Assembly (NCBI GenBank): GCA_900318145.1
Contig: ONJM01000001.1
Span: 248,001 to 312,000 of the forward strand
Direction: 5' to 3'
Source of the DNA: an uncultured Eubacteriales bacterium
Lineage (GTDB): Bacteria; Bacillota; Clostridia; Christensenellales; Aristaeellaceae
DNA length: 64,000 bases
This document shows, in pieces, positions 1 through 64,000 of this stretch; the first letter of the stretch is position 1; each line of letters begins with the position of its first letter. A program made the translations under genes and the position numbers. The notes beneath the pieces are model-generated. The model had not been told where the DNA came from, did no database searches, and saw nothing but the letters and a program-made list of their open reading frames with translations.

Positions 1-571
1 CGGTTTCTGGGACCTGACTCATGAACACCGGGGAAGCCTGGCGGCAGCGAACCTTTTCGTAATTCTACTGCTGCTGGGGCGGCTGATGACCCTGCAGTTC
101 ACCAACATGATGTTCATGAAGGTGTACTGGCCCCGGGTCAACATTTTCCAGCAATGCGCATCCCTGCTGCTGCCGCTGAGCATTTACTGCATCTGCAACT
201 GGGGCCTGACCACACTGTTCGACGGCAAAGGCACCCTGAAGGACGTGTACATCGCTACCGCCTACGCACTGGTACCGTACCTCATCGGGATGTATCTTAT
301 CATTCCCCTCAGCAACATCCTGACCATGGAGGAGGGGAGCCTTTATACGGTCATCGAGACTTTCATGCTGGTATGGTCAGCGCTGCTGCTGGTGATCGGC
401 ATGGTGCAGATCCATGACTTCGGCCTGGGGAAAACCATCCTGTTCCTTTTCATGACGGTTGTGGCCATGGCGATTGTCGTATTCCTGCTGCTGCTGTTCC
501 TGACGCTGGTCAGCGACGGCCTGGGATACATTATCTCCGTGTATAAAGAAATCAACTTCCGGTTGAACTAA
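1..571 (+). CDS. YIP1-family integral membrane protein, 5'-truncated by the window edge
   Basis: The reading frame is open from base 2 through the left edge, so the start codon lies outside the window; an internal ATG at 86 is not the start. About 189 residues are visible. They are almost entirely hydrophobic, with five or so membrane segments, and end in a short charged tail (YKEINFRLN). The pattern matches YIP1-domain proteins that sit directly before DUF5696 and LplB/YtcP permease genes in Clostridia. The stop is 15 bases before the next start, with an AAGGAGG site between, so it is co-transcribed with the importer. The role is unknown; an accessory to the importer is an inference from position. 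Confidence 0.75.
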   Translation, partial: GFWDLTHEHRGSLAAANLFVILLLLGRLMTLQFTNMMFMKVYWPRVNIFQQCASLLLPLSIYCICNWGLTTLFDGKGTLKDVYIATAYALVPYLIGMYLIIPLSNILTMEEGSLYTVIETFMLVWSALLLVIGMVQIHDFGLGKTILFLFMTVVAMAIVVFLLLLFLTLVSDGLGYIISVYKEINFRLN

Positions 572-586
572 GGAGGCGGACGAATC

Positions 587-3160
587 ATGGCAAAGAAGAG
601 AAAATGGATTCGGCGTACCGTCTTCTGGACTGTATTCGCGGCGCTGATCGCCCTGTTTGTCTGGAAGGTCGGCATTCCGCTGTTCACGGAAGAAGAGGAT
701 ACCCGGGTTCACCAGGTGGTTCCCTACGGCTATGACGGATCCACCGATCCGGTGATCCTGGAGAACGCCAACCTGAAGTTTGAACTGGATCCGGCAACTA
801 CACGGTTTACGGTGACCGACAAGCGAAACGGCGCTGTGTGGGAATCTTCTCCGGCAGGGGCCGCCAGCGACCCGATCGCGCAGCCGGTGGAAAAGAACCG
901 GCTGCAGTCTGAACTCACACTGATCTACAGCATTTCCACCGGTATGGATACGCTGCTGACCAGCCATGAATACAGCGTAACGAACCAGGTTTACGAGGTG
1001 GTTCCGGAAGAAAACGCGGTCAGTGTGAATTTCTCGGTCGGGCGCATCAGCCGGACTTTCCGGATTCCGACTGCGATTACGGAAGAACGCATGGATTCCT
1101 TCCTCGCGAAAATGGCCAAAAAGGATTCGCGGGATGTCAAGGAATACTATGAAAAGAAGAGCCTTGCCAAGCTGAAGAAAAAGGATGATCCGGAAGTCCT
1201 GAAACAGATGTATCCGGATATCGAGGAGCATACGATCTACGTGATCCGCGATACGGTAAAGGACCACCTGAAGCAAAAGATGGAAGGCCTGTTTGAGGCG
1301 GCCGGATACACCCCGGAAGAATACGAGTACGACATGTCCCGGATCAACGTGGAAAAGGCCTCCGCGAGCGCCGCGTTCAACATCACGCTGGTCTATACCC
1401 TTGAGGACAACGACCTGGTTGTTACCATCCCGCTGGACCGGGTGATGTACAATGACGGATATCCGATCCGCTCCATCTCCCTGCTGCCGGGCTTCGGCGC
1501 AGGACATACGTCCGATACCGGATTCATCCTGGTGCCGGACGGCAACGGCGGCATCATCAACTTCAACAACGGCAAGAAAGACCAGAACACATACTACGGC
1601 AATCTGTACGGATGGGACTGGGCTTCCCTGCGGAAACAGGTAAATAACGAAACCGTCTGCTCCTTCCCGGTGTTCGGCATTTCCCGGAACGGCGCTTCCA
1701 TGCTGTGCATGATCGAGGACGGCGCACAGTGGTCCTCGCTTACGGCGGACATTTCCGGGCGGCTGACCTCCTACAACACGGTGTACAACACATTCAGCAT
1801 CATTCACGGAGATCCGTACGACGCATCAGACCGGGATATCAACGCGAAATACCTGTACGAGGAGGAAATCCCAGAAGGAAAACTGGTGCAGCGGTACCGC
1901 TTCCTGGAAACGGACGACGCAACCGGCATGGCGGCTTCGTACCGTGAATACCTGCAGAAAGGCATTCTTGCGGAACACCCTGAAATCCGGGAGAATATGC
2001 CTGTTTACGTCGAACTGCTGGGCGCGGTGGACAAGGTACAGCAGCGGCTGGGTATCCCGAGCCTGCTGCCGGTGGCCATGACAACCTACAAGCAGGGAAC
2101 GGAAATCCTGAACAAACTGACGGGCGACGGATTCAACGATTTCTCCATCGGTTTCACCGGCTGGATGAACGGCGGCCTGAACCAGAAAATCCTGAATAAG
2201 GTGAACCTGCTGGGCGAGCTGGGCAGCGAGAAGGATCTGAAAGAATTCCTGTCCGCTGCGAAGGAAAAGGGAATTACCGCTTATCTGGACGGCCTGACTT
2301 CCTTCTCCCGGAACAGCGGCTTCTTCGATGGATTCATCTACGTACGGGACGCCGCAAAGCTTACCACCCAGGAAATTATCAAGCTGTATACTTACTCCAC
2401 CGTCTGGTACGGACCGGATGAGCATACGCAGGAATACTACCTGCTGAAACCGGAGCTGATGCGGAAGCACTCCGAAGTACTGCGGAAGGCAGCGGAAAAA
2501 TACGGCGCCGCCGGCGTGGCGTTCCGCGATACCGGCGCCATGCTTTCCTCCGACTACAACCGGAAGAGCCTGGTAACCCGCGCACAGAGCAAGGAAATCA
2601 CGCAGGAAATCTTCCGGAATACCCGTGCCGCAGGCCAGAAAGTATTGACAAAGAAAGGCTTTGATTTTACACTGAACCAAAGCGATCTTGCGGTTGATCT
2701 TGACTTTGACGGCGGAAATTACGGCATCATCGATTACTACGTTCCGTTCTATCCGATGGCGATCCACGGCCTGGTTAACTATACCGGGAAGTCCATCAAC
2801 CTGAGCGAAGATATCGAAACGCTGATGCTGCAGACCGCCGAATCCGGCGCCGGGCTGTATTTTACGCTGACGGCGGAAACAGCAAAGAAGCTTCAGAACA
2901 CCTTCTATTCCACATATTACGGAGCGGACCTGGAACTGATCTACGACCGGATGTCCGACATGTGGAAGCGATACAGCGAAGAAACCGCCGGGCTGAACAG
3001 GATTCCGATTACGGAGATCAGCCGGGAAGGGGATCTTTCCATTACCACGTATGAGAACGGAACGAAGATTTACGTGAACTACGGGGAAGTGAAAGTCCGC
3101 AAGGACGGCGTGGAGATTCCGGCCCGGGAATACGCGGTCGTAAAGGGGGGTGCGCAATGA
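587..3160 (+). CDS. DUF5696-type membrane-anchored extracellular protein of a sugar importer locus
   Basis: An 857-residue protein. Residues about 9-31 form one membrane segment after a basic N-terminus (MAKKRKWIRR), with the rest predicted outside the cell. There is no lipobox. The middle contains a lysine/glutamate-rich stretch (around residues 165-260) and a glycine-rich motif, LVPDGNGGIINFNNG, near residue 310. The overall pattern and position between a YIP1 gene and two sugar permeases fit the DUF5696 family, whose function is unknown. The ATG follows an AAGGAGG site. The stop overlaps the next ATG by 4 bases, implying translational coupling. It could be a surface glycan-binding or glycoside-hydrolase-like partner of the importer, but no catalytic residues can be named. 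Confidence 0.7.
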   Translation: MAKKRKWIRRTVFWTVFAALIALFVWKVGIPLFTEEEDTRVHQVVPYGYDGSTDPVILENANLKFELDPATTRFTVTDKRNGAVWESSPAGAASDPIAQPVEKNRLQSELTLIYSISTGMDTLLTSHEYSVTNQVYEVVPEENAVSVNFSVGRISRTFRIPTAITEERMDSFLAKMAKKDSRDVKEYYEKKSLAKLKKKDDPEVLKQMYPDIEEHTIYVIRDTVKDHLKQKMEGLFEAAGYTPEEYEYDMSRINVEKASASAAFNITLVYTLEDNDLVVTIPLDRVMYNDGYPIRSISLLPGFGAGHTSDTGFILVPDGNGGIINFNNGKKDQNTYYGNLYGWDWASLRKQVNNETVCSFPVFGISRNGASMLCMIEDGAQWSSLTADISGRLTSYNTVYNTFSIIHGDPYDASDRDINAKYLYEEEIPEGKLVQRYRFLETDDATGMAASYREYLQKGILAEHPEIRENMPVYVELLGAVDKVQQRLGIPSLLPVAMTTYKQGTEILNKLTGDGFNDFSIGFTGWMNGGLNQKILNKVNLLGELGSEKDLKEFLSAAKEKGITAYLDGLTSFSRNSGFFDGFIYVRDAAKLTTQEIIKLYTYSTVWYGPDEHTQEYYLLKPELMRKHSEVLRKAAEKYGAAGVAFRDTGAMLSSDYNRKSLVTRAQSKEITQEIFRNTRAAGQKVLTKKGFDFTLNQSDLAVDLDFDGGNYGIIDYYVPFYPMAIHGLVNYTGKSINLSEDIETLMLQTAESGAGLYFTLTAETAKKLQNTFYSTYYGADLELIYDRMSDMWKRYSEETAGLNRIPITEISREGDLSITTYENGTKIYVNYGEVKVRKDGVEIPAREYAVVKGGAQ

Positions 3161-4083
3161 GCCAGTTATCCAGAGATATCAGGAAAAACCACCGGATGAA
3201 TATCAAAACCCGGCGGGCTATCAGCGGATACCTGTTCATCCTGCCCTTCATCATCGGGTTCCTGGTATTCATGGTCCGGCCGCTGATCAACTCCCTGTGG
3301 ATGAGTTTCAGCACCGTGGAGATAAGTCCCTCCGGCTTTACCAACACCTGGAACGGTTTCGCGAACTATATCAAAGCATTCACGGTAGACCCGGATTTTA
3401 CCCGGATGCTGACGGAAGAGTTCACCAAGATCCTGACGCATACCGCGGCGATCCTGGTGCTGTCCCTGGTCGTTGCCATTATTCTGAACCAGAAATTCAA
3501 AGGCCGGCCTTTTGTGCGGGCTGTATTCTTCCTGCCGGTGATCCTTTCCTCCGGCGTACTGGTCGGACTTGAAACGAACAACTCCCTGATGAGTTCCATC
3601 GCGGACGCGATGAAGAAAAACTCAAACTTCCAGATGTCCGATTCAGTAGTCGCCATTCTCCGGCTTTCAGGCCTGGGTGCCGGTATTCTGGACATCGTTG
3701 TGGACATCATCAGCGAAGTGCAGGACATCGTGATGTCCTCCGGTATCCAGATCATCGTGTTCCTGACCGGGCTGCAGAGCATTCCGGACAGCCTGTACGA
3801 AGCGGCGGATATGGAAGGCTGTACCAAGTGGGAATCCTTCTGGAAGATTACTTTTCCGATGATCAGCCCGCTGCTGATTGTGAATATTATCTATTCCGTG
3901 ATCGACTTCTTCATGAAGACGGACAGCAATATCATGAACAAGATCCGGGATACGATGGTAATTTACCTGGATTACGGATTCTCTTCCGCCATGGCGTGGG
4001 TATACTTCGTCCTGGTGATTATCCTGATCGGGATCTGCGCCCTGATTTTCCACAGAAGGGGGGTCGGACAGGACCATGTCTAA
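3157..4083 (+). CDS. Carbohydrate ABC transporter permease (LplB/MalF type)
   Basis: A 308-residue inner-membrane permease with about six membrane helices. The first is LFILPFIIGFLVFMVRPLIN. The EAA loop that contacts the ATPase is seen as LYEAADMEGCTKWESFWKI, near residues 210-228. It would form the channel with the next gene. The ATG overlaps the DUF5696 stop (ATGA) and the 3' end overlaps the next gene by 8 bases. An insertion of about 70 residues between helices 3 and 4 (residues roughly 135-185) is longer than in typical LplB proteins. No ATPase gene is present, as usual for these importers, which often share an MsmK-type ATPase encoded elsewhere. Confidence 0.88.
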   Translation: MSQLSRDIRKNHRMNIKTRRAISGYLFILPFIIGFLVFMVRPLINSLWMSFSTVEISPSGFTNTWNGFANYIKAFTVDPDFTRMLTEEFTKILTHTAAILVLSLVVAIILNQKFKGRPFVRAVFFLPVILSSGVLVGLETNNSLMSSIADAMKKNSNFQMSDSVVAILRLSGLGAGILDIVVDIISEVQDIVMSSGIQIIVFLTGLQSIPDSLYEAADMEGCTKWESFWKITFPMISPLLIVNIIYSVIDFFMKTDSNIMNKIRDTMVIYLDYGFSSAMAWVYFVLVIILIGICALIFHRRGVGQDHV

Positions 4084-5092
4084 GGCCGAGAACAACGTTC
4101 TTCCCAGCGGCTATCATCCCAAGTCCTTCTGGGAACGGAACAAACGCTCCCACGGATATCTGCTCCGGCGGGAAATCCGCAGCAAGGCCTATAAGCTTTT
4201 CCGGTTCCTGCTGCTGTTCGCAATCTGCTTCCTGATTCTCCATCCGATCCTGGACAAGCTGTCCGTGAGCCTGATGGAGGAACGGGACCTGTACGACTCG
4301 TCCATCAAGGTGATTCCGCGCCATGTAACCGTGGAGAACTATGAAATAGTCGCGGAACAGATCTACTACTGGAAGGCGCTTATCAATACGCTCTGGATTT
4401 CAGTGCTGGTCGCGGTGCTGCAGGTTGCGGCCTCCACCCTGGTGGGATACGGATTTGCCCGGTTTGACTTCCCGCTGAAACGGTTCTGGTTCGCGTGCGT
4501 TGTACTGGTGATCATCGTGCCGCCACAGACGATTTCCACTTCGCTGTACCTTCGGTTCCGTTACTTTGATATCTTCGGAATCATCAAGGCGCTGAACGGC
4601 GGGGAAGCGCTGAACCTGCGAAGCTCCTCCATTCCGTACTACCTGCTGAGTATGACCTGCATGGGTTTAAAGAACGGCCTGTATATCTATATGCTGCGAC
4701 AGTTCTTCAGCGGTGTGCCGGTTTCCCTGGAGGAAGCGGCATATGTGGATGGCTGCAACACGTTCCATACTTTCTGGAAGGTTATCCTTCCCGAAGCCGT
4801 GCCGATTATTGTGTCCTGCCTGCTGTTCGCGTTTGTATGGCAGTGGACAGATACCTTCTACTCGAAGCTGTTCCTGGGCGGCAACACGCTGCTGTCCATG
4901 GAAATTTCCCCGATCAGCGACCGGATTGCCAACTATTTCTCAACACAGAAGGGCATCGGCCTTTCCCTGGGACGCAGGAACCAGTTCGTATCCACCGCCA
5001 CGCTGATGCTGATTGCTCCGCTGCTGCTGGTTTACCTGTTCGCGCAGCGCAGCTTCGTGGAGAGTATTTCCACCAGCGGCATGAAGATGTAA
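4076..5092 (+). CDS. Carbohydrate ABC transporter permease (MalG/YtcP type)
   Basis: A 338-residue permease and partner of the preceding gene. A charged N-terminal tail of about 40 residues precedes the first helix (FRFLLLFAICFLILHPIL). The EAA loop is visible as LEEAAYVDGCNTFHTFWKV, near residues 219-237, and the C-terminus is FVESISTSGMKM, typical of this subfamily. It overlaps the upstream permease by 8 bases, so the two are translationally coupled. The next gene is the solute-binding protein 61 bases downstream. The substrate is not readable from the sequence; the neighbouring xylanases suggest xylo-oligosaccharides. Confidence 0.88.
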   Translation: MSKAENNVLPSGYHPKSFWERNKRSHGYLLRREIRSKAYKLFRFLLLFAICFLILHPILDKLSVSLMEERDLYDSSIKVIPRHVTVENYEIVAEQIYYWKALINTLWISVLVAVLQVAASTLVGYGFARFDFPLKRFWFACVVLVIIVPPQTISTSLYLRFRYFDIFGIIKALNGGEALNLRSSSIPYYLLSMTCMGLKNGLYIYMLRQFFSGVPVSLEEAAYVDGCNTFHTFWKVILPEAVPIIVSCLLFAFVWQWTDTFYSKLFLGGNTLLSMEISPISDRIANYFSTQKGIGLSLGRRNQFVSTATLMLIAPLLLVYLFAQRSFVESISTSGMKM

Positions 5093-5153
5093 GCCGCACA
5101 CAAAACTGTTACTCGGGCTGTAAAAGCCTGAAAATAAAAAGGAGGTAACCCCT

Positions 5154-6539
5154 ATGAAGAAACTGGTAGCTCTGGTTCTGGCCGCCATCATGGTGATGTG
5201 CTGGCTGCCCTCCCTCGCTGAAGACGTCGAGAATCCCTATGCCGAAGACGGCGTAGAGATCCTCCGCGACGCGGACGGCAAAGTTCTTGACCTGGGCGGA
5301 ATTGAAGTTATCGTCTGCGAACACTGGACCCATGACTGGCACGAAGACGAACCCGATACCGCTTACGCAGAAGCCACGAAGGAATACCGTGAATGGCTCG
5401 AAGCGACCTACAACTTCAAGATCATCACCCGCGCCGACACGACCTGGTCCACCTGCCCCGACGATTTCAACAACATCGCCACCACGGACGACCCCAACAA
5501 CTACGTATGGGCGATGCGGTTCGAAACCATCACCGGACCGATGAACTCCGGCCTGTTCTATGACCTGGCTACGCTGGACTGCCTGGACTTCTCCGAAGCC
5601 AAGTGGAATACCGCAATCAAAGAAATGACCACCAAGGGTAACTCCATCTACGGCATGCGCGCGCAGACCGCAGAACCCCGCGGAGGCGTTTTCTTCAACA
5701 AGCGGCTGCTGACTGAAGCCGGTGTTGATCCGGAATCCCTGTATGACATGCAGAAAGACGGCACCTGGACCTGGGAAGCTTTCGAAGAAGTTCTGAAGAA
5801 GCTGACGCAGGATACGGACGGCGACGGCGTTGTGGACAAGTACGCCATGATGAGCTTCTCCCCCCGCCTGCTGCTGCCGGCCATCTACTCCAACAACGCG
5901 AACTTCTTCGCTCTGGACGAGAACGGCAAATTCGTTGTGACCGCCGGTGACGACAACTTCCTGGAAGCCGCCAACTGGATCATGGACATGGTCAGCAAGT
6001 ACGAGCTGAAGGCTCCCGAAGGCGCAAACTGGGACTATTTCGACGCAGCCTTCTTCAACGGCGAAACCGCCATCAAGGTTGCTGAAGAGTACGAAGCCGG
6101 CCAGGGCCTGAAGGACATGGTCGATGACTTCGGATTCGTAATGTTCCCGAAGGGACCCAAGGCTGAGACCTATGTGCACGCCCCCACCGACAACGTGTAC
6201 GTAATCCCCGCCAACTATGACGCGGAACGCGCCTGGAAGGTTGCCTGCGCGTTCAACCTCTTCACTTCCCGCACCCCCGGCTACGATGATGACGACGCAT
6301 GGAAGACCAGCTACTATCCGGTTTTCCGCGACGAGCGCGCTGTAGACGAGACGCTGGCGATGATGGCTGAACCCGAACATCAGGTTGCCGCTCTGTGCTC
6401 CCTGGTTTCCGGCTTCGATTCCGGCGCCCAGTTCTGCTGGGATGTTTACGGATTCGCGAAGACTCCCGCCGAAAAGGTTGAGGAGAGCATGCCCACCTGG
6501 CAGGGTCTGGTCGACGAGATGAACAACGCCGGCAAGTAA
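5154..6539 (+). CDS. Extracellular solute-binding protein of the left sugar importer
   Basis: A 461-residue secreted binding protein behind a strong AAGGAGG site. The signal peptide is residues about 1-23, with a probable signal peptidase I site after SLA. The only cysteine in it is in VMCW, which does not fit a lipobox, so the usual lipid anchor is not evident. The mature protein is acidic and rich in aromatic and Asp/Asn residues, with a family-1-like body (for example YDMQKDGTWTWEAFEEVLKK around residues 197-216). It would deliver oligosaccharide to the two upstream permeases. A strong hairpin just after the stop probably sets a higher transcript level than for the enzymes that follow. Confidence 0.85.
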   Translation: MKKLVALVLAAIMVMCWLPSLAEDVENPYAEDGVEILRDADGKVLDLGGIEVIVCEHWTHDWHEDEPDTAYAEATKEYREWLEATYNFKIITRADTTWSTCPDDFNNIATTDDPNNYVWAMRFETITGPMNSGLFYDLATLDCLDFSEAKWNTAIKEMTTKGNSIYGMRAQTAEPRGGVFFNKRLLTEAGVDPESLYDMQKDGTWTWEAFEEVLKKLTQDTDGDGVVDKYAMMSFSPRLLLPAIYSNNANFFALDENGKFVVTAGDDNFLEAANWIMDMVSKYELKAPEGANWDYFDAAFFNGETAIKVAEEYEAGQGLKDMVDDFGFVMFPKGPKAETYVHAPTDNVYVIPANYDAERAWKVACAFNLFTSRTPGYDDDDAWKTSYYPVFRDERAVDETLAMMAEPEHQVAALCSLVSGFDSGAQFCWDVYGFAKTPAEKVEESMPTWQGLVDEMNNAGK

Positions 6540-6554
6540 TTCCCGAACGGTACC

Positions 6555-6600
6555 AGGGCGGAAGGCAGGCAACTGCCCTCCGCCCTTCTTTTTCAGGTAT
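6555..6600 (+). terminator. Hairpin terminator or mRNA-stabilising stem after the binding-protein gene
   Basis: AGGGCGGA..GGCAG pairs with CTGCC..TCCGCCCT around a GCAA loop (6555-6586), followed by TTCTTTTT. It lies 15 bases after the binding-protein stop and before the GH10-GH43 gene, so it probably makes transcription of the enzyme genes partial. Confidence 0.75.
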
Positions 6601-6626
6601 CAGACTGAGCACGGAGGAACACGGCT

Positions 6627-9257
6627 GTGAAAAAGCGGATTGCTGCATGGATTCTGGCGCTGGGCTTCATCTTCTGCTTTACTGCATCCGGGCGGGCCGG
6701 TGAACAAACCCTGTCCGCCTACGAACAGTATCTGCAGGACGGATCTTTCCCCAGCCTGAAGGAGCATTATCAGGATACATTTCTGGTCGGCACGGCGGTA
6801 CCGGCGGAGCTGATGAGCAATCAGGAGGCGAAGACCCTGATTACCGCGCAGTTCAGTTCGCTGACCTGTGAAAACGAAATGAAACCGGATTTCACGCTGA
6901 GCCATCCGGACACACTGCGGAACAAGGATCCGGAGCATGCGGTTATCTTTCCCTCCAAATGCAAAAAGACGCTGTCCTTCGCACAGGAGAACGGAATAAA
7001 AGTCCGGGCGCATACACTGATCTGGCACAGCCAGACGCCCCGGTGGTTCTTCACGAAGGACTGGGATTCCTCGGAGCGTGCGGAGCTGGCGGACCGGGAA
7101 ACCATGATCCGGCGCATGGAAAACTATATCCATGACATGATGGAATGGGTGAATGAAAAGTATCCGGGCGTCGTGTACGCCTGGGATGTAGTGAATGAGG
7201 CAATCGAGCCCGGCAACGGGCATCCGGAAGGACTGCGGACGGAGAACAACCTCTGGTATGAGACAGTCGGGGACGACTGGGTGGAACTGGCGTTCGAATT
7301 TGCCCGGAAATACGCTGCACCGGATCAGAAACTGTTCTACAACGATTACGGATGCACGGATGACATAAAATTCGGAAGGATCCGGCCGTTGCTGAAAAAG
7401 CTGAAGGAAGCCGGAACGATCGACGGCATGGGCCTGCAGTTTCACATCGGGATGGATTCCCCGGAGATCTCCAGAATGGAGAACATTATCTCGAATTACG
7501 CACACCTGGGACTGACGATCCACATTACAGAGATGGACATTGGCACGGAGGACGGCAGCGCCCTGGGGCAGATGCGGCTGGCTGTACGTTACAGGAACAT
7601 CTTCGCGCTGCTGCAGCGGCTGAAGGAACGCGCAGGACTGGACATAGAAAGCGTGACGTTCTGGGGACTGACGGACGACCGGTCCTGGCTGAACAGCGAA
7701 AATTCAGCGAAATACCCGCTGCTGTTTGACCGGAACCTGCAGCCGAAAGCAGCATTCTTCGGCGCGCTGCAGGACAGCAGCATTCCATGGAAAAACGACG
7801 AAACGCTTCTGCAGGAAGTGATTGAACGGCTCGGCCTCAGGGCGACCGGGCTGCAGGAAGGAGAAAAAACCGTGTATAAGCCGTCTGCTCAGCACAATCC
7901 CCTGATGGTTCATAAATTCGGCGCAGATCCCTGGGCGATGGTTTACGGGGACCGCGTTTATGTATATATGACAGGAGACGAGCCCGTTTTCGGAGCGAAC
8001 GGTAAAATTCAGACGAACACTTACGGCAATATCCGGACGATCCGGGTTATTTCCTCCGACGACCTGGTAAACTGGACGGACCATGGCGAGATCCGGGCTG
8101 CCGGACGCAGCGGCGCGGCAAAGTGGGCGAACAATTCCTGGGCGCCCTGCGCGGCCTGGAAGAATATCGGCGGGCAGGATAAATTCTTCCTGTATTTCGC
8201 GGATAACGGAAGCGGAATCGGCGTGCTGACGGCGGACAGCCCCACCGGGCCTTTCACGGATCCCATCGGGAAGCAGCTGGTGAGCCGGCAGACGCCGACC
8301 TGCGCAGAAGTGACATGGCTGTTTGACCCGGCTGTCCTGACGGACAATGACGGGGAAGCGTACCTGTACTTTGGCGGCGGCATTCCGGAAGGAAAGGCAC
8401 AGGCGCCGGGAACTGCCCGCGCCGTAAAGCTGGGCGCGGACATGATCAGTCTGGACGCGGATCCGGTGCGGCTGGACCCGCCGTGGCTGTTTGAGGACTC
8501 CGGCATCAACAAGATCGGATCCACCTATGTTTACTCCTACTGCTCCAATTTCAACGTTCCCGGCAGCGGAAGCGAACAGGGATTCTACAGCGGGGAAATC
8601 GTGACAATGACGTCCGACAATCCGCTGGGGCCGTTTACCTATGCCGCCCGGGTGCTGAAGAACCCGGGAACGTATTTCGGCGTCGGAGGAAATAACCATC
8701 ACTGCATGTTCGAGTTCAGGGGTGAATGGTATATCGCATACCATGCCGCCACCGTGGACCGGGACAGGGGATGGAACGCCGGATACAGGAGTACCTTTAT
8801 CGACAGGCTGGCACTGGACGAAAACGGTCTGCCGGCGCTGACCGAGGGGACCATGAACGGCACGGAGCAGCTGAAGTATCTGGATCCATACACACTGCAG
8901 GAGGCGGAAACGCTGGCGTCGATCTGCGGCGCGGAAGTGCCTGAAACGGAAGGGACATCCTCCGGCCTGGCCGTGAAGAGTGACGCGACCGGCGGATGGA
9001 CCATGGCCGCCGGGGCAGATTTCGGACCAGACGGCGCGACGGGGATTACGATCCGCTGCCGCAGCGCGGCGGGCGGGAAGCTGATGCTGCGGCTGGACGA
9101 TCCCGAAGGCGCGGACACCGCTGCTTTTACGCTGAAGCCATCGGACACCTTTGAAACGGAGCACTTTGAGCTTCCGCAGGACGTGCGGGGCGTTCACGAC
9201 ATCTTCTTCCGTTTCGACCAGCCGGAGATATTCCTGGATACCTGGCAGTTTGACTGA
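6627..9257 (+). CDS. Secreted bifunctional xylan enzyme: GH10 endoxylanase fused to GH43 plus C-terminal beta-sandwich module
   Basis: An 876-residue protein starting at GTG 6627, 10 bases after GGAGG. A signal peptide covers residues about 1-24. The GH10 domain spans about 45-380: the acid/base glutamate is in WDVVNEA (E about 191) and the nucleophile in HITEMDIG (E about 302), with LTCENEMK and FWGLTDDRSWL also present. A GH43 five-bladed propeller follows from about 420 to 735: the catalytic base is probably the Asp of GADPWAM (about 434), with WLFDPAVLTDNDG and FEDSGINK also seen. Residues about 750-876 resemble a CBM6-type sandwich. The enzyme would cut xylan backbone and remove arabinose or xylose side groups. 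There is no dockerin or surface-anchor motif, so it is probably free. Confidence 0.92.
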   Translation: MKKRIAAWILALGFIFCFTASGRAGEQTLSAYEQYLQDGSFPSLKEHYQDTFLVGTAVPAELMSNQEAKTLITAQFSSLTCENEMKPDFTLSHPDTLRNKDPEHAVIFPSKCKKTLSFAQENGIKVRAHTLIWHSQTPRWFFTKDWDSSERAELADRETMIRRMENYIHDMMEWVNEKYPGVVYAWDVVNEAIEPGNGHPEGLRTENNLWYETVGDDWVELAFEFARKYAAPDQKLFYNDYGCTDDIKFGRIRPLLKKLKEAGTIDGMGLQFHIGMDSPEISRMENIISNYAHLGLTIHITEMDIGTEDGSALGQMRLAVRYRNIFALLQRLKERAGLDIESVTFWGLTDDRSWLNSENSAKYPLLFDRNLQPKAAFFGALQDSSIPWKNDETLLQEVIERLGLRATGLQEGEKTVYKPSAQHNPLMVHKFGADPWAMVYGDRVYVYMTGDEPVFGANGKIQTNTYGNIRTIRVISSDDLVNWTDHGEIRAAGRSGAAKWANNSWAPCAAWKNIGGQDKFFLYFADNGSGIGVLTADSPTGPFTDPIGKQLVSRQTPTCAEVTWLFDPAVLTDNDGEAYLYFGGGIPEGKAQAPGTARAVKLGADMISLDADPVRLDPPWLFEDSGINKIGSTYVYSYCSNFNVPGSGSEQGFYSGEIVTMTSDNPLGPFTYAARVLKNPGTYFGVGGNNHHCMFEFRGEWYIAYHAATVDRDRGWNAGYRSTFIDRLALDENGLPALTEGTMNGTEQLKYLDPYTLQEAETLASICGAEVPETEGTSSGLAVKSDATGGWTMAAGADFGPDGATGITIRCRSAAGGKLMLRLDDPEGADTAAFTLKPSDTFETEHFELPQDVRGVHDIFFRFDQPEIFLDTWQFD

Positions 9258-9296
9258 CAGCCGACAGACCATTACTGACATACGGAGGTGTTTTCC

Positions 9297-10517
9297 ATGA
9301 TCCGCCTGATTCTTCTGATTCCTGCGATTATCCTCTGCCTGCTGCCGGTACTTTCCGGCGCGGAGCTGGCCGGTACGGTTTCCGGTGACTACGAACCGCT
9401 GTACAGCTTTGCGGAACCATATGGATTAAAGCTGGGCGGCGCTTTCGGCCTCAACGATATGAACAACAGAACCTATATGGATTTCCTGGACGACCATTTC
9501 AATTCCCTGACATGCACGAACGAGACGAAGGCGTATTCCCTGCTGGACCAGAACGCCTCGAAGCGCAGCGAGGACGGAACACCCAAAATGAATTATTATT
9601 ACGCGGACAGGATGATCGCATGGTGCCGTGACCATGGAAAGAGCGTCCGGGGACATGTACTGGTATGGGACGCGTATATGAAAACGTGGTTTTTCCATGA
9701 AGGATACGATGACCGTAAGCCGCTGGCAGACGAGGAAACCATGCGGGCCAGGCTGAAAAGCTATATTGAGCAGGTGATCACCCATTTTGAGGAAAAGTTT
9801 CCGGGCGTGATCTACTGCTGGGACGTGGTGAACGAAGCGATCGGCGACAACGCGTCAGAATGGCGGGCCGATGACGCCAGGCATCTGCGTACGGTGCGCA
9901 GCGGCGTATCCAATATCTTCCTGGATCAGATCGGGGATGACTATGTGGAATACGCGTTCCTGTGCGCCAGGGACACGGTGGAGAAGCTCGGCGCGGATAT
10001 TAAGCTTTTCTACAACGACTACAACATGTTTTTTCCGGAAAAACGGGCTGCTGCCCTGGCAGTGCTGAAAAGCATCAATTCCTACGCACAGGATGAGAAC
10101 GGAAATCCCCGGAAACTGGCTGACGGTATCGGCATGCAGGGATATCTTGGCGGATACGGTGTGCAGGCAGGGTGCCTGGAGGACAGCCTGATCGTGAACC
10201 TGAAGGAGTCCATCGCAATGTACCACGCAGCGGGGTTTGAGGTGCAGATTACCGAAATGGCGGTGCGAAACTTTGACAGGAACAAGGCGGAGCTTCACGC
10301 GGAATTCTACGGGCGCCTGTTCTCCGAAATCTTCCTGCCGGCCAACAGTGAGGAGGAAACGCTGAGCGCGGTATGCATCTGGGGACTGGTGGACGCACCG
10401 GAAGGCCGGAAGGATTATGTTTACAATATGAACAGTCCGTACGGCTGCTTCCTTTCCACGGACTATCAGATCAAGACCTGCTTTGATACCGTGTACCATG
10501 TGCTGAAAGGCTCCTGA
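9297..10517 (+). CDS. Secreted GH10 endo-1,4-beta-xylanase
   Basis: A 406-residue enzyme. The ATG at 9297 is preferred over GTG 9288 because that GTG lies inside the CGGAGGTG ribosome binding site. A signal peptide covers residues about 1-22 (cleavage near LSGA). The single GH10 barrel shows the acid/base in WDVVNEAIG (E about 180), the nucleophile in VQITEMAV (E about 320), FYNDYN and the late CIWGLVD. The usual TxENxMK signature is altered here to LTCTNETK. It sits 39 bases after the GH10-GH43 fusion, in the same secreted xylan set. The second xylanase may attack a differently substituted part of the backbone; specificity cannot be read. Confidence 0.9.
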   Translation: MIRLILLIPAIILCLLPVLSGAELAGTVSGDYEPLYSFAEPYGLKLGGAFGLNDMNNRTYMDFLDDHFNSLTCTNETKAYSLLDQNASKRSEDGTPKMNYYYADRMIAWCRDHGKSVRGHVLVWDAYMKTWFFHEGYDDRKPLADEETMRARLKSYIEQVITHFEEKFPGVIYCWDVVNEAIGDNASEWRADDARHLRTVRSGVSNIFLDQIGDDYVEYAFLCARDTVEKLGADIKLFYNDYNMFFPEKRAAALAVLKSINSYAQDENGNPRKLADGIGMQGYLGGYGVQAGCLEDSLIVNLKESIAMYHAAGFEVQITEMAVRNFDRNKAELHAEFYGRLFSEIFLPANSEEETLSAVCIWGLVDAPEGRKDYVYNMNSPYGCFLSTDYQIKTCFDTVYHVLKGS

Positions 10518-10606
10518 AAAACAGTGAAGACATCCGGACATCCCGGAATGCACGCATCAGAAAAAAGAAACCATTGCATGCCGCAGAGAAAGGAACGGTG
10601 ACCGGT

Positions 10607-11686
10607 ATGAAAAGAATCAGTGTCCTTGCTTTATGCGCTGCTTTTCTTTTCCTGTGCTCCGGGGTCCATGCGGAAAACACCGGAAAAACCAGGGTGCTGG
10701 TCGCCCTGGGGGACTCATACACTTCAGGTGAGGGAATTGAGCCGTTTTACGGACAGGACGAACCCATGTCCGAGAAATGCAGGAATCCGGACTGGCTTGC
10801 GCACCGCTCTGAAAAGAGCTGGCCCGGCATGCTGACGCTGCCGGGGGTGGAAGGTGCTATGGCAGACCACCGCGGTGAGAATTTCTTTTTCGCAGCGGCG
10901 TCAGCGGCCAGGACGGGAAACCTTTTTCTGCTGACAGACGAAGAAAAAGAAGCAGGCCGTTCCGCGGAACAGGAAAAAAAGTATGACCGGGACGGAATTA
11001 AGGGCACAGCCGTGCTTGCCCCGCAGCTGAGCATTTTTGATGAACTGGATGAAAAAGGGCTGAAAGCTGATTATGTAGTGCTGACGATCGGCGGAAATGA
11101 CCTGGGTTTCCGAAGTATCATCGCGATGGGCGCCCTGGGTTTAACCGAGTCCCTTTCGGGAGAAACAGATATCGACAAAGGCCTGTCATATCTGGAAGAG
11201 CAGTATGAAATGAAAGATATCCGGGGATCCCTGAAACGCGTGTACCGGGATATCGCTGCCCGCGCGGGGGCGCAGGCGACCATTCTGGTTGTCGGATATC
11301 CGGATCCTTTTATCGATGAAACGGCGAACTTCCTGATTTCCAGCAGCAACGCGAAAATCATCAATGAGGCGGATTACTTTTTCCTGATCGATCTGGCCAA
11401 CCTTGTGGATGAGTGCAGGAATGAGGGAATGAATATCTGCTATGTGGACGTCAGCAACACTTTTGCCGGCCATGGCGCATACGGGGAAGATCCATATATC
11501 AACCCGGTCATACTGACAGCACGGGAACAGGACCTGAATTCCAGGGCTATTGTAAGCTCCGCGTCCATGCATCCGAACATCAAAGGCGCCAAAGCCTACG
11601 CGCGGTGTGTGCAAAACGCCATTGACCAGCTGGAAGCCGGTACCGATACTTATCTTTTTGATGATTTTACGGACGATGACAACTGA
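10607..11686 (+). CDS. Secreted SGNH/GDSL hydrolase (SEST-like), probable polysaccharide esterase
   Basis: About 359 residues from ATG 10607; an in-frame GTG at 10598 is closer to the AAAGGA site and cannot be excluded. The signal peptide ends near GVHAEN. Block I is ALGDSYTSGEG with the catalytic serine, block III is IGGNDLGF, and block V, SASMHPN, supplies the histidine. The HRSEKSWPGML segment resembles SEST-like SGNH enzymes. Placed right after two xylanases, it may remove acetyl or other esters from xylan, but the substrate is an inference. It is the last gene of the left glycan locus and runs into a shared terminator. Confidence 0.82.
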   Translation: MKRISVLALCAAFLFLCSGVHAENTGKTRVLVALGDSYTSGEGIEPFYGQDEPMSEKCRNPDWLAHRSEKSWPGMLTLPGVEGAMADHRGENFFFAAASAARTGNLFLLTDEEKEAGRSAEQEKKYDRDGIKGTAVLAPQLSIFDELDEKGLKADYVVLTIGGNDLGFRSIIAMGALGLTESLSGETDIDKGLSYLEEQYEMKDIRGSLKRVYRDIAARAGAQATILVVGYPDPFIDETANFLISSSNAKIINEADYFFLIDLANLVDECRNEGMNICYVDVSNTFAGHGAYGEDPYINPVILTAREQDLNSRAIVSSASMHPNIKGAKAYARCVQNAIDQLEAGTDTYLFDDFTDDDN

Positions 11687-11749
11687 TCCGGCATTCATTC
11701 AGCGCGAAACGGTTCCGGCTGCCGGTCCCGGCAGCCGCAGACCAAGAAA

Positions 11750-11795
11750 GAAAACAGCGGCATCTGAACGCATCAGACTGCCGCTGTTTTCTTTT
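11750..11795. terminator. Bidirectional terminator between convergent genes
   Basis: GAAAACAGCGGCATCTGA pairs with TCAGACTGCCGCTGTTTTC, with one bulged C and loop ACGCA (11750-11791). The A-run on one side and T-run on the other serve both the esterase (plus) and the flavoprotein (minus). Confidence 0.85.
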
Positions 11796-11807
11796 GAACC
11801 GGAGAAC

Positions 11808-12971
11808 TTATTTCAGCATTTCTTCAGCCAGGGCTTCGAGCTGGGCTTCGTTTTCCGCGGTTACGGCGGAAAGAATTTTCACCTGGGTTTCAGCAAAGGA
11901 GGTATCCCTGCAGTTTTCCAGGAGGCCTTTCATGACTTTCGCGGCGGCGGGGGCCCAGGAGCCGTTTTCAATGAGACCGACTTTGCGGCCGCGCCATCCG
12001 TGCTCCGCCAGGGTTGTGATGAAGGTGCGCATGAAGGGGAAGATATCCGCGTTATAGGTTGTGGTGGCAAGAACGACCTTGCCGTAACGGAAGGCGTCTT
12101 CCACGCACTCGGCCATATCGTCCCGGGCGAGGTCGCTGACGGCAACCTTGGGGCAGCCTTTTTCCTTCAGCTTTTCAGCCAGGATCTCCACAGCCTTTTC
12201 CGTATTCCCGTAGACGGAGGTATAGAAGACGGCAACGCCTTCCGTTTCCACGCCATAGGTAGTCCAGGTATTGTACAGGTCCAGGTAATAGGGGAGGTTT
12301 TCCTGCAGAACGGGACCGTGGAGAGGACAGATCACCTGAATATCCAGGGCGGCGGCCTTCTTCAGAACTGCCTGCGCCTGTGCGCCGTATTTACCGACGA
12401 TTCCGAAATAATACCGGCGGGCTTCGCAGGCCCAGCCTTCCGGATCCACCGTGTCCAGAGCGCCGAACTTGCCGAAGGCATCGGCGGAGAAGAGCACCTT
12501 ATCCGTGCTGTCGTAGGTCATGAGCACTTCCGGCCAGTGGACCATCGGCGCCGCGATGAACCGCAGGACATGGACGCCGAGCACCAGCTCCGTACCTTCG
12601 GCGGCAACGACCCGACGGTCCGCGTATTCATTGCCGTAGAAATTTTTCATCATGGTGAAGGCCTTCGCGGAAGCGACAATGACCGCGGCAGGATACTTCT
12701 CCATAAAGAGGGCGATGTTCGCGGAATGATCCGGCTCCATATGCTGGACAACCAGGTAATCCGGAACGCGGCCGGCCAGTGCTTCCTCCAGGTTCGCGAT
12801 CCATTCATCGCCGAAGCGCCGTTCCACGGTGTCCATAACGGCGGCTTTTTCATCAAGGATGACATAGGAATTGTAGGCCATGCCCAGGGGGACGATGTAC
12901 TGCCCCTCAAACAGGTCAAGATCGTGATCGTTCACACCGATATAGCAGATATCCTTTGTGATGCGGTTCAT
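11808..12971 (-). CDS. FprA-family A-type flavoprotein (flavodiiron O2/NO reductase)
   Basis: A 387-residue cytosolic protein. The N-terminal metallo-beta-lactamase-like domain (about 1-245) keeps the diiron ligands in HMEPDHSAN (about 78-86) and the later AAPMVHWPEVLM and FSADAFG. The C-terminal flavodoxin domain (about 250-387) shows the FMN loop YTSVYGNTEKA and TTTYNADIFPF. These enzymes reduce oxygen to water or nitric oxide to N2O in anaerobes. It stands alone, divergent from the antiporter, with AGGAG before the ATG. A protective role against oxygen fits an anaerobe. Confidence 0.93.
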   Translation of the reverse strand: MNRITKDICYIGVNDHDLDLFEGQYIVPLGMAYNSYVILDEKAAVMDTVERRFGDEWIANLEEALAGRVPDYLVVQHMEPDHSANIALFMEKYPAAVIVASAKAFTMMKNFYGNEYADRRVVAAEGTELVLGVHVLRFIAAPMVHWPEVLMTYDSTDKVLFSADAFGKFGALDTVDPEGWACEARRYYFGIVGKYGAQAQAVLKKAAALDIQVICPLHGPVLQENLPYYLDLYNTWTTYGVETEGVAVFYTSVYGNTEKAVEILAEKLKEKGCPKVAVSDLARDDMAECVEDAFRYGKVVLATTTYNADIFPFMRTFITTLAEHGWRGRKVGLIENGSWAPAAAKVMKGLLENCRDTSFAETQVKILSAVTAENEAQLEALAEEMLK

Positions 12972-13045
12972 AACAATTTACTCCTGTTCTGATGCTTTCT
13001 CGGTCCGGCCCGCGGCTTCCGGAGAGACCGGAACGAACTATTGCT

Positions 13046-13074
13046 ATAGTATCATAGATGCATTTCCGGCGCAA
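13046..13074 (-). promoter_or_regulatory. Candidate promoter of the flavoprotein gene
   Basis: Read on the minus strand: TTGCGC (13069-13074), a 17-base spacer and TACTAT (13046-13051), about 75 bases before the start codon. The -35 box is weak. Confidence 0.4.
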
Positions 13075-13107
13075 GGGAGCGGAAATGTTCCGCGCTTGTA
13101 CAAGGTA

Positions 13108-13136
13108 TTGTATCCCTGTGATAAAAGTGGTACAAT
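13108..13136 (+). promoter_or_regulatory. Sigma-A-type promoter of the antiporter gene
   Basis: TTGTAT (13108-13113), a 17-base spacer and TACAAT (13131-13136), 39 bases before the antiporter ATG, which has an AGGAGAGG site. Confidence 0.7.
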
Positions 13137-13175
13137 TGCCGCCGGAAAAAAGAAGGAGAGGAAGCTCTGACTGTT

Positions 13176-14483
13176 ATGGAAACCCTTTTGCTGGTTGCAA
13201 TCGCCCTTTTCTCGGGACTGCTTATGACCCGGTTATTCGTTAAATTTCATCTGCCGGACGTTACGGCATATCTGGTGGCCGGCGTACTGATCGGCCCGTG
13301 TGTGCTCGGACGGCTCGGCATCGGCTTCACAACTTTTGAACAGGTGGATTCCCTGTCCCTGATCAGCGACGTGGCTCTGGGCTTTATTGCTTTTGCCATC
13401 GGCCATGAATTCCGGCTTTCCGCACTGAAGCAGACCGGGAAACAGGCAACGATCATCGGTATTCTGCAGGCGGTGATCGCCACCGTCTTTGTGGATATTG
13501 CCCTGGTGACGTTTCATTTCCTGCGGCCTGACCTGCTGAGCCTGCCGATCGCCATTACGCTGGGCGCCATCGCAGCGGCAACCGCGCCGGCCGCAACCCT
13601 GATGGTTGTACGCCAGTACAAGGCCAAAGGCCCTGTGACGGATGTACTGCTGCCGGTAGTTGCCCTGGACGACGCGGTAGGCCTGGTGGTTTTCGCGGTT
13701 TCCTTCGGTATCGCCCAGGCGATGCAGAACGGAACCACGCATATCGCGGCCTTGATTCTGGAACCGCTGGCGGAGGTTGTACTTTCCCTGGCCTTCGGCG
13801 GGGTGACCGGCGTGGTGCTGACATACCTGGAGCGGTATTTCCATTCCCACCGGAACCGGAACGCGCTGATTGTCGGCAGCGTGATTATCACGGTTGCCGT
13901 GAGCCAGCTGAAAATTCCCGTCGGGCCTTTCACTTTCGGGTTTTCCAGCCTGCTGGTGTGCATGATGCTGGGGACGGTATTCTGCAATTTCTGTCCGCTG
14001 AGCGAGGATCTGATGCTGCAGGCGGACCGGTGGTCCGGCCCGGCAATCACCCTGTTCTTTGTGCTGAGCGGTTCGGCGCTGCAGTTTGACGTGTTCTCCG
14101 ATCCGTCGGTGATCCTGATCGGCGCAACTTATATCCTTGCGCGTTCCCTTGGGAAATACTTCGGGGCGAAATGGTCCGCGGGGCTGGCAAAAAGCCCGGC
14201 GACGGTACGGAAATACCTGGGGATTACGCTGCTTCCGCAGGCCGGTGTGGCGCTGGGTATGTGCACGACCGCGTACCGGGTTCTGGGCGGTGAGGACGGA
14301 ACACTGATCCGGAATATCGTTCTGTTCGGCGTGCTGGTTTATGAGCTGCTGGGACCGAGCCTGACCAAGATGGCCCTGACGAAGGCCGGGGATATCCAGG
14401 CGATACCTTCCGAGGTGAAAGGCCGCCGGAAGAAGGCGCTGGAGCAGGTAACGAAGCCCGTTCCGCCGCAGTTTGACAAATAA
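13176..14483 (+). CDS. Cation/proton antiporter, CPA2 (Kef-like) family
   Basis: A 435-residue membrane protein with about 12 helices and no C-terminal TrkA-N domain. LPDVTAYLVAGVLIGP near the N-terminus and the paired aspartates in VVALDDAVGLVVFA (near residue 168) are typical of CPA2 exchangers, where they carry the ion. The C-terminal tail is short and basic. It would exchange K+ or Na+ for protons across the cell membrane. It has its own promoter and faces away from the flavoprotein gene. The transported ion cannot be decided from sequence. Confidence 0.87.
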   Translation: METLLLVAIALFSGLLMTRLFVKFHLPDVTAYLVAGVLIGPCVLGRLGIGFTTFEQVDSLSLISDVALGFIAFAIGHEFRLSALKQTGKQATIIGILQAVIATVFVDIALVTFHFLRPDLLSLPIAITLGAIAAATAPAATLMVVRQYKAKGPVTDVLLPVVALDDAVGLVVFAVSFGIAQAMQNGTTHIAALILEPLAEVVLSLAFGGVTGVVLTYLERYFHSHRNRNALIVGSVIITVAVSQLKIPVGPFTFGFSSLLVCMMLGTVFCNFCPLSEDLMLQADRWSGPAITLFFVLSGSALQFDVFSDPSVILIGATYILARSLGKYFGAKWSAGLAKSPATVRKYLGITLLPQAGVALGMCTTAYRVLGGEDGTLIRNIVLFGVLVYELLGPSLTKMALTKAGDIQAIPSEVKGRRKKALEQVTKPVPPQFDK

Positions 14484-14510
14484 CAGGCAGTGACAAGCGG
14501 CCTGCTGGAA

Positions 14511-14537
14511 GATCCTTCGCTATACTCAGGATGACAC
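14511..14537 (+). repeat. Intergenic imperfect-palindromic repeat, copy 1
   Basis: GATCCTTCGC, four variable bases, CTCAGGATGACAC; ATCCT and AGGAT can pair. The same element occurs at 19945-19971 and 22071-22097, always between genes. It lies between the antiporter and aroF. Confidence 0.7.
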
Positions 14538-14589
14538 AACGGGGGCGGCCGGAATCAGGCTGCCGGAATAAAACAGGGGGATTCTGCAT

Positions 14590-15603
14590 ATGATTATCGC
14601 GCTGAAGAAGAGTATCCGGGCGGAGGAGCAGGAGCATCTGATTCAATGGCTGGAAAGCCAGGGCGTCCGGACGCATATTTCGGAAGGCGAATTCCAGACC
14701 ATTATCGGACTGGTCGGCGATACGACACGGATCGATACAGACCTGATCCGCGGACTGGAATTTGTGGAAGGCGTTACCCGGATTTCCGAACCTTTCAAGA
14801 AGGCAAACCGGAAGTTCCATCCTGATGACACGGTAGTTACATTGAACGGGGGCACCGCTTTCGGCGGCGGAGCTTTCCAGATGATCGCCGGTCCCTGCTC
14901 CGTGGAATCGGAAGCACAGGTTGAAACCATCGCCCGGGCTGTGAAGGCCAGCGGCGCGGGAGTGCTGCGGGGCGGCGCGTTCAAGCCGAGAACTTCTCCG
15001 TACGATTTCCAGGGACTGCACGAGGAAGGCATCCGGATCCTGTCGGAAGTCAAAAAAATGACCGGTCTTCCGATCATCACCGAGATTATGGATATTTCCC
15101 ATCTGCCGCTGTTTGAGGACGTGGATATCATCCAGGTCGGCGCGCGGAACATGCAGAACTTTGAACTGCTGAAGGAGCTTGGCAGGATCCGGAAACCGAT
15201 TCTGCTCAAACGCGGCCTGGCCAACAATATCAAGGAGCTGCTGATGAGCGCCGAGTACATCATGGCCGGCGGAAACGAGCAGGTGATTCTGTGCGAACGG
15301 GGTGTGCGCACCTTTGAGACCTATACGCGGAACACACTGGATCTTTCAGCCGTGGCGGTGCTGCATGAGCTGAGCCATCTGCCGGTGGTGGTGGATCCGA
15401 GCCACGCGACCGGCGCGGCAAGATATGTGAAACCGATGGCGCTGGCCGCGGCGGCCTGCGGCGCGGACGGACTGATGATCGAGGTGCATAACGATCCGCA
15501 GCACGCGCTGTGCGACGGACCGCAGTCCCTGACGCCGGAACAGTTTGACGACGTGGCGAAGGCCGTACGGAAGGTGCGGGAAGCCGTGCTCAGCGACCTG
15601 TAA
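14590..15603 (+). CDS. aroF: 3-deoxy-7-phosphoheptulonate synthase (DAHP synthase), AroA-I-beta type
   Basis: A 337-residue enzyme that condenses phosphoenolpyruvate with erythrose-4-phosphate, the first step of aromatic amino acid synthesis. Residues 1-70 form the small ferredoxin-like regulatory domain of this subclass. The barrel begins near 95 with FQMIAGPCSVESEAQ, and GGAFKPRTSPYDFQG, EIMD, LLKRG and VVDPSHATG are visible. The ATG follows a G-rich site. It stands alone between the repeat element and a terminator shared with carB, with no other shikimate gene nearby. Confidence 0.95.
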   Translation: MIIALKKSIRAEEQEHLIQWLESQGVRTHISEGEFQTIIGLVGDTTRIDTDLIRGLEFVEGVTRISEPFKKANRKFHPDDTVVTLNGGTAFGGGAFQMIAGPCSVESEAQVETIARAVKASGAGVLRGGAFKPRTSPYDFQGLHEEGIRILSEVKKMTGLPIITEIMDISHLPLFEDVDIIQVGARNMQNFELLKELGRIRKPILLKRGLANNIKELLMSAEYIMAGGNEQVILCERGVRTFETYTRNTLDLSAVAVLHELSHLPVVVDPSHATGAARYVKPMALAAAACGADGLMIEVHNDPQHALCDGPQSLTPEQFDDVAKAVRKVREAVLSDL

Positions 15604-15626
15604 CCGGAGGCCTGAGGCGTATACGT

Positions 15627-15659
15627 AAAAAAGCTGCCGTTTTCGCGGCAGCTTTTTTT
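15627..15659. terminator. Bidirectional terminator between aroF and carB
   Basis: AGCTGCCG (15632-15639) pairs with CGGCAGCT (15646-15653), flanked by AAAAA on the left and TTTTTT on the right, so it can end both convergent transcripts. Confidence 0.9.
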
Positions 15660-15668
15660 GCGTGTTCT

Positions 15669-18600
15669 TCAGCGGCGCATACAGTTGATATCGACCAGTT
15701 CCGTGTTCTCCAGGGAGAAGCGGGAACCGAGGATGTCCGCCAGCGCGTTGGCGGTGTCCAGAGAGGTCATGCAGGGAATGCCGAGAATCATTGCCTTGCG
15801 GTGCAGCACCCGGTAATCGCCTACGGTATCGTCCTTCACAGCGCCGGTATAGATGATATAGTTAACGTCCCCGTTCTCCATGAGGCTGATGATTTCATCA
15901 CTGATCTTCGGGTCGGCGACGGTCTGGACATGAATCCCGACGGAAGAAATTGCCCGGGCGGTGTCCTTGGTTGCGTAGACATGGATGCCAAGGTCGTAGC
16001 AGCGTTTGGCCATGGCGATGGCGTCCGGAAAATCTTCGTCCTCAACGGAAAGCAGCACACCCATCCGGGAACGGTCCCGGGCGGTGGGCAGGGAAAAACC
16101 GGCGGCGGACAGCCCCTTGAAAAGCGCTTCCGCCTTGGTGATGCCGATGCCAAGGACTTCGCCGGTGGATTTCATTTCCGGGCCGAGGATGGAATCGGCG
16201 TCGTTGAGCTTCTCAAAGGAGAAAACAGGCACCTTGATGGCGCAGTAAGGCGGCGCGGGATACAGCCCGGTGCCGAAGCCAAGCTCCTTCAGGGATTCGC
16301 CCAGCATCACCCGGGAAGCCAGGTCCACCATGGGCACGCCGGTTACCTTGGAAATGTAGGGAACCGTACGGGAAGCGCGGGGGTTTACCTCGATGACATA
16401 CAGTTCGTTGTCGAAAATCAGGTACTGGATATTCACCAGCCCCTGCGTCCCGAGCGCCAGGGCGAGCTTGGTTGAAATATCGCAGATCTTTTCCTGGAAT
16501 TTCGCGGTCAGGTTGAAGGGCGGATATACAGCAATGGAATCACCGCTGTGGACGCCGGCACGCTCGATATGCTCCATGATGCCGGGAATCAGCACGTCCC
16601 TGCCGTCGGAGATGACGTCCACTTCCAGCTCGATGCCGGGAAGGTACTGGTCCACAAGCACAGGGTTCTCGATGCCGCCGGACAGGATCCGTGTCATGTA
16701 ATCCACGGTCTGTTCCCGGGAACGGGAAATGGTCATGTTCTGGCCGCCGATCACGTAGGAGGGACGCAGCAGGACCGGGTAGCCCAGCTCTTCCGCGGCG
16801 GAGACAGCTTCCGCCATCGTACGGACGCCCATGCCCCGGGGCCGGCGGATGCCGAATCGCTCCAGCAGAGCATCGAAACGCTCGCGGTCCTCAGCGATAT
16901 CAATGGATTCAGCGCTGGTACCGAGAATCCGTATCCCTTTGCTGTCCAGGAATTTTGTCAGCTTGATGGCGGTCTGGCCGCCGAATGCCACCACGACGCC
17001 CACGGGCTTTTCCACTTCGATGACATTCATGACGTCCTCCGGCGTCAGCGGCTCGAAATAAAGGCGGTCCGCGGTGTCATAGTCGGTGGAGACGGTTTCC
17101 GGGTTGTTGTTGATGATGACCACATCGTAGCCGATACGGCGCAGGGTCCAGACACAGTGTACGGAGGAGTAGTCGAACTCGATGCCCTGGCCGATCCGGA
17201 TCGGGCCGGAACCCAGCACGATGACCACCGGGCGGCCGGAACGCTTCAGGCTCCGGGATTCGCAGGCCTTGTCCGTGCAGGAGTAGAAGTACGGCGTTTC
17301 CGCGGCGAACTCCGCGCCGCAGGTATCGACCATCTTGTAGCTCATTTTCCAGCCGGGGACTTCCTTCGCGCCCGAGATGCGCATGATGGCCGCATCCGGG
17401 TATCCCATCTTTTTGAAGGCCGCATAGTCTCCGGGCTGCAGGCCGTTTTTCTCCGCTTTCATTTCCGCGTCGGCCATGGCGCGGAGACGGTACAGGAAGA
17501 ACCGGTCGATTTTGGTGATTTCAAAGATTTCGTCCACGGATATTCCCTGTTTCAGGGCTTCAAAAACCGTGAACAGGCGGCGGTCATCCTGGCGGGCGAG
17601 ACGCTCGCGGACCGGTTCATCCGACAGCGGCGGCGCATTCAGGGTATCCAGGGATATTTCAGCGCCGCGGACCGCCTTCATCAGGGCTTCTTCAAAGCGC
17701 TGACCGATGGCCATGACTTCGCCGGTGGCTTTCATCTGGGTGCCCAGGCGGCGGGATGAACCGTAGAATTTATCAAAGGGCCATTTGGGGAATTTGACAA
17801 CCACATAGTCCACAGTCGGTTCAAAGCAGGCGCAGGTTTTGCCGGTGATATCGTTGGCGATTTCGTCCAGCGCGTAGCCCAGGGCCAGGCGGGTTGTGAT
17901 CTTCGCAATGGGATAGCCGGTAGCCTTGCTGGCGAGCGCGGAAGAACGGCTGACCCGGGGATTGACCTCGATCACCGCGTATTCGAAGGAATCCGGGTTC
18001 AGGGCGAACTGGCAGTTGCAGCCGCCGACGATGCCGATGGCTGTGACGATATCCAGGGACGCCGTGCGGAGCATCTGGTATTCCTTGTCCGAAAGGGTCA
18101 GGGCAGGAGCCACGACCACACTGTCGCCGGTATGAATGCCGACGGGGTCCACATTCTCCATGGAACAGACCGCAATGACGTTTCCCTGCGCGTCCCGCAT
18201 GGTTTCAAACTCAATTTCCTTCCAGCCGGCGATGCACTTTTCCACCAGAATCTGGGTAATGGGGGAGGCATCGAGCCCGATCCGGGCGATCTGGCGCATT
18301 TCCTCCTCGTTTTCAGCAATGCCGCCGCCGCTGCCTCCCAGGGTATAGGCCGGACGGACAATCACGGGATACCCGATTTTTTCCGCCGCGGCGAGAGCCT
18401 GCTCCAGCGTTTCGGCGATATCGGACGGAACGCAGGGCTGGCCGATTTCCAGCATGGTTTCGCGGAATTTTTCCCGGTCTTCCGCCTTTTCGATCGCGCT
18501 CAGGGGCGAACCCAGCAGGCGTACGCCGAATTCTTCCAGGGTGCCGTCGCGGCTCAGCTGCATGGCCAGGGTCAGGCCGGTCTGGCCGCCGAGGCCGGCG

Positions 18601-18860
18601 ATGAGCCCGTCCGGACGCTCTTTCTCAATCACCCGGCGGATTGTGGCGGCATTCAGAGGCTCCAGGTAGATTTCATCCGCCAGATGCTGGTCGGTCATGA
18701 TGGTGGCGGGGTTCGAATTGACCAGGACCACGTTGATCCCTTCGGCTTTCAGTACGCGGCATGCCTGGGCACCGGCGTAGTCGAACTCCGCCGCCTGGCC
18801 GATAATGATCGGACCGGAACCGATTACCAGGACTTTCCGGATGGCTTCATTTTTAGGCAT
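15669..18860 (-). CDS. carB: Carbamoyl-phosphate synthase, large subunit
   Basis: A 1063-residue ATP-dependent subunit making carbamoyl phosphate for arginine and pyrimidine synthesis. Two homologous ATP-grasp halves are visible, the first opening with KVLVIGSGPIIIGQAAEFDY and the second near residue 550 with VIVLGSGPIRIGQGIEFDY. The C-terminal MGS-like allosteric domain starts around residue 930. Length is normal. The ATG overlaps the end of carA by 8 bases, giving equimolar coupling, and the gene ends at the terminator shared with aroF. Its place at the tail of the arginine run suggests expression mainly for arginine. Confidence 0.97.
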   Translation of the reverse strand: MPKNEAIRKVLVIGSGPIIIGQAAEFDYAGAQACRVLKAEGINVVLVNSNPATIMTDQHLADEIYLEPLNAATIRRVIEKERPDGLIAGLGGQTGLTLAMQLSRDGTLEEFGVRLLGSPLSAIEKAEDREKFRETMLEIGQPCVPSDIAETLEQALAAAEKIGYPVIVRPAYTLGGSGGGIAENEEEMRQIARIGLDASPITQILVEKCIAGWKEIEFETMRDAQGNVIAVCSMENVDPVGIHTGDSVVVAPALTLSDKEYQMLRTASLDIVTAIGIVGGCNCQFALNPDSFEYAVIEVNPRVSRSSALASKATGYPIAKITTRLALGYALDEIANDITGKTCACFEPTVDYVVVKFPKWPFDKFYGSSRRLGTQMKATGEVMAIGQRFEEALMKAVRGAEISLDTLNAPPLSDEPVRERLARQDDRRLFTVFEALKQGISVDEIFEITKIDRFFLYRLRAMADAEMKAEKNGLQPGDYAAFKKMGYPDAAIMRISGAKEVPGWKMSYKMVDTCGAEFAAETPYFYSCTDKACESRSLKRSGRPVVIVLGSGPIRIGQGIEFDYSSVHCVWTLRRIGYDVVIINNNPETVSTDYDTADRLYFEPLTPEDVMNVIEVEKPVGVVVAFGGQTAIKLTKFLDSKGIRILGTSAESIDIAEDRERFDALLERFGIRRPRGMGVRTMAEAVSAAEELGYPVLLRPSYVIGGQNMTISRSREQTVDYMTRILSGGIENPVLVDQYLPGIELEVDVISDGRDVLIPGIMEHIERAGVHSGDSIAVYPPFNLTAKFQEKICDISTKLALALGTQGLVNIQYLIFDNELYVIEVNPRASRTVPYISKVTGVPMVDLASRVMLGESLKELGFGTGLYPAPPYCAIKVPVFSFEKLNDADSILGPEMKSTGEVLGIGITKAEALFKGLSAAGFSLPTARDRSRMGVLLSVEDEDFPDAIAMAKRCYDLGIHVYATKDTARAISSVGIHVQTVADPKISDEIISLMENGDVNYIIYTGAVKDDTVGDYRVLHRKAMILGIPCMTSLDTANALADILGSRFSLENTELVDINCMRR

Positions 18861-19917
18861 TTTTCATTTCCTCCATCCTCTGCACGAAACGGTCAAAAAG
18901 GATCGCGGTATCCCGGGGGCCTGAAGCGGCTTCCGGATGGAACTGGACGGTGAAGCAGTGCTTTTCAGGATACTCCATGCCCTCACAGCTGCCGTCGTTC
19001 GCGTTCCGGAAGGATTCGATCCCGATCCCCTTCAGGGAATCCGCCAGCACCGCGTAGCCGTGGTTCTGGGAAGTGATATAGGTCCGTCCGGCAGACAGAT
19101 CACGAACCGGCTGGTTGCCGCCCCGATGGCCGTATTTCAGCTTGACCGTATCACCGCCGAGGGCCAGCGCGGCCAGCTGATGACCCAGGCAGATGCCGAA
19201 GACGGGCAGCCGGCCGATCAGCTTCCGGAGCTCTCCGATGCAGTAAGTATTTTCCTTCGGATCTCCGGGACCGTTGGAAAGCATGACGCCGTCCGGACCG
19301 GAGGCCAGAATCTCCTCCGCGGAGGTACGGGCCGGCCAGACTCTCACAGAGCATCCGCGGCGCTGGAGGCTGCGGATGATATTATGCTTGGCGCCGTAGT
19401 CGATCAGCGCGACATGGCAGCGCTCCTCACCGTCCGCGGGATGCAGCGAACGATCCGTGCCGGAGACGGAATCCACCGCGTTTTCAACTTTATAGGAACG
19501 GATTGCGCTGAGATCCGACGGAACCTCGTCGCAGATCATGGCGTTCATGACGCCCTCCTCCCGGGTGATGCGGACGATTTCGCGGGTGTCCACACCGCAC
19601 AGGCCGGGGATTCCGCGGGCAACCAGGTAGTCGTTCAGCGGGCAGGCGGAGCGGAAATTGGAGGGCGTATCGCACAGCTCCCGGACAATATAGCCGAACA
19701 GCGTGCTTTCGCCTTCAAAGTCTTCCTCGATGACGCCGTAATTGCCGATCAGCGGAAAGGTCTGGGTGACGATCTGGCCGTAATAGCTGGGATCGGTCAG
19801 GGTTTCCAGATAACCTTCCATGCCGGTGGTGAAGACGAGTTCGCCGATCCGGTCCAGACGGGCGCCGATGCGGGTGCCCTCAAAGATTTTTCCGTTGCCA
19901 AGGACTAAATATGCCAT
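18853..19917 (-). CDS. carA: Carbamoyl-phosphate synthase, small (glutaminase) subunit
   Basis: A 354-residue subunit. It releases ammonia from glutamine and channels it to CarB. The N-terminal CPSase domain opens with MAYLVLGNGKIFEG. The class I amidotransferase domain carries the nucleophile cysteine in FGICLGHQL (around residue 240) and the His-Glu pair in FHPEAASGP. GGAGG lies before the ATG. The gene follows argD after a 72-base gap that contains one copy of the palindromic repeat, and it overlaps carB by 8 bases. Confidence 0.96.
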   Translation of the reverse strand: MAYLVLGNGKIFEGTRIGARLDRIGELVFTTGMEGYLETLTDPSYYGQIVTQTFPLIGNYGVIEEDFEGESTLFGYIVRELCDTPSNFRSACPLNDYLVARGIPGLCGVDTREIVRITREEGVMNAMICDEVPSDLSAIRSYKVENAVDSVSGTDRSLHPADGEERCHVALIDYGAKHNIIRSLQRRGCSVRVWPARTSAEEILASGPDGVMLSNGPGDPKENTYCIGELRKLIGRLPVFGICLGHQLAALALGGDTVKLKYGHRGGNQPVRDLSAGRTYITSQNHGYAVLADSLKGIGIESFRNANDGSCEGMEYPEKHCFTVQFHPEAASGPRDTAILFDRFVQRMEEMKNA

Positions 19918-19944
19918 AGTGATTCCTCCGGGGAGTTAATGAAA

Positions 19945-19971
19945 GATCCTTCGCTTCGCTCAGGGTGACAC
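19945..19971 (+). repeat. Intergenic imperfect-palindromic repeat, copy 2
   Basis: GATCCTTCGCTTCGCTCAGG followed by GTGACAC, between argD and carA; nearly identical to the copies at 14511 and 22071. Confidence 0.7.
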
Positions 19972-19989
19972 GGAGAGCTTCCGGCCGGG

Positions 19990-21150
19990 TCAGGCGCAGG
20001 CGGCGCGGAGGATTTCCGCGGCTTTGCGCAGGAGATCTTCGGGAATATTCAGGGCGGGAAGGAGACGGACTTTATCCTTGGCGGTGAGGCAGAGGACGCC
20101 GTTCTCCATACAGGTTTTCACCACTTCGGCGGCGGGCTTTTCGGTCTTCAGGCCGAGCATCAGGCCGAGGCCGGAAACGGACTGAATACCGGAAGCGCCT
20201 TCCAGAAGACCGCGGAGCAGAACGCCTTTGGCCTCCACGTCCGCCAGGAAGGAATCCGTCAGCCGGTTCAGGACGGAGAGGGCCGCGGCGCAAGCCACAG
20301 GGTTTCCGCCAAAGGTGGAGCCATGGTCTCCGAAAGAGAGGACGTTTTCCACTTTTTGGCTCATCAGGCAGGCACCCAGCGGCAGGCCGCCGGCCAGTCC
20401 CTTGGCGGTGGTGACCACATCGGGATGCAGGCCGTAATGCATATACGCGTAGAGCTTTCCGGTACGGCCGTTGCCGGTCTGGACCTCGTCGATCATCAGG
20501 AGGATATCCTGTTCCTTCAGGTACGCTTCCAGGGCAGCAGCGAAAGCCGGATCCAGGGGAACCACGCCGCCCTCGCCCTGCACGCACTCAATGAGCACGG
20601 CGGCGACCGTTCCGCCAGTGCACAGGGCCTTCAAGGCATCCAGATCTCCGGCGGGAATATGGGTGAAACCCGGCGTCAGCGGCCGGAACAATTCATGGTA
20701 ATGCTCCTGCCCGGTGGCGGCCAGGGTGGTCAGCGTACGGCCGTGGAAGCTGTTTTCCAGCGTCACGATTGTGGAGCAGGCAGGACCTTTCTTTTCGGCG
20801 GCCCATTTCCTTGCGACCTTGATCGCGCATTCATTCGCTTCCGCACCGGAATTGCCGAAGAACACCTTCGAGAAACCGGTGCGGGTGCACAGCGCTTCCG
20901 CCAGGCGGGCACAGGGAGCGGTATAGTACAGATTCGACATATGCTGTACGGAATGGATCTGCTCCTCCACAGCGGAGATCCACACATCGTCCGCAATCCC
21001 GAAGGAGGTAACGGCGATGCCGGAACCCATGTCGATATATTCCTTCCCGTTCACATCCGTGACCAGAGAACCTTTGCCGGAGACGATTTCCACGGGAAAC
21101 CGCTTATAGGTTCCGGCGACATAGGCCCGGTCCATTTCAAATGTATTCAT
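19990..21150 (-). CDS. argD: Acetylornithine aminotransferase
   Basis: A 386-residue PLP enzyme converting N-acetylglutamate semialdehyde to N-acetylornithine. The PLP lysine is in TTAKGLAGGLPLGA (around residue 240), and IDEVQTGNGRTG and the phosphate-binding GSTFGGNPVACA are clear. I place the start at ATG 21150 because it overlaps the argB stop (ATGA) and has AGGA five bases upstream; another in-frame ATG lies six bases earlier at 21156. Some homologues also transaminate ornithine or succinyldiaminopimelate, which sequence alone cannot exclude. Confidence 0.95.
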   Translation of the reverse strand: MNTFEMDRAYVAGTYKRFPVEIVSGKGSLVTDVNGKEYIDMGSGIAVTSFGIADDVWISAVEEQIHSVQHMSNLYYTAPCARLAEALCTRTGFSKVFFGNSGAEANECAIKVARKWAAEKKGPACSTIVTLENSFHGRTLTTLAATGQEHYHELFRPLTPGFTHIPAGDLDALKALCTGGTVAAVLIECVQGEGGVVPLDPAFAAALEAYLKEQDILLMIDEVQTGNGRTGKLYAYMHYGLHPDVVTTAKGLAGGLPLGACLMSQKVENVLSFGDHGSTFGGNPVACAAALSVLNRLTDSFLADVEAKGVLLRGLLEGASGIQSVSGLGLMLGLKTEKPAAEVVKTCMENGVLCLTAKDKVRLLPALNIPEDLLRKAAEILRAACA

Positions 21151-22040
21151 TCCCATCCTGCCTTTCTGTCCTCCGCGGTTTCACCGCGGGAGACCATTGT
21201 ACCGGCGCCTTCGTCGGTCAGAAGCTCCATAAGAATTGAGTGGGGAACGCGGCCGTCCATGATGACCACGTTGCGGACACCGCGGGAAAGCGCCTTCGCG
21301 CAGCATTCAACCTTGGGAATCATGCCGCCGGAAATGATCCCGCTGGTGTACAGGGCGGGAAGCTCCGGCAGAGTTATCTCCGGAATCAGCGTGGACGGAT
21401 CATTCTTATCCCGGAGGACACCGGCGATGTCCGTCATCATAATCAGCCGCTCGGCACCCAGCGCGCCGGCGATATACGCGGCGGCGGTGTCACCGTTGAT
21501 ATTGTAGGCGTTGCCGGACTTATCGCAGCCGACAGTGGAAACGACAGGGATATATCCCCGGTCCAGCAGGTCCGTCACCGGCTGGATATGCACTTTCTGA
21601 ATTTCACCGACAAAGCCCAGGCGTTCGTCCTTCACGGTACACTGCAGGAGCCGGCCGTCCATGCCGGAGAGACCGACGGCTTTGCCGCCCTTCATCTCCA
21701 GCAGGTTGACCAGGGTCTTGTTGATTTTGCCGGCCAGAACCATCTGGACGATATCCATGGTTTCCCGGTCCGTGACGCGCAGGCCGTCCACGAACTCCGG
21801 CTTTTTGCCGAGCCTGTCCATCAGGTCATTGATTTCCGGGCCGCCGCCGTGCACAAGTACGATCCGCACGCCGATGAGCCAGAGCAGGACAATATCTTCC
21901 ATCACCTGCTGTTTGAGCTGGTCGTTTACCATAGCATTGCCGCCGTATTTCACAACGACGACCTTGCCGTTGTAGCGCCGGATATAGGGAAGGGCAGCGG
22001 TCAGGACCTCCGCGCGCTCCATGTTTGTCAGTTCGTTCAT
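21147..22040 (-). CDS. argB: Acetylglutamate kinase
   Basis: A 297-residue amino acid kinase that phosphorylates N-acetylglutamate, usually the arginine-inhibited step. VVVVKYGGNAM near residue 27 binds ATP phosphates, VLVHGGGPEI binds substrate and INGDTAAAYIAGAL lies in the C-terminal half. The N-terminal extension of about 20 residues (MNELTNMERAEVLTAALPYI) is the type found in arginine-sensitive hexameric kinases, so feedback inhibition is likely. The stop overlaps argD. GGAGG lies before the ATG. Confidence 0.96.
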   Translation of the reverse strand: MNELTNMERAEVLTAALPYIRRYNGKVVVVKYGGNAMVNDQLKQQVMEDIVLLWLIGVRIVLVHGGGPEINDLMDRLGKKPEFVDGLRVTDRETMDIVQMVLAGKINKTLVNLLEMKGGKAVGLSGMDGRLLQCTVKDERLGFVGEIQKVHIQPVTDLLDRGYIPVVSTVGCDKSGNAYNINGDTAAAYIAGALGAERLIMMTDIAGVLRDKNDPSTLIPEITLPELPALYTSGIISGGMIPKVECCAKALSRGVRNVVIMDGRVPHSILMELLTDEGAGTMVSRGETAEDRKAGWE

Positions 22041-22070
22041 TGAATACCTCCGGTATCAGTGAGTGGTAAA

Positions 22071-22097
22071 GATCCTTCGCTTTGCTCAGGATGACAC
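22071..22097 (+). repeat. Intergenic imperfect-palindromic repeat, copy 3
   Basis: GATCCTTCGCTTTGCTCAGG followed by ATGACAC, between argJ and argB. Translated backwards it gives a VILSKAKDL string, an artefact peptide of the kind such repeats leave in databases. Confidence 0.7.
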
Positions 22098-22123
22098 GGG
22101 GGAAGCGGGACGGCGCCGGAATA

Positions 22124-23368
22124 TCAGCTGCGGTAATCGCCGTTGATGGTAACATAGTCGTGGGTCAGGTCGCAGCCCCAGGCAGTGGCCTCCGCTTCGC
22201 CCATCTTCATATCGCAGGAGAAACGGACCTCCTTTTCCGCCAGGATCGCGGCGGCCTTTTCCTCGTCAAAGTCCTGCACACGGCCGTCCTTATAAAAACA
22301 GACCGATTCCTTCTCCCCGCGGAGCGTCAGCTCGATCACCGCGGGATCGAAATCCGGGCCGGCGTAGCCCAGCGCACAGAGGATCCGGCCGCAGTTGGCG
22401 TCGCGACCGTAAACCATCGCCTTGACCAGGCTGGAGCCTACGACAGAACGGGCCAGGGTACGGGCATTCTCCTTCGTGTCCGCGTGGAAGACCCTCATCT
22501 CCAGCAGATGGGTGGCGCCTTCGCCGTCCGAGGCCATCAGCACAGCCAGATCCCGGCAGACCGAGAAAAGGGCTTCCCGGAAGAGACTGTAGCTTTCATC
22601 CTCTTCAGAAATCTGCCTGTTGCCGGCCAGCCCGCTGGCGAGGAGCAGGAGCGTATCGTTCGTGCTGGTATCGCCGTCCACGGTGATCATGTTGAAGGTA
22701 TCCGGCACGACGCCGCGCAGCGCCTTAACCAGCAGATCCCGGGAAATGGCACAGTCGGTGGTGATATATCCGAGCATGGTGCACATATTCGGATGGATCA
22801 TGCCGGACCCCTTGCTCATGCCGCCCAGGCGGACCTGCACAGTGCCGTTTCCGTCCGCCGCGGGAAGATCGAAGGCCACCGCGAACTCCTTGTTGACGGT
22901 ATCCGTGGTCATGATCGCTTTGCTGGCAGCGGTGCCCGCTTCCCGCGTATCGGAAAGCGTTCCGGCCATGGCGGTGACGCCGGCGGAAATCCTGTCCAGC
23001 GGGATATTCGGGCCGATGACGCCGGTGGAACCCAGCAGCACGGCGGAAGCCGGGATCCCCAGAACCTTCGCGGTGTGCTCCGCGGTGGCTTTGCACAGGT
23101 CCAGGCCGGCTTTTCCGGTGGCGGCGTTGGCGATGCCGGCGTTCACGACGACCGCCTGCACCGGGCAGCCGGATTCAACAATATCCCGGTCCCAGATTAC
23201 AGGCGCGGCCTTCACCCTGTTGGAAGTAAAGGTGCCCGCAACGGCGCAGGGAGTTTCACTGAAGAGCATGGCCATATCCGTGCGGCCCTGATACTTTATA
23301 CCGGCCGCGCAGCAGGCAGCTTTGAACCCCTTTGCGGCGGTAACGCCGCCGGAAATCTTACGGATCAT
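22124..23368 (-). CDS. argJ: Glutamate N-acetyltransferase / amino-acid acetyltransferase
   Basis: A 414-residue self-cleaving enzyme. It moves the acetyl group from N-acetylornithine to glutamate, and in the bifunctional form also makes N-acetylglutamate from acetyl-CoA. The cleavage site is in GMIHPNMCTMLGYITTD near residue 190. The new N-terminal threonine nucleophile is preceded by cysteine instead of the common alanine. Its presence means the acetyl group is recycled, so a separate acetylornithine deacetylase is not needed. The 5' end overlaps the GNAT gene by 11 bases. Confidence 0.95.
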   Translation of the reverse strand: MIRKISGGVTAAKGFKAACCAAGIKYQGRTDMAMLFSETPCAVAGTFTSNRVKAAPVIWDRDIVESGCPVQAVVVNAGIANAATGKAGLDLCKATAEHTAKVLGIPASAVLLGSTGVIGPNIPLDRISAGVTAMAGTLSDTREAGTAASKAIMTTDTVNKEFAVAFDLPAADGNGTVQVRLGGMSKGSGMIHPNMCTMLGYITTDCAISRDLLVKALRGVVPDTFNMITVDGDTSTNDTLLLLASGLAGNRQISEEDESYSLFREALFSVCRDLAVLMASDGEGATHLLEMRVFHADTKENARTLARSVVGSSLVKAMVYGRDANCGRILCALGYAGPDFDPAVIELTLRGEKESVCFYKDGRVQDFDEEKAAAILAEKEVRFSCDMKMGEAEATAWGCDLTHDYVTINGDYRS

Positions 23369-23831
23369 CTGTGTCTTCTCCTATAAACTGCGTAATATTT
23401 TCCTGATTCAGGACAAATTCATAGTAATTCACATCGGTTTTCCGGGTCCAGCCGATCTGGTTCCAGAAGGCGTTGCCGGCGTCATTGCGGGTGAAGGCGA
23501 TCAGGGAAACTTTGTTGATCCCCATGAGCTTCAGCTGCTGCATGCAGTAGGCGACCATCCGGGTGCCGATACCGCGGCGCCGGTATTCCCGGGCTACGCA
23601 GACATGGTACAGCGCGCCCTGCCGCCCGTCCGATCCGCACAGAATGGATCCCACAATCCTGTCCCCGGCCCGGGCCACTACGCTGGTAGTCGGATTCCGA
23701 AGAATGAAACGGCGGATATCCGACGGGGAATCATCCAGGGCGCGGATACCGAAGCCCTTGATCGTCATCCAGAGCGCCCGGACTTCGCCGTAATCCGCGA
23801 CAGTCATCGGCTGAATACGTATTTCGTCCAT
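23358..23831 (-). CDS. GNAT-family N-acetyltransferase inside the arginine operon
   Basis: A 157-residue single-domain acetyltransferase. The acetyl-CoA loop is visible as REYRRRGIGTRMV (about residues 96-108), and NDAGNAFWNQIGWTRK near 128-143 is the usual C-terminal alpha/beta end. It lies 2 bases after argC and overlaps argJ by 11 bases, so it is translated as part of the arginine pathway. A short N-acetylglutamate synthase is the attractive reading, but small GNAT proteins near arg genes may acetylate something else. The amino acid kinase domain of classical ArgA is absent. Confidence 0.88.
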   Translation of the reverse strand: MDEIRIQPMTVADYGEVRALWMTIKGFGIRALDDSPSDIRRFILRNPTTSVVARAGDRIVGSILCGSDGRQGALYHVCVAREYRRRGIGTRMVAYCMQQLKLMGINKVSLIAFTRNDAGNAFWNQIGWTRKTDVNYYEFVLNQENITQFIGEDTDDP

Positions 23832-23832
23832 T

Positions 23833-24759
23833 TTATCCCCTTACCAGGCCGAGGGCCTCGTCCGCCCCAAGGACCAGGTTCATATTCTGTATTGCCGCCC
23901 CGGAGGCGCCTTTGCCCAGATTGTCGAAGCGGGAAACAAGCAGCATACGCTCCGGGGCGCCGAAGACGGAAACCTCCATATCATCCCGTCCGGCAAAGGC
24001 GCCGGCGGAGAGGAAACCTTCCTCATCCGGAGATTCGGCGAAGCGGATCAGGCCGGAGGTGTAATACGCGCGGTAGACTTCACGGATCTGATCCGGTGAA
24101 GCCGCGGTTTCCGCGGGCGTCAGGGGAACCGTAACTTCCATGCCTGCATAATAGGGCGCCACGACCGGACAGAAGACCGGCGCGTGCAGCAGGCCGCACG
24201 CAGCGGCCATTTCCGGCAGATGCTTATGGGTCTGGCCGAGGGCGTACTGCCGCGGGGCTTTGAAAAGCTCAGGCACGGTTTCCCCTTCGTAGGACGCGAT
24301 CATCTTCTTTCCGCCGCCGGAATAACCGGTCAGGGAAAAGCAGGAAAGCCGGACATCCGCTTTCAGCAGTCCGGCCTGTACCAGCGGCGCCACCAGCGCG
24401 ACGAAGCCGCTGGCATGGCAGCCTGGATTTGCGACGCGGCGGGAGGAGGCGATCTTCTCCCGCTGCCCCTTCAGTTCAGGGAAACCGTATGTCCACCCCT
24501 CCGCAGTGCGGTGGGCGGTGCTGGTATCAATGATTACAGCGCTGGGATCGGTTACCAGGGAAACCGCTTCCCGGGCGGCGTCGTCCGGCAGGCAAAGGAA
24601 AGAGACGGCCGCCCTGTTCAGGGCGTCCGCCCTTGCGGAGGGATCCTTGCGGAGCTCCTCCGGTAGGGCAATCAGTTCCAGATCCTTCCGGCCGGCCAGC
24701 CGTTCGCGGATCCGCAGCCCGGTGGTGCCGGCACTGCCGTCAATAAATACTCTGGTCAT
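23833..24759 (-). CDS. argC: N-acetyl-gamma-glutamyl-phosphate reductase, short (type 2) form
   Basis: A 308-residue NADPH-dependent enzyme reducing acetylglutamyl phosphate to the semialdehyde. It starts at ATG 24759, with GGAG six bases upstream; a TTG at 24771 is too early. MTRVFIDGSAGTTGLRI is the nucleotide-binding start, and the catalytic cysteine is in RRVANPGCHASGF near residue 115. The length of about 310 residues and the start sequence match the short form known from proteobacteria and some clostridia, not the roughly 345-residue form. It sits 37 bases after argG. Confidence 0.95.
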   Translation of the reverse strand: MTRVFIDGSAGTTGLRIRERLAGRKDLELIALPEELRKDPSARADALNRAAVSFLCLPDDAAREAVSLVTDPSAVIIDTSTAHRTAEGWTYGFPELKGQREKIASSRRVANPGCHASGFVALVAPLVQAGLLKADVRLSCFSLTGYSGGGKKMIASYEGETVPELFKAPRQYALGQTHKHLPEMAAACGLLHAPVFCPVVAPYYAGMEVTVPLTPAETAASPDQIREVYRAYYTSGLIRFAESPDEEGFLSAGAFAGRDDMEVSVFGAPERMLLVSRFDNLGKGASGAAIQNMNLVLGADEALGLVRG

Positions 24760-24796
24760 CGTTTTCTCCAAAAGTCGGCATTCAAAGGTTCAGACT

Positions 24797-26023
24797 TCAG
24801 TCTTTTTTATTCGCGGCGTCCACCATGGCCTGGACCTTTGTGGGCAGGCCGAACAGAGTGATGAAACCGGCGGAATCCTTCTGGTTGTAGTCGCTGGCGC
24901 CGAAGGTGGCGATATCCTCGGAATACAGGGAATAATCGCTCCAGAGGCCGGCCCGGATGATGTTGCCCTTGTAGAGCTTGAGCTTCACGGTGCCGGTAAC
25001 CTTCTCCTGCGTCTTGTCCACAAAGGCGGAAAGCGCTTCCCGCAGGGGGGAGAACCACAGGCCGTTGTAAACCAGCTCGGCGAAGGTGATGGACAGTTTC
25101 TGCTTTTCATGCATGGTCAGCTTGTCCAGGCAGATGGACTCCAGGGCCTCGTGCGCCTTGTAGAGAATGGTGCCGCCGGGGGTTTCGTAAACGCCGCGGC
25201 ACTTCATTCCGACCAGACGGTTTTCCACGATATCGATGATGCCGATGCCGTTTTTGCCGCCGATTTCATTCAGCTTCAGAATGATTTCCTTGGCGGAAAG
25301 CTTTTCGCCGTTCAGCGCGACGGGCGTGCCCTGCACGAAGTCCAGCGTGACGTAGGCGGGTTCATCAGGCGCGTCGACGGGGGAAACACCCATTTCCAGG
25401 AAGCCGGGTTTTTCATACTGCGGTTCATTTCCGGTGTCTTCCAGATCCAGGCCCTCATGGCTCAGGTGCCAGAGGTTCTTGTCCTTGGAATAGTTGGTTT
25501 CCCGGGTGATCTTCAGCGGGATGTTGTGCGCTTCGGCATAATCGATTTCCTCTTCCCGGGACTGGATCGTCCATTCCCGCCAGGGAGCAATGATATGCAT
25601 GTCGGGGGCGAAATGCTTGACAGCCAGCTCAAAACGAACCTGGTCGTTCCCTTTGCCGGTGCAGCCATGGCAGATGGCGTCGGCGCCCTCCTTCTTCGCG
25701 ATTTCCACCAGACCCTTGGCAATACAGGGGCGGGCGTGGCTGGTGCCGAGCAGATAATCCTCATAGACGGCGCCGGCTTTCATCGTGGGGATGATATAGT
25801 TATCGACATATTCATCCGTCAGGTCCAGGATATACAGCTTGGAGGCACCGGTTTTCAGCGCTTTTTCCTCCAGACCGTCCAGCTCTGTGCCCTGCCCGAC
25901 ATCGCCGGAGACGGCAATGATCTCAGGATTGTTGTAATTCTCCTTCAGCCAGGGGATAATAATGGACGTATCCAATCCGCCGGAATAGGCGAGAACGACC
26001 TTCTTGATATCTTTTTTATTCAT
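24797..26023 (-). CDS. argG: Argininosuccinate synthase
   Basis: A 408-residue enzyme joining citrulline and aspartate with ATP. The start is ATG 26023, where GGAGG lies seven bases upstream; the open frame continues 63 bases further but without a site. The PP-loop [18 protein letters not shown] is near residues 8-25, and [13 protein letters not shown] and [17 protein letters not shown] are diagnostic. It is the first gene of the arginine run behind a near-consensus promoter. argH and argF/otc are not in the window. Confidence 0.97.
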
Positions 26024-26039
26024 GGGAACTCCTCCTTCA

Positions 26040-26053
26040 TGCATGATTATGCA
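26040..26053. promoter_or_regulatory. ARG-box-like palindrome over the argG transcription start
   Basis: TGCATGATTATGCA, a near-perfect palindrome resembling the ArgR/AhrC consensus TGAATAATTATTCA. It lies just downstream of the -10 box, where a bound repressor would block the start. Confidence 0.6.
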
Positions 26054-26057
26054 CAGG

Positions 26058-26086
26058 AATATACACCCGCGAAACGCCGGTGTCAA
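26058..26086 (-). promoter_or_regulatory. Sigma-A-type promoter of the arginine operon
   Basis: Minus-strand TTGACA (26081-26086), a 17-base spacer and TATATT (26058-26063), about 35 bases before the argG ATG. It is flanked by two ARG-box-like sequences. Confidence 0.8.
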
Positions 26087-26094
26087 GAGGTAAT

Positions 26095-26108
26095 TGCATA
26101 ATAATTAA
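26095..26108. promoter_or_regulatory. Second ARG-box-like site upstream of the argG -35 box
   Basis: TGCATAATAATTAA, a weaker match to the ArgR consensus. A further related string, TGTATAATATGCA, is at 26154-26166. The spacing would allow a looped or cooperative hexamer. Confidence 0.4.
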
Positions 26109-26267
26109 CAAAATACATAAAACAGACAGCGCACAAAAGAATGTATAACAGAGTGTATAATATGCAGAGAATGTGCATAAACGGAACAAAACCGGCGGCA
26201 AACGCCTGCCGGACAAGGCTGCGGGCATGAAAAACGTGCATAAGCAGGGTATATTCATTCCGGAAGA

Positions 26268-26296
26268 TTGCAAGATTGCGGAAAGTAAGGTAAAAT
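26268..26296 (+). promoter_or_regulatory. Promoter of the rnz-uvrB operon
   Basis: TTGCAA (26268-26273), a 17-base spacer and TAAAAT (26291-26296), about 79 bases before the ribonuclease Z start. The 26024-26374 gap otherwise holds the divergent arginine control region. Confidence 0.65.
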
Positions 26297-26374
26297 TAAT
26301 GGTTGGTGACCGGCTGCCGGAGAACGGATTTACGCTGAGGGATGAGCGCTGCCGGGAAGAGGAGGGGAAGAAAG

Positions 26375-27316
26375 ATGCTGGAATTATGCACGCTCGGGAC
26401 GGGCGGAACCCTTCCCCTGGCGGACAGAGCGCTTTCTTCCCTGTATGTCCGGGAGAACGGCCGGAGCATGCTGATCGACTGCGGGGAAGGTACGCAGGTG
26501 GGAATCCGGAAGCTCGGATGGGGATTCCGGTGCATTGAGGACGTTCTGCTGACGCATTTTCACGGGGACCATTGCACGGGGCTGCCCGGATTGCTGCTGA
26601 GCCTGGAAAAGGCAGGAAAGACAGAGACATTGAATATCTGGGGCCCGAAGGGGCTGAAACGGGTTGTGGAAGGGCTGTGCGTGATCGTGCCGCCGCTGAG
26701 CTACCCAGTGATGCTTCACGAGCTTCCTCCCGAGGGCGGCGAACTGGAAGCAATCGGCCTGCGGATCCGCGCGTTTCCGGTGGACCACGGCGGTATTCCG
26801 TGCTACGGATACCGGATGACCCTGCCCCGGAAAAACGCTTTCGATCCGGAAAAGGCGAAGGCTCTCGGAATTCCGGTGACAGAATGGAAGAAGCTGCAGG
26901 AAGGGGAAAGCATCTACCGCGGACTGAAAAGAATTCATCCGGAGGACGTTTCCGGAGCTCCCCGGAAGGGAATCACCGTTGTTTTCTCCACGGACACACG
27001 CCCCTGTGAAACCCTCGGCAAATACACTAAAGACGCGGATCTGCTGATCCTTGAAGGCATGTACGGCGACGAGGAGAAGCTGCCGCAGGCACTGAAAAAC
27101 CACCACATGCTGTTCCGGGAAGCAGCGGAGATCGCCAGGGCGTCCGCACCGGCCGCACTGCTGCTGACGCACTTCAGCACAAGCCTGGAGGACCCGGAAA
27201 GCTGCCTGGAAAACGCGCGGAGCATTTTTGAGAAGACCTGGACAGCAAAGGACGGCGAAACAATTACACTGCGCTATCCGGCAGAGAAGGAGAAGGCATG
27301 GATCAGTTTGTGCTGA
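26375..27316 (+). CDS. rnz: Ribonuclease Z (metallo-beta-lactamase fold tRNA 3' endonuclease)
   Basis: A 313-residue enzyme; the ATG at 26375 follows AGGAGGGG. The zinc motif [12 protein letters not shown] is near residues 60-71, the start motif [11 protein letters not shown] is typical, [11 protein letters not shown] matches the RNase Z late motif and LLTHFS carries the last ligand region. It would trim the 3' trailer of precursor tRNAs in the cytosol. The 3' end overlaps uvrB by 19 bases, an unusual pairing that forces joint expression. A related arylsulfatase-like MBL enzyme is less likely. Confidence 0.88.
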
Positions 27317-29319
27317 AGGCGCCCTACAGCGCGTCCGGAGACCAGCCGCAGGCGATTGAGGCACTGGCGGCCGGGGTCAAAGCCGGCCTGAAGGACCAGA
27401 TCCTGCTGGGCGTTACGGGCAGCGGCAAAACCTTCACGATGGCGTCCGTCATCGAAAAGGTGCAGAAACCCACGCTGGTGATTGCCCACAACAAGACGCT
27501 GGCAGCGCAGCTGTGCAGCGAACTGCGGGCGTTTTTCCCGGACAGCCGGGTGGAATATTTCGTTTCCTACTATGATTATTATCAGCCGGAGGCCTACATC
27601 GCTTCCTCCGATACCTATATCGAGAAGGACGCGTCCGTAAACGATGAAATCGACCGGCTGCGCCATTCCGCCACAGCGGCCCTGCGGGAGAGGAAGGACG
27701 TCATCATTGTGGCTTCCGTCAGCTGCATCTATTCCATGGGGGATCCGAGCGAATACGAGGGACAGATGCTCAGCCTGCGCCCCGGGATGGAGTATCCGCG
27801 GCAGCGGCTGCTGCGGGACCTGATCGACATTCAGTATGAGCGGAACGATACGGATTTTGAGCGGGGATCCTTCCGGGTCAGGGGCGACGTAATTGAGATT
27901 ATTCCCGCGGGAGAAAAGGAACACGCGATCCGCGTGGAGATGTTCGGGGACGAGATTGAGCGCATCGCGCAGATCGACGCGGTGAACGGCCACGTACTGG
28001 CGACGCTGGAGCACGCGGCCCTGTTTCCTGCCACCCACTACGCGACGGATCCCGCCCGCATGGAGGAGCATATCGGAGAGATTGAGCGGGACCTGCAGGA
28101 ACGGATCGCGGAATTCGAGGCGGAGGGGAAGCTGCTGGAAGCACAGCGGATTGCCCAGCGGACCCGTTATGATATTGAAATGATGCGGGAGATCGGCTAC
28201 TGCCAGGGAATTGAAAACTATTCCCGGTATTTTGACGGACGGAAACCCGGAGACGCGCCTTACACACTTCTGGATTATTTCCCGGGGGAATTCCTGGTGA
28301 TGATCGACGAGAGCCATGTAACGGTGCCCCAGATCCGGGCAATGTACAACGGGGACCGGGCACGGAAGGAAATGCTGGTGAATTACGGATTCCGGCTGCC
28401 TTCCGCCTTTGACAACCGGCCGCTGCTGTTTGAGGAATTCGAAAGCCGGATCGGCCAGACCATTTTTGTCTCCGCTACGCCGGGGCCGTATGAGCGGGAA
28501 CGCGCGCAGCAGACCGTTGAACAGATTATCCGGCCGACGGGACTGCTTGATCCGAAGGTGATCCTGCGGAAAGCGACCGGGCAGGTGGACGACCTGGTGG
28601 GCGAGATCCGCAGCGTTACGGAAAAAGGCGAGAGGGTCCTGGTGACCACCCTGACGAAGCGCATGGCGGAAAGCCTGACAGATTATCTGAAGGAGCTTGA
28701 GATCCGGGTGCGCTACCTGCACAGCGATATCCAGACCATGGAACGGATGGAGCTGCTGCGGGACCTGCGGCTGGGCGAATATGACGTGCTGGTGGGCATC
28801 AACCTGCTGCGGGAAGGACTGGACCTGCCGGAGGTCGCGCTGGTGGCGATCCTGGACGCGGACAAGGAAGGATTCCTGCGCAGCGAAACCTCGCTGGTGC
28901 AGACGATCGGCCGCGCGGCGCGGAACGCGGACGGACGGGTCATCCTCTACGGGGATACGCTGACGGACAGCATGGCCCGGGCGATGTCGGAAACGAACCG
29001 GAGGCGGGCGCTGCAGGAAGCGTACAACCGGGAACACGGCATTACACCGGAAACAATCCGGAACGCGATCCACTCCGTACTGGAGGTGACCCGGAAGGTG
29101 GAGGAAGCCGTTCCGGAAACGCTGAACGAAGATGAACGGAACGCGCTGATGCGCCAGATTGAGGATGAGATGATCGGCGCCGCGAAGGAGCTGGAGTTCG
29201 AACGGGCGGCGCAGCTGCGCGACCAGCTGCTGAAGCTCCGGGGAGAAGCACCGATGAAGGACGATATGCAGCAGAGGAGACACAGGAGAAGGGAGAGGAC
29301 CAGAAAAAGTGAGCACTGA
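27298..29319 (+). CDS. uvrB: Excinuclease ABC subunit B
   Basis: A 673-residue DNA repair helicase. Walker A is [10 protein letters not shown] (about 38-47), the beta-hairpin region is [11 protein letters not shown] (about 92-102) and DESH is the DEAD-like box. The C-terminal half carries the second helicase lobe ([16 protein letters not shown]), and the UVR coiled-coil that contacts UvrC lies near residues 625-655 ([17 protein letters not shown]). It verifies damage delivered by UvrA. uvrA is not downstream; membrane and small protein genes follow instead. The 3' end overlaps the next small gene by 11 bases. Confidence 0.97.
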
Positions 29320-29470
29320 AGCAGGAAGAAAACAAGGCCGCGGTATCTATTTTCTGCCGCTGCTGGCAGCCGCTCCCATTATCGCGGCAATGGCGGCCGC
29401 GGTGATCAGGTTCTGGCCGGAAGTACACAAGCTGCTGAATATTATGATCAAGCTGGTGGTGAGAGCATGA
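29309..29470 (+). CDS. Small single-pass membrane protein (53 aa), unknown function
   Basis: GTG start at 29309 with GGGAGAGGA upstream; stop at 29468-29470. The product has a basic polar N-terminus ([11 protein letters not shown]), one hydrophobic segment ([20 protein letters not shown], about residues 13-32) and an amphipathic basic tail. It overlaps the uvrB stop by 11 bases and its own stop overlaps the next ATG (ATGA), which strongly supports translation. No family is recognised. It may work with the larger membrane protein that follows. Confidence 0.7.
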
Positions 29471-30336
29471 GCGCAAAGAAGGCCGGAAGGGCTTTTCTGC
29501 CTGAAAGGGGACTGACGTGGATTGCCGCTTTCCTGCTTACGGCGCTGCTGACGGTTTTTCTGCTGAGCGCATTTGCCGTGCAGGCAATGACTTCCGCCAG
29601 GCTGCATCTTCAGTCGGCAACCAGCAGCGGCGTCGTGAATGGCCAGGTCGATTCCATCCGGGAATATATTGACCTGCTGGCGAAGGAATATGATTTCTCC
29701 GCGGAAGAAGTGAAAGCAACCGTCAGCAGGGATGAACTGGAAGCTTACAACCGGAGCGCCGCGGAATGGCTGACCAGGCTCCTGACAGAGGGACAATCCG
29801 AAGCAGTGCCAAGATGGTATTCCGCGGATCTGGAAAACGCCGTGTATTCCGCAATGAGCGGACAGAAAGCGGAGGACGCGAATACTGTTGTTACGGAACT
29901 GTCGCGGAAAATTGACCGGATGGTTTTTCCGCTGCGGGAAACGGTGCTTGCCACCGGACTGAATATCGCGAACAGCAAAGCGGATCTGCCGGGCATTATC
30001 CGGACCGTGCGGAAGCTTCCGCTGCTGGGACTGGGACTGAGCTTCCTGGCGGCCGGAATGATCGCGCTGCTGATGGGGCGGGAAATCACCAGGAGTATGA
30101 AGTATTACGGAACGGCGCTGGCGGGAACCGGATTCACGGTCATTGCCGCGTGGATTGTTATCCTGTTCCTTCGGCTGAATACGGAAGCGGCGGAAGCCTC
30201 TGCCGTACTTGGACAGGAAATCGGCTCAATGGCAGGTATTCTCGCGCTGGAAAGCGGCATCGTAACGCTGTTTCTGCTGGCAGGCGGATACCTTTGCCTG
30301 CACCTGTACAGGAAAAAGAAATGGGAAAAAGCATGA
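29467..30336 (+). CDS. Membrane protein with extracytoplasmic helical domain, unknown function
   Basis: A 289-residue protein. The first helix is about residues 17-40; a soluble, mostly helical stretch of about 130 residues (45-175, probably outside) is followed by three more helices (about 182-205, 212-235, 255-280) and a basic end, YRKKKWEKA. No family is recognised. The start overlaps the preceding small gene and the end overlaps the phosphoesterase ATG (ATGA). The topology, with one helix, a large loop and then three helices, resembles sensor or regulator proteins of the envelope, but no motif supports a named role. Confidence 0.75.
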   Translation: MSAKKAGRAFLPERGLTWIAAFLLTALLTVFLLSAFAVQAMTSARLHLQSATSSGVVNGQVDSIREYIDLLAKEYDFSAEEVKATVSRDELEAYNRSAAEWLTRLLTEGQSEAVPRWYSADLENAVYSAMSGQKAEDANTVVTELSRKIDRMVFPLRETVLATGLNIANSKADLPGIIRTVRKLPLLGLGLSFLAAGMIALLMGREITRSMKYYGTALAGTGFTVIAAWIVILFLRLNTEAAEASAVLGQEIGSMAGILALESGIVTLFLLAGGYLCLHLYRKKKWEKA

Positions 30337-31058
30337 AACGGGAGATTACACAGCATAAAATACAGTCCTGCCTCATTCCGGAGAAGCTGCGGCTGGCGGT
30401 CGCGCCGGACATTCACAGCTCGCCGTATGAGGATGTACTGGACATTTTCGCTCAGTGCGACGCGGTGCTGATTCCAGGGGATCTTGTGGACCGGCACAGG
30501 CGGGACAACCGGAATGCAATCCGGTTTCTGCAGGAGGTTCCTGAAATCGTACCGGTATTTTATTCACTGGGAAACCATGAGGTGAAATACAGGCACGCGG
30601 ATGAATGGCTGGAACGGGTGCGGGAAAGCCGCGCGATCCTGCTGGATAACGAAAGCCGCGTTTTCCGCGGCATCCGGCTGGGGGGACTGAGCAGCCGGCG
30701 GAAGGGCCCGCCGGACACGGATTTTCTGGACCGGTTTGAAAAGGAAGACGGATTCAGGATTCTGCTGTGCCATCATCCGGAGGTTTACCGGGATTATGTA
30801 CGCGGAAGGGATATTGACTTTACCCTGTGCGGACACGCCCACGGCGGACAGATCCAGATCCGCGGCCAAGGGCTGTATTCGCCCGGGCAGGGGCTGTTTC
30901 CGAAACTGACCCACGGACTGCACGACGGCGGGAGAATGCTGATTTCCCGCGGGATGACAAACGGCGCCAAACCGCGGATTCCGCGGATCGGCAATCCGTG
31001 CGAACTGATACTGCTTGAGCTTGAACCGGAAAAAGGAGAAAAGGGCAATGAATCCTGA
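30333..31058 (+). CDS. Calcineurin-like metallophosphoesterase (YkuE/YaeI-like)
   Basis: About 241 residues from ATG 30333, which overlaps the previous stop; ATG 30321 is an alternative. The dimetal motifs appear in order: VAPDIHSS, IPGDLVDRH, SLGNHEVKY, LCHHPEVY and LCGHAHGGQIQ. The closest known relatives cleave phosphodiesters and often act at the membrane, although no membrane segment or signal peptide is seen here. Substrate is unknown. The coupled membrane gene upstream could be the functional partner. Confidence 0.87.
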   Translation: MKREITQHKIQSCLIPEKLRLAVAPDIHSSPYEDVLDIFAQCDAVLIPGDLVDRHRRDNRNAIRFLQEVPEIVPVFYSLGNHEVKYRHADEWLERVRESRAILLDNESRVFRGIRLGGLSSRRKGPPDTDFLDRFEKEDGFRILLCHHPEVYRDYVRGRDIDFTLCGHAHGGQIQIRGQGLYSPGQGLFPKLTHGLHDGGRMLISRGMTNGAKPRIPRIGNPCELILLELEPEKGEKGNES

Positions 31059-31209
31059 GGATCTGAAAATGCTGATGGACTGGTTTGAAAAGAACAAGGA
31101 CCACAAACTGAATTTTCTTGAAAAGGAAGCAATCAAACTTGCGGTCCGGAAGGCCAATACGGTCGGAGACCTGCTGCAGACGGCGCTGGATCTGCTGAAG
31201 AGAGGCTGA
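31048..31209 (+). CDS. Small soluble helical protein (53 aa), unknown function
   Basis: Starts at ATG 31048 behind AAAAGGAG and overlaps the phosphoesterase stop by 11 bases. The sequence (MNPEDLKMLMDWFEKNKDHK.., ending LLQTALDLLKRG) is charged and predicted to be all helix, with no membrane segment. The longer open frame from 31015 begins inside the phosphoesterase and has no site. No family is recognised. It is the last gene of the rnz-uvrB run. Confidence 0.65.
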   Translation: MNPEDLKMLMDWFEKNKDHKLNFLEKEAIKLAVRKANTVGDLLQTALDLLKRG

Positions 31210-31238
31210 GCGGCGGAACGTATGGTGTTCAGGGCATA

Positions 31239-31275
31239 AAAAACAGGCGGGCGCTTCGCGCACCCGCCTGTTTTC
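31239..31275. terminator. Bidirectional terminator between the uvrB operon and rplL
   Basis: ACAGGCGGG (31243-31251) pairs with CCCGCCTGT (31263-31271) with a GC-rich inner loop. It is flanked by A-rich and T-rich runs and serves both converging transcripts. Confidence 0.88.
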
Positions 31276-31285
31276 CGTAAAAATC

Positions 31286-31657
31286 TTATTTGATTTCGAC
31301 AGTGGCACCGACAGCCTTGAACTGCTCGGCGATCTTTTCGGCTTCTTCCTTGGAGACGCCTTCCTTGATGGTCTTGGGAGCGGATTCAACGATATCCTTG
31401 GCTTCCTTCAGGCCCAGGCCGGAAACGACTTCACGGACAACCTTGATAACCTTGATCTTTTCAGAACCGGTTTCCTTCAGCACGACATCGAACTCGGTCT
31501 TCTCTTCAACTTCGGCAGCAGCAGCGCCCGCAGCGGGGCCGCCGGCGACGGCGATCGCGCCGGTCACGCCGAACTTTTCCTTCATGGCATCAACCAGTTC
31601 CTTAACCTGCAGCAGGGTCATGGACTCTACAGCGTCGAGAATCTCCTGAATATTCAT
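31286..31657 (-). CDS. rplL: 50S ribosomal protein L7/L12
   Basis: A 123-residue acidic stalk protein. It has the N-terminal dimerisation region (1-35), an Ala/Gly-rich hinge ([14 protein letters not shown]) and a C-terminal factor-binding domain ([20 protein letters not shown]). Several copies bind L10 and recruit translation GTPases. GGAGG lies before the ATG, and the gene follows rplJ by 58 bases. The transcript ends at the shared hairpin rather than running into rpoB, which is unusual. Confidence 0.98.
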
Positions 31658-31715
31658 TCTATAATTCCTCCATATTTTATGTGTTGTTTACGCAGCCGTC
31701 AGGCCGCTGTTCGGG

Positions 31716-32216
31716 TCAGGCGGCTTCCTTCTTCTCGGCGATCTGCTCGAGAACGGAAACCAGCGCGGAGACGGGGGAGACCAGACAGCCGACCATGGTG
31801 GCCAGCAGTTCCTCCCGGCTGGGAGTGGCGGCCAGTTCCTTGACGGCGGCGACATCCATGACCTCGGTGCCCATGAGACCGCCCTTGATTTCAAGGGAAG
31901 TCAGCTTGTTCTTGTCGATAAAGTTCGCGATAATCTTCGGCGCGGAAGTAACGTCCTTCTCACCGAAAACGAAAGCGTTGGGGCCTTCCAGCAGATTGTC
32001 CAGCCCTTCGATCTTCAGCTCCTGCAGAGCGCGGAGAACCAGGCGGTTCTTCAGCACGCAGTAATGCACGTCATTCTCACGGCACTGCTTGCGCAGAGCG
32101 GTGACCTGTTCCACCGTCAGTCCGCTGTAGGAGCAGACCACCATGGATTCGGCATTCTTCAGCTTCTCAACGATATCGGCAACGACCTGCTTTTTCAGTT
32201 CGAGATTGCTGCTCAT
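31716..32216 (-). CDS. rplJ: 50S ribosomal protein L10
   Basis: A 166-residue protein starting at ATG 32216 (MSSNLELKKQVVADIVEKL), nine bases after AGGAGG; the open frame runs further upstream through the leader but is not coding. The N-terminal domain binds 23S rRNA and the C-terminal helix, ending in VSVLEQIAEKKEAA, binds L7/L12. Expression is likely autoregulated through the leader described separately. rplK and rplA are not upstream. Confidence 0.97.
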   Translation of the reverse strand: MSSNLELKKQVVADIVEKLKNAESMVVCSYSGLTVEQVTALRKQCRENDVHYCVLKNRLVLRALQELKIEGLDNLLEGPNAFVFGEKDVTSAPKIIANFIDKNKLTSLEIKGGLMGTEVMDVAAVKELAATPSREELLATMVGCLVSPVSALVSVLEQIAEKKEAA

Positions 32217-32375
32217 TGTTCCAGTTGCACCTCCTGCCCGGTTCAGAATAAAGAAACCCTTGCGTGCAGGCGCAAGGGAATAAATACACAATTCACTTAC
32301 ACCTCGGCAGGCGGGAAAACCCTTTAAACCGCTTGGCGGTACCGGCTGTCTACGGCACGGCTTCTTCGAAACCGA
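32217..32375 (-). ncRNA. Ribosomal protein L10 leader (autoregulatory 5' UTR)
   Basis: About 160 bases of untranslated leader lie between the rplJ promoter and the start codon. On the minus strand it contains GGTACCGCCAAGCGG and the conserved CTGCCGAGG core typical of the L10 leader family. A hairpin, CCCTTGCG..CGCAAGGG (32257-32278), followed by TTTCTTTA could act as an attenuator. L10(L12)4 binding to such leaders is known to repress its own operon. Confidence 0.75.
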
Positions 32376-32380
32376 AAGGA

Positions 32381-32409
32381 ATTTTAACACAGGGAAGCTA
32401 TTTTGTCAA
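32381..32409 (-). promoter_or_regulatory. Strong promoter of rplJL
   Basis: Minus-strand TTGACA (32404-32409), a 17-base spacer and TAAAAT (32381-32386). Confidence 0.85.
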
Positions 32410-32506
32410 TTGCTGTTTCACCTGCAAAATAATAAAAACACGCTGTTTTCATGATCTTTAAAACAGATAAAAATAAAGAAAGAGTTACAAAATGTTAAAA
32501 AATAAG

Positions 32507-32535
32507 TTGACATTGAAATATATCCGTAATAAAAT
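32507..32535 (+). promoter_or_regulatory. Strong promoter of the SH3/peptidoglycan-binding protein gene
   Basis: TTGACA (32507-32512), a 17-base spacer and TAAAAT (32530-32535), 36 bases before the ATG. The boxes match those of the divergent rplJ promoter, and the AT-rich stretch 32400-32540 between them looks like a shared UP-type region. Confidence 0.85.
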
Positions 32536-32571
32536 TATTCTGAATCGTCAGGAAAAGGAGGGCGTTTCCGC

Positions 32572-34029
32572 ATGAAGAACATCAGAAAAATACATGTGTT
32601 ATTTGTGCTTACGCTGGTTTTCTGCCTGATTCCGATATGCTTCGCACTGGCGCAGACCGGCACGGTTACAGCATCCTCCCTGAACGTCCGGGCCGGGACA
32701 TCCACGGAAAGCAATGTTGTAGGCGTCCTGCGGCAGGGAGACAGGGTCACCATCAAGGAATCGAGCGGCAGCTGGTATAAGGTCAGCTGCAACGGTAAAG
32801 TTGGATACGTCGCAAAGAAATACATTTCTCTTTCGTCTTCGGGCGGCTCATCGTCATCCTCCGGCAGCAGTTCCGGAAGTTCCGGCGGAACCTGCGGACT
32901 CGGGGACAAAGGCGACGCGGTGCGGAATGTGCAGCGGCGGCTGATCGCCCTGGGATACCTGAGCGGCAGCGCGGATGGCTCCTACGGCAACATGACAAAG
33001 AACGCCGTCATCGCGTTTCAGCAAAGGAACGGCCTGAGCGCAACAGGAAGGGTGAATTCCAGCACGCTGAGCAAACTGAACAGCTCAGGCGCGAAGAGGG
33101 CTTCATCCGGCAGCTCTTCCTCCGGCGGCAGTTCGGACGGAACCTGCGGGCCCGGAGACAACGGCGCATCGGTGCGGAATGTGCAGCGGCGGCTGATTGC
33201 TCTGGGATACCTGAGCGGCAGCGCGGACGGCTCCTACGGCAACATGACCAAAAACGCCGTCATCGCGTTTCAGCAAAGGAACGGCCTGAGCGCCACCGGA
33301 CGGGTGAATTCCAGCACGCTGAGCAAGCTGAACAGCTCAGGCGCGAAGAGGGCTTCATCCGGCAGCAGCGGTTCCGGCAGTTCGGACGGAACCTGCGGCC
33401 CCGGGGACAAGGGCGACGCGGTGCGGAAAGTACAGCGGCGGCTGATTGCCCTGGGATACCTGCGCGGGAGCGCGGACGGCGATTACGGCAACAATACAAA
33501 GAACGCCGTGAAAGCATTCCAGAGCAGGAACGGCCTGAGCGCCACCGGACGGGTGAATTCCAGCACGCTGAGCAAGCTGAACAGCTCCGGCGCGAAGAAG
33601 GCGGCTTCCACCTCCACAAACTACAACGGGACGGAACGGCTGGACTGGTTCCACGGCGGAAGCAGCAAGATTCCCAAAGGCGCCACTTTCAAAGTGAAGG
33701 ACATCCGCACCGGAAAAATCTTCACGGTGAAGCGCTGGAGCGGCTACAACCATATTGACGCGGAGCCGCTGACCCGGTCGGACACGAATACAATGAAGAG
33801 TATTTACGGCCACTGGAGCTGGCGGAGGAGACCCGTGCTGGTGAAGTACAACGGCCATGTATACGCGGCCTCCATGAACGGCATGCCCCACGGAACGTCC
33901 ACAATCAGCGGAAACGGATTCGACGGGCATTTCTGCATTCACTTCTACGGAAGCAAGACTCACGGATCAGGGCTGGTGGATTCCGAACACCAGAACTGCG
34001 TCGCGACCGCGATGAATTATTCCTGGTGA
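32572..34029 (+). CDS. Secreted cell-wall protein: SH3 domain, three peptidoglycan-binding repeats and a conserved C-terminal domain
   Basis: A 485-residue protein with a signal peptide (about 1-28). A bacterial SH3 domain spans about 30-87 (ASSLNVRAGTSTESNVVG). Three PG_binding_1 modules follow, each about 83 residues (VQRRLIALGYLSGSADGSYG), joined by Ser/Gly linkers. The C-terminal domain (about 350-485) has a dense set of conserved-looking residues: GYNHIDAEPL, ASMNGMPHG, GHFCIHF, SKTHG and EHQNCV. I do not recognise a named enzyme in it, but the His/Cys/Asp pattern suggests a hydrolase or binding pocket. It is monocistronic, with its own promoter and terminator. Confidence 0.85.
   Translation: MKNIRKIHVLFVLTLVFCLIPICFALAQTGTVTASSLNVRAGTSTESNVVGVLRQGDRVTIKESSGSWYKVSCNGKVGYVAKKYISLSSSGGSSSSSGSSSGSSGGTCGLGDKGDAVRNVQRRLIALGYLSGSADGSYGNMTKNAVIAFQQRNGLSATGRVNSSTLSKLNSSGAKRASSGSSSSGGSSDGTCGPGDNGASVRNVQRRLIALGYLSGSADGSYGNMTKNAVIAFQQRNGLSATGRVNSSTLSKLNSSGAKRASSGSSGSGSSDGTCGPGDKGDAVRKVQRRLIALGYLRGSADGDYGNNTKNAVKAFQSRNGLSATGRVNSSTLSKLNSSGAKKAASTSTNYNGTERLDWFHGGSSKIPKGATFKVKDIRTGKIFTVKRWSGYNHIDAEPLTRSDTNTMKSIYGHWSWRRRPVLVKYNGHVYAASMNGMPHGTSTISGNGFDGHFCIHFYGSKTHGSGLVDSEHQNCVATAMNYSW
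32889..33605 (+). repeat. Three tandem, nearly identical DNA repeats encoding peptidoglycan-binding modules
   Basis: Units begin near 32889, 33141 and 33390, giving periods of about 252 and 249 bases. The first two are almost identical over long stretches even at silent positions. The third carries more changes in its second half (for example GDYGNNTKNAVKAFQSRNG). Confidence 0.85.
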
Positions 34030-34100
34030 GGCAGCGGACGGCAGAAAGCCTCATCCGTCCGTGATGAAACCGCAATATCCGGATTCCCCAAAACTCACAG

Positions 34101-34127
34101 CCCGGGAGATATCCCGGGTTTTTTTGT
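34101..34127 (+). terminator. Terminator after the cell-wall protein gene
   Basis: CCCGGG AGATAT CCCGGG (34101-34118) followed by a run of seven T. Confidence 0.9.
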
Positions 34128-34155
34128 TTTACAAGACGACAAATTATGGTATAAT
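34128..34155 (+). promoter_or_regulatory. Promoter of hisS-aspS with extended -10 box
   Basis: TTTACA (34128-34133), a 16-base spacer and TATAAT (34150-34155) preceded by TGG, an extended -10. The leader to hisS is only about 35 bases, too short for a T-box. Confidence 0.75.
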
Positions 34156-34195
34156 TCATAAGTTATGAAAAGGAACCGGATCGAGGAGGATGACT

Positions 34196-35458
34196 ATGCT
34201 GACCCAGGCCCCCCGTGGAACAAAGGACGTTCTGCCGGCGGAAAGCTATCGCTGGCAGTATCTGGAAAGCAAAATGCGCGCCGCGGCCGCACTGGCGGGA
34301 TACCGCGAAGTGAGGACGCCGGTGTTTGAACATACGGAGCTTTTCCTGCGCGGCGTCGGCGATACCACCGATATTGTACAGAAGGAAATGTACACATTCA
34401 GAGACAAGGGTGACCGTTCGGTGACCCTGAAGCCGGAAGGAACGGCCGGCGCCGTACGGTGCTTCCTGGAGCACAACCTGTACGCCGACGCGCTGCCCTG
34501 CAAGATGTACTATCTGAACGCGCCGATTTTCCGCTACGAAAACCCGCAGAGCGGACGGCTCCGGGAGCATCATCAGTTCGGCGTGGAATGCTTCGGCGCG
34601 AAGGAAGCGACAGCCGACGCGGAGCTGATCCTGCTGGCCTACCGCCTGCTTCAGGATCTGGGGATCCGGAACCTGAGCGTGGAAATCAACAGTATCGGAT
34701 GCCCGAAATGCCGGCCTGTTTATCACGAGCGCCTGAAGGAGTTTCTTGGTTCGCGGATCGACAAAATGTGCGCGACCTGCCGGGAAAGGTTTGACCGGAA
34801 CCCGCTGCGCGTGCTGGACTGCAAGGAAAAGCAATGCCAGGAACTGACGGCCGACGCGCCGAATATGCTGGACCTGCTGTGCGACGAGTGCAGCGCGCAC
34901 TTCGGACAGCTGCAGGACTGCCTGCGCGGCGCGGGCATCCCGTTCCGGGTCAATCCACGGATCGTCCGCGGGCTGGACTATTATACCAAGACGGTGTTCG
35001 AACTGGTGACGGAAACGGCGGACGGAAAACTGACGGTCTGCGGCGGCGGCCGGTACGACAACCTGGTAGCGCAGATCGGGGAGCAGGATATTCCCGCCGT
35101 TGGCTTCGGCATGGGACTGGAGCGCGTGCTGATGCTCCTGGATTCGGAAGGAATTGAGATTCCGAAGCCCCGGCAGTACGACGTTTTTGTAACTTACATG
35201 GGCGAAAACCGTCCGCATGCCTTCGCACTGGTACAGGCAATGCGCAGGGAAGGCATCCGGGCGGATCTGGATCACTGCGGGCGAAGCCTGAAAGCCCAGT
35301 TCAAATTCGCAAACAAGACAGGCGCCCCACTGACGGCTGTCATCGGCGACGAGGAGGCCGCGTCCGGCAGCGTCAAGATCAAAAACATGGCGACCGGAGA
35401 GGAAACCACGGTACCTGTAAACGAAGCCTGCGGCAAAGTCCGCGCAATGATCGGATAA
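34196..35458 (+). CDS. hisS: Histidyl-tRNA synthetase
   Basis: A 420-residue class II synthetase. The start is ATG 34196, six bases after GAGGAGG; an ATG at 34190 touches that site. Motif 1 (GYREVRTPVFEHTELF), motif 2 (FRYENPQSGRLREHHQFG) and motif 3 (VGFGMGLERVLM) are present, as are the histidine-binding segments RGLDYYTKTVFE and CGGGRYDNL. The C-terminal anticodon-binding domain spans about 325-420. Length is normal. aspS follows after 18 bases, a common pair in Bacillota. Confidence 0.97.
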   Translation: MLTQAPRGTKDVLPAESYRWQYLESKMRAAAALAGYREVRTPVFEHTELFLRGVGDTTDIVQKEMYTFRDKGDRSVTLKPEGTAGAVRCFLEHNLYADALPCKMYYLNAPIFRYENPQSGRLREHHQFGVECFGAKEATADAELILLAYRLLQDLGIRNLSVEINSIGCPKCRPVYHERLKEFLGSRIDKMCATCRERFDRNPLRVLDCKEKQCQELTADAPNMLDLLCDECSAHFGQLQDCLRGAGIPFRVNPRIVRGLDYYTKTVFELVTETADGKLTVCGGGRYDNLVAQIGEQDIPAVGFGMGLERVLMLLDSEGIEIPKPRQYDVFVTYMGENRPHAFALVQAMRREGIRADLDHCGRSLKAQFKFANKTGAPLTAVIGDEEAASGSVKIKNMATGEETTVPVNEACGKVRAMIG

Positions 35459-35476
35459 AAGAAAGGATAGAGAACC

Positions 35477-37261
35477 ATGCAGAACAGAACACATACCTGC
35501 AGTGAGCTGCGGATCGGAAACGCCGGGGAAAAGGTACGCCTGAGCGGCTGGGTGGAGAACGTCCGGGAAGTGGGCGGAAACCTGGCCTTCATCGTCCTGC
35601 GGGATTTTTACGGATGCACGCAGCTTGTGGCCGAGGATGAGAAAATCCTCAATATTTTCCTGGGACTGAACAAGGAGAGCGTCGTTTCCGTGACCGGTAC
35701 GGTCCGGGAACGCGCCAGCAAAAACCCGAAAATGGAAACCGGAGACATTGAGGTTGTTCCGGACAGCGTTGAGGTGCTCGGCAAGTGCCGCTACAACGCG
35801 CTGCCCTTCCAGATCAGCCGCAGCAGGGAAGCAGATGAAAGCATCCGCCTGAAATACCGCTACCTGGACCTGCGCAACCCCGAGGTAAAAAAGAACATTG
35901 TGCTGCGGTGCAACGTGGTTTCCGCGCTGCGGCAGGCGATGACAGAACACGGTTTCCTGGAGATTACCACACCGATCCTGACGGCTTCCTCCCCGGAAGG
36001 CGCGCGGGATTACCTGGTTCCTGCCCGGAAGCATCCCGGCATGTTTTATGCGCTGCCGCAGGCGCCTCAGCAGTTCAAACAGCTGCTGATGACCAGCGGA
36101 TTCGACCGCTACTTCCAGATCGCCCCCTGCTTCCGGGATGAGGACGCCCGGGGCGACCGGAGCCCCGGCGAGTTCTATCAGCTGGACATGGAAATGGCTT
36201 TCGCGGGACAGGAGGACGTTTTTTCCGTGATGGAGGATGTGCTTCCGCCGGTTTTTGCCCGTTTCGGGAAATACCACAAGGCTTCCCCGGCACCGTTCCG
36301 GAGGATTCCGTACCTTGAAGCCATGGAGACTTACGGCACGGACAAACCGGACCTCCGGATCGACCTGACGGTGAAGGATGTGACCTCCCTGATGGAAGGC
36401 TGCGGCTTCGGGCCTTTCGAGGGAAATATTGTGAAGGCTGTTCCCGTGACGGATTTTACCGCGACCAGGAAGCAGATCGACAAGCTGTGCGCCGACGCGG
36501 AAGTGGTAAGCGGAAACAAATCCTACTGGTTCAGGCTGGACGAAAACGGTGAAATCACCGGCGGTATCGCCAAATTCCTGCAGGACAGGAAAGAGGAACT
36601 GATCCGCGCGCTGGATCTGCGGCCCAATACCTTTGTGGCGCTGTCCACGGGAAAGAAGGGCGCGGCGCAGAAGACCGCCGGCGTACTGATCCGCAAGCTG
36701 GGCGAGCTGTGCCCGAACCATATGGACGCGGAACAGTATGTTTTCTGCTGGATCGTCGATTTCCCGATGTACGAGATCGGCGAGGAAAGCGGGGAACTGG
36801 AATTCTGCCACAATCCTTTCTCCATGCCCAACGGCGGCCTGGACATCCTGAACAAGGCGACGGCAGGCGAAGTGGATCCCCTGGAAATCACCGCTTTCCA
36901 GTACGACCTGGTATGCAACGGCGTGGAGCTTTCCTCCGGCGCCGTGCGGAACCATGATCCGGAAATCATGATCAAGGCGTTCGAGATGGTACGGCTGGGC
37001 GAAGACGACGTGAAGGCCAAATTTCCCGCCATGTACAACGCTTTCTGCTACGGCGCGCCGCCGCACGCGGGCATCGCTCCCGGCGTGGACCGGATGGTGA
37101 TGCTGCTGGCCGGCGAGGAATCCATCCGCGAAGTGATTCCTTTCCCGATGAACAAGAACGCCCAGGACGTGATGATGGGCGCGCCCGGCCCGGTCGAGGA
37201 CCGTCAGCTGGAGGAACTCCATATCCGGGTGACGGAAGAGAAAAAAGCGGAGGACGCGTGA
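35477..37261 (+). CDS. aspS: Aspartyl-tRNA synthetase (bacterial long form)
   Basis: A 594-residue class II synthetase. The N-terminal OB fold reads tRNA (RLSGWVENVREVGGNLAFI). The catalytic core has YFQIAPCFRDEDARGDRSPG as motif 2 and GIAPGVDRMVMLLAG as motif 3, with the bacterial GAD insertion near 290-420. It charges tRNA-Asp; whether it also mis-charges tRNA-Asn depends on GatCAB, not seen here. It is co-transcribed with hisS. Confidence 0.97.
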   Translation: MQNRTHTCSELRIGNAGEKVRLSGWVENVREVGGNLAFIVLRDFYGCTQLVAEDEKILNIFLGLNKESVVSVTGTVRERASKNPKMETGDIEVVPDSVEVLGKCRYNALPFQISRSREADESIRLKYRYLDLRNPEVKKNIVLRCNVVSALRQAMTEHGFLEITTPILTASSPEGARDYLVPARKHPGMFYALPQAPQQFKQLLMTSGFDRYFQIAPCFRDEDARGDRSPGEFYQLDMEMAFAGQEDVFSVMEDVLPPVFARFGKYHKASPAPFRRIPYLEAMETYGTDKPDLRIDLTVKDVTSLMEGCGFGPFEGNIVKAVPVTDFTATRKQIDKLCADAEVVSGNKSYWFRLDENGEITGGIAKFLQDRKEELIRALDLRPNTFVALSTGKKGAAQKTAGVLIRKLGELCPNHMDAEQYVFCWIVDFPMYEIGEESGELEFCHNPFSMPNGGLDILNKATAGEVDPLEITAFQYDLVCNGVELSSGAVRNHDPEIMIKAFEMVRLGEDDVKAKFPAMYNAFCYGAPPHAGIAPGVDRMVMLLAGEESIREVIPFPMNKNAQDVMMGAPGPVEDRQLEELHIRVTEEKKAEDA

Positions 37262-37274
37262 AGATTTCCGTCAG

Positions 37275-37303
37275 TTGTCAAGTACGGCGAAGTCTGATAT
37301 AAT
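37275..37303 (+). promoter_or_regulatory. Promoter of the Asp23-AmaP-nusB run
   Basis: TTGTCA (37275-37280), a 17-base spacer and TATAAT (37298-37303), 38 bases before the Asp23 gene, whose site is AGGAGG. Confidence 0.8.
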
Positions 37304-37341
37304 ATAATGAAGCAGAAGCTCCCATAAAGGAGGAACAAAAC

Positions 37342-37941
37342 ATGGCCGCCAGGAAAGATCTGAACAGTACGCTGCCCCAGACCGCGGACAACGACACGAC
37401 GCCTTCCGCAAAGATTACCTACGCGAACGAGGTCGTCGCAATCATCGCCGGGCTTGCCGCAAACGAGGTTGAGGGCATTGCCGGGATGTGCAGCGTCAGC
37501 GGCAATATCCTGAATAAAAACAGGAATGTCACCAAGGGTGTGAAGGTCGAAATCGGCACGGAAGAAGCAGCGGTGGATCTGTACGTGATTGTCGAATACG
37601 GCACGCCGATCCAGCGCGCCGCCATGGACGCGCAGGAGAACGTGCGCAAGGCAATCGAATCCATGACCGGGCTGCATGTGGTCCGGGTTGACGTGCATGT
37701 GCAGGGCGTAAGCTTTGAAAAGGAAAACAGCACGCTGCTGCAGTCAGGCGCGCAGAGCGCCGCACTGGAAGCCGGCGATGCTGAGCCCGAAAAGCTGGAG
37801 GAACCGGCGCCGGAACCCGAACCGGAAAAATCCGCGGAACCGGTGAAGCCGGCGAAAACAAGCCGCAAAAACAGCAAAGCAAAAAAGGAGGAAGCCGAAC
37901 CGGCAGAGGAAGAAAAACCCTCTGAATCCGAAGAAGCCTGA
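37342..37941 (+). CDS. Asp23/Gls24-family envelope stress protein with acidic tail
   Basis: A 199-residue protein. The Asp23 domain covers about 22-128 (KITYANEVVAIIAGLAANEV, VRVDVHVQGV). Such proteins are tethered to the membrane by AmaP, encoded next. Residues about 140-199 are an extra tail rich in Glu, Pro, Ala and Lys (EEPAPEPEPEKSAEPVKPAK), probably disordered and absent from ordinary family members of 110-150 residues. A hairpin follows the gene, then AmaP. Confidence 0.92.
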   Translation: MAARKDLNSTLPQTADNDTTPSAKITYANEVVAIIAGLAANEVEGIAGMCSVSGNILNKNRNVTKGVKVEIGTEEAAVDLYVIVEYGTPIQRAAMDAQENVRKAIESMTGLHVVRVDVHVQGVSFEKENSTLLQSGAQSAALEAGDAEPEKLEEPAPEPEPEKSAEPVKPAKTSRKNSKAKKEEAEPAEEEKPSESEEA

Positions 37942-37950
37942 TCCGTTTCT

Positions 37951-37976
37951 GACAGAGGAGGGTTCCTCTGTCTTTC
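37951..37976 (+). terminator. Intercistronic hairpin between Asp23 and AmaP genes
   Basis: GACAGAGGA (37951-37959) pairs with TCCTCTGTC (37964-37972) around GGGT, followed by TTTCTGACTTTTCC. It is probably a partial terminator that keeps Asp23 more abundant than its anchor. Confidence 0.6.
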
Positions 37977-38014
37977 TGACTTTTCCGGGAAAGAACGAAC
38001 AGGAGGACTGAACC

Positions 38015-38986
38015 ATGAGAATACGCATTTTGGACCGCATTCTGGTTGCGATTGCAGGGCTGTTTCTGGTAGCCGCCTGCTCAGCGCTTGCGGCGCAGGT
38101 GTTTTTCGGGCAGGATGTGATCGGCCTTGCCGCAAAGCTGCTGACGACAGGGAGCGTACGCCGGAAGATTGTGATCGGTGTCATTGCCGGTATCCTGCTG
38201 GTGATCGGGCTTTACTGCGTGCTGATGCTGTTCCGTCACCGGAGACGGCATGACAAATTCATCCTGCAGAAGATGGAAACCGGTGAACTGGCGATTTCCC
38301 TGAATACGCTGGAAACCATGGTAAAAAAATGTGTGGAGCAGCATGACGAAATCAAGACGGACAGCATCAAACTGGAGAACCAGCGGGACGGTCTGCTGAT
38401 CCGGATCCGCGGAACGGTTGCGGGAGGCATCAGTATTCCGCTGACCGCCGATACCCTGCAGCGCCAGGTGAAGCAGTATGTGACAGCCTGCAGCGGCGTT
38501 GAGGTCAAGGGGATCCGGATCCAGATCGAGGCGTCCGGCGAGGACGCGAAGGACGCACCCTTCGCCATCGAACCGCCGACGGGCAACCGGCTGGGCCGGG
38601 GTGAGGAACCCGCCGAAGCGGAAAAGGAAGAAGAACCGGCTCCGGCTGCTTCCGCTGAAACATCTGCGGAACCTGCAGCGGAAGCTCAGGCAGAGCCGGA
38701 GACTCCCGCCGCGGGCGAAGAAGCGGCGGCCGCCGCCGCGATGGCCGCTGCGGAAAACCTGATGCAGGATCTTGATACTGATGACGACCGGCCGATTCAT
38801 CAGCGGCTGTTCAGCACGAAGGAAGAACCCTGCATTATGCCGCTTCCGCCGGAAAACACGGCCCCTGCCGCTGACGGGGAAAGCACGGAAACAGCGGACG
38901 TACCCGCGGAAGAAAAGAAAGAGGACATACCGGAACAGCCTGAAACCGGCGCTCCGGAGGATGTAAAAGGAGAGGATCAGAAATGA
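38015..38986 (+). CDS. amaP: AmaP-like alkaline shock response membrane anchor protein
   Basis: A 323-residue protein. Two N-terminal helices (about 8-32 and 50-74) form the hairpin typical of AmaP, with a basic stretch RHRRRHDK after them. The Asp23-like domain spans about 80-175 (SLNTLETMVKKCVEQ, GVEVKGIRIQIEA). Residues about 190-323 form a long Glu/Ala/Pro-rich tail, much longer than in staphylococcal AmaP (about 180 residues). It should hold the Asp23 protein at the membrane. The end overlaps the DUF2273 gene by 4 bases. Confidence 0.88.
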   Translation: MRIRILDRILVAIAGLFLVAACSALAAQVFFGQDVIGLAAKLLTTGSVRRKIVIGVIAGILLVIGLYCVLMLFRHRRRHDKFILQKMETGELAISLNTLETMVKKCVEQHDEIKTDSIKLENQRDGLLIRIRGTVAGGISIPLTADTLQRQVKQYVTACSGVEVKGIRIQIEASGEDAKDAPFAIEPPTGNRLGRGEEPAEAEKEEEPAPAASAETSAEPAAEAQAEPETPAAGEEAAAAAAMAAAENLMQDLDTDDDRPIHQRLFSTKEEPCIMPLPPENTAPAADGESTETADVPAEEKKEDIPEQPETGAPEDVKGEDQK

Positions 38987-39309
38987 AAAAGCTGAAAATG
39001 GGAACGCCTCTGGCAGGAATTATCTTTGGTGCCGCACTGGTCGCGATCGCCGTACTGATCATGCTGATCGGCTTCTGGAAAGTGCTGCTGCTTGTCGCGC
39101 TGTTTGCCATCGGCTATTTCATCGGCACGGTGGAGAATAAGCAGGAATTCCTGCGGGATACGGCCAACAAGATCATTCCCGCGAAGGAAGCCAAGATGAT
39201 TGATATCAAGAGCGAGATTACCCGGGAACAGGAAGAAAAGCAGGAAGAATCCGCTGTGCCGGAAGAAGAACCGGCAGAAGCGGAAGAAGAAACTGAAGAC
39301 GGAGAATAA
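38983..39309 (+). CDS. DUF2273 family small membrane protein
   Basis: A 108-residue protein. Two close hydrophobic segments (about 10-32 and 32-50: GFWKVLLLVALFAIGYFIGT) match DUF2273, the usual neighbour of Asp23/AmaP. The remaining 55 residues end in an acidic run (EEEPAEAEEETEDGE). The ATG overlaps the AmaP stop (ATGA). It probably assembles with AmaP; no biochemical role is known. Confidence 0.88.
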   Translation: MKKLKMGTPLAGIIFGAALVAIAVLIMLIGFWKVLLLVALFAIGYFIGTVENKQEFLRDTANKIIPAKEAKMIDIKSEITREQEEKQEESAVPEEEPAEAEEETEDGE

Positions 39310-39314
39310 AACAC

Positions 39315-39761
39315 ATGTCCAGAACAACCGCGCGGTCCGCCGCCATGCAGATGATCTTCGAGAAGGTCTCGGGAGGCCAGGGCGGAGAGGATACGCTGAA
39401 ACTGGTTTATGACGAACTGCGGGAATACGGCGTTCCCGGCGGACGAGCCATAGGGGACGGGGAACCCGACGAGGAGGACCGCGAATACATTTCAGAAGCC
39501 TTCAACGGAGTGCTCAGCCATCTGGAGGAGCTGGACGCCCTGATCGGAAAAACCGCGAAGGGCTGGGCGACAGAACGGATGTCCCTGGTGGATCTTACCG
39601 TGCTGCGGCTCGCGGTATGGGAGATTCTTTACAATCCGGATATTCCGGACAATGTTTCCGTCGCGGAGGCGCTGGAGCTGACGGAGCAGTATTCCGATCC
39701 GGCGGACAAACCTTTTGTCAACGGAATCCTGGGGACGATTATACGGGAAAAGACCGTATGA
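39315..39761 (+). CDS. nusB: Transcription antitermination factor NusB
   Basis: A 148-residue all-helical RNA-binding protein. SRTTARSAAMQMIFEKVSGG is the start of the fold; WATERMSLVDLTVLRLAVWE and the final FVNGILGTIIREK are conserved NusB blocks. With NusE it binds boxA in rRNA operons. It lies 5 bases after the DUF2273 gene, as is common in Bacillota, and its stop overlaps the next ATG. Confidence 0.95.
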   Translation: MSRTTARSAAMQMIFEKVSGGQGGEDTLKLVYDELREYGVPGGRAIGDGEPDEEDREYISEAFNGVLSHLEELDALIGKTAKGWATERMSLVDLTVLRLAVWEILYNPDIPDNVSVAEALELTEQYSDPADKPFVNGILGTIIREKTV

Positions 39762-40714
39762 ACAGAGCGGTACTGGGACTGGATACCAGCAACTACAGAA
39801 CAAGCGCTGCACTGCTGAGCGAAGAGGGAAAAATACTCCTGAATTACAGAGAGCTGCTGCCTGTTGCCCCGGGGGAACGGGGGCTTCGCCAGAACGAAGC
39901 GGTGTTTGCCCATCTCAGGCAGCTGGCCGCGGCGGAGGACCTCCTGCGGCAGGCGGCGCATGGTTTCAGCATCTCCGCTGTCGCCGCAAGCACAGCCCCC
40001 CGGGACGGTACAGAATCCTATATGCCGGTATTTATGGCAGGCGCTTCCTTCGGACGGCTTACAGCCGCCGCGCTGGGAGTGCCTTTTATCGGCACGACGC
40101 ATCAGCGGGGCCATCTGGAGGCGGCAAAAGCCGGAACGGTACTGGAAAACACAGCGGAATATCTTGCGCTGCACCTTTCCGGAGGCACGACGGACCTGCT
40201 GGAGGTACGGGAAGATACTGTTACGCAGATCGGCGGAAGCCTGGATCTGCACGCGGGGCAGCTGGTGGACCGGGCCGGCGTCGCAATGGGGCTGTCCTTT
40301 CCGGCAGGACCGGAACTGGAGGCGCTGGCGGAAAGGGGCCGGAGCGAAGGACGCCTGGGATGCAGCATGGAGAACGGCGGGTTGTTCTGCCACTTCAGCG
40401 GCGCGGAAAGCCAGGCACAGCGCTGGATCCGGGACGGCCGCATTTCACGGGAGGATATCTCCCGGGAGATTTATGACCTGCTTGCCCGGACGGTGCTGCG
40501 GATGCTTGCGGCGGGAGCCGGGAAAACCGGGTTCAGACAGGCCCTGGTGACCGGCGGCGTCGCGTCCTCCACATTGTTCCGGCAGATGCTGACGGTACGC
40601 GCGAAAGGCCGGCGGGACGCACCGCAGATCGTTTTCGGCAAGCCGGAAATGAGTGGCGACAACGCGGTGGGCGTGGCCCGGATCGCGCTGCGCACAATCC
40701 GGGAAAAAGCGTAA
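39758..40714 (+). CDS. TsaD/Kae1-like ASKHA-fold protein (clostridial paralogue)
   Basis: A 318-residue protein with the ASKHA nucleotide-binding fold. [13 protein letters not shown] is the first phosphate loop, [10 protein letters not shown] holds an HxxxH pair matching the metal site of Tsa[13 protein letters not shown] is the second phosphate loop, and [13 protein letters not shown] and [13 protein letters not shown] close the site. True TsaD makes t6A in tRNA. This shorter, diverged form beside nusB is a known clostridial paralogue type whose task is not settled. A canonical tsaD is expected elsewhere. The ATG overlaps the nusB stop. Confidence 0.82.
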
Positions 40715-40739
40715 AGAACAACAAACGGAGTGGAGAGAA

Positions 40740-41594
40740 ATGGCAGCGAATATTCTGGACGGAAAAGCGATTTCGGCGGAACTGAAAGTGAAGGTGGCGG
40801 AACGGGTGGCCGCACTGAAAGCGCGCGGCGTGACGCCCGGGCTGGCCGTGATCCTGGTGGGCAACGATCCAGCCAGCGAGATTTATGTGCGGAACAAGGG
40901 AAAAGGCTGCGAGGAAACGGGAATGCTTTCCAGAACCGTCCGGATGGACGCGGATACAACGCAGGAAGCGCTGGAAGCTGAGATTGAAAAGCTGAATGAA
41001 GATCCGGACATTCACGGCATTCTGGTGCAGCTGCCGCTGCCGAAGCACCTGAATGAGCAGGCGGCGCTTTCACGGATCCTTCCCGAAAAGGATGTGGACG
41101 GGTTTCACCTGATGAACGTGGGCCGCCTGGCCGCCGGCGCGGAAGGAGTGGTTCCCTGCACGCCCAAGGGCGCGCTGTATATGCTTCAGTCCGCAGGAAT
41201 TGAACTTGCCGGAAAGGAAGCGGTGGTGATCGGCCGGAGCAACATCGTCGGAAAACCGATGGCCATGCTGCTGCTGCAGCAGAACTGTACCGTGACAGTC
41301 TGCCACAGCAAAACGAAGAACCTGAAAGAGCACACCAGACAGGCGGATATCCTGGTTTCCGCGGTAGGAAAGCCCCATTTTGTGACAGCGGACATGGTCA
41401 AGCCGGGTGCTGTTGTGGTGGACGTGGGCATCAACCGGGTGGACGGAAAGGTCATCGGCGATGTGGACTTCGAACAGGTGAAAGAAATTGCCGGATGGAT
41501 TACGCCGGTTCCGGGCGGTGTCGGGCGGATGACGATCGCCATGCTGCTCTCCAATACCGCGGACGCTGCCGAAAGGACCCTGAACCGTGAGTGA
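40740..41594 (+). CDS. folD: Bifunctional methylenetetrahydrofolate dehydrogenase/cyclohydrolase
   Basis: A 284-residue enzyme of one-carbon metabolism. It starts at ATG 40740 after a GGAGTGGAGAG site. Catalytic [13 protein letters not shown] carries the lysine near residue 55, [13 protein letters not shown] and [10 protein letters not shown] bind folate, [17 protein letters not shown] binds NADP, and [16 protein letters not shown] is the C-terminal signature. The end overlaps xseA by 8 bases. folD-xseA-xseB-ispA is a frequent order in Clostridia. Confidence 0.96.
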
Positions 41595-42870
41595 GACCGG
41601 AGGAATCACCGTATCGCAGCTGAATCTGATCATTGCGGAGGCAATCCGCAGGGACCCGAGGATCCGCAGCGTAACGGTAAGGGGCGAAATCAGCGGATTC
41701 AGGCACCATCTCGCGTCCGGACACTGGTACTTTTCCATGAAGGACGCGGATTCAGCCATCAGCTGCGTCATGTTCAGGCAGAATACGTTCCATGCCCGGA
41801 TAAAGCCGCGGGACGGGGACGCTGTCGCGGCGACCGGATACGTGGACGCGTACCCGAAGAACGGAACATACCAGCTGTACGTGACAGGCCTCCGGCCGGA
41901 CGGGACCGGGGATATGTATATCCGGTTTGAGGAACTGAAGCGGCGGCTGAACGCGGAGGGCCTTTTTGACCCGGCACGGAAGCGCGTACTGCCCATGATG
42001 CCGCGGAAAGTGGCTGTGGTTACCTCGGGAAGCGGAGCGGCCTGGCATGACATTCTGAATGTTTCAGGCATGCGGTGCCCTTCGGTACCGATTGTGCTGA
42101 TCCCGGTAACGGTTCAGGGTGAAAAGGCCGCCCCGGAAATTGCGGCGGGAATCCGAACGGCCTGCGAAAAAACAGACGCGGATGTACTGATTGTCGCGAG
42201 GGGCGGCGGATCCGCGGAAGACCTGTGGTGCTTCAACGATGAAGAAGTCGCGCGGGCTGTTGCCACCAGCCGGATACCGGTGGTTTCCGGCGTGGGGCAT
42301 GAGATCGATACCACCATCTGCGACCTGGCGGCGGATGTGCGGGCTTCCACCCCGAGCAACGCCGCGGAGATCGTTTTTCCGGACCGGAAGGAGCTCAGGG
42401 GGCGAACGGGGCAGATCCGGCTCGGACTGCGGCGGGCTGCGGAAGCACAGCTGGCAGCCGCGTGGACAGAAGTGCGCCGGTGCAATATCCGGCTGGCGGC
42501 GGCAAGCCCGGAACGGCGTGTCGGCAAACTGCTGTCCGGCAGCGCACTGGAAAGGGAGAAGCTGAATCACGCGGTGCGGATCCGTCTGGACGGCGCTGCA
42601 GCGAAACTGATGAACGCCGGAAAAGAACTGGCAGGCACGGCGCAGCGAAGAACGGAATCCGCACAGATGAGGATTCTCCGGATCCGGGAGCGGCTGGAGG
42701 CGATCAACCCGATGGGCGTGCTGGAGAGAGGATATTCGCTGGTGACAGACCGCGCGGGGAATATTCTCACAGGTTCACAACAGGCACGGGATGCGGAAGA
42801 CATCACCGTCCGGTTTGCGGACGGAGCCGTGGAAGCGGCCGTGAAGAAAGACGGGGTGCGGAACAATTGA
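41587..42870 (+). CDS. xseA: Exodeoxyribonuclease VII, large subunit
   Basis: A 427-residue nuclease subunit with a GTG start at 41587 inside the end of folD. The N-terminal OB fold ([20 protein letters not shown]) is followed by the catalytic domain with [19 protein letters not shown] and [16 protein letters not shown], then a coiled-coil region (about 275-380). It degrades single-stranded DNA with the small subunit. The stop overlaps the TTG of xseB by 3 bases. Confidence 0.95.
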
Positions 42871-43100
42871 GTGAACAGGAAGAAAAGAAAGCGCTCAGCT
42901 TTGAGGAACGGCTGCAGCAGGTACAGGAAATCACCGGCAGGATTGAGAGCGGCGCGCTGCCGCTGGAGGACGCGGTGAAGGAATACGAACGGGGCATGAA
43001 AATGCTCGGGGAACTGGACGGCGAGCTGAGCGACATGAACCGCCGTGTGACCGTACTGCAGAACGGCCGGGAAACGGAGGCGCCGCATGAGGACGTATAA
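42867..43100 (+). CDS. xseB: Exodeoxyribonuclease VII, small subunit
   Basis: A 77-residue subunit starting at TTG 42867, which overlaps the xseA TGA. No ATG or GTG is in frame before the conserved FEERLQQVQEITGRIESGAL. LPLEDAVKEYERGMKML is the family signature and the C-terminus is short and charged. The end overlaps ispA by 14 bases. Overlap on both sides ties its amount to xseA. The weak TTG start is plausible because many small subunits bind one large subunit but reinitiation is efficient. Confidence 0.92.
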   Translation: MSEQEEKKALSFEERLQQVQEITGRIESGALPLEDAVKEYERGMKMLGELDGELSDMNRRVTVLQNGRETEAPHEDV

Positions 43101-43962
43101 CGAATACCGGAGCATGGCGGAGGAAGCGCTGATTCCCGCGCTTTCCTCCCTCGGACAGATTCCGTCCCCGCTGCTGGAAGCAATGTGCTACAGCCTGCAG
43201 GGGGGCGGGAAAAGAATCCGCCCGGTTCTGCTGCTTGCTGCCTGCGAGATGGCGGGAGGAAACGCGGAGGACGCGCTGCCATTCGCCTGCGCGCTGGAAA
43301 TGGTACACACCTACAGCCTGATTCACGACGATCTGCCGGCGATGGACAACGACGACCTGCGCCGGGGACAACCCACCAACCACAAGGTGTACGGGGAGAG
43401 TATCGCGATTCTCGCGGGAGACGGACTGCTGAACGCCGCTATGGAAGTGATGGCAGCCGCCGCGGTGAAATCCGGCCGCCCGGAGGGGATCCGAGCCGCG
43501 GAAACCATTATGCGGCACGCCGGCGTCACCGGAATGATCGCGGGCCAGACGGCGGACATAACCTCTGAAGGAAAGACTCCCAGGGAAGACACGGTGCGCT
43601 ATATTCATGAGCACAAAACGTCCGACCTGCTGGAGGCAGCCGTTGAGGCCGGCCTGATCCTGGGCGGGGCATCGGAGGAGCAGGTTGCCGCGGGACATGA
43701 ATACGCCCTGCATACCGGATTGGCGTTTCAGATGACGGACGACCTGCTGGATGTGACAGGAAGCGCGGCGGAGCTTGGGAAAAACCCGGGCAAGGACGCG
43801 GACCAGAACAAGATGACCTGGGTGGCGCTGCGCGGCGCGGAAGGAACAGCGGAGGATGCCTGCCGTGAAGCGGAACTCGCCCTGAACGCACTGCGGAAGC
43901 TGCCGTGGGATACGGAATTTTTCAAAGCATTCACGGAAAGCCTGCCGGGACGAAAGAAATGA
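43087..43962 (+). CDS. ispA: Polyprenyl synthetase, farnesyl/geranylgeranyl diphosphate synthase type
   Basis: A 291-residue prenyltransferase. The first Asp-rich motif is LIHDDLPAMDNDDLRRG (about 78-94) and the second is FQMTDDLLDVTG. GGGKRIRPVLLL binds diphosphate. It condenses isopentenyl units with allylic diphosphates for quinones, carrier lipids or other isoprenoids. The residues just before the first Asp motif (MVHTYSL) suggest a farnesyl-length product. The ATG lies inside the end of xseB. Confidence 0.93.
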   Translation: MRTYNEYRSMAEEALIPALSSLGQIPSPLLEAMCYSLQGGGKRIRPVLLLAACEMAGGNAEDALPFACALEMVHTYSLIHDDLPAMDNDDLRRGQPTNHKVYGESIAILAGDGLLNAAMEVMAAAAVKSGRPEGIRAAETIMRHAGVTGMIAGQTADITSEGKTPREDTVRYIHEHKTSDLLEAAVEAGLILGGASEEQVAAGHEYALHTGLAFQMTDDLLDVTGSAAELGKNPGKDADQNKMTWVALRGAEGTAEDACREAELALNALRKLPWDTEFFKAFTESLPGRKK

Positions 43963-43998
43963 CGGAATATTCAGAAATAAGATCGGAGGTCAAACAAA

Positions 43999-44547
43999 AT
44001 GCAGGACCACTTTATGGAAGAAGTCGTAACGAAGCACAGGGACGGAATCAACCGTATCCTGTACATGATCAGCTGGATTGTAATTGTTCTTTCCGGTTTC
44101 GTGGCTGTATTTATGTTCTCTTTTGTCAGCCGGGGACTGACTACCGGCGCGTTTGACTGGATCAGCCTGATCATGATGCTGCTGAGCGGAGGCATATGCG
44201 CTTATACCTATTTCTTCCACGACCGGCTGATGACCGAATACGAATACACTTTCACGAACGGCGCGCTGGATTTTGCCGAGGTCTACAACAACAAGAAACG
44301 GAAATCCCTCGGAAGCCTGAACGTGCGGAATGTGGAGTGCTTCGCAAAGGTGAATTCCGACGTTTTCAACCGGTATGTAAATATGCCGGGCATCAAACGG
44401 ATGAACTGGTTCCTGAACCGGGAAGCTGAACTGTATTTCTTCTATTTCACGAAGGACCAGGACAAGAAAATGATCATTCTTGAACCGAGCGATGAACTGG
44501 TGGACTATATCCGCAAATATGTTCCCAGAGACGCGTACCGGGGGTAA
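43999..44547 (+). CDS. Small membrane protein, possibly DUF6106 family
   Basis: A 182-residue protein with two helices (about 20-44 and 53-72) after a short cytosolic start (MQDHFMEEVVTKHRDGINR). A soluble domain of about 110 residues follows (YEYTFTNGALDFAEVYNNKKRK, NWFLNREAELYFFYFTKDQ). The layout resembles proteins named DUF6106 in clostridial genomes; that link is from memory and tentative. It sits between ispA and a cysteine desulfurase gene, 6 bases before the latter. Function unknown. Confidence 0.7.
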   Translation: MQDHFMEEVVTKHRDGINRILYMISWIVIVLSGFVAVFMFSFVSRGLTTGAFDWISLIMMLLSGGICAYTYFFHDRLMTEYEYTFTNGALDFAEVYNNKKRKSLGSLNVRNVECFAKVNSDVFNRYVNMPGIKRMNWFLNREAELYFFYFTKDQDKKMIILEPSDELVDYIRKYVPRDAYRG

Positions 44548-44553
44548 AACGGA

Positions 44554-45699
44554 ATGAAAGCATATCTGGACAACAGCGCGACAACCCGCCCGGGAGCGTC
44601 TGTGGCGGCGCTGACCAGGGAACTGCTGGAAAGCGGATGGTATAATCCATCCGCTTTATACAAGCCTGCGCTGGAAATACAGAAACGGATGGACGAAACA
44701 CGGCAGCTCTGCCTGCGCGCGGCCGGCGCGGAGGGCTGCCGGATTATATTTACCTCCGGCGGAACGGAAAGCGACAACCTGGCGCTGATCGGGCATATGC
44801 GGACCCGTCGGGGCAGAGGGGAAGTGCTGATTTCCTCCGTGGAGCATCCGGCGGTATCCGCCTGCGCGGAAGAGCTGGAACGGATGGGGCATAAGGTACG
44901 GCAGATTCCGGCAAAAAAGGACGGAACAGTCGATCTGAAACAGCTGGAGGAAATGATTGGGCCGGAGACGGCGATGATTTCCATCATGCAGGTGAACAAC
45001 GAAACCGGCGCCGTCGAACCGCTGGAGAAGATCGCGGAGATGAGGAACCGTATTTGCCCGGAGGCTGCCATTCACGTGGACGGCGTGCAGGGCTTCCTCC
45101 GGACGCCGCTACGGTTCAGGAGCCTCGGTATCCAGTCCTATGCTTTATCTGCGCATAAAATCCACGGACTGAAGGGCACGGGTGCTCTGATCCTCGCAGG
45201 TGTCCATCCGGTGAAGCCGCTGGCCTTCGGCGGCGGCCAGGAAGGAAATCTGCGGTCCGGCACTGAAAACACCCTCGGCATTCTGGCGCTGGGTGAAGCG
45301 GTGCGGAGCTGGCAGGAGGAAGACGCGGAACGGATCATGAAGCTGAAACTCCGCCTATGGGAAGCATTGAAAGCCCAGATTCCTGAAGCGTCCGTGAACG
45401 GACCGGATCCGGCGGAAGGCGCGCCGCATATCCTGAATGTGGCACTGGAGCCGGTAAGGAGCCAGACGATGCTGTTTGCTCTTGAGGGAGACGGCGTTTA
45501 CGTTTCCGCCGGAAGCGCGTGCGCCAGCCGGAAACAGAAGATTTCTCCGGTGCTGAAGGCAATGGGGGTGAATCCCGCGCGGGCGGACTGCTCCCTGCGG
45601 TTCAGCCTCAGCCGGGAAACCACAGAGGAGGAAATCGGCTACGCGGCGGAGCGGGCTGCCTTCCACTACAATATGCTGAAAAAATATACACGCAGATGA
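44554..45699 (+). CDS. Cysteine desulfurase (IscS/NifS family), partner of ThiI
   Basis: A 381-residue PLP enzyme. It opens with MKAYLDNSATTRP, the PLP lysine is in SAHKIHGLKGTGAL (around residue 200), and the sulfur-carrying cysteine is in SAGSACASRK (around residue 318). It moves sulfur from cysteine onto its own cysteine and then to acceptors. No iscU or sufBC is near, while thiI follows after 15 bases, so the probable product is sulfur for tRNA 4-thiouridine or thiamine. Confidence 0.93.
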   Translation: MKAYLDNSATTRPGASVAALTRELLESGWYNPSALYKPALEIQKRMDETRQLCLRAAGAEGCRIIFTSGGTESDNLALIGHMRTRRGRGEVLISSVEHPAVSACAEELERMGHKVRQIPAKKDGTVDLKQLEEMIGPETAMISIMQVNNETGAVEPLEKIAEMRNRICPEAAIHVDGVQGFLRTPLRFRSLGIQSYALSAHKIHGLKGTGALILAGVHPVKPLAFGGGQEGNLRSGTENTLGILALGEAVRSWQEEDAERIMKLKLRLWEALKAQIPEASVNGPDPAEGAPHILNVALEPVRSQTMLFALEGDGVYVSAGSACASRKQKISPVLKAMGVNPARADCSLRFSLSRETTEEEIGYAAERAAFHYNMLKKYTRR

Positions 45700-45714
45700 T
45701 CGGAGGAACAGGCA

Positions 45715-46860
45715 ATGCAGGATTTGCTGCTGGTGACATACGGTGAAATCTTTCTGAAAGGACTGAACAGGCCGTATTTTATCCGGGCGCTGGTGCGGAA
45801 GATACGTTACGCGGTGAGGGGAATGGGCGCGGATGTTCATGTGCATGACGGCCGGATTTTCGTGCGGGGTTTCAGCGACCTGGAAACCTGCATTGACCGG
45901 GTGACCAGAGTGTTCGGTGTACACAGTGTAAGCCCGGCTGTCGAGATGCCCAAAGAGGATTTTGACGCGGTATGCGACCAGGCCATTGCCATGACGAAGG
46001 ACCTGACCGGTACCTTCAAGGTGAACGCTCGCCGCAGCGACAAGCGCTACCCGCTGAATTCTCCGGCGATCAATGAGGAAGCCGGGCACCGGATCCTGCT
46101 GGCCAACCCGAACCTGAAGGTGGATGTACACAATCCGGATCACCTGGTGAACATTGAAATCCGGGACATGGCGTACCTGTATGTGAAAGTGATTCCCGCT
46201 GTGGGCGGTATGCCCGTGGGAACGAACGGCAACGCGACACTGCTGCTTTCCGGCGGTATTGACAGTCCGGTCGCCGGATGGATGATTGCCAAACGCGGCG
46301 TACAGATCAACGCCGTTCATTTCCACAGTTATCCGTATACGTCTGACCGTGCGAAGGAAAAGGTGCTGGACCTGGCCAGAAAACTGAGCTTCAGCTGCTG
46401 CGGCATCAAGGTGCACGTGGTGCCTTTCACGGAAATCCAGATGCAGATTCACGAAAAATGCCCGGACGAATATACGACGCTGATCATGCGCAGGTATATG
46501 ATGCGGATAGCGGAACGGATCGCCCGGCAGACGGAGAGCGAGGCGCTGGTGACGGGGGAAAGCATCGGACAGGTGGCCAGCCAGACCATGACGGCGCTCG
46601 GAACCACCGACGCGGTGGCGGGCATGCCGGTGTTCCGGCCGCTGATCGGATTCGACAAGAGCGAGATTATCGCGATCGCCCGGAAGATCGGTACGCTGGA
46701 GATTTCAGAGCAGCCGTTTGAGGACTGCTGCACCGTATTCACTCCCCGGCATCCCGCCACGCATCCGAAGATGGAAAAGATCCTTGAGGGAGAGCGCAGA
46801 CTGGACGAGGAGGCGCTGATTCAGCGGGCGCTGGAGGGGACAGAGGTCATCCGGGTCTGA
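45715..46860 (+). CDS. thiI: tRNA sulfurtransferase ThiI (no rhodanese domain)
   Basis: A 381-residue protein with an N-terminal ferredoxin-like and THUMP region (about 1-165, GEIFLKGLNRPYF) and a PP-loop ATPase domain with LLLSGGIDSPVAGWMIAKRG near residues 178-197. DCCTVFTPRHPATHP near the end carries cysteines. The rhodanese domain of the enterobacterial protein is absent, as in many Bacillota, where the dedicated cysteine desulfurase upstream supplies sulfur directly. It makes 4-thiouridine at tRNA position 8. Confidence 0.95.
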   Translation: MQDLLLVTYGEIFLKGLNRPYFIRALVRKIRYAVRGMGADVHVHDGRIFVRGFSDLETCIDRVTRVFGVHSVSPAVEMPKEDFDAVCDQAIAMTKDLTGTFKVNARRSDKRYPLNSPAINEEAGHRILLANPNLKVDVHNPDHLVNIEIRDMAYLYVKVIPAVGGMPVGTNGNATLLLSGGIDSPVAGWMIAKRGVQINAVHFHSYPYTSDRAKEKVLDLARKLSFSCCGIKVHVVPFTEIQMQIHEKCPDEYTTLIMRRYMMRIAERIARQTESEALVTGESIGQVASQTMTALGTTDAVAGMPVFRPLIGFDKSEIIAIARKIGTLEISEQPFEDCCTVFTPRHPATHPKMEKILEGERRLDEEALIQRALEGTEVIRV

Positions 46861-46909
46861 ACCCGGAAATTGTTCACGAAAAAGTTACAATTCAGGGTTC
46901 TCCGGGTGC

Positions 46910-46938
46910 TTGTAAACAGCTTTCCGTTGTGTTAAACT
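46910..46938 (+). promoter_or_regulatory. Promoter of the cggR-pgk-tpiA run
   Basis: TTGTAA (46910-46915), a 17-base spacer and TAAACT (46933-46938). Confidence 0.65.
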
Positions 46939-46945
46939 CCCAATT

Positions 46946-46981
46946 GGGACACGAATCACCCGCGAGGGCGGAAAATGTCCC
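46946..46981. promoter_or_regulatory. Candidate CggR operator
   Basis: Half-sites GGGACA (46946-46951) and TGTCCC (46976-46981) form an inverted pair 24 bases apart, just downstream of the promoter. The B. subtilis CggR operator is built from similar GGGAC and TGTC blocks. Confidence 0.5.
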
Positions 46982-47005
46982 GCATAAACAGGAAGGGGGA
47001 GCCGC

Positions 47006-48037
47006 ATGGATACAGGTTTTATCACGCTGATGCGCAAGCTGGCTCCCGACCTGACCGAGGAGATGACCCGCCGGGCCCTGATCCTGGAGCGGATTTCCGT
47101 GCTGCAGCCGGTGGGCCGCAGGCAGCTGGCCGCAAGACTTAATCTGCCGGAGCGGGAAATCAGGAATACAGCAGTGCTGCTGAAGGAGCTTGGATATCTG
47201 GATCTGGACGCTTCCGGCATGAGCCTCAGCCGAAAGGCGGAGGAGGTGCTGGACAGCGCGCGGGAATTTTCCAAGGCGATGAACGGTCTGACGGAGATTG
47301 AAAACCGGCTGAGCGAACTGCTTCCGGTGGACCGGGTGCTGATCGCCCCGGGAGACGCGGATGATGACAGCCAGGTGCTGTCCGACGTGGGGCGTATCTG
47401 CGCGGCAAGGCTGCGCACGCTGCTGCAGAACGGGAACACCCTGGCGGTAACCGGCGGAAGCACGGTTGCTGCGGTGGCACGGAACATCCAGAGCGCGACA
47501 CCGCTGAATGTAATGGTCGTCCCCGCAAGGGGAGGCATCGGGCGGTCTGTGGAGCTGCAGGCAAACACGCTGGCAGAGGAGATCGCCGGGCGGCTGGGCG
47601 GCCATTACCGGCTGATCCACCTGCCTGACCATATGGACGCGGCAGCAAGGCAGGAAATGCTGAAGATGCCGGAAGTGCAGGAAGCGATGGAACTGCTGGA
47701 ACGCGCGGACGTGATTCTGCACGGGATCGGTGTCGCGGCGGAGACCATGCGGAACAACCGGAACATGAGCCGGGCGCTGCAGGCGGAGCTGCTCCAGAAA
47801 GGCGCGGAAGGCGAAAGCTTCGGCGCTTACTATGACCGGAACGGGAAATGCCTGATGGAATCCTCCAGCGTAGGCGTTGATCTGGCGCGGCTGAAGCGGA
47901 CCTGCCGGATGGTGGCCGCGGCCGCGGGATCGTCCAAGGCGGGAGCGATCCTTTCGGTGCTGCGGAACACGCCGCACGCGATGCTGGTGACGGATCAGGG
48001 CGCGGCGGAAGGGATGCTCCGCATTCTCAGCGAATGA
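47006..48037 (+). CDS. cggR: SorC-family transcriptional regulator, CggR-like central glycolytic repressor
   Basis: A 343-residue protein. A winged-helix domain (about 20-85; VGRRQLAARLNLPEREIRN is the recognition region) is followed by a SorC sugar-phosphate-binding domain (about 90-343) with LAVTGGSTVAAVA and ILHGIGVAAE. CggR senses fructose-1,6-bisphosphate and controls lower glycolysis genes. Here it precedes pgk and tpiA, with a candidate operator in front of its own gene. The gapA gene usual between cggR and pgk is missing. Confidence 0.87.
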   Translation: MDTGFITLMRKLAPDLTEEMTRRALILERISVLQPVGRRQLAARLNLPEREIRNTAVLLKELGYLDLDASGMSLSRKAEEVLDSAREFSKAMNGLTEIENRLSELLPVDRVLIAPGDADDDSQVLSDVGRICAARLRTLLQNGNTLAVTGGSTVAAVARNIQSATPLNVMVVPARGGIGRSVELQANTLAEEIAGRLGGHYRLIHLPDHMDAAARQEMLKMPEVQEAMELLERADVILHGIGVAAETMRNNRNMSRALQAELLQKGAEGESFGAYYDRNGKCLMESSSVGVDLARLKRTCRMVAAAAGSSKAGAILSVLRNTPHAMLVTDQGAAEGMLRILSE

Positions 48038-48059
48038 CCCGGATTCCGGCTGCAAAAGG

Positions 48060-48089
48060 TTGAAAACAGAGTGCTTCCGGTGGTAAAAT
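48060..48089 (+). promoter_or_regulatory. Possible second promoter before pgk
   Basis: TTGAAA (48060-48065), an 18-base spacer and TAAAAT (48084-48089), 69 bases before the pgk ATG. It would let pgk-tpiA run independently of the regulator gene. Confidence 0.5.
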
Positions 48090-48158
48090 AGATTGTAAAT
48101 CCCATTCCGGATTTTGCAATAAAACAAAAGCAACAATAATTTAAAGGAGAGATCATCC

Positions 48159-49361
48159 ATGGCGAAGAAAACGGTTGACGACATCCAGGTAAAAGGCAAA
48201 CGGGTTCTGGTACGCTGCGACTTCAACGTTCCCATGAAAGACGGAAAAATCACCAATGACAAGCGGATCGTAGCCGCGCTGCCCACCATCAAAAAACTGA
48301 TTGCCGACGGCGGCAAAGTGATCCTGTGCAGCCATCTGGGCAAGCCGAAGAACGGTCCGGAAGAGAAGTTCTCCCTGGCGCCTGTGGCAGTCCGCCTGAG
48401 CGAGCTGCTGGGCCAGGATGTGGTCTTCGCCAATGATGACACCGTCGTGGGCGAGAACGCGAAAGCCGCGGTTGCCGCGATGAAGGACGGCGACGTGGTG
48501 CTGCTGCAGAACACCCGCTTCCGCAAGGAAGAAACCAAGAATATCGAAGACTTCAGCAAGGAACTGGCCAGCCTGGCAGACGCGTACGTGGACGACGCGT
48601 TCGGTTCCTGCCACCGCGCGCACTGCTCCACCGCGGGCGTGACCGCCTACACCAGCCCCAACGTTGCCGGCTACCTGATCGGCAAGGAACTGTCCATCAT
48701 GGGCAAGGCCCTGGAAAACGCGGACCGTCCCTTCGTAGCCGTACTGGGCGGCGCCAAGATCGAAGACAAGCTGAACGTGATCAACAACCTGCTGGAGAAG
48801 GTCGATACCCTGATTATCGGCGGCGGTATGGCGTTCACCTTCCTGAAGGCCAAGGGATATGAAGTGGGCAAGAGCCTGCTGGACGAAAGCAAGATCGACT
48901 ACTGCAAGGACATGATGGCCAAGGCAGCCGAAAAGGGCGTCAACCTGCTGCTGCCCGTTGACACCGTGTGCGCGGCCGGCTTCCCGGATCCCATTGACGG
49001 GCCTGTGGACACCACCGTTGTTGATTCCGACAAAATTCCCGCGGACATGGAAGGCCTGGATATCGGACCGAAGAGCCGTGAACTGTTCGCGAATGCTGTG
49101 AAGGCCGCGAAGACCGTTGTCTGGAACGGACCGATGGGCGTGTTCGAGAATCCCACCCTGGCACAGGGTACCCTGGCGGTTGCGCAGGCCATGGCGGACA
49201 GCGAAGCTGTGACCATCATCGGCGGCGGCGACAGCGCTGCGGCTGTTGAACAGATGGGCCTGGGCGACAAGATGACCCATATTTCCACCGGCGGCGGAGC
49301 TTCCCTGGAGTTCCTGGAAGGCAAGACTCTGCCCGGCGTCGCCTGCCTGGACGACAAATAA
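48159..49361 (+). CDS. pgk: Phosphoglycerate kinase
   Basis: A 400-residue glycolytic enzyme making ATP from 1,3-bisphosphoglycerate. [16 protein letters not shown] near the start, [13 protein letters not shown] in the hinge region, [16 protein letters not shown] and the nucleotide loop [16 protein letters not shown] are clear. Length is standard. Codon choice is biased towards a few codons more than in neighbouring genes, as expected for high expression. The ATG follows AAAGGAGA. Confidence 0.97.
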
Positions 49362-49474
49362 TTATAAATCGGAGGGTTATCCGACCGCTCCCGTGCCACT
49401 TCGGCCGAAAGTCAAAGCAGCTTTGCCGGGGTGCATGCGTGATCTGACAGAACGAAAAGAAGGAGATAGTGATT

Positions 49475-50227
49475 ATGCGTAAACCGATTATTGCGGGAAA
49501 CTGGAAAATGAACAAGACCCCCGCTGAGGCAAAGGCGCTTGTGACCGAGCTGAAGCCCCTGGTAAAGGAAGCAAACTGCGATGTCGTCGTGTGCGTGCCT
49601 GCCGTGAATTTCGCGGCGGTGAAGGAAGCGGCGAAGGGAAGCAAGATCAAGCTGGGCGCTGAGAATGTGCACTGGGCCAAGAGCGGCGCGTACACGGGTG
49701 AACTGAGCGCGGATATGCTGAAGGCCTGCGGCGTGGAATACGTCATCATCGGCCACAGCGAACGCCGACAGTATTTCGGCGAAACCGACAAGACGGTTAA
49801 CCTGCGGGTGCTGGCCGCGGTGGAAGCCGGACTGAAAGTCATCGTATGCGTGGGTGAAAACAAGGAAGAGCGTGAAGCCGGATATACCGACGCGCTGGTG
49901 GAATACCAGACCCTGATCGCTCTGAACGGACTGACCAAGGAACAGGTTGCCAAGGTCGTTATCGCTTACGAGCCCGTATGGGCGATCGGCACCGGTCTGA
50001 CCGCCACCGATGAGCAGGCGAACGAGACCATCGGAGTCATCCGCAAGGCTGTTGCCCGGAAGTACGGCAAGGCCACCGGCAACAAGGTCCGCATCCAGTA
50101 CGGCGGAAGCATGAATCCCAAGAATGTGAAGGGACTCATGGCGCAGCCCGAAATCGACGGCGGCCTGATCGGCGGCGCCAGCCTGAAGGCTCCCGATTTC
50201 AGCCAGGTCGTCAACTACGACAAATAA
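49475..50227 (+). CDS. tpiA: Triosephosphate isomerase
   Basis: A 250-residue TIM barrel. It starts at ATG 49475 after AAGGAGA; a GTG two codons earlier is less well spaced. The substrate lysine is in AGNWKMNKTPAEA, the catalytic histidine in IIGHSERRQYFGETD, the catalytic glutamate in AYEPVWAIGTG and the phosphate loop is GGSMNPKN. It interconverts the two triose phosphates. The 113-base gap after pgk holds no recognisable gene. A strong terminator follows. Confidence 0.97.
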   Translation: MRKPIIAGNWKMNKTPAEAKALVTELKPLVKEANCDVVVCVPAVNFAAVKEAAKGSKIKLGAENVHWAKSGAYTGELSADMLKACGVEYVIIGHSERRQYFGETDKTVNLRVLAAVEAGLKVIVCVGENKEEREAGYTDALVEYQTLIALNGLTKEQVAKVVIAYEPVWAIGTGLTATDEQANETIGVIRKAVARKYGKATGNKVRIQYGGSMNPKNVKGLMAQPEIDGGLIGGASLKAPDFSQVVNYDK

Positions 50228-50245
50228 GAACCGATTCTGTATGCG

Positions 50246-50278
50246 AACAGCCCGGCCGGACGGCCGGGCTGTTTTAGT
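50246..50278. terminator. Bidirectional terminator between tpiA and the right glycan operon
   Basis: AACAGCCCGGCC (50246-50257) pairs with GGCCGGGCTGTT (50262-50273), then TTAGTATTTT. It ends tpiA and, read in reverse, the minus-strand operon. Confidence 0.85.
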
Positions 50279-50295
50279 ATTTTATCGGAAGCAGG

Positions 50296-50787
50296 TTACA
50301 GGTCCTGAGGCATATTCCGGATATACCCGCCCAGGAAACTGCTGCCGACCGCTCCGTATACCAGAAAGCGCGCGGTATCCAGTACAAGCGTCAAAGGTCC
50401 GTAATCCGTTTCTGCGGAAAGGAGAACCAGCTGCTTCCGTACCTTCCGATACTGAATATGCAGCTTTGCATCTTCGCAGCAGAGAAGGTTTCCGGCAAAC
50501 GTGCAGGGAAGGATCACATCCTGCGCAAACGCAATTTCGGCTGTCCAGCCGTCCAGGTCATGATCCGGCATTCCGGCATCCGTCCGGCAGGAGCAGAATG
50601 TATTTCCGGTATTCTGATCATGAAAAACAGGACCGTCCGCAGTGAGAAGCAAAAACGCTCCTTCTTCACATTTAATCCCGCACAGGATTTTTTCAGCAGG
50701 AACGCTTCCGTTCCATTCCGTACTCAGAGGCGGTGTATACGGCTTTTTCCCTTCAAGGATCCGTTGTATCAGCTGATTTTTATTCAT
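50296..50787 (-). CDS. Short unknown protein, last gene of the glycan operon, possibly one MoaF-like half
   Basis: A 163-residue cytosolic protein. It starts at ATG 50787 with AGGTG upstream; a GTG at 50796 overlapping the previous stop is possible. No signal peptide or membrane segment. The segment TDYGPLTLVLDTARFLVYGA resembles the beta-strands VTFVLDMEQSLVTS of the larger MoaF-like neighbours, so it may be a single beta-barrel unit of that family. Several cysteines (FCSCR, LLCCEDA) are present. The family assignment is weak. Confidence 0.7.
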   Translation of the reverse strand: MNKNQLIQRILEGKKPYTPPLSTEWNGSVPAEKILCGIKCEEGAFLLLTADGPVFHDQNTGNTFCSCRTDAGMPDHDLDGWTAEIAFAQDVILPCTFAGNLLCCEDAKLHIQYRKVRKQLVLLSAETDYGPLTLVLDTARFLVYGAVGSSFLGGYIRNMPQDL

Positions 50788-50792
50788 AGGCG

Positions 50793-51662
50793 TCACCTGA
50801 TGTATTCCGTACTTGCCCGGGCAAGCAGGTCATACGCGTCATAGTATTCCCCAAAGGCTCCGTAGGTATAGTTTTCCGGGTTTCCGGTATCACCGCTGTG
50901 GCCGAAGGAGCGGCCTACGTCATGCATTCTGTTCAGGTTCATCAGGAAGAACAGATTGTTGCCCTGTCCCCGTTCACGGCAGGCCAGTTCTTCATTGGCA
51001 TTGAAAATGTAGATACCTTCTTTTACCTTGATATAATCACCGGGTTCTTCATACAGGCGGATTTCATCCAGTTTCTGACGTTCCCGGAAGGCTTCTGTAT
51101 TGATCGGCTCCCTGCCGATAAAATCTTCCTTCGCAATGGTCAGCCTGTAGTAATGTTCACTGGAATAAACATGCACAACTCCCATACGCCCGTAGCGCCA
51201 ATGGATTGCCTTGCCGACCAGATCGGCAGTATATCCATGGCGGATTGAAGGAACAGAACCGTCTTCCCGGCGGATTGCGCCGAAGATGATCCTGCTGACC
51301 GGCATTTTCGGCCATTTCGGATTGACTCCGATCGTGACGATATTGGATGTGACAAGGCTCTGCTCCATGTCCAGCACAAATGTGACGCCGGTCCGGGGGA
51401 CAGCACCGGTTTTTTCAAAATTGACAAAATAGGTATCGTCATCCGCCTTCAGGCAGTCATAGGCATATTCCTTTTTGTCCTCATCCGACCGGCCGTATGT
51501 CAGAACGCAGCGGCTGATAAAGTTCAGTTCATATTCATACCCGTCATCCATTACCAGAACAAACTGCTTTCCTGCAAGCTCAAAACAAAGGGGCGGCCGG
51601 TACTGGCTCATGCCTTCAAACACAGGCGGTTCGGGAAGTTTTCTTCTGACTGTTTCATCCAT
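50793..51662 (-). CDS. MoaF-like beta-barrel protein, paralogue 1
   Basis: A 289-residue cytosolic protein behind AAAGGAGG. Two similar halves can be seen. The N half has LAGKQFVLVMDDGYEYEL and VTFVLDMEQSL. The C half has LVGKAIHWRYGRMGVVHVYS, then HYYRLTIA, YIKVKEGIYIF and FFLMNLNRMHDVGRSFG. This matches the two-part organisation of MoaF-type calycin proteins (MoaF and its C-terminal domain). It is clearly a duplicate of the gene upstream at 51694. No enzymatic role is established for the clostridial forms; a ligand-binding or small-molecule enzyme role is inferred. Confidence 0.75.
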   Translation of the reverse strand: MDETVRRKLPEPPVFEGMSQYRPPLCFELAGKQFVLVMDDGYEYELNFISRCVLTYGRSDEDKKEYAYDCLKADDDTYFVNFEKTGAVPRTGVTFVLDMEQSLVTSNIVTIGVNPKWPKMPVSRIIFGAIRREDGSVPSIRHGYTADLVGKAIHWRYGRMGVVHVYSSEHYYRLTIAKEDFIGREPINTEAFRERQKLDEIRLYEEPGDYIKVKEGIYIFNANEELACRERGQGNNLFFLMNLNRMHDVGRSFGHSGDTGNPENYTYGAFGEYYDAYDLLARASTEYIR

Positions 51663-51693
51663 AGTGCAATCCTCCTTTTACAATCAGCCGGGT

Positions 51694-52551
51694 TCAGTGG
51701 ACAAAAAACAGGCTTGGTTTTGCCAGGGTTTCTCCGGCGTCATAATCTTCTCCGAAGGCGCCGAAAACATAGTTTTCATTCTCACCCTGATCGTTTGTAC
51801 CGAAAGAACGGCCCACATCGTGCATGGTGTTCAGATTCATCAGGAAAAGCAGACTGTTGCCATGCCCTCTGGAACGGCACAGCTGTGTTTCCAGAAGACT
51901 GACCAGATACAAGCCGTCTTTGATTTTAATATATGCCGCATAATCTTCATAAGCACCCCGCCGCGGGCCCGAATCCGGATCAGTTCCATCCGCCCGCATC
52001 CGTTCCCGCATCCTTTCCATCCGCCGCGGAGAGAAGGCAACCCGGTAATACCTCTCACTTGAATACACATGCACCACATCGAATGTACCGTAATTCCAGT
52101 TGATTGCCCGGCCGACCAGATCGGGTGTGTAACCATGACGGACAGAAGGCGCTGCACCTTCGCTGTTCAGAATACCGCCAAAGACAAAGCGGATTGCCGG
52201 CATTCGGGGGTACTTCGGATCCTGGCCCATGCTGGCTATGGCAAGGGTGGTCAGGCTTTGATCCAGATCAAGTACAATCGTATAGCCGATTCGCGGAAAA
52301 ACGCTTTCCTGTTCAAAATTAATGAAGAAAGTGTTTTCTTCCGGCTTCAGGCAATCGTAGCGGTAACGGCCGGGAGCAGTATCCGCTTTGCCGAAGAGCA
52401 GCGTATCATTGTCTGTCAGTTCCAGCTGCCGGATGTAACCGTCATCCATCTCCAGCAGGAAGCGCTTTCCTGTCAGCTCATGGCAAAGAGGCGGGCGGAA
52501 AATGGACATGCCTTCAAATTTTTCAGGTTCCGGGATCTTTTGCTGATTCAT
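51694..52551 (-). CDS. MoaF-like beta-barrel protein, paralogue 2
   Basis: A 285-residue cytosolic protein behind AAGGAG. It shares with paralogue 1 the opening EKFEGMSIFRPPLCHELTGK, the block RHGYTPDLVGRAINWNYG, HVYSSERYYR and the end block FLMNLNTMHDVGRSFG. An Arg/Met-rich insertion (RRMERMRERMRADG) separates the halves of the C-terminal domain. It lies between GH31 and paralogue 1 in the operon, with 31-51 base gaps. The high similarity of the pair points to tandem duplication. Function unknown; MoaF relation by pattern. Confidence 0.75.
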   Translation of the reverse strand: MNQQKIPEPEKFEGMSIFRPPLCHELTGKRFLLEMDDGYIRQLELTDNDTLLFGKADTAPGRYRYDCLKPEENTFFINFEQESVFPRIGYTIVLDLDQSLTTLAIASMGQDPKYPRMPAIRFVFGGILNSEGAAPSVRHGYTPDLVGRAINWNYGTFDVVHVYSSERYYRVAFSPRRMERMRERMRADGTDPDSGPRRGAYEDYAAYIKIKDGLYLVSLLETQLCRSRGHGNSLLFLMNLNTMHDVGRSFGTNDQGENENYVFGAFGEDYDAGETLAKPSLFFVH

Positions 52552-52602
52552 GGTCTGCTCCTTATTATCAGTATTCAGAAACCAAAGGCATTCCTGAGCG
52601 GA

Positions 52603-55032
52603 TCAGATACGGATCGTGACAGCTTCACCGGTATAACGGACAACTGTTTCTTTTCCGCACATCCGACAGATGCGCAATTCTTTTTCCGCGGGCATGTTTT
52701 CCCATGTGCCTTCCCGGGCGGAAACAGTCAGTTCTCCCGACAAATCATTCCAGGTGAAGCGGATAACGGAATACTCGCCTTTCTCATATCCGTAACCGTC
52801 TCCGGCATCTTCATACAGGCTGAATGTTCCGTCCGCGCCGGGACAGACGATTACGGTCAGCGGCGGATTTGGATTTTCATTCACGTACTGCTGCACGGGA
52901 CCCAGCGGCAGAATTGCGCCGGAACGCAGGAAGACCGGCACTGTCTGAAGCGGCGCATGCACGCGGACACATTGACCGCCTGTATACTTTTCTCCGCTGT
53001 CCCAGGCGTACCAGTCCGTTCCGGCCGGCAGACACACTGTTTCCATGTCGTCCGGAACATCGACTTTCCGGCTGCCCGGCAGGTATTCCATTGGCCGGGT
53101 TACAGGCTTTACAAGCATTATGCCGCCCAGCAGCATTTCGTCATCAATCCGGTACAGGGTACGGTCCTGCGGAAAATCAAGCGCGGGGAAGCGAACCATG
53201 GGCAGACCTTCCCTGGTATAGACGGAAGCAATGGAATAGAGAAAAGGAACCAGACGGCTGCGCAGGCAGATTATTTTTTCCAGCGCGTCATACCAGGGAT
53301 CCCCTTTTTCTCCGAAGCGCCAGATTTCTCTGGGTGTGCCTGTGCCGTGGGCGCGCATCATCGGCAGGAAGGCAGCAAACTGCATCCAGCGGACAAACAG
53401 CTCACGGAATCCAAAGTCATCGACACCTTTATTGAATTCGCCCGCTCCGAACCAGGCACCGCCGAAGTCCATCGGGAAAAAGCCGCCCGCGTCCGTAGTC
53501 CAGTAATTTTCGCCCGCAGCCATAAAGTTCATGCCTTCCGGTACCTGCCGACGCAGTGTTTCCCAGGAGGAGCTTACATCACCGGACCAGGTAACGGTGG
53601 CATACCGGTGCTGCCCAGCCCAGGAAGAACGCGTCAGGTTCAGAACGCGCTTCCGGACGGATGCTTTTCGCTGGCCCTGGTAGATGCCCATGGAATGATA
53701 CAGACTGTAAAGACTGATCCGGCCGGGGTCAAGGTATTTCTTCGCTTCATCGGTGTTCAGCCTCACGCGCTCGAAAGGCTCCGGCTTGATCCGGCCGTGC
53801 CAGTCGGATTCAAAGGGTTCAGAACAATCGCACCACCAGGCGTCTACTCCGCAGCGGAACAATCCTTCATCCGCCTGCTTCCAGTACAGTGCGCGGGCGC
53901 CTTCGTCAAAAGCGTTATAGATTGTACGGTTGCCGAGCATGAAGCCGTTTTCCAGCATTTCTTCGCGGTTTTCATTCCTGTCTCCCTGCATGGACGGCCA
54001 GATTGAGATCATCATCTTTGCACCGAGCGCATGCAGTTCATCGGTCAGCGCCTTCGGATCCGGAAAACGTCCGGGGTCAAAGGTTTTGTAACCCCACTGT
54101 CCTTCCGGCCAGGACTGCCAGTCCTCCACGATTACATCCAGAGGAACCTTCCGGCGCCGGTATTCCTTTACAACGCTGATCAGTTCTTCCGCATCCCTAT
54201 AGCGCTCCTTGGACTGGACATAGCCAAAGGCATAACGGGGCAGGAGCGGCGCGGCACCGGTCAGCGCCCTGTACTGACGGTACACATCAGGACAGCCGCC
54301 TGCCATGAAATAATAATCCGCTTCGTCCGCACAGTCCGCCCAGAGATAGGATCCCGCAGCGTCGTCATGGAAAATCATCAGGCAGCCCATATCAAACAGG
54401 ATGCCCCAGCCCTTTGCGGAAACCAGGAAGGGAACAACCGCTTTCATATTATGCTGATACAGATCTCTTGTTTTTCCCCGCAGGCTGCCATACCCTTCCT
54501 CATGGGAGCCGAGGCCGTAAAGCGCCTCATCCGGATCAAAATCGAAACTTATTTTAGCTGTATAGGCACGGCGTGCTTCAAAAGTTTCATAATCATCCGC
54601 GGAAGCGCGTACGCCATCCACGCTTTCAGAATAGCGGATCTGCGCGTCCCGGGAAAACCGGTTGACCATCACAGGCTTTTCTTCAAGCACACAAGGTCGT
54701 TTTTCCTGTTCCCGGAGGATTACGCTTCCGGACTTGTCCAGGAAAGCAATACTGCCGGTTTCCTTTGCGACCCGGACCCTGACATTCCCGCAGTCTGCCA
54801 GATATTCACTGGCGGTTTCCGTTACGCAGCATGTTCCGGGAGCTGCGGAAACAACCACAGGGCTTTCCGAGTCCAGGAAAGCATCCCGCAGCGTGCGGGT
54901 GATCCGTACAGCGCCGCAGGAAAGAGAAGCTACCCGAAGACGCAGAATCTCCGGCGGGCATCCCGGGCGGGTGGGAATCGGAAAAAGAAATTCAGCGGCG
55001 TTTTCCGAGATTATATTCATTTTATTGACCAT
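52603..55032 (-). CDS. GH31 alpha-glycosidase, alpha-xylosidase-like, cytosolic
   Basis: An 809-residue enzyme without signal peptide; AAAGGAG lies nine bases before the ATG. An N-terminal beta-sandwich (about 1-240) with ALYGLGSHEEGYG precedes the barrel, which opens with PRYAFGYVQSKERY. The nucleophile Asp is in DAWWCDCSEPFE (about 402) and the acid/base Asp in VTWSGDVSSSWETL (about 485). The WWxDxSEP form is closest to bacterial alpha-xylosidases that trim xyloglucan or related oligosaccharides. C-terminal beta domains follow (EYLPGSRKVDVP, YEDAGDGYGYEKGEY). Alpha-glucosidase activity cannot be excluded. Confidence 0.92.
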   Translation of the reverse strand: MVNKMNIISENAAEFLFPIPTRPGCPPEILRLRVASLSCGAVRITRTLRDAFLDSESPVVVSAAPGTCCVTETASEYLADCGNVRVRVAKETGSIAFLDKSGSVILREQEKRPCVLEEKPVMVNRFSRDAQIRYSESVDGVRASADDYETFEARRAYTAKISFDFDPDEALYGLGSHEEGYGSLRGKTRDLYQHNMKAVVPFLVSAKGWGILFDMGCLMIFHDDAAGSYLWADCADEADYYFMAGGCPDVYRQYRALTGAAPLLPRYAFGYVQSKERYRDAEELISVVKEYRRRKVPLDVIVEDWQSWPEGQWGYKTFDPGRFPDPKALTDELHALGAKMMISIWPSMQGDRNENREEMLENGFMLGNRTIYNAFDEGARALYWKQADEGLFRCGVDAWWCDCSEPFESDWHGRIKPEPFERVRLNTDEAKKYLDPGRISLYSLYHSMGIYQGQRKASVRKRVLNLTRSSWAGQHRYATVTWSGDVSSSWETLRRQVPEGMNFMAAGENYWTTDAGGFFPMDFGGAWFGAGEFNKGVDDFGFRELFVRWMQFAAFLPMMRAHGTGTPREIWRFGEKGDPWYDALEKIICLRSRLVPFLYSIASVYTREGLPMVRFPALDFPQDRTLYRIDDEMLLGGIMLVKPVTRPMEYLPGSRKVDVPDDMETVCLPAGTDWYAWDSGEKYTGGQCVRVHAPLQTVPVFLRSGAILPLGPVQQYVNENPNPPLTVIVCPGADGTFSLYEDAGDGYGYEKGEYSVIRFTWNDLSGELTVSAREGTWENMPAEKELRICRMCGKETVVRYTGEAVTIRI

Positions 55033-55102
55033 CCGGAAGGTCTCCTTTCAGCATTGTCTTTTACTTCATATTCGTTTTGTTTCCGGCTGACCGGCGGTTT
55101 CA

Positions 55103-55924
55103 TCATACGGTATTGGGACTGGGAGCCGCTTCCGTTTCCAGACATCCGGTATATATTTTTCCTTCAGCGTGGATAAATCCCCAGGCCCGAAGACCGGAGG
55201 GGAGACGGACAAAATTACGTCCGATATCCTGCATTGAGTCCAGATCCATCAGCAACAGCAGATTACTGCCGCCCCTGTCCGGATTTCTGCGGTTGATACG
55301 CTCTTCCGTGACGCCCATCAGATAAAGGTTTTTCCGGATTTTTACATAAACCGCCGGTTCTTCGTAGATGGGATCATCCACCAGGGGCGAAGTATCTCCG
55401 TCGGGACGCCTGAGCGCCTGGGCACGGCAGAAATGATCCAGGTAGATATGCGCGTTTACAAAACCGTTGTAATAGGTCCAGGCGATTTTTTTACCTGTCA
55501 GTTCACAGGTGAAGCAGTGCCGCCGCCAGGCAAGATCCTTTCCTTCGCGCTTCACGGCGCCGAAAGTATATTCCGTCTTCGCAAGATTCGGCCGGGCCGG
55601 ATACGCCCCGAAGGTTGTGACAACCCGGGTCACCAGATCACTGTCCTCGTCGATCACCAGCACAACGCAGGTAAGCGATCCGGAGGAAGGCAGTTCATAG
55701 GCCAGCATGCGTACCGTCTCCCGAATGGTCAGGCTGCCGTAACGCAGCCACAGCGGAGAACGGTTTCCGCCGTACAGGACCAGATCTTCCCCTGTGGGGA
55801 AGGAGTACAGCTCTTCCTCACCGGAATCATAACAGATATGCAGCGAGGTGCCGGCCAGGCGGTAATCCAGGGTGCGGATAAAACGTTCGTCACCGGTAAA
55901 ATGAATGCCGTTCGCGAAAGGCAT
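55103..55924 (-). CDS. MoaF-like beta-barrel protein, paralogue 3 (divergent)
   Basis: A 273-residue cytosolic protein behind AAGGAGG. The MoaF-like plan is visible: FIRTLDYRLAGTSLHICYDSGEEELYSF, then TCVVLVIDEDSDLVTR, FTCELTGKKIAWTYYNG, AHIYLDHFCRA, YEEPAVYVKIRKNLYLMG and LLLMDLDSMQDIGRNFV. It is more distant from paralogues 1 and 2 than they are from each other. It sits between GH95 and GH31. No metal or cofactor motif is obvious. Function unknown, family by pattern. Confidence 0.73.
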   Translation of the reverse strand: MPFANGIHFTGDERFIRTLDYRLAGTSLHICYDSGEEELYSFPTGEDLVLYGGNRSPLWLRYGSLTIRETVRMLAYELPSSGSLTCVVLVIDEDSDLVTRVVTTFGAYPARPNLAKTEYTFGAVKREGKDLAWRRHCFTCELTGKKIAWTYYNGFVNAHIYLDHFCRAQALRRPDGDTSPLVDDPIYEEPAVYVKIRKNLYLMGVTEERINRRNPDRGGSNLLLLMDLDSMQDIGRNFVRLPSGLRAWGFIHAEGKIYTGCLETEAAPSPNTV

Positions 55925-55968
55925 AGGCTTTCCTCCTTCTTTGGTTCAGCGGAAAGAAATCCCAAAAC

Positions 55969-56010
55969 GGGCGTGCGCGGTTTCCCTGTCCGCAACCGGC
56001 ACGCCCTTTT
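55969..56010 (-). terminator. Intercistronic hairpin after the GH95 gene
   Basis: GGGCGTGC (55969-55976) pairs with GCACGCCC (55999-56006). On the minus strand it is followed by GTTTTGGG, so it is at best a weak terminator or a processing stem inside the operon. Confidence 0.5.
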
Positions 56011-56021
56011 CAATGTAAGGA

Positions 56022-58439
56022 TCAGAATTTCAATTCGATTTCCGCTGTTTCCCCTTCAGTGAAAATGACTTCAACATGATCGCCATCCATCGGAAGCTCT
56101 TTACCGTTCACAAAGAGCCGGCATCCCGGACGGCGGCAGCGCAGTGTAAGCGTCTGGGCTTTCCCGGACGTCAGGCTCGCATGCGCTCCATTTTCATTCC
56201 AATCCAGATGGTTCAGTTTTGCGAAGGTGTACAGCCAAACGCCGTCAATGGCGCCTTCCGCCAGACTGTCCGGAACCGCGGGCAGGAATTCCACGATACC
56301 GGGCATGCTGAATACGCTCATTTCCACCAGGAAGGCAGGTACGGCGCCCTGCAGATCCGGGAATACACCTCTGTAAGGGAAGTGGCTGGTTTGCAGGGTA
56401 CGGCGGACAAATCCATGGCAGAACAGCTGACTCAGATTCTGCTCGGCCTCCTCTTTATCCTTCAGGCGGATGGCCGTAAAGGCACGGTGGATAATGCCGT
56501 GGGCTGAGTCATCCTGCTGGCCTCTTTTCCGGTTGGAAATGATGATCGCTTCGGTCAGAGCGGGCTCGGTTTCAGGTGTAATCGCACGGCCGGGCCATAC
56601 GTCGTAATGATGGGATACATGCCGGTGATTGTAGTTTTCGTCGATGGTCGGCCAGGCCCACTCCTTCAGGCCGCCTTCACGGTCCAGCAGATAGGTGGGC
56701 AGGGAAGCCAGCTGTTCCTCCCAATGGGGAATGTTTTCCGTCTCAATTCCAAGTGTCCTGCACCCGTCGATCAGGTTGGTCAGGATTTCACGGCAGATGG
56801 CGATATCCATCACGGAATTGATGCGGGTCGGATTGATGCTGCTGCAGGTAACGGTTTCGTAACCGGGATTGGGCGTGGGGTCTTCCGGCGAGAAGGACGG
56901 ATAAAAGATGACCTTTCCGTCCGGGCCCCGGTCACAGGCATAGTCTTCGAAGAACAGCGCCATTTCCTTGTAGGCGGGAATCACGCGGTCCCGGAGGAAT
57001 TCCTTATCACCGGTTACCAGGTAATAGCCCCACAGCTCATTGTAGATCCAGCCAAGGCATCCGGTCCAGCAGTAATGGGGATAGGTACGGGAGAAATGAT
57101 AATACAGGCCGGAATCCGGATCGCAGTGGACGCTGGCAAGCAGACCTCTCGCGCCGAAGAGCAGCCGGGCGTTCGTACGGAAATCATCAAATTTCGTTTC
57201 ATAGTAACGGAAGTATACGTCCATTTCGTCGAACAGGCCGGTATTGTTTCCGGCACAAACCTGCAGGTTTGTGTTGATATTGTGCTGGCCCATCATGGGC
57301 GGCAGCGCGCCGGTTTCATAAATCTGGAAGAAACGCCCCATATCGTAGAGCTTTTCCATCAGCGTCGGATCGATTTCGTTTTCGCTGTGGGAGCGGCGGA
57401 GCAGTTCTTCACCGGACAGGACATAGTCCTCCTTCTTTCCGAGATGAATGCGGGAACGGTCCATTTTTTCGCCGATGATCCGCTGATTCGCGGCCAGCAT
57501 TCCGTCAAAGTCCGCCGGCATTTCCATCAGCTCCCGGGTAACCTGATCCGCGCAGGCGAATGTGAAATCACTCTCAAACTTAACGATTTTACTCAAAACG
57601 ATCAGTCCGTCAGCACCGGACAGGCGCACGCCCTTTTCGGTTTTTTCCGTTTTTCCGCCGGCGGGAATGAAACGGACGGCGGCTACATATCCCTTATGGC
57701 CGAATTCGGGACGGTATGCCCAGGCCAGGGTGATCAGCTGATCGGTAATATTCAATTCATGGGTACTGCCGACAAACGGCTGCTTAAACACCATGTTGCC
57801 ATGGCGGAAAGGCTTGCCGGGCAGTTCGATTTCCACATCCAGGTCCAGCAGCCCCTTCGGTGCGGTAAAGCGGTTTACAATCACTCCGCCTTCATACGCG
57901 GCGAAGCTTTCCGTACGGAAGTCTCCGCGGCTGTTGGTCCAGACGGAGGTGATCATACCGTTCTGCATATCCAGCCAACGGAGGTAATTCCGGGTATCGG
58001 GCTGCTCCGGCTGCCGGAAGGTGAGCCAGAACGCCGTGTGCAGGCGGGGAGAACCGGTCGGATACAGAATCTTGTTGTCAAAATTCATATACTTGTCGAA
58101 TCCGGCCTTTTTCTGGGCTTCGTCGATCAGCGCGTCCGTCTCTTCCGGTTTGCCTTCCAGCAGGAGTTCCCTGATGCGGGGAAGATACGGCCGCAGATCG
58201 GGCGGCAGAGGCGTTTTTTCCCAGAGGGGTTCGTAGAGCGTTTCCTGGGTATAGGACATCTCATCGCTGTAGGGACGGCCGGAGACCTGAATGCGCAGGC
58301 TGCCATTGCCGGTGATGAAATAATCGGAGGGTTCATCGGCCGGAGAGATGGAGCAGATGCTGTGCTCGGGCAGCAGCCCGGCGCGCTTTTCCGCCGGGAT
58401 ATACGGATAAGGATAGGAGAGCTTTGAATAATCAATCAT
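56022..58439 (-). CDS. GH95-family glycosidase (alpha-L-fucosidase/galactosidase type), cytosolic
   Basis: About 805 residues from ATG 58439, nine bases after GAGGG; an ATG at 58448 touches that site. There is no signal peptide. The N-terminal beta domain (about 20-270) carries the EGKPEETDALIDEAQ segment. The (alpha/alpha)6 barrel has HNINTNLQVCAGN, the catalytic glutamate region PSFSPEDPTP, RHVSHHYDVWPG and QQDDSAHGIIHRAF. The C-terminal beta domain ends in LTLRCRRPGCRLFVNGKEL. The family cleaves alpha-L-fucose or alpha-L-galactose from plant glycans. A second family member begins at the right edge. Substrate not decided. Confidence 0.85.
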   Translation of the reverse strand: MIDYSKLSYPYPYIPAEKRAGLLPEHSICSISPADEPSDYFITGNGSLRIQVSGRPYSDEMSYTQETLYEPLWEKTPLPPDLRPYLPRIRELLLEGKPEETDALIDEAQKKAGFDKYMNFDNKILYPTGSPRLHTAFWLTFRQPEQPDTRNYLRWLDMQNGMITSVWTNSRGDFRTESFAAYEGGVIVNRFTAPKGLLDLDVEIELPGKPFRHGNMVFKQPFVGSTHELNITDQLITLAWAYRPEFGHKGYVAAVRFIPAGGKTEKTEKGVRLSGADGLIVLSKIVKFESDFTFACADQVTRELMEMPADFDGMLAANQRIIGEKMDRSRIHLGKKEDYVLSGEELLRRSHSENEIDPTLMEKLYDMGRFFQIYETGALPPMMGQHNINTNLQVCAGNNTGLFDEMDVYFRYYETKFDDFRTNARLLFGARGLLASVHCDPDSGLYYHFSRTYPHYCWTGCLGWIYNELWGYYLVTGDKEFLRDRVIPAYKEMALFFEDYACDRGPDGKVIFYPSFSPEDPTPNPGYETVTCSSINPTRINSVMDIAICREILTNLIDGCRTLGIETENIPHWEEQLASLPTYLLDREGGLKEWAWPTIDENYNHRHVSHHYDVWPGRAITPETEPALTEAIIISNRKRGQQDDSAHGIIHRAFTAIRLKDKEEAEQNLSQLFCHGFVRRTLQTSHFPYRGVFPDLQGAVPAFLVEMSVFSMPGIVEFLPAVPDSLAEGAIDGVWLYTFAKLNHLDWNENGAHASLTSGKAQTLTLRCRRPGCRLFVNGKELPMDGDHVEVIFTEGETAEIELKF

Positions 58440-58470
58440 TTGTTTCATCCCTCACTCTTTATGAATTCCC

Positions 58471-58482
58471 TGTAACGTTTTC
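58471..58482. promoter_or_regulatory. Possible LacI-type or cre-like operator before GH95
   Basis: TGTAACGTTTTC has an ACGT centre as in LacI-family half-sites (compare GAAAACGTTTTC), 23 bases before the GH95 ATG at 58448. It lacks one base of the standard cre spacing. Weak. Confidence 0.25.
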
Positions 58483-58490
58483 TGTAAATT

Positions 58491-58514
58491 GCGGGGCGCC
58501 TTTCGGCGCCCCGC
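58491..58514 (-). terminator. Strong hairpin after the second binding-protein gene
   Basis: GCGGGGCGCC pairs with GGCGCCCCGC around a four-base loop, 20 bases past the binding-protein stop; the minus strand continues AATTTA. It is probably a stabilising or partial-termination stem, as after the left binding-protein gene. Confidence 0.7.
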
Positions 58515-58533
58515 GGAAAGAACCGGAAACCGA

Positions 58534-60165
58534 TCAGCGGCTCATGAAACGTTCGTAGCCGGACTGATAGGCATCAACAACCTGCTTAATGCCCATGCCC
58601 TGAACCTGTGTGAGCAGCGCATCCAGATCCTCCACAGGCTTGTTGCCTGTGATCACGTTCACGTACACTTCGGAAACAGCCGTGTTGATTTCCGTAAGAG
58701 GAGTGGTTGCATCCTGCTCTTCAATAGTCAGAGAGTATCCGGGCTTATCCAGTGCAGAGCTGCCGGCCGCATAATTCTTATGGGTCGTTATCTGATCCGG
58801 TACAACCAGGTTCATGGCGCCCCAAGCTTCGTAGCTCATGGCCTTGGGCCAGGCGCCGAGGGTGGGCAGCGCATACTTAAAGACCGCGTCGGACATCGGA
58901 TAGTCAGGATCGTTGGTGACCTTGTCGGTCCAGACATGCGTTCCGTCTTCGTTCTTGGTGTAGGATACGCCTTCAACGCCCCAGTTGATCAGCTCGCTGC
59001 CTTCTTCGGAATACAGATAGTTCAGCAGCTCCAGGCACTTGTCGATATGGCCGTTCTCCACGGCAGCGGTGGTGATAACGGTGGGCTGATTGGATCCTAC
59101 GTAGCTAACCAGCGCGTTGTCGTTATCGTAGTTGTACGGCACGCCGTCAACGCCGGTGAGCGGAACAAGACCGTAGATGCATACATCGTCGGCATTGCCG
59201 TAACCCTGGTCCTTCAGGGTCTGGCGGATACCGTCTTCCCAGGAAGCAACGCTGTCCGGGAAGCAGAAGAACACGCCGACTTTGTCGCCGGTGACTTTGG
59301 CTGCCCAGGCGTCATATTTCTGGGTGATGGCGTCTACGTCGATCAGCTTTTCGCTGTACCATTTTGCCAGGGTGGTTACATAATCCTTGAAGTTCTGGCC
59401 GCCGTTGTATTCGGTCCAGTAGGTCATCTTGTCGTTCTGGGGATCACGGTAGATGGTGTTTACTTTCAGGGAGAAAGCAGCAGCCAGGGAGTCCATGCCG
59501 GGATGGGCGGTTCCCCACCAGTTGCAGCAGGAGAAGGGAATTTCATCGTTCGGGTCGCCGTTGCCGTTGGCATCGTTATCCCGGAAGGCTTTCAGCACTT
59601 CATACAGATCATCAATGCTCTTCGGAATTTCCAGGTTCAGACGATCCAGCCAGTCCTTGCGGACCGCATAGCCCCAGTAAGCATTACGGGCCATGTTGGG
59701 CTCCCAGTGGCAGAAGGTAACGATGGAGCCGTCATCATTCACCACGCCGCGGCGTACTTCAGGATGCTCATCCAGCACTTTGAACCAGTTCGGCACTTTA
59801 TCTTTATATTCGGGAATTTCGCTGATGGGAACAATCACACCGTCTTCCACGCCGGCCAGAATGCCGCCGTTATACTGGGTGTTCCAGTCATAGAACAGCA
59901 GGTCCGGATACTTTTTGGAAGTCAGCATGGCGTTCACAGCAGTATTGTAGTCATCGCTGGAAGCGGGGCCCTGGATTTCGAGCTTGATATTCAGGCGTTC
60001 TTCCAGTGCCTGGACCCATGCGGTCTCCGCGTAAGTGGCCACCGAGTTCCGGTTCAGTTCCTGACGGTAGTAGGTAATGGTGATGGGTTCTTCATCAGCT
60101 ACCGCGCAGGGCAGTATGGCCGCCATCAGGGCAAGCGCACACAGCAGGGAAACGAGTTTCTTCAT
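58534..60165 (-). CDS. Extracellular solute-binding protein of the right sugar importer
   Basis: A 543-residue protein behind AAAGGAGG. The signal peptide spans about 1-23, with signal peptidase I cleavage after AVA (AVADEEP); the cysteine in ILPC is not in a lipobox. The mature start PITITYYRQELNRNS and the large size fit the LplA/YtcQ group that works with LplB and YtcP permeases. Conserved blocks include YPDLLFYDWN and GVEGVSYTKNEDG. It would bind oligosaccharides for the two permeases upstream in the operon. Confidence 0.88.
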   Translation of the reverse strand: MKKLVSLLCALALMAAILPCAVADEEPITITYYRQELNRNSVATYAETAWVQALEERLNIKLEIQGPASSDDYNTAVNAMLTSKKYPDLLFYDWNTQYNGGILAGVEDGVIVPISEIPEYKDKVPNWFKVLDEHPEVRRGVVNDDGSIVTFCHWEPNMARNAYWGYAVRKDWLDRLNLEIPKSIDDLYEVLKAFRDNDANGNGDPNDEIPFSCCNWWGTAHPGMDSLAAAFSLKVNTIYRDPQNDKMTYWTEYNGGQNFKDYVTTLAKWYSEKLIDVDAITQKYDAWAAKVTGDKVGVFFCFPDSVASWEDGIRQTLKDQGYGNADDVCIYGLVPLTGVDGVPYNYDNDNALVSYVGSNQPTVITTAAVENGHIDKCLELLNYLYSEEGSELINWGVEGVSYTKNEDGTHVWTDKVTNDPDYPMSDAVFKYALPTLGAWPKAMSYEAWGAMNLVVPDQITTHKNYAAGSSALDKPGYSLTIEEQDATTPLTEINTAVSEVYVNVITGNKPVEDLDALLTQVQGMGIKQVVDAYQSGYERFMSR

Positions 60166-60231
60166 GGTAAGACCTCCTTTTTATATTTGCTCATGGCTTT
60201 CAGCCATGCAGCGTACAATGGGAGAGAAGCA

Positions 60232-61182
60232 TCATCCCTTCAGGGCGCCGATCATGACGCCTTTGGTGAAATACTTCTGCAGGAAGGGATACACGCAGAT
60301 GATGGGCAGAACAGATACGATGATGGTGGAGTATTTCAGCAGCATACGGGTGGCCTGGTCCTCACCGGAACGGTTGCTGGCTCCGGAACCAGCCGCGGCG
60401 GACATATCATTGTTGATCAGGATCTGGCGCAGCACCATCTGCAGGGGCTGCTTCTTGCTGTCACGGATATACAGCAGCGCATTTGTCCAGCTGTTCCAGT
60501 ATCCAACCACGATGAACAGGCTGATGGCCGCAATGGTGGGAACGATCAGCGGAATGAGAATGCGGGTAAGGATGACGACATCGTTCGCACCGTCCAGTTC
60601 CGCGCTTTCCGTCATCTCTTTTGGCACGCCCATGATGGAAGTCCGCAGGATGATCACATAATAGGTGCTGATCAGACCGGGCAGAATCAGGGCCCACAGG
60701 GAATCGATCAGACCAAGATCGTTTACGATCAGATAGGTGGGGATCATACCGCCGCTGAAGTACATGGTGAAGACAGCCGCGAAGGTGAAGAAACTGTGCA
60801 GCATACTGTCCTTTTTGCTAAGTACGAAAGCGAACAGCAGCGAGGCGATCAGCGTGCAGGCAGTACCAACGGTGGCGAGGAACAGCGTTACCAGATAACC
60901 TGTCCAGATGGAACGGTAATTCAGAACGAACTGATAGCCCTTTAACGAAAATCCCAGCGGATGCAGGAGCAGTCCGGAATGTGAATACAGCTTCAGCGGA
61001 TTGCTCAGAGAGGCAAAAAGTACATAGAGGAAGGGATACAGGGTAATAATCATCAGGAACAGCATAAAGAGCACGTTGACGACGTCGAAAACCTTGCTGC
61101 CGGTGGAAGGCCGGCCGTAGGTCCACTGCCCTTTCCAGTGCCCGTTGTCATGCGGGTTTTTTTCGATAACCTTCTTCTTCAT
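60232..61182 (-). CDS. Carbohydrate ABC transporter permease (YtcP/MalG type)
   Basis: A 316-residue permease with six helices and a basic N-terminus (MKKKVIEKNPHDNG). The EAA loop reads MTESAELDGANDVVILTRI (about residues 215-233) and the C-terminus FLQKYFTKGVMIGALKG is diagnostic of the LplC/YtcP subfamily. It lies 15 bases after the partner permease and 66 bases before the binding protein. GGGGAGGGG lies before the ATG. Confidence 0.92.
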   Translation of the reverse strand: MKKKVIEKNPHDNGHWKGQWTYGRPSTGSKVFDVVNVLFMLFLMIITLYPFLYVLFASLSNPLKLYSHSGLLLHPLGFSLKGYQFVLNYRSIWTGYLVTLFLATVGTACTLIASLLFAFVLSKKDSMLHSFFTFAAVFTMYFSGGMIPTYLIVNDLGLIDSLWALILPGLISTYYVIILRTSIMGVPKEMTESAELDGANDVVILTRILIPLIVPTIAAISLFIVVGYWNSWTNALLYIRDSKKQPLQMVLRQILINNDMSAAAGSGASNRSGEDQATRMLLKYSTIIVSVLPIICVYPFLQKYFTKGVMIGALKG

Positions 61183-61197
61183 TGCTTTCCCCTCCCT

Positions 61198-62142
61198 TCA
61201 CCACAGCGACACGTCGCTGAGCTTGCGACTCAGGGCGTTTACGCCGATCAGCAGGATGAAGTTAAACAGGGAGTTGAACAGGCCAACGGCTGTGGCGTAG
61301 CTGTAATTGCCTTGCTGCAGACCGTAGCGGTAAACGAAGGAAGAGATAACGTCGGCCGTTTCATAGATGGTTTCATTGTAGAGCAGGATGATCTTTTCAA
61401 AGCCAAGGCTCAGCATATTGCCGACGCGAAGGATCAGCATGATGATTACCGTGGGTAGGATTCCGGGAATGGTGACGTGGATTACCCGGCCGAAACGGCT
61501 GCAGCCGTCAATGGCGGCCGCGTCATAAAGCTCGGCGTCCACACCGCCCAGTGCGGAAAGATAGATGATGGAGCCATAGCCTACGCCCTGCCAGATGCCT
61601 GTGCCCACATAAAGCGGCCGGAAGAAGCCGGCATCCTGCATGAACAAAACTTTACTTCCGCCGAGTGCTTCGATGATCTGGTTAATCACACCGCTGGAGG
61701 AGAAGAAGTCCAGGATGATGCCGCATACGACCACCATGGAAATGAAATGGGGGAGATATGTGACGGTCTGCACCGTGCGCTTGTAGGCGGAGGAACGGAG
61801 CTCATTGAGCAGCAGCGCAAGAATAATCGGCGCAGGGAATCCGAAGAGCAGGTCCAGAACATTGATCAGCAGCGTGTTGCGCAGCAGCCGCCAGAAGTAA
61901 TAGCCGTTAAAAAACTGATCGAAATACTTATACCAGGGATCTGCCCATTTGCTGCCCCAGATGCCGCGGGCCGGGCGGAAATTCTTGAACGCGATCACAA
62001 TGCCGCCCATGGGAAGATAGCAGAAAATAATGTAATAGCTCAGGCACAGAAAACCAATCAGATAAACCAGCCAATACCGCTTCCAGTCTCTTACAATACG
62101 CTGGCCGAAAGATCTGCGGGGTATAATGCTGTTGGTGGTCAT
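61198..62142 (-). CDS. Carbohydrate ABC transporter permease (LplB type)
   Basis: A 314-residue permease. It starts at ATG 62142, five bases after GGAGG; the GTG at 62154 lies within the site. Six helices follow (YWLVYLIGFLCLSYYIIFC is the first). The EAA loop is LYDAAAIDGCSRFGRVIHV, and the end NALSRKLSDVSLW is typical of LplB proteins. It pairs with the downstream YtcP-type gene. Together they differ from the left pair, so the two loci probably import different sugars. Confidence 0.92.
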   Translation of the reverse strand: MTTNSIIPRRSFGQRIVRDWKRYWLVYLIGFLCLSYYIIFCYLPMGGIVIAFKNFRPARGIWGSKWADPWYKYFDQFFNGYYFWRLLRNTLLINVLDLLFGFPAPIILALLLNELRSSAYKRTVQTVTYLPHFISMVVVCGIILDFFSSSGVINQIIEALGGSKVLFMQDAGFFRPLYVGTGIWQGVGYGSIIYLSALGGVDAELYDAAAIDGCSRFGRVIHVTIPGILPTVIIMLILRVGNMLSLGFEKIILLYNETIYETADVISSFVYRYGLQQGNYSYATAVGLFNSLFNFILLIGVNALSRKLSDVSLW

Positions 62143-62197
62143 TAACCCCTCCACCTCCTTATTTTGTACCTTGTTATGGATCAGAATGATCTGCGGA

Positions 62198-62596
62198 TCA
62201 GAAGGTCCAGCTCTCCGGCGGGGCTGTAAACGAGCTCAGGGTTACGGAGGCATCCCTGAGGTACACAACCTCCATGATTCCGTCATCCACACTGTACATG
62301 CGGCTCAGACCCGGATTGGTTTCCAGCATATGCGCCTTTGCTTCCGGGCGGGGATCTTCCACAGCGGTGGCTGCGATACGAATCCATTTCATTTCACTGT
62401 TCATGGCGCAGATTTCCACTTTGGGGTTTGCTTTGAGCTGAGCGAATACCGGCTTTTTGTTGCTGGTAATCAGATACAGCTTTCCTTCAAATTCGTCCAG
62501 CGCGCCGAAAGGACGCACACGCGGCTGATCTTTCTCAACGGTCGCAATGTAGAACGTCTGGCAGCTTCTGAGGAACTCCGCGGTCCGGTGCATCAT
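62198..62596 (-). CDS. Pyridoxamine 5'-phosphate oxidase-like FMN split-barrel protein
   Basis: A 132-residue cytosolic protein behind GGAGGA. The split-barrel fold is seen as FYIATVEKDQPRVRPFGALDEFEGKLYLITSNKKPVFAQLKANPKVEICAM (residues about 15-64, quoted here only as the span that includes RVRPFGA and ITSNKKPV). These small proteins bind FMN or a related flavin, and most have no known substrate. It lies 2 bases after the esterase gene and before the importer genes. Finding a flavin protein in a glycan operon is uncommon; reduction of a released aromatic compound is one idea. Confidence 0.85.
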   Translation of the reverse strand: MMHRTAEFLRSCQTFYIATVEKDQPRVRPFGALDEFEGKLYLITSNKKPVFAQLKANPKVEICAMNSEMKWIRIAATAVEDPRPEAKAHMLETNPGLSRMYSVDDGIMEVVYLRDASVTLSSFTAPPESWTF

Positions 62597-62598
62597 GT

Positions 62599-64000
<1,402 letters not shown>

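What the first reader, a model, noticed from the sequence alone, without database searches (positions are those of the whole stretch)
50296..55924. Three MoaF-like beta-barrel proteins interleaved with plant-glycan hydrolases
Genes at 50793, 51694 and 55103 encode related 273-289 residue proteins with two similar halves each, and 50296 may encode a single half. They alternate with GH31 and GH95 in one operon that also encodes a feruloyl-esterase-like enzyme and a flavin protein. MoaF proteins are poorly understood; calycin-like barrels include phenolic acid decarboxylases. I infer a cytosolic system that handles a phenolic or modified-sugar group freed from imported hemicellulose fragments. 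The link to phenolics is a hypothesis.
Basis: partly seen in the sequence, partly recalled or inferred. Interest (0 to 1): 0.75.

Follow-up and report, generated by a model that had tools for sequence, protein, structure and literature searches.

The report
MoaF proteins resemble phenolic-acid decarboxylases
A bacterial gene cluster pairs plant-sugar enzymes with three copies of a poorly understood protein (MoaF) whose second half keeps the key acid residue of enzymes that break down plant phenolics, which suggests a testable job for MoaF.

Summary
Confirmed: genes 50793, 51694 and 55103 encode two-domain MoaF-family proteins (MoaF3 is below the Pfam cut-offs) in one minus-strand run with GH31, GH95, a CE1 esterase, a NimA-like flavoprotein and an ABC importer. 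The 50296 gene is a small conserved protein, seen only beside MoaF (9 of 9 loci).

The predicted MoaF1 structure matches the solved Burkholderia MoaF, then 24 consecutive phenolic acid decarboxylase (PAD) chains, with modest TM-scores. Profile alignment puts the PAD catalytic Glu on E224 (Glu in 45 of 45 rows) and its phenol-binding Tyr pair on W155/Y157 (aromatic 45 of 45; Tyr 44 of 45). The carboxylate-binding Arg has no counterpart. In nine plasmid loci opened, MoaF is beside an SDR in 7 and near 4-hydroxyphenylacetate, amine or phenol genes in 5.

Best reading: MoaF is a cofactor-free acid/base enzyme for para-hydroxyphenyl compounds, acting through a quinone methide, probably not a plain decarboxylase. 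Here a MoaF1/MoaF2 pair (old paralogues) would process a phenolic freed by the esterase from imported oligosaccharides. Homology and residue conservation are shown; substrate and reaction are inferred.

The parts
50245..50274 (+). 13-pair terminator-like hairpin between tpi and the end of the MoaF gene run; listed on the + (tpi) strand only, that it also ends the minus-strand run is inferred
   Evidence: Longest stem of 14 terminator-like sites; the total is no more than in shuffles (mean 13.3)
50296..50796 (-). half: 166-aa protein of a new conserved family, start overlaps the MoaF1 stop by 4 bp
   Evidence: 9 loci, each time within 32 bp of a MoaF gene on the same strand (those loci were fetched for MoaF); 2 of 297 order genomes, both beside MoaF
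50793..51662 (-). MoaF1, 289 aa, two PAD-like domains; W155, Y157, E224 in the C-terminal one
51694..52551 (-). MoaF2, 285 aa, old paralogue of MoaF1 (52% identity); keeps W, Y and E
52603..55032 (-). GH31 (alpha-xylosidase / alpha-glucosidase type), no evident signal peptide by eye
   Evidence: PF01055 278.8 bits
55103..55924 (-). MoaF3, 273 aa, divergent member, orthologue in L029 (73%); keeps W, Y and E
56022..58448 (-). GH95
   Evidence: PF22124 167.1 bits
58534..60165 (-). probable extracellular solute-binding protein (signal-like N-terminus by eye, beside two permeases)
   Evidence: No Pfam family over cut-off; L029 relative has weak DUF3502; role inferred from position
60232..61182 (-). 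ABC importer permease
   Evidence: PF00528 22.6 bits, just under the cut-off 26.4
61198..62154 (-). ABC importer permease
   Evidence: PF00528 55.3 bits
62198..62596 (-). NimA/NimC-like flavoprotein, 132 aa
   Evidence: PF01243 47.6 bits; 2ig6 E 2e-48 by profile; a relative lies within 1.2 kb of MoaF in 8 of 30 loci and 6-10 kb away on the same strand in 3 more, the window among them
62599..63759 (-). CE1-type (feruloyl-esterase-like) esterase, 386 aa, no evident signal peptide by eye
   Evidence: PF00756 52.6 bits; aligned to the esterase part of NF041944, E 2e-53, under its full-length cut-off

Best explanation
The MoaF proteins are two-domain relatives of phenolic acid decarboxylase (PAD). 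The C-terminal barrel is the active one. An aromatic-x-Tyr pair (W155, Y157) holds and activates the para-OH of a 4-hydroxyphenyl substrate, and E224 acts as general acid/base at the side chain, forming a quinone-methide intermediate without a cofactor, as in PAD. Because the PAD arginine that holds the carboxylate is missing and acidic residues lie in that segment, the reaction is more likely elimination, addition or isomerisation on the side chain than plain decarboxylation. The N-terminal barrel lacks the residue set and is structural, perhaps standing in for the second subunit of a PAD dimer. In this operon the ABC importer brings in acylated oligosaccharides, cytosolic GH95/GH31 and the CE1 esterase take them apart, the MoaF1/MoaF2 pair with the small half protein converts the freed phenolic, and the NimA-like flavoprotein reduces the reactive product. 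Shown: fold match, remote homology, conserved residues, old MoaF1/MoaF2 pair, cassette conservation. Inferred: every catalytic step, the substrate, and the roles of half and flavoprotein.
For: Foldseek of the MoaF1 model: ranks 1-2 MoaF 4q51 (E 1e-13), ranks 3-26 all PAD chains at probability 1.00, E 2e-4 to 1e-2. hhalign to 8 PAD rows: C half 83-92%, E about 1e-6, score 44.8 against at most 20.6 in 100 column shuffles; N half 54-79%, score 35.0 against at most 18.1; reversed PAD and the NimA alignment score 10-16. The alignment pairs E224 with PAD Glu64 and W155/Y157 with Tyr11/Tyr13. Over 45 MoaF rows E224 is 45 of 45 (most conserved column), Y157 44 of 45 (second), aromatic at 155 45 of 45: W 33, Y 7, F 5; the seven proteobacterial rows have Y (4) or F (3) there. 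In PADs the Glu is the general acid and the Tyr pair binds the p-OH (passages of PMC10176493), and E72A, Y19F or Y21F of the Enterobacter enzyme (same places) abolish hydration and nucleophile addition (passage of PMC5488193). Nine plasmid loci opened of 42 records: SDR directly beside MoaF in 7; 4-hydroxyphenylacetate/homoprotocatechuate genes in 3 (Roseateles, R. etli, Agrobacterium); Cu amine oxidase and a PheA/TfdB-type monooxygenase in Paenarthrobacter; monoamine regulator and arylsulfatase in Klebsiella. MoaF1 (10 rows) and MoaF2 (8 rows) each form one clade, 100/99. No canonical PAD in 0 of 245 class genomes, this genome included; 2 of 14 controls rang.
Against: PAD Tyr11 is Trp in 33 of 45 rows, all three window copies included, and Phe in 5, although Tyr-to-Phe there abolishes hydration by the Enterobacter enzyme; the phenol pocket cannot be identical. 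Arg41 is not conserved. Structural similarity to PAD is modest (TM-score by target length 0.47-0.56, rmsd 3-10 A). A profile of the nine plasmid MoaF rows alone aligned best with PAD through its N half (55.5%, E 1.2e-4), not its C half; the combined 46-row profile went back to the C half (86%). Four of the nine plasmid loci (Azoarcus, Arthrobacter, pZM21, B. arboris) showed no aromatic-catabolism gene. In the clostridial loci none was recognised among the neighbours scanned, apart from esterases and flavoproteins. CE1-like genes occur in 6 of 30 loci and NimA-like ones in 11 of 30; in G104, G743 and G392 the NimA-like gene lies elsewhere. MoaF is rare: 6 of 297 order genomes and 6 of 391 class genomes, G000 counted in both. 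3D distances between the residues could not be measured. The half shows no PAD-like sequence (0.2%).
Confidence: 0.42

Rival explanations
1. MoaF proteins are non-catalytic binders (lipocalin-like) that carry, buffer or sense a hydrophobic or phenolic ligand, handing it to the SDR or flavoprotein partner.
For: Avidin-type barrels follow the PADs in the structure list (agroavidin from rank 28, E 0.026 and worse); multiplied and fused copies (L049 four genes, fused proteins of about 590-600 aa) would suit a binding role; the small half protein lacks the residue set.
Against: The most conserved column of all is a Glu at the PAD general-acid place (45 of 45); that a mere binder would fix it so strictly seems unlikely (inference).
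Confidence: 0.25
2. True phenolic acid decarboxylase: MoaF turns ferulate or p-coumarate freed by the esterase into vinylphenols.
For: PAD-like fold and catalytic Glu; CE1 esterase in the same run; no canonical PAD in the class sample (0 of 245).
Against: No PF05870 match; the carboxylate-binding Arg is absent and the segment is acidic (at least 2 acidic residues in 40 of 45 rows); Tyr11 is Trp here.
Confidence: 0.12
3. MoaF acts on a sugar, for example an oxidised (keto) sugar or a C-glycoside, as lyase or isomerase in a glycan pathway.
For: Clostridial partners include Gfo/Idh/MocA dehydrogenase and amidohydrolase-2 (L021), amidohydrolase-2, arabinose-isomerase-like, GH28, PfkB and a xylose-isomerase-like barrel (L018), GH31/GH95 (window).
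Against: The nine plasmid loci opened show no glycan-degradation gene (an annotated sugar phosphate isomerase/epimerase lies about 10 kb away in Azoarcus; B. arboris is unannotated and only ten of its ORFs were scanned); the aromatic pair resembles a phenol site.
Confidence: 0.15
4. Molybdenum cofactor biosynthesis, as the PDB title and many record annotations say.
For: Names only.
Against: No molybdopterin gene among the neighbours annotated or scanned; the Klebsiella locus is annotated with a monoamine regulator, arylsulfatase and MoaE (gene name fabG).
Confidence: 0.01

Closest known systems
MoaF (Pfam PF10703/PF17409; PDB 4q51, Burkholderia cenocepacia; Klebsiella moaF)
   Same: MoaF1 and MoaF2 are members by Pfam cut-offs; 4q51 is the top structural match, 275-276 alignment columns; conserved C-domain Tyr and Glu
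   Different: Three paralogues in one gene run, with sugar enzymes and a NimA-like flavoprotein instead of an SDR; Trp for the first Tyr; 18% identity to 4q51
Phenolic acid decarboxylase (PF05870; BsPAD 2p8g/4alb, FDC_Es 3nx1)
   Same: Next best fold in the list; catalytic Glu and second Tyr retained at aligned places
   Different: No PF05870 match; no Arg41; Tyr11 replaced by Trp in 33 of 45 rows; two fused domains instead of a homodimer of single ones
NimA/NimC-family flavoprotein (2ig6)
   Same: The 132-aa neighbour's alignment matches it with E 2e-48
   Different: Encoded with MoaF in this cassette; substrate unknown

Membership tests
MoaF (PF10703 + PF17409) | Score over both Pfam gathering cut-offs (MoaF1, MoaF2) | tested here: met
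MoaF (PF10703 + PF17409) | MoaF3 over the cut-offs | tested here: not met
   Only MoaF_C 15.5 bits, cut-off 22.1; relative of MoaF1 by BLASTP E 6e-20 and placed among MoaF rows in the tree
MoaF (PF10703 + PF17409) | Two-domain fold as in 4q51 | tested here: met
   Foldseek E 1e-13, TM 0.70-0.77 for the MoaF1 model; MoaF2 and MoaF3 were not modelled
MoaF (PF10703 + PF17409) | The 166-aa half belongs to MoaF | tested here: inconclusive
   No Pfam hit; best fold match 4q51 E 1.2e-3, next 5hal E 1.7e-3; profile match 11.5%
Phenolic acid decarboxylase (PF05870) | PF05870 match | tested here: not met
   None for any of the four proteins, none in the genome
Phenolic acid decarboxylase (PF05870) | Catalytic Glu64 | tested here: met
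   E224, 45 of 45 rows, aligned by hhalign; not checked in 3D
Phenolic acid decarboxylase (PF05870) | Tyr11/Tyr13 pair | tested here: inconclusive
   Y157 44 of 45; position 155 is W 33, Y 7, F 5
Phenolic acid decarboxylase (PF05870) | Arg41 | tested here: not met
   No conserved Arg at the aligned place
Phenolic acid decarboxylase (PF05870) | Decarboxylation of hydroxycinnamates | not testable with these tools
   Needs an assay
CE1 feruloyl esterase | Esterase domain PF00756 | tested here: met
   52.6 bits
CE1 feruloyl esterase | Curated feruloyl-esterase equivalog NF041944 | tested here: not met
   181 bits, cut-off 1200 for a longer bifunctional xylanase/esterase; only the esterase part aligns
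NimA/NimC flavoprotein | Profile match to a solved NimA/NimC-family protein | tested here: met
   2ig6 E 2e-48
NimA/NimC flavoprotein | Flavin bound, reductase activity | not testable with these tools
   Needs purified protein

The most novel reading that the evidence does not exclude
MoaF as a whole, Klebsiella MoaF included, is an unrecognised enzyme class: cofactor-free quinone-methide lyases/hydratases of 4-hydroxyphenyl compounds that share ancestry with phenolic acid decarboxylase but lack the carboxylate-binding Arg. In aerobic bacteria it would dehydrate or deaminate beta-hydroxylated tyramine-type amines (octopamine, synephrine, noradrenaline) towards 4-hydroxyphenylacetaldehyde. That would fit MoaF's place beside SDRs and hpa genes, and would give a candidate for the synephrine dehydratase activity (EC 4.2.1.88, recalled, no call). 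In ruminant Clostridia a duplicated MoaF1/MoaF2 pair has been moved into plant-glycan loci for acyl phenolics.
Probability: 0.2. Interest if true: 0.78.

Novelty: new variant of a known kind. Interest (0 to 1): 0.6.

Why it matters
MoaF was named in the Klebsiella monoamine regulon (recalled; one search shows a monoamine regulator in its locus) and is still often annotated as a molybdenum-cofactor protein. Four searches of an open-access library turned up no function for it in what I saw, though of the 70 papers with the word only 30 were listed and three were opened at their MoaF passages. Placing its two most conserved residues on the catalytic Glu and a phenol-binding Tyr of PAD gives a direct, cheap test of what it does. 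If right, it adds a phenolics branch to glycan-degrading operons of ruminant-gut Clostridia, in whose class no canonical PAD was found (0 of 245 genomes), and it points to a small conserved partner protein and a flavoprotein that may complete the reaction.

Tried and rejected
Rejected: molybdenum-cofactor role (no such gene among neighbours annotated or scanned, monoamine context in Klebsiella). Rejected: that the half is an ordinary MoaF half by sequence (11.5% with the N half, 1.3% with the C half, 0.2% with PAD). Rejected as a plain label: phenolic acid decarboxylase (PF05870 and Arg41 not met). Considered and left as a rival: sugar-directed chemistry.

Led nowhere: PHROGs scan of MoaF1 and the half (none); NCBIfam for MoaF1-3 (none; the half had 13.5 bits to a xylanase/esterase model, cut-off 1200, taken as chance); PF17409 in the window's own genome (no six-frame hit although MoaF1/2 pass as proteins, so the 2 of 398 phylum genomes are an undercount); paper searches for MoaF, the listed titles mostly unrelated uses of the letters; synephrine/octopamine gene clusters (nothing relevant in the listing); rumen ferulate papers (listing only). 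Papers opened, passages only: PMC8546723 (a LuxR solo represses an adjacent operon; a MoaF promoter construct is listed), PMC11540253 (uses 'moaF' for a fluoride transporter), PMC12322963 (a MoaF protein in a list), PMC10915792, PMC10176493 and PMC5488193 (PAD residues). Promoter scan no better than shuffles.

Rows left out: the fused MoaF proteins, fragments (L015, L028) and the L019 MoaF2 copy were not in the residue counts; the Azoarcus duplicate was dropped, 46 to 45 rows, and the B. arboris row there is only its C-terminal 112 aa, because the script cut at the first Met; both were left out of the tree (44 rows). L062 was dropped as the same contig as L021 (same length and genes). Of 42 plasmid records with a MoaF match I opened 9.
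Full report
WHAT IS THERE. On the minus strand the run reads CE1 esterase, NimA-like flavoprotein, two ABC permeases, a probable binding protein, GH95, MoaF3, GH31, MoaF2, MoaF1, half, with gaps of at most about 100 bp and a 4-bp overlap at the end. It goes on upstream of the window with a second GH95, 14 bp from the esterase gene. A 13-pair hairpin at 50245-50274, listed on the tpi strand, lies between the run and the convergent tpi gene; terminator-like sites as a whole are no more frequent than in shuffles. MoaF1 and MoaF2 pass both MoaF cut-offs, MoaF3 does not, and the half has no family. No MoaF gene beyond these three was found in the genome. The five other genomes of the genus in the order sample have none, so this looks like an accessory locus.

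FOLD AND HALVES. The MoaF1 model (29 rows, pLDDT 88.1, pTM 0.85) has two successive sets of strands. Foldseek against the PDB gives the Burkholderia MoaF 4q51 at ranks 1-2 (E 1e-13) and phenolic acid decarboxylases at all of ranks 3-26 (probability 1.00, E 2e-4 to 1e-2; TM-score by target length 0.47-0.56, rmsd 3-10 A), then a porin-like chain and avidins. The output does not say which half is aligned. By sequence profile the two halves resemble each other (hhalign 95%, E 6e-9). Each also resembles PAD: C half 83.4% or 91.8% with a trimmed template, N half 53.8% or 78.8%. None of 100 column shuffles of the PAD alignment reached the real score (44.8 against at most 20.6; 35.0 against at most 18.1), and a reversed PAD and the NimA alignment scored 10 to 16. 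A profile of the nine plasmid MoaF rows alone aligned best through its N half (55.5%); with all 46 rows the C half led again (86%). These E-values are for single comparisons.

THE ACTIVE-SITE RESIDUES. The alignment puts MoaF1 W155 and Y157 on PAD Tyr11 and Tyr13, and E224 on Glu64. In 45 rows (window, Clostridia, Azoarcus, Klebsiella, Paenarthrobacter, Arthrobacter, Roseateles, Rhizobium, Agrobacterium, Pseudomonas, Burkholderia) E224 is Glu in all 45 and is the most conserved column; Y157 is Tyr in 44 and is second; position 155 is W 33, Y 7, F 5. The seven proteobacterial rows read Y-x-Y (4) or F-x-Y (3), and W-x-E or F-x-E, close to the PAD Y-T-Y and W-T-E. All three window copies keep W, Y and E. 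In the N half the aligned pair is L36/M38 (Tyr at the second place in 5 of 45 rows), so that domain has no such site here. The PAD Arg41 has no conserved counterpart; 40 of 45 rows have two or more acidic residues in that segment. In PADs the Glu is the general acid, the Tyr pair binds the p-OH and the Arg the carboxylate (passages of PMC10176493 and PMC10915792; the latter says that two residue sets have been postulated). The Enterobacter enzyme also adds water and other nucleophiles to 4-hydroxystyrene by a quinone methide, and loses this when the Glu or either Tyr is changed (passages of PMC5488193). Hence the proposal of quinone-methide chemistry without the carboxylate handle. The Trp at the first place is the main residue-level evidence against identical chemistry. 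Rows are related, so the counts are not independent events.

THE CLOSTRIDIAL CASSETTE. One scan of genome contigs gave 13 relatives, 11 with titles that bear RUG codes or ruminant hosts (RUG as rumen genomes is recalled). Over 30 loci of the window's phylum (window included, L062 dropped as the same contig as L021; some loci share a genome), a NimA-like gene is in the locus in 11: within 1.2 kb of MoaF in 8, and 6-10 kb away on the same strand in the window, L017 and L029. The half is in 9 and a CE1-like gene in 6. The half is each time within 32 bp of a MoaF gene on the same strand, and 8 of its 9 loci also have the NimA-like gene; the ninth, L019, is cut at the contig edge. Six MoaF genomes have only 1-2 NimA-like genes of this kind each, so this closeness is unlikely to be chance (no formal test); in three of the six it lies away from MoaF. 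The half was found in 2 of 297 genomes of the order, both beside MoaF. MoaF1 (10 rows) and MoaF2 (8 rows) are each one clade with 100/99 support, sisters at 96/89: an old duplication kept as a pair. The surroundings vary: S33 hydrolase and GDSL genes (L022-L024), CE1 esterase (L022-L025) and a nucleoside phosphorylase (L023-L025) (families from L023); amidohydrolase, arabinose-isomerase-like, GH28 and, 6 kb downstream, GDSL (L018); Gfo/Idh/MocA with amidohydrolase-2 (L021); an S9 esterase and a MoaF whose extra N-terminus has a sub-threshold NmrA match (L027). L029 and L017 repeat much of the window's sugar and transport part.

ELSEWHERE. Nine plasmid-borne MoaF loci of 42 records were opened. 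An SDR is directly beside MoaF in Azoarcus, Klebsiella (MoaE, gene name fabG), Roseateles, R. etli, Agrobacterium, P. aeruginosa pZM21 and B. arboris, not in Paenarthrobacter or Arthrobacter YC-RL1. Roseateles, R. etli and Agrobacterium have hpa or 4-hydroxyphenylacetate hydroxylase genes close by; Paenarthrobacter has a copper amine oxidase and a phenol-monooxygenase-type gene; Klebsiella has a monoamine regulator and arylsulfatase. The other four show no such gene. The substrates of the five are mostly compounds with a para-hydroxyphenyl ring, which a PAD-like pocket would hold.

WHAT IS SHOWN AND WHAT IS NOT. Shown: genes, family, fold match, remote homology to PAD, residue conservation, cassette and paralogue conservation. 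Inferred: the reaction, the substrate, the roles of the half and the flavoprotein, and the cytosolic place of the esterase (no signal peptide seen by eye). The most economical account is a PAD-related acid/base enzyme for 4-hydroxyphenyl compounds. Here it would be tied to acyl groups on imported plant oligosaccharides.

NOVELTY. The family and fold are known; the mapping of the PAD catalytic residues onto the MoaF C-terminal domain and the NimA-MoaF2-MoaF1-half cassette were not found in print in searches of the open-access library (subscription papers, probably the original Klebsiella work among them, are not held). A shared Pfam clan of MoaF and PAD may already be catalogued (recalled, not checked).

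Noticed in passing
L049:4115-8102: Four MoaF genes in a row in genome G743, beside a MatE transporter.
   Followed up: partly
L058:8217-10010; L054:2631-4400; L055:8498-10228; L050:5092-7182: MoaF genes of about 580-700 codons, apparently two MoaF proteins fused head to tail; Pfam finds two MoaF stretches in L058 and L054.
   Followed up: partly
L027:10802-12043: MoaF with an extra N-terminus weakly like NmrA (NAD-binding), which echoes the SDR-MoaF adjacency in plasmid records.
   Followed up: no
L063:10919-11515: DUF3990 protein between the half and the NimA-like gene in G240; the same genome has MoaF1 on another contig (L062 = L021).
   Followed up: no
L077:6726-7118; L078:6746-7135; L079:6731-7120: A small NTF2-like protein follows MoaF in all three hpa-linked loci; it might play the part of the half there.
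   Followed up: no
L068:86-680: Selenomonas ruminantium plasmid pSRC2: canonical phenolic acid decarboxylase followed by an alpha/beta hydrolase, a possible precedent for an esterase-PAD pair.
   Followed up: no
window 32242-32373: Ribosomal protein L10 leader RNA (RF00557, 53.5 bits) on the minus strand, ordinary.
   Followed up: no
plasmid records: MoaF is often annotated as molybdenum cofactor biosynthesis F, probably a misnomer, since moa stands for monoamine in Klebsiella (recalled).
   Followed up: partly
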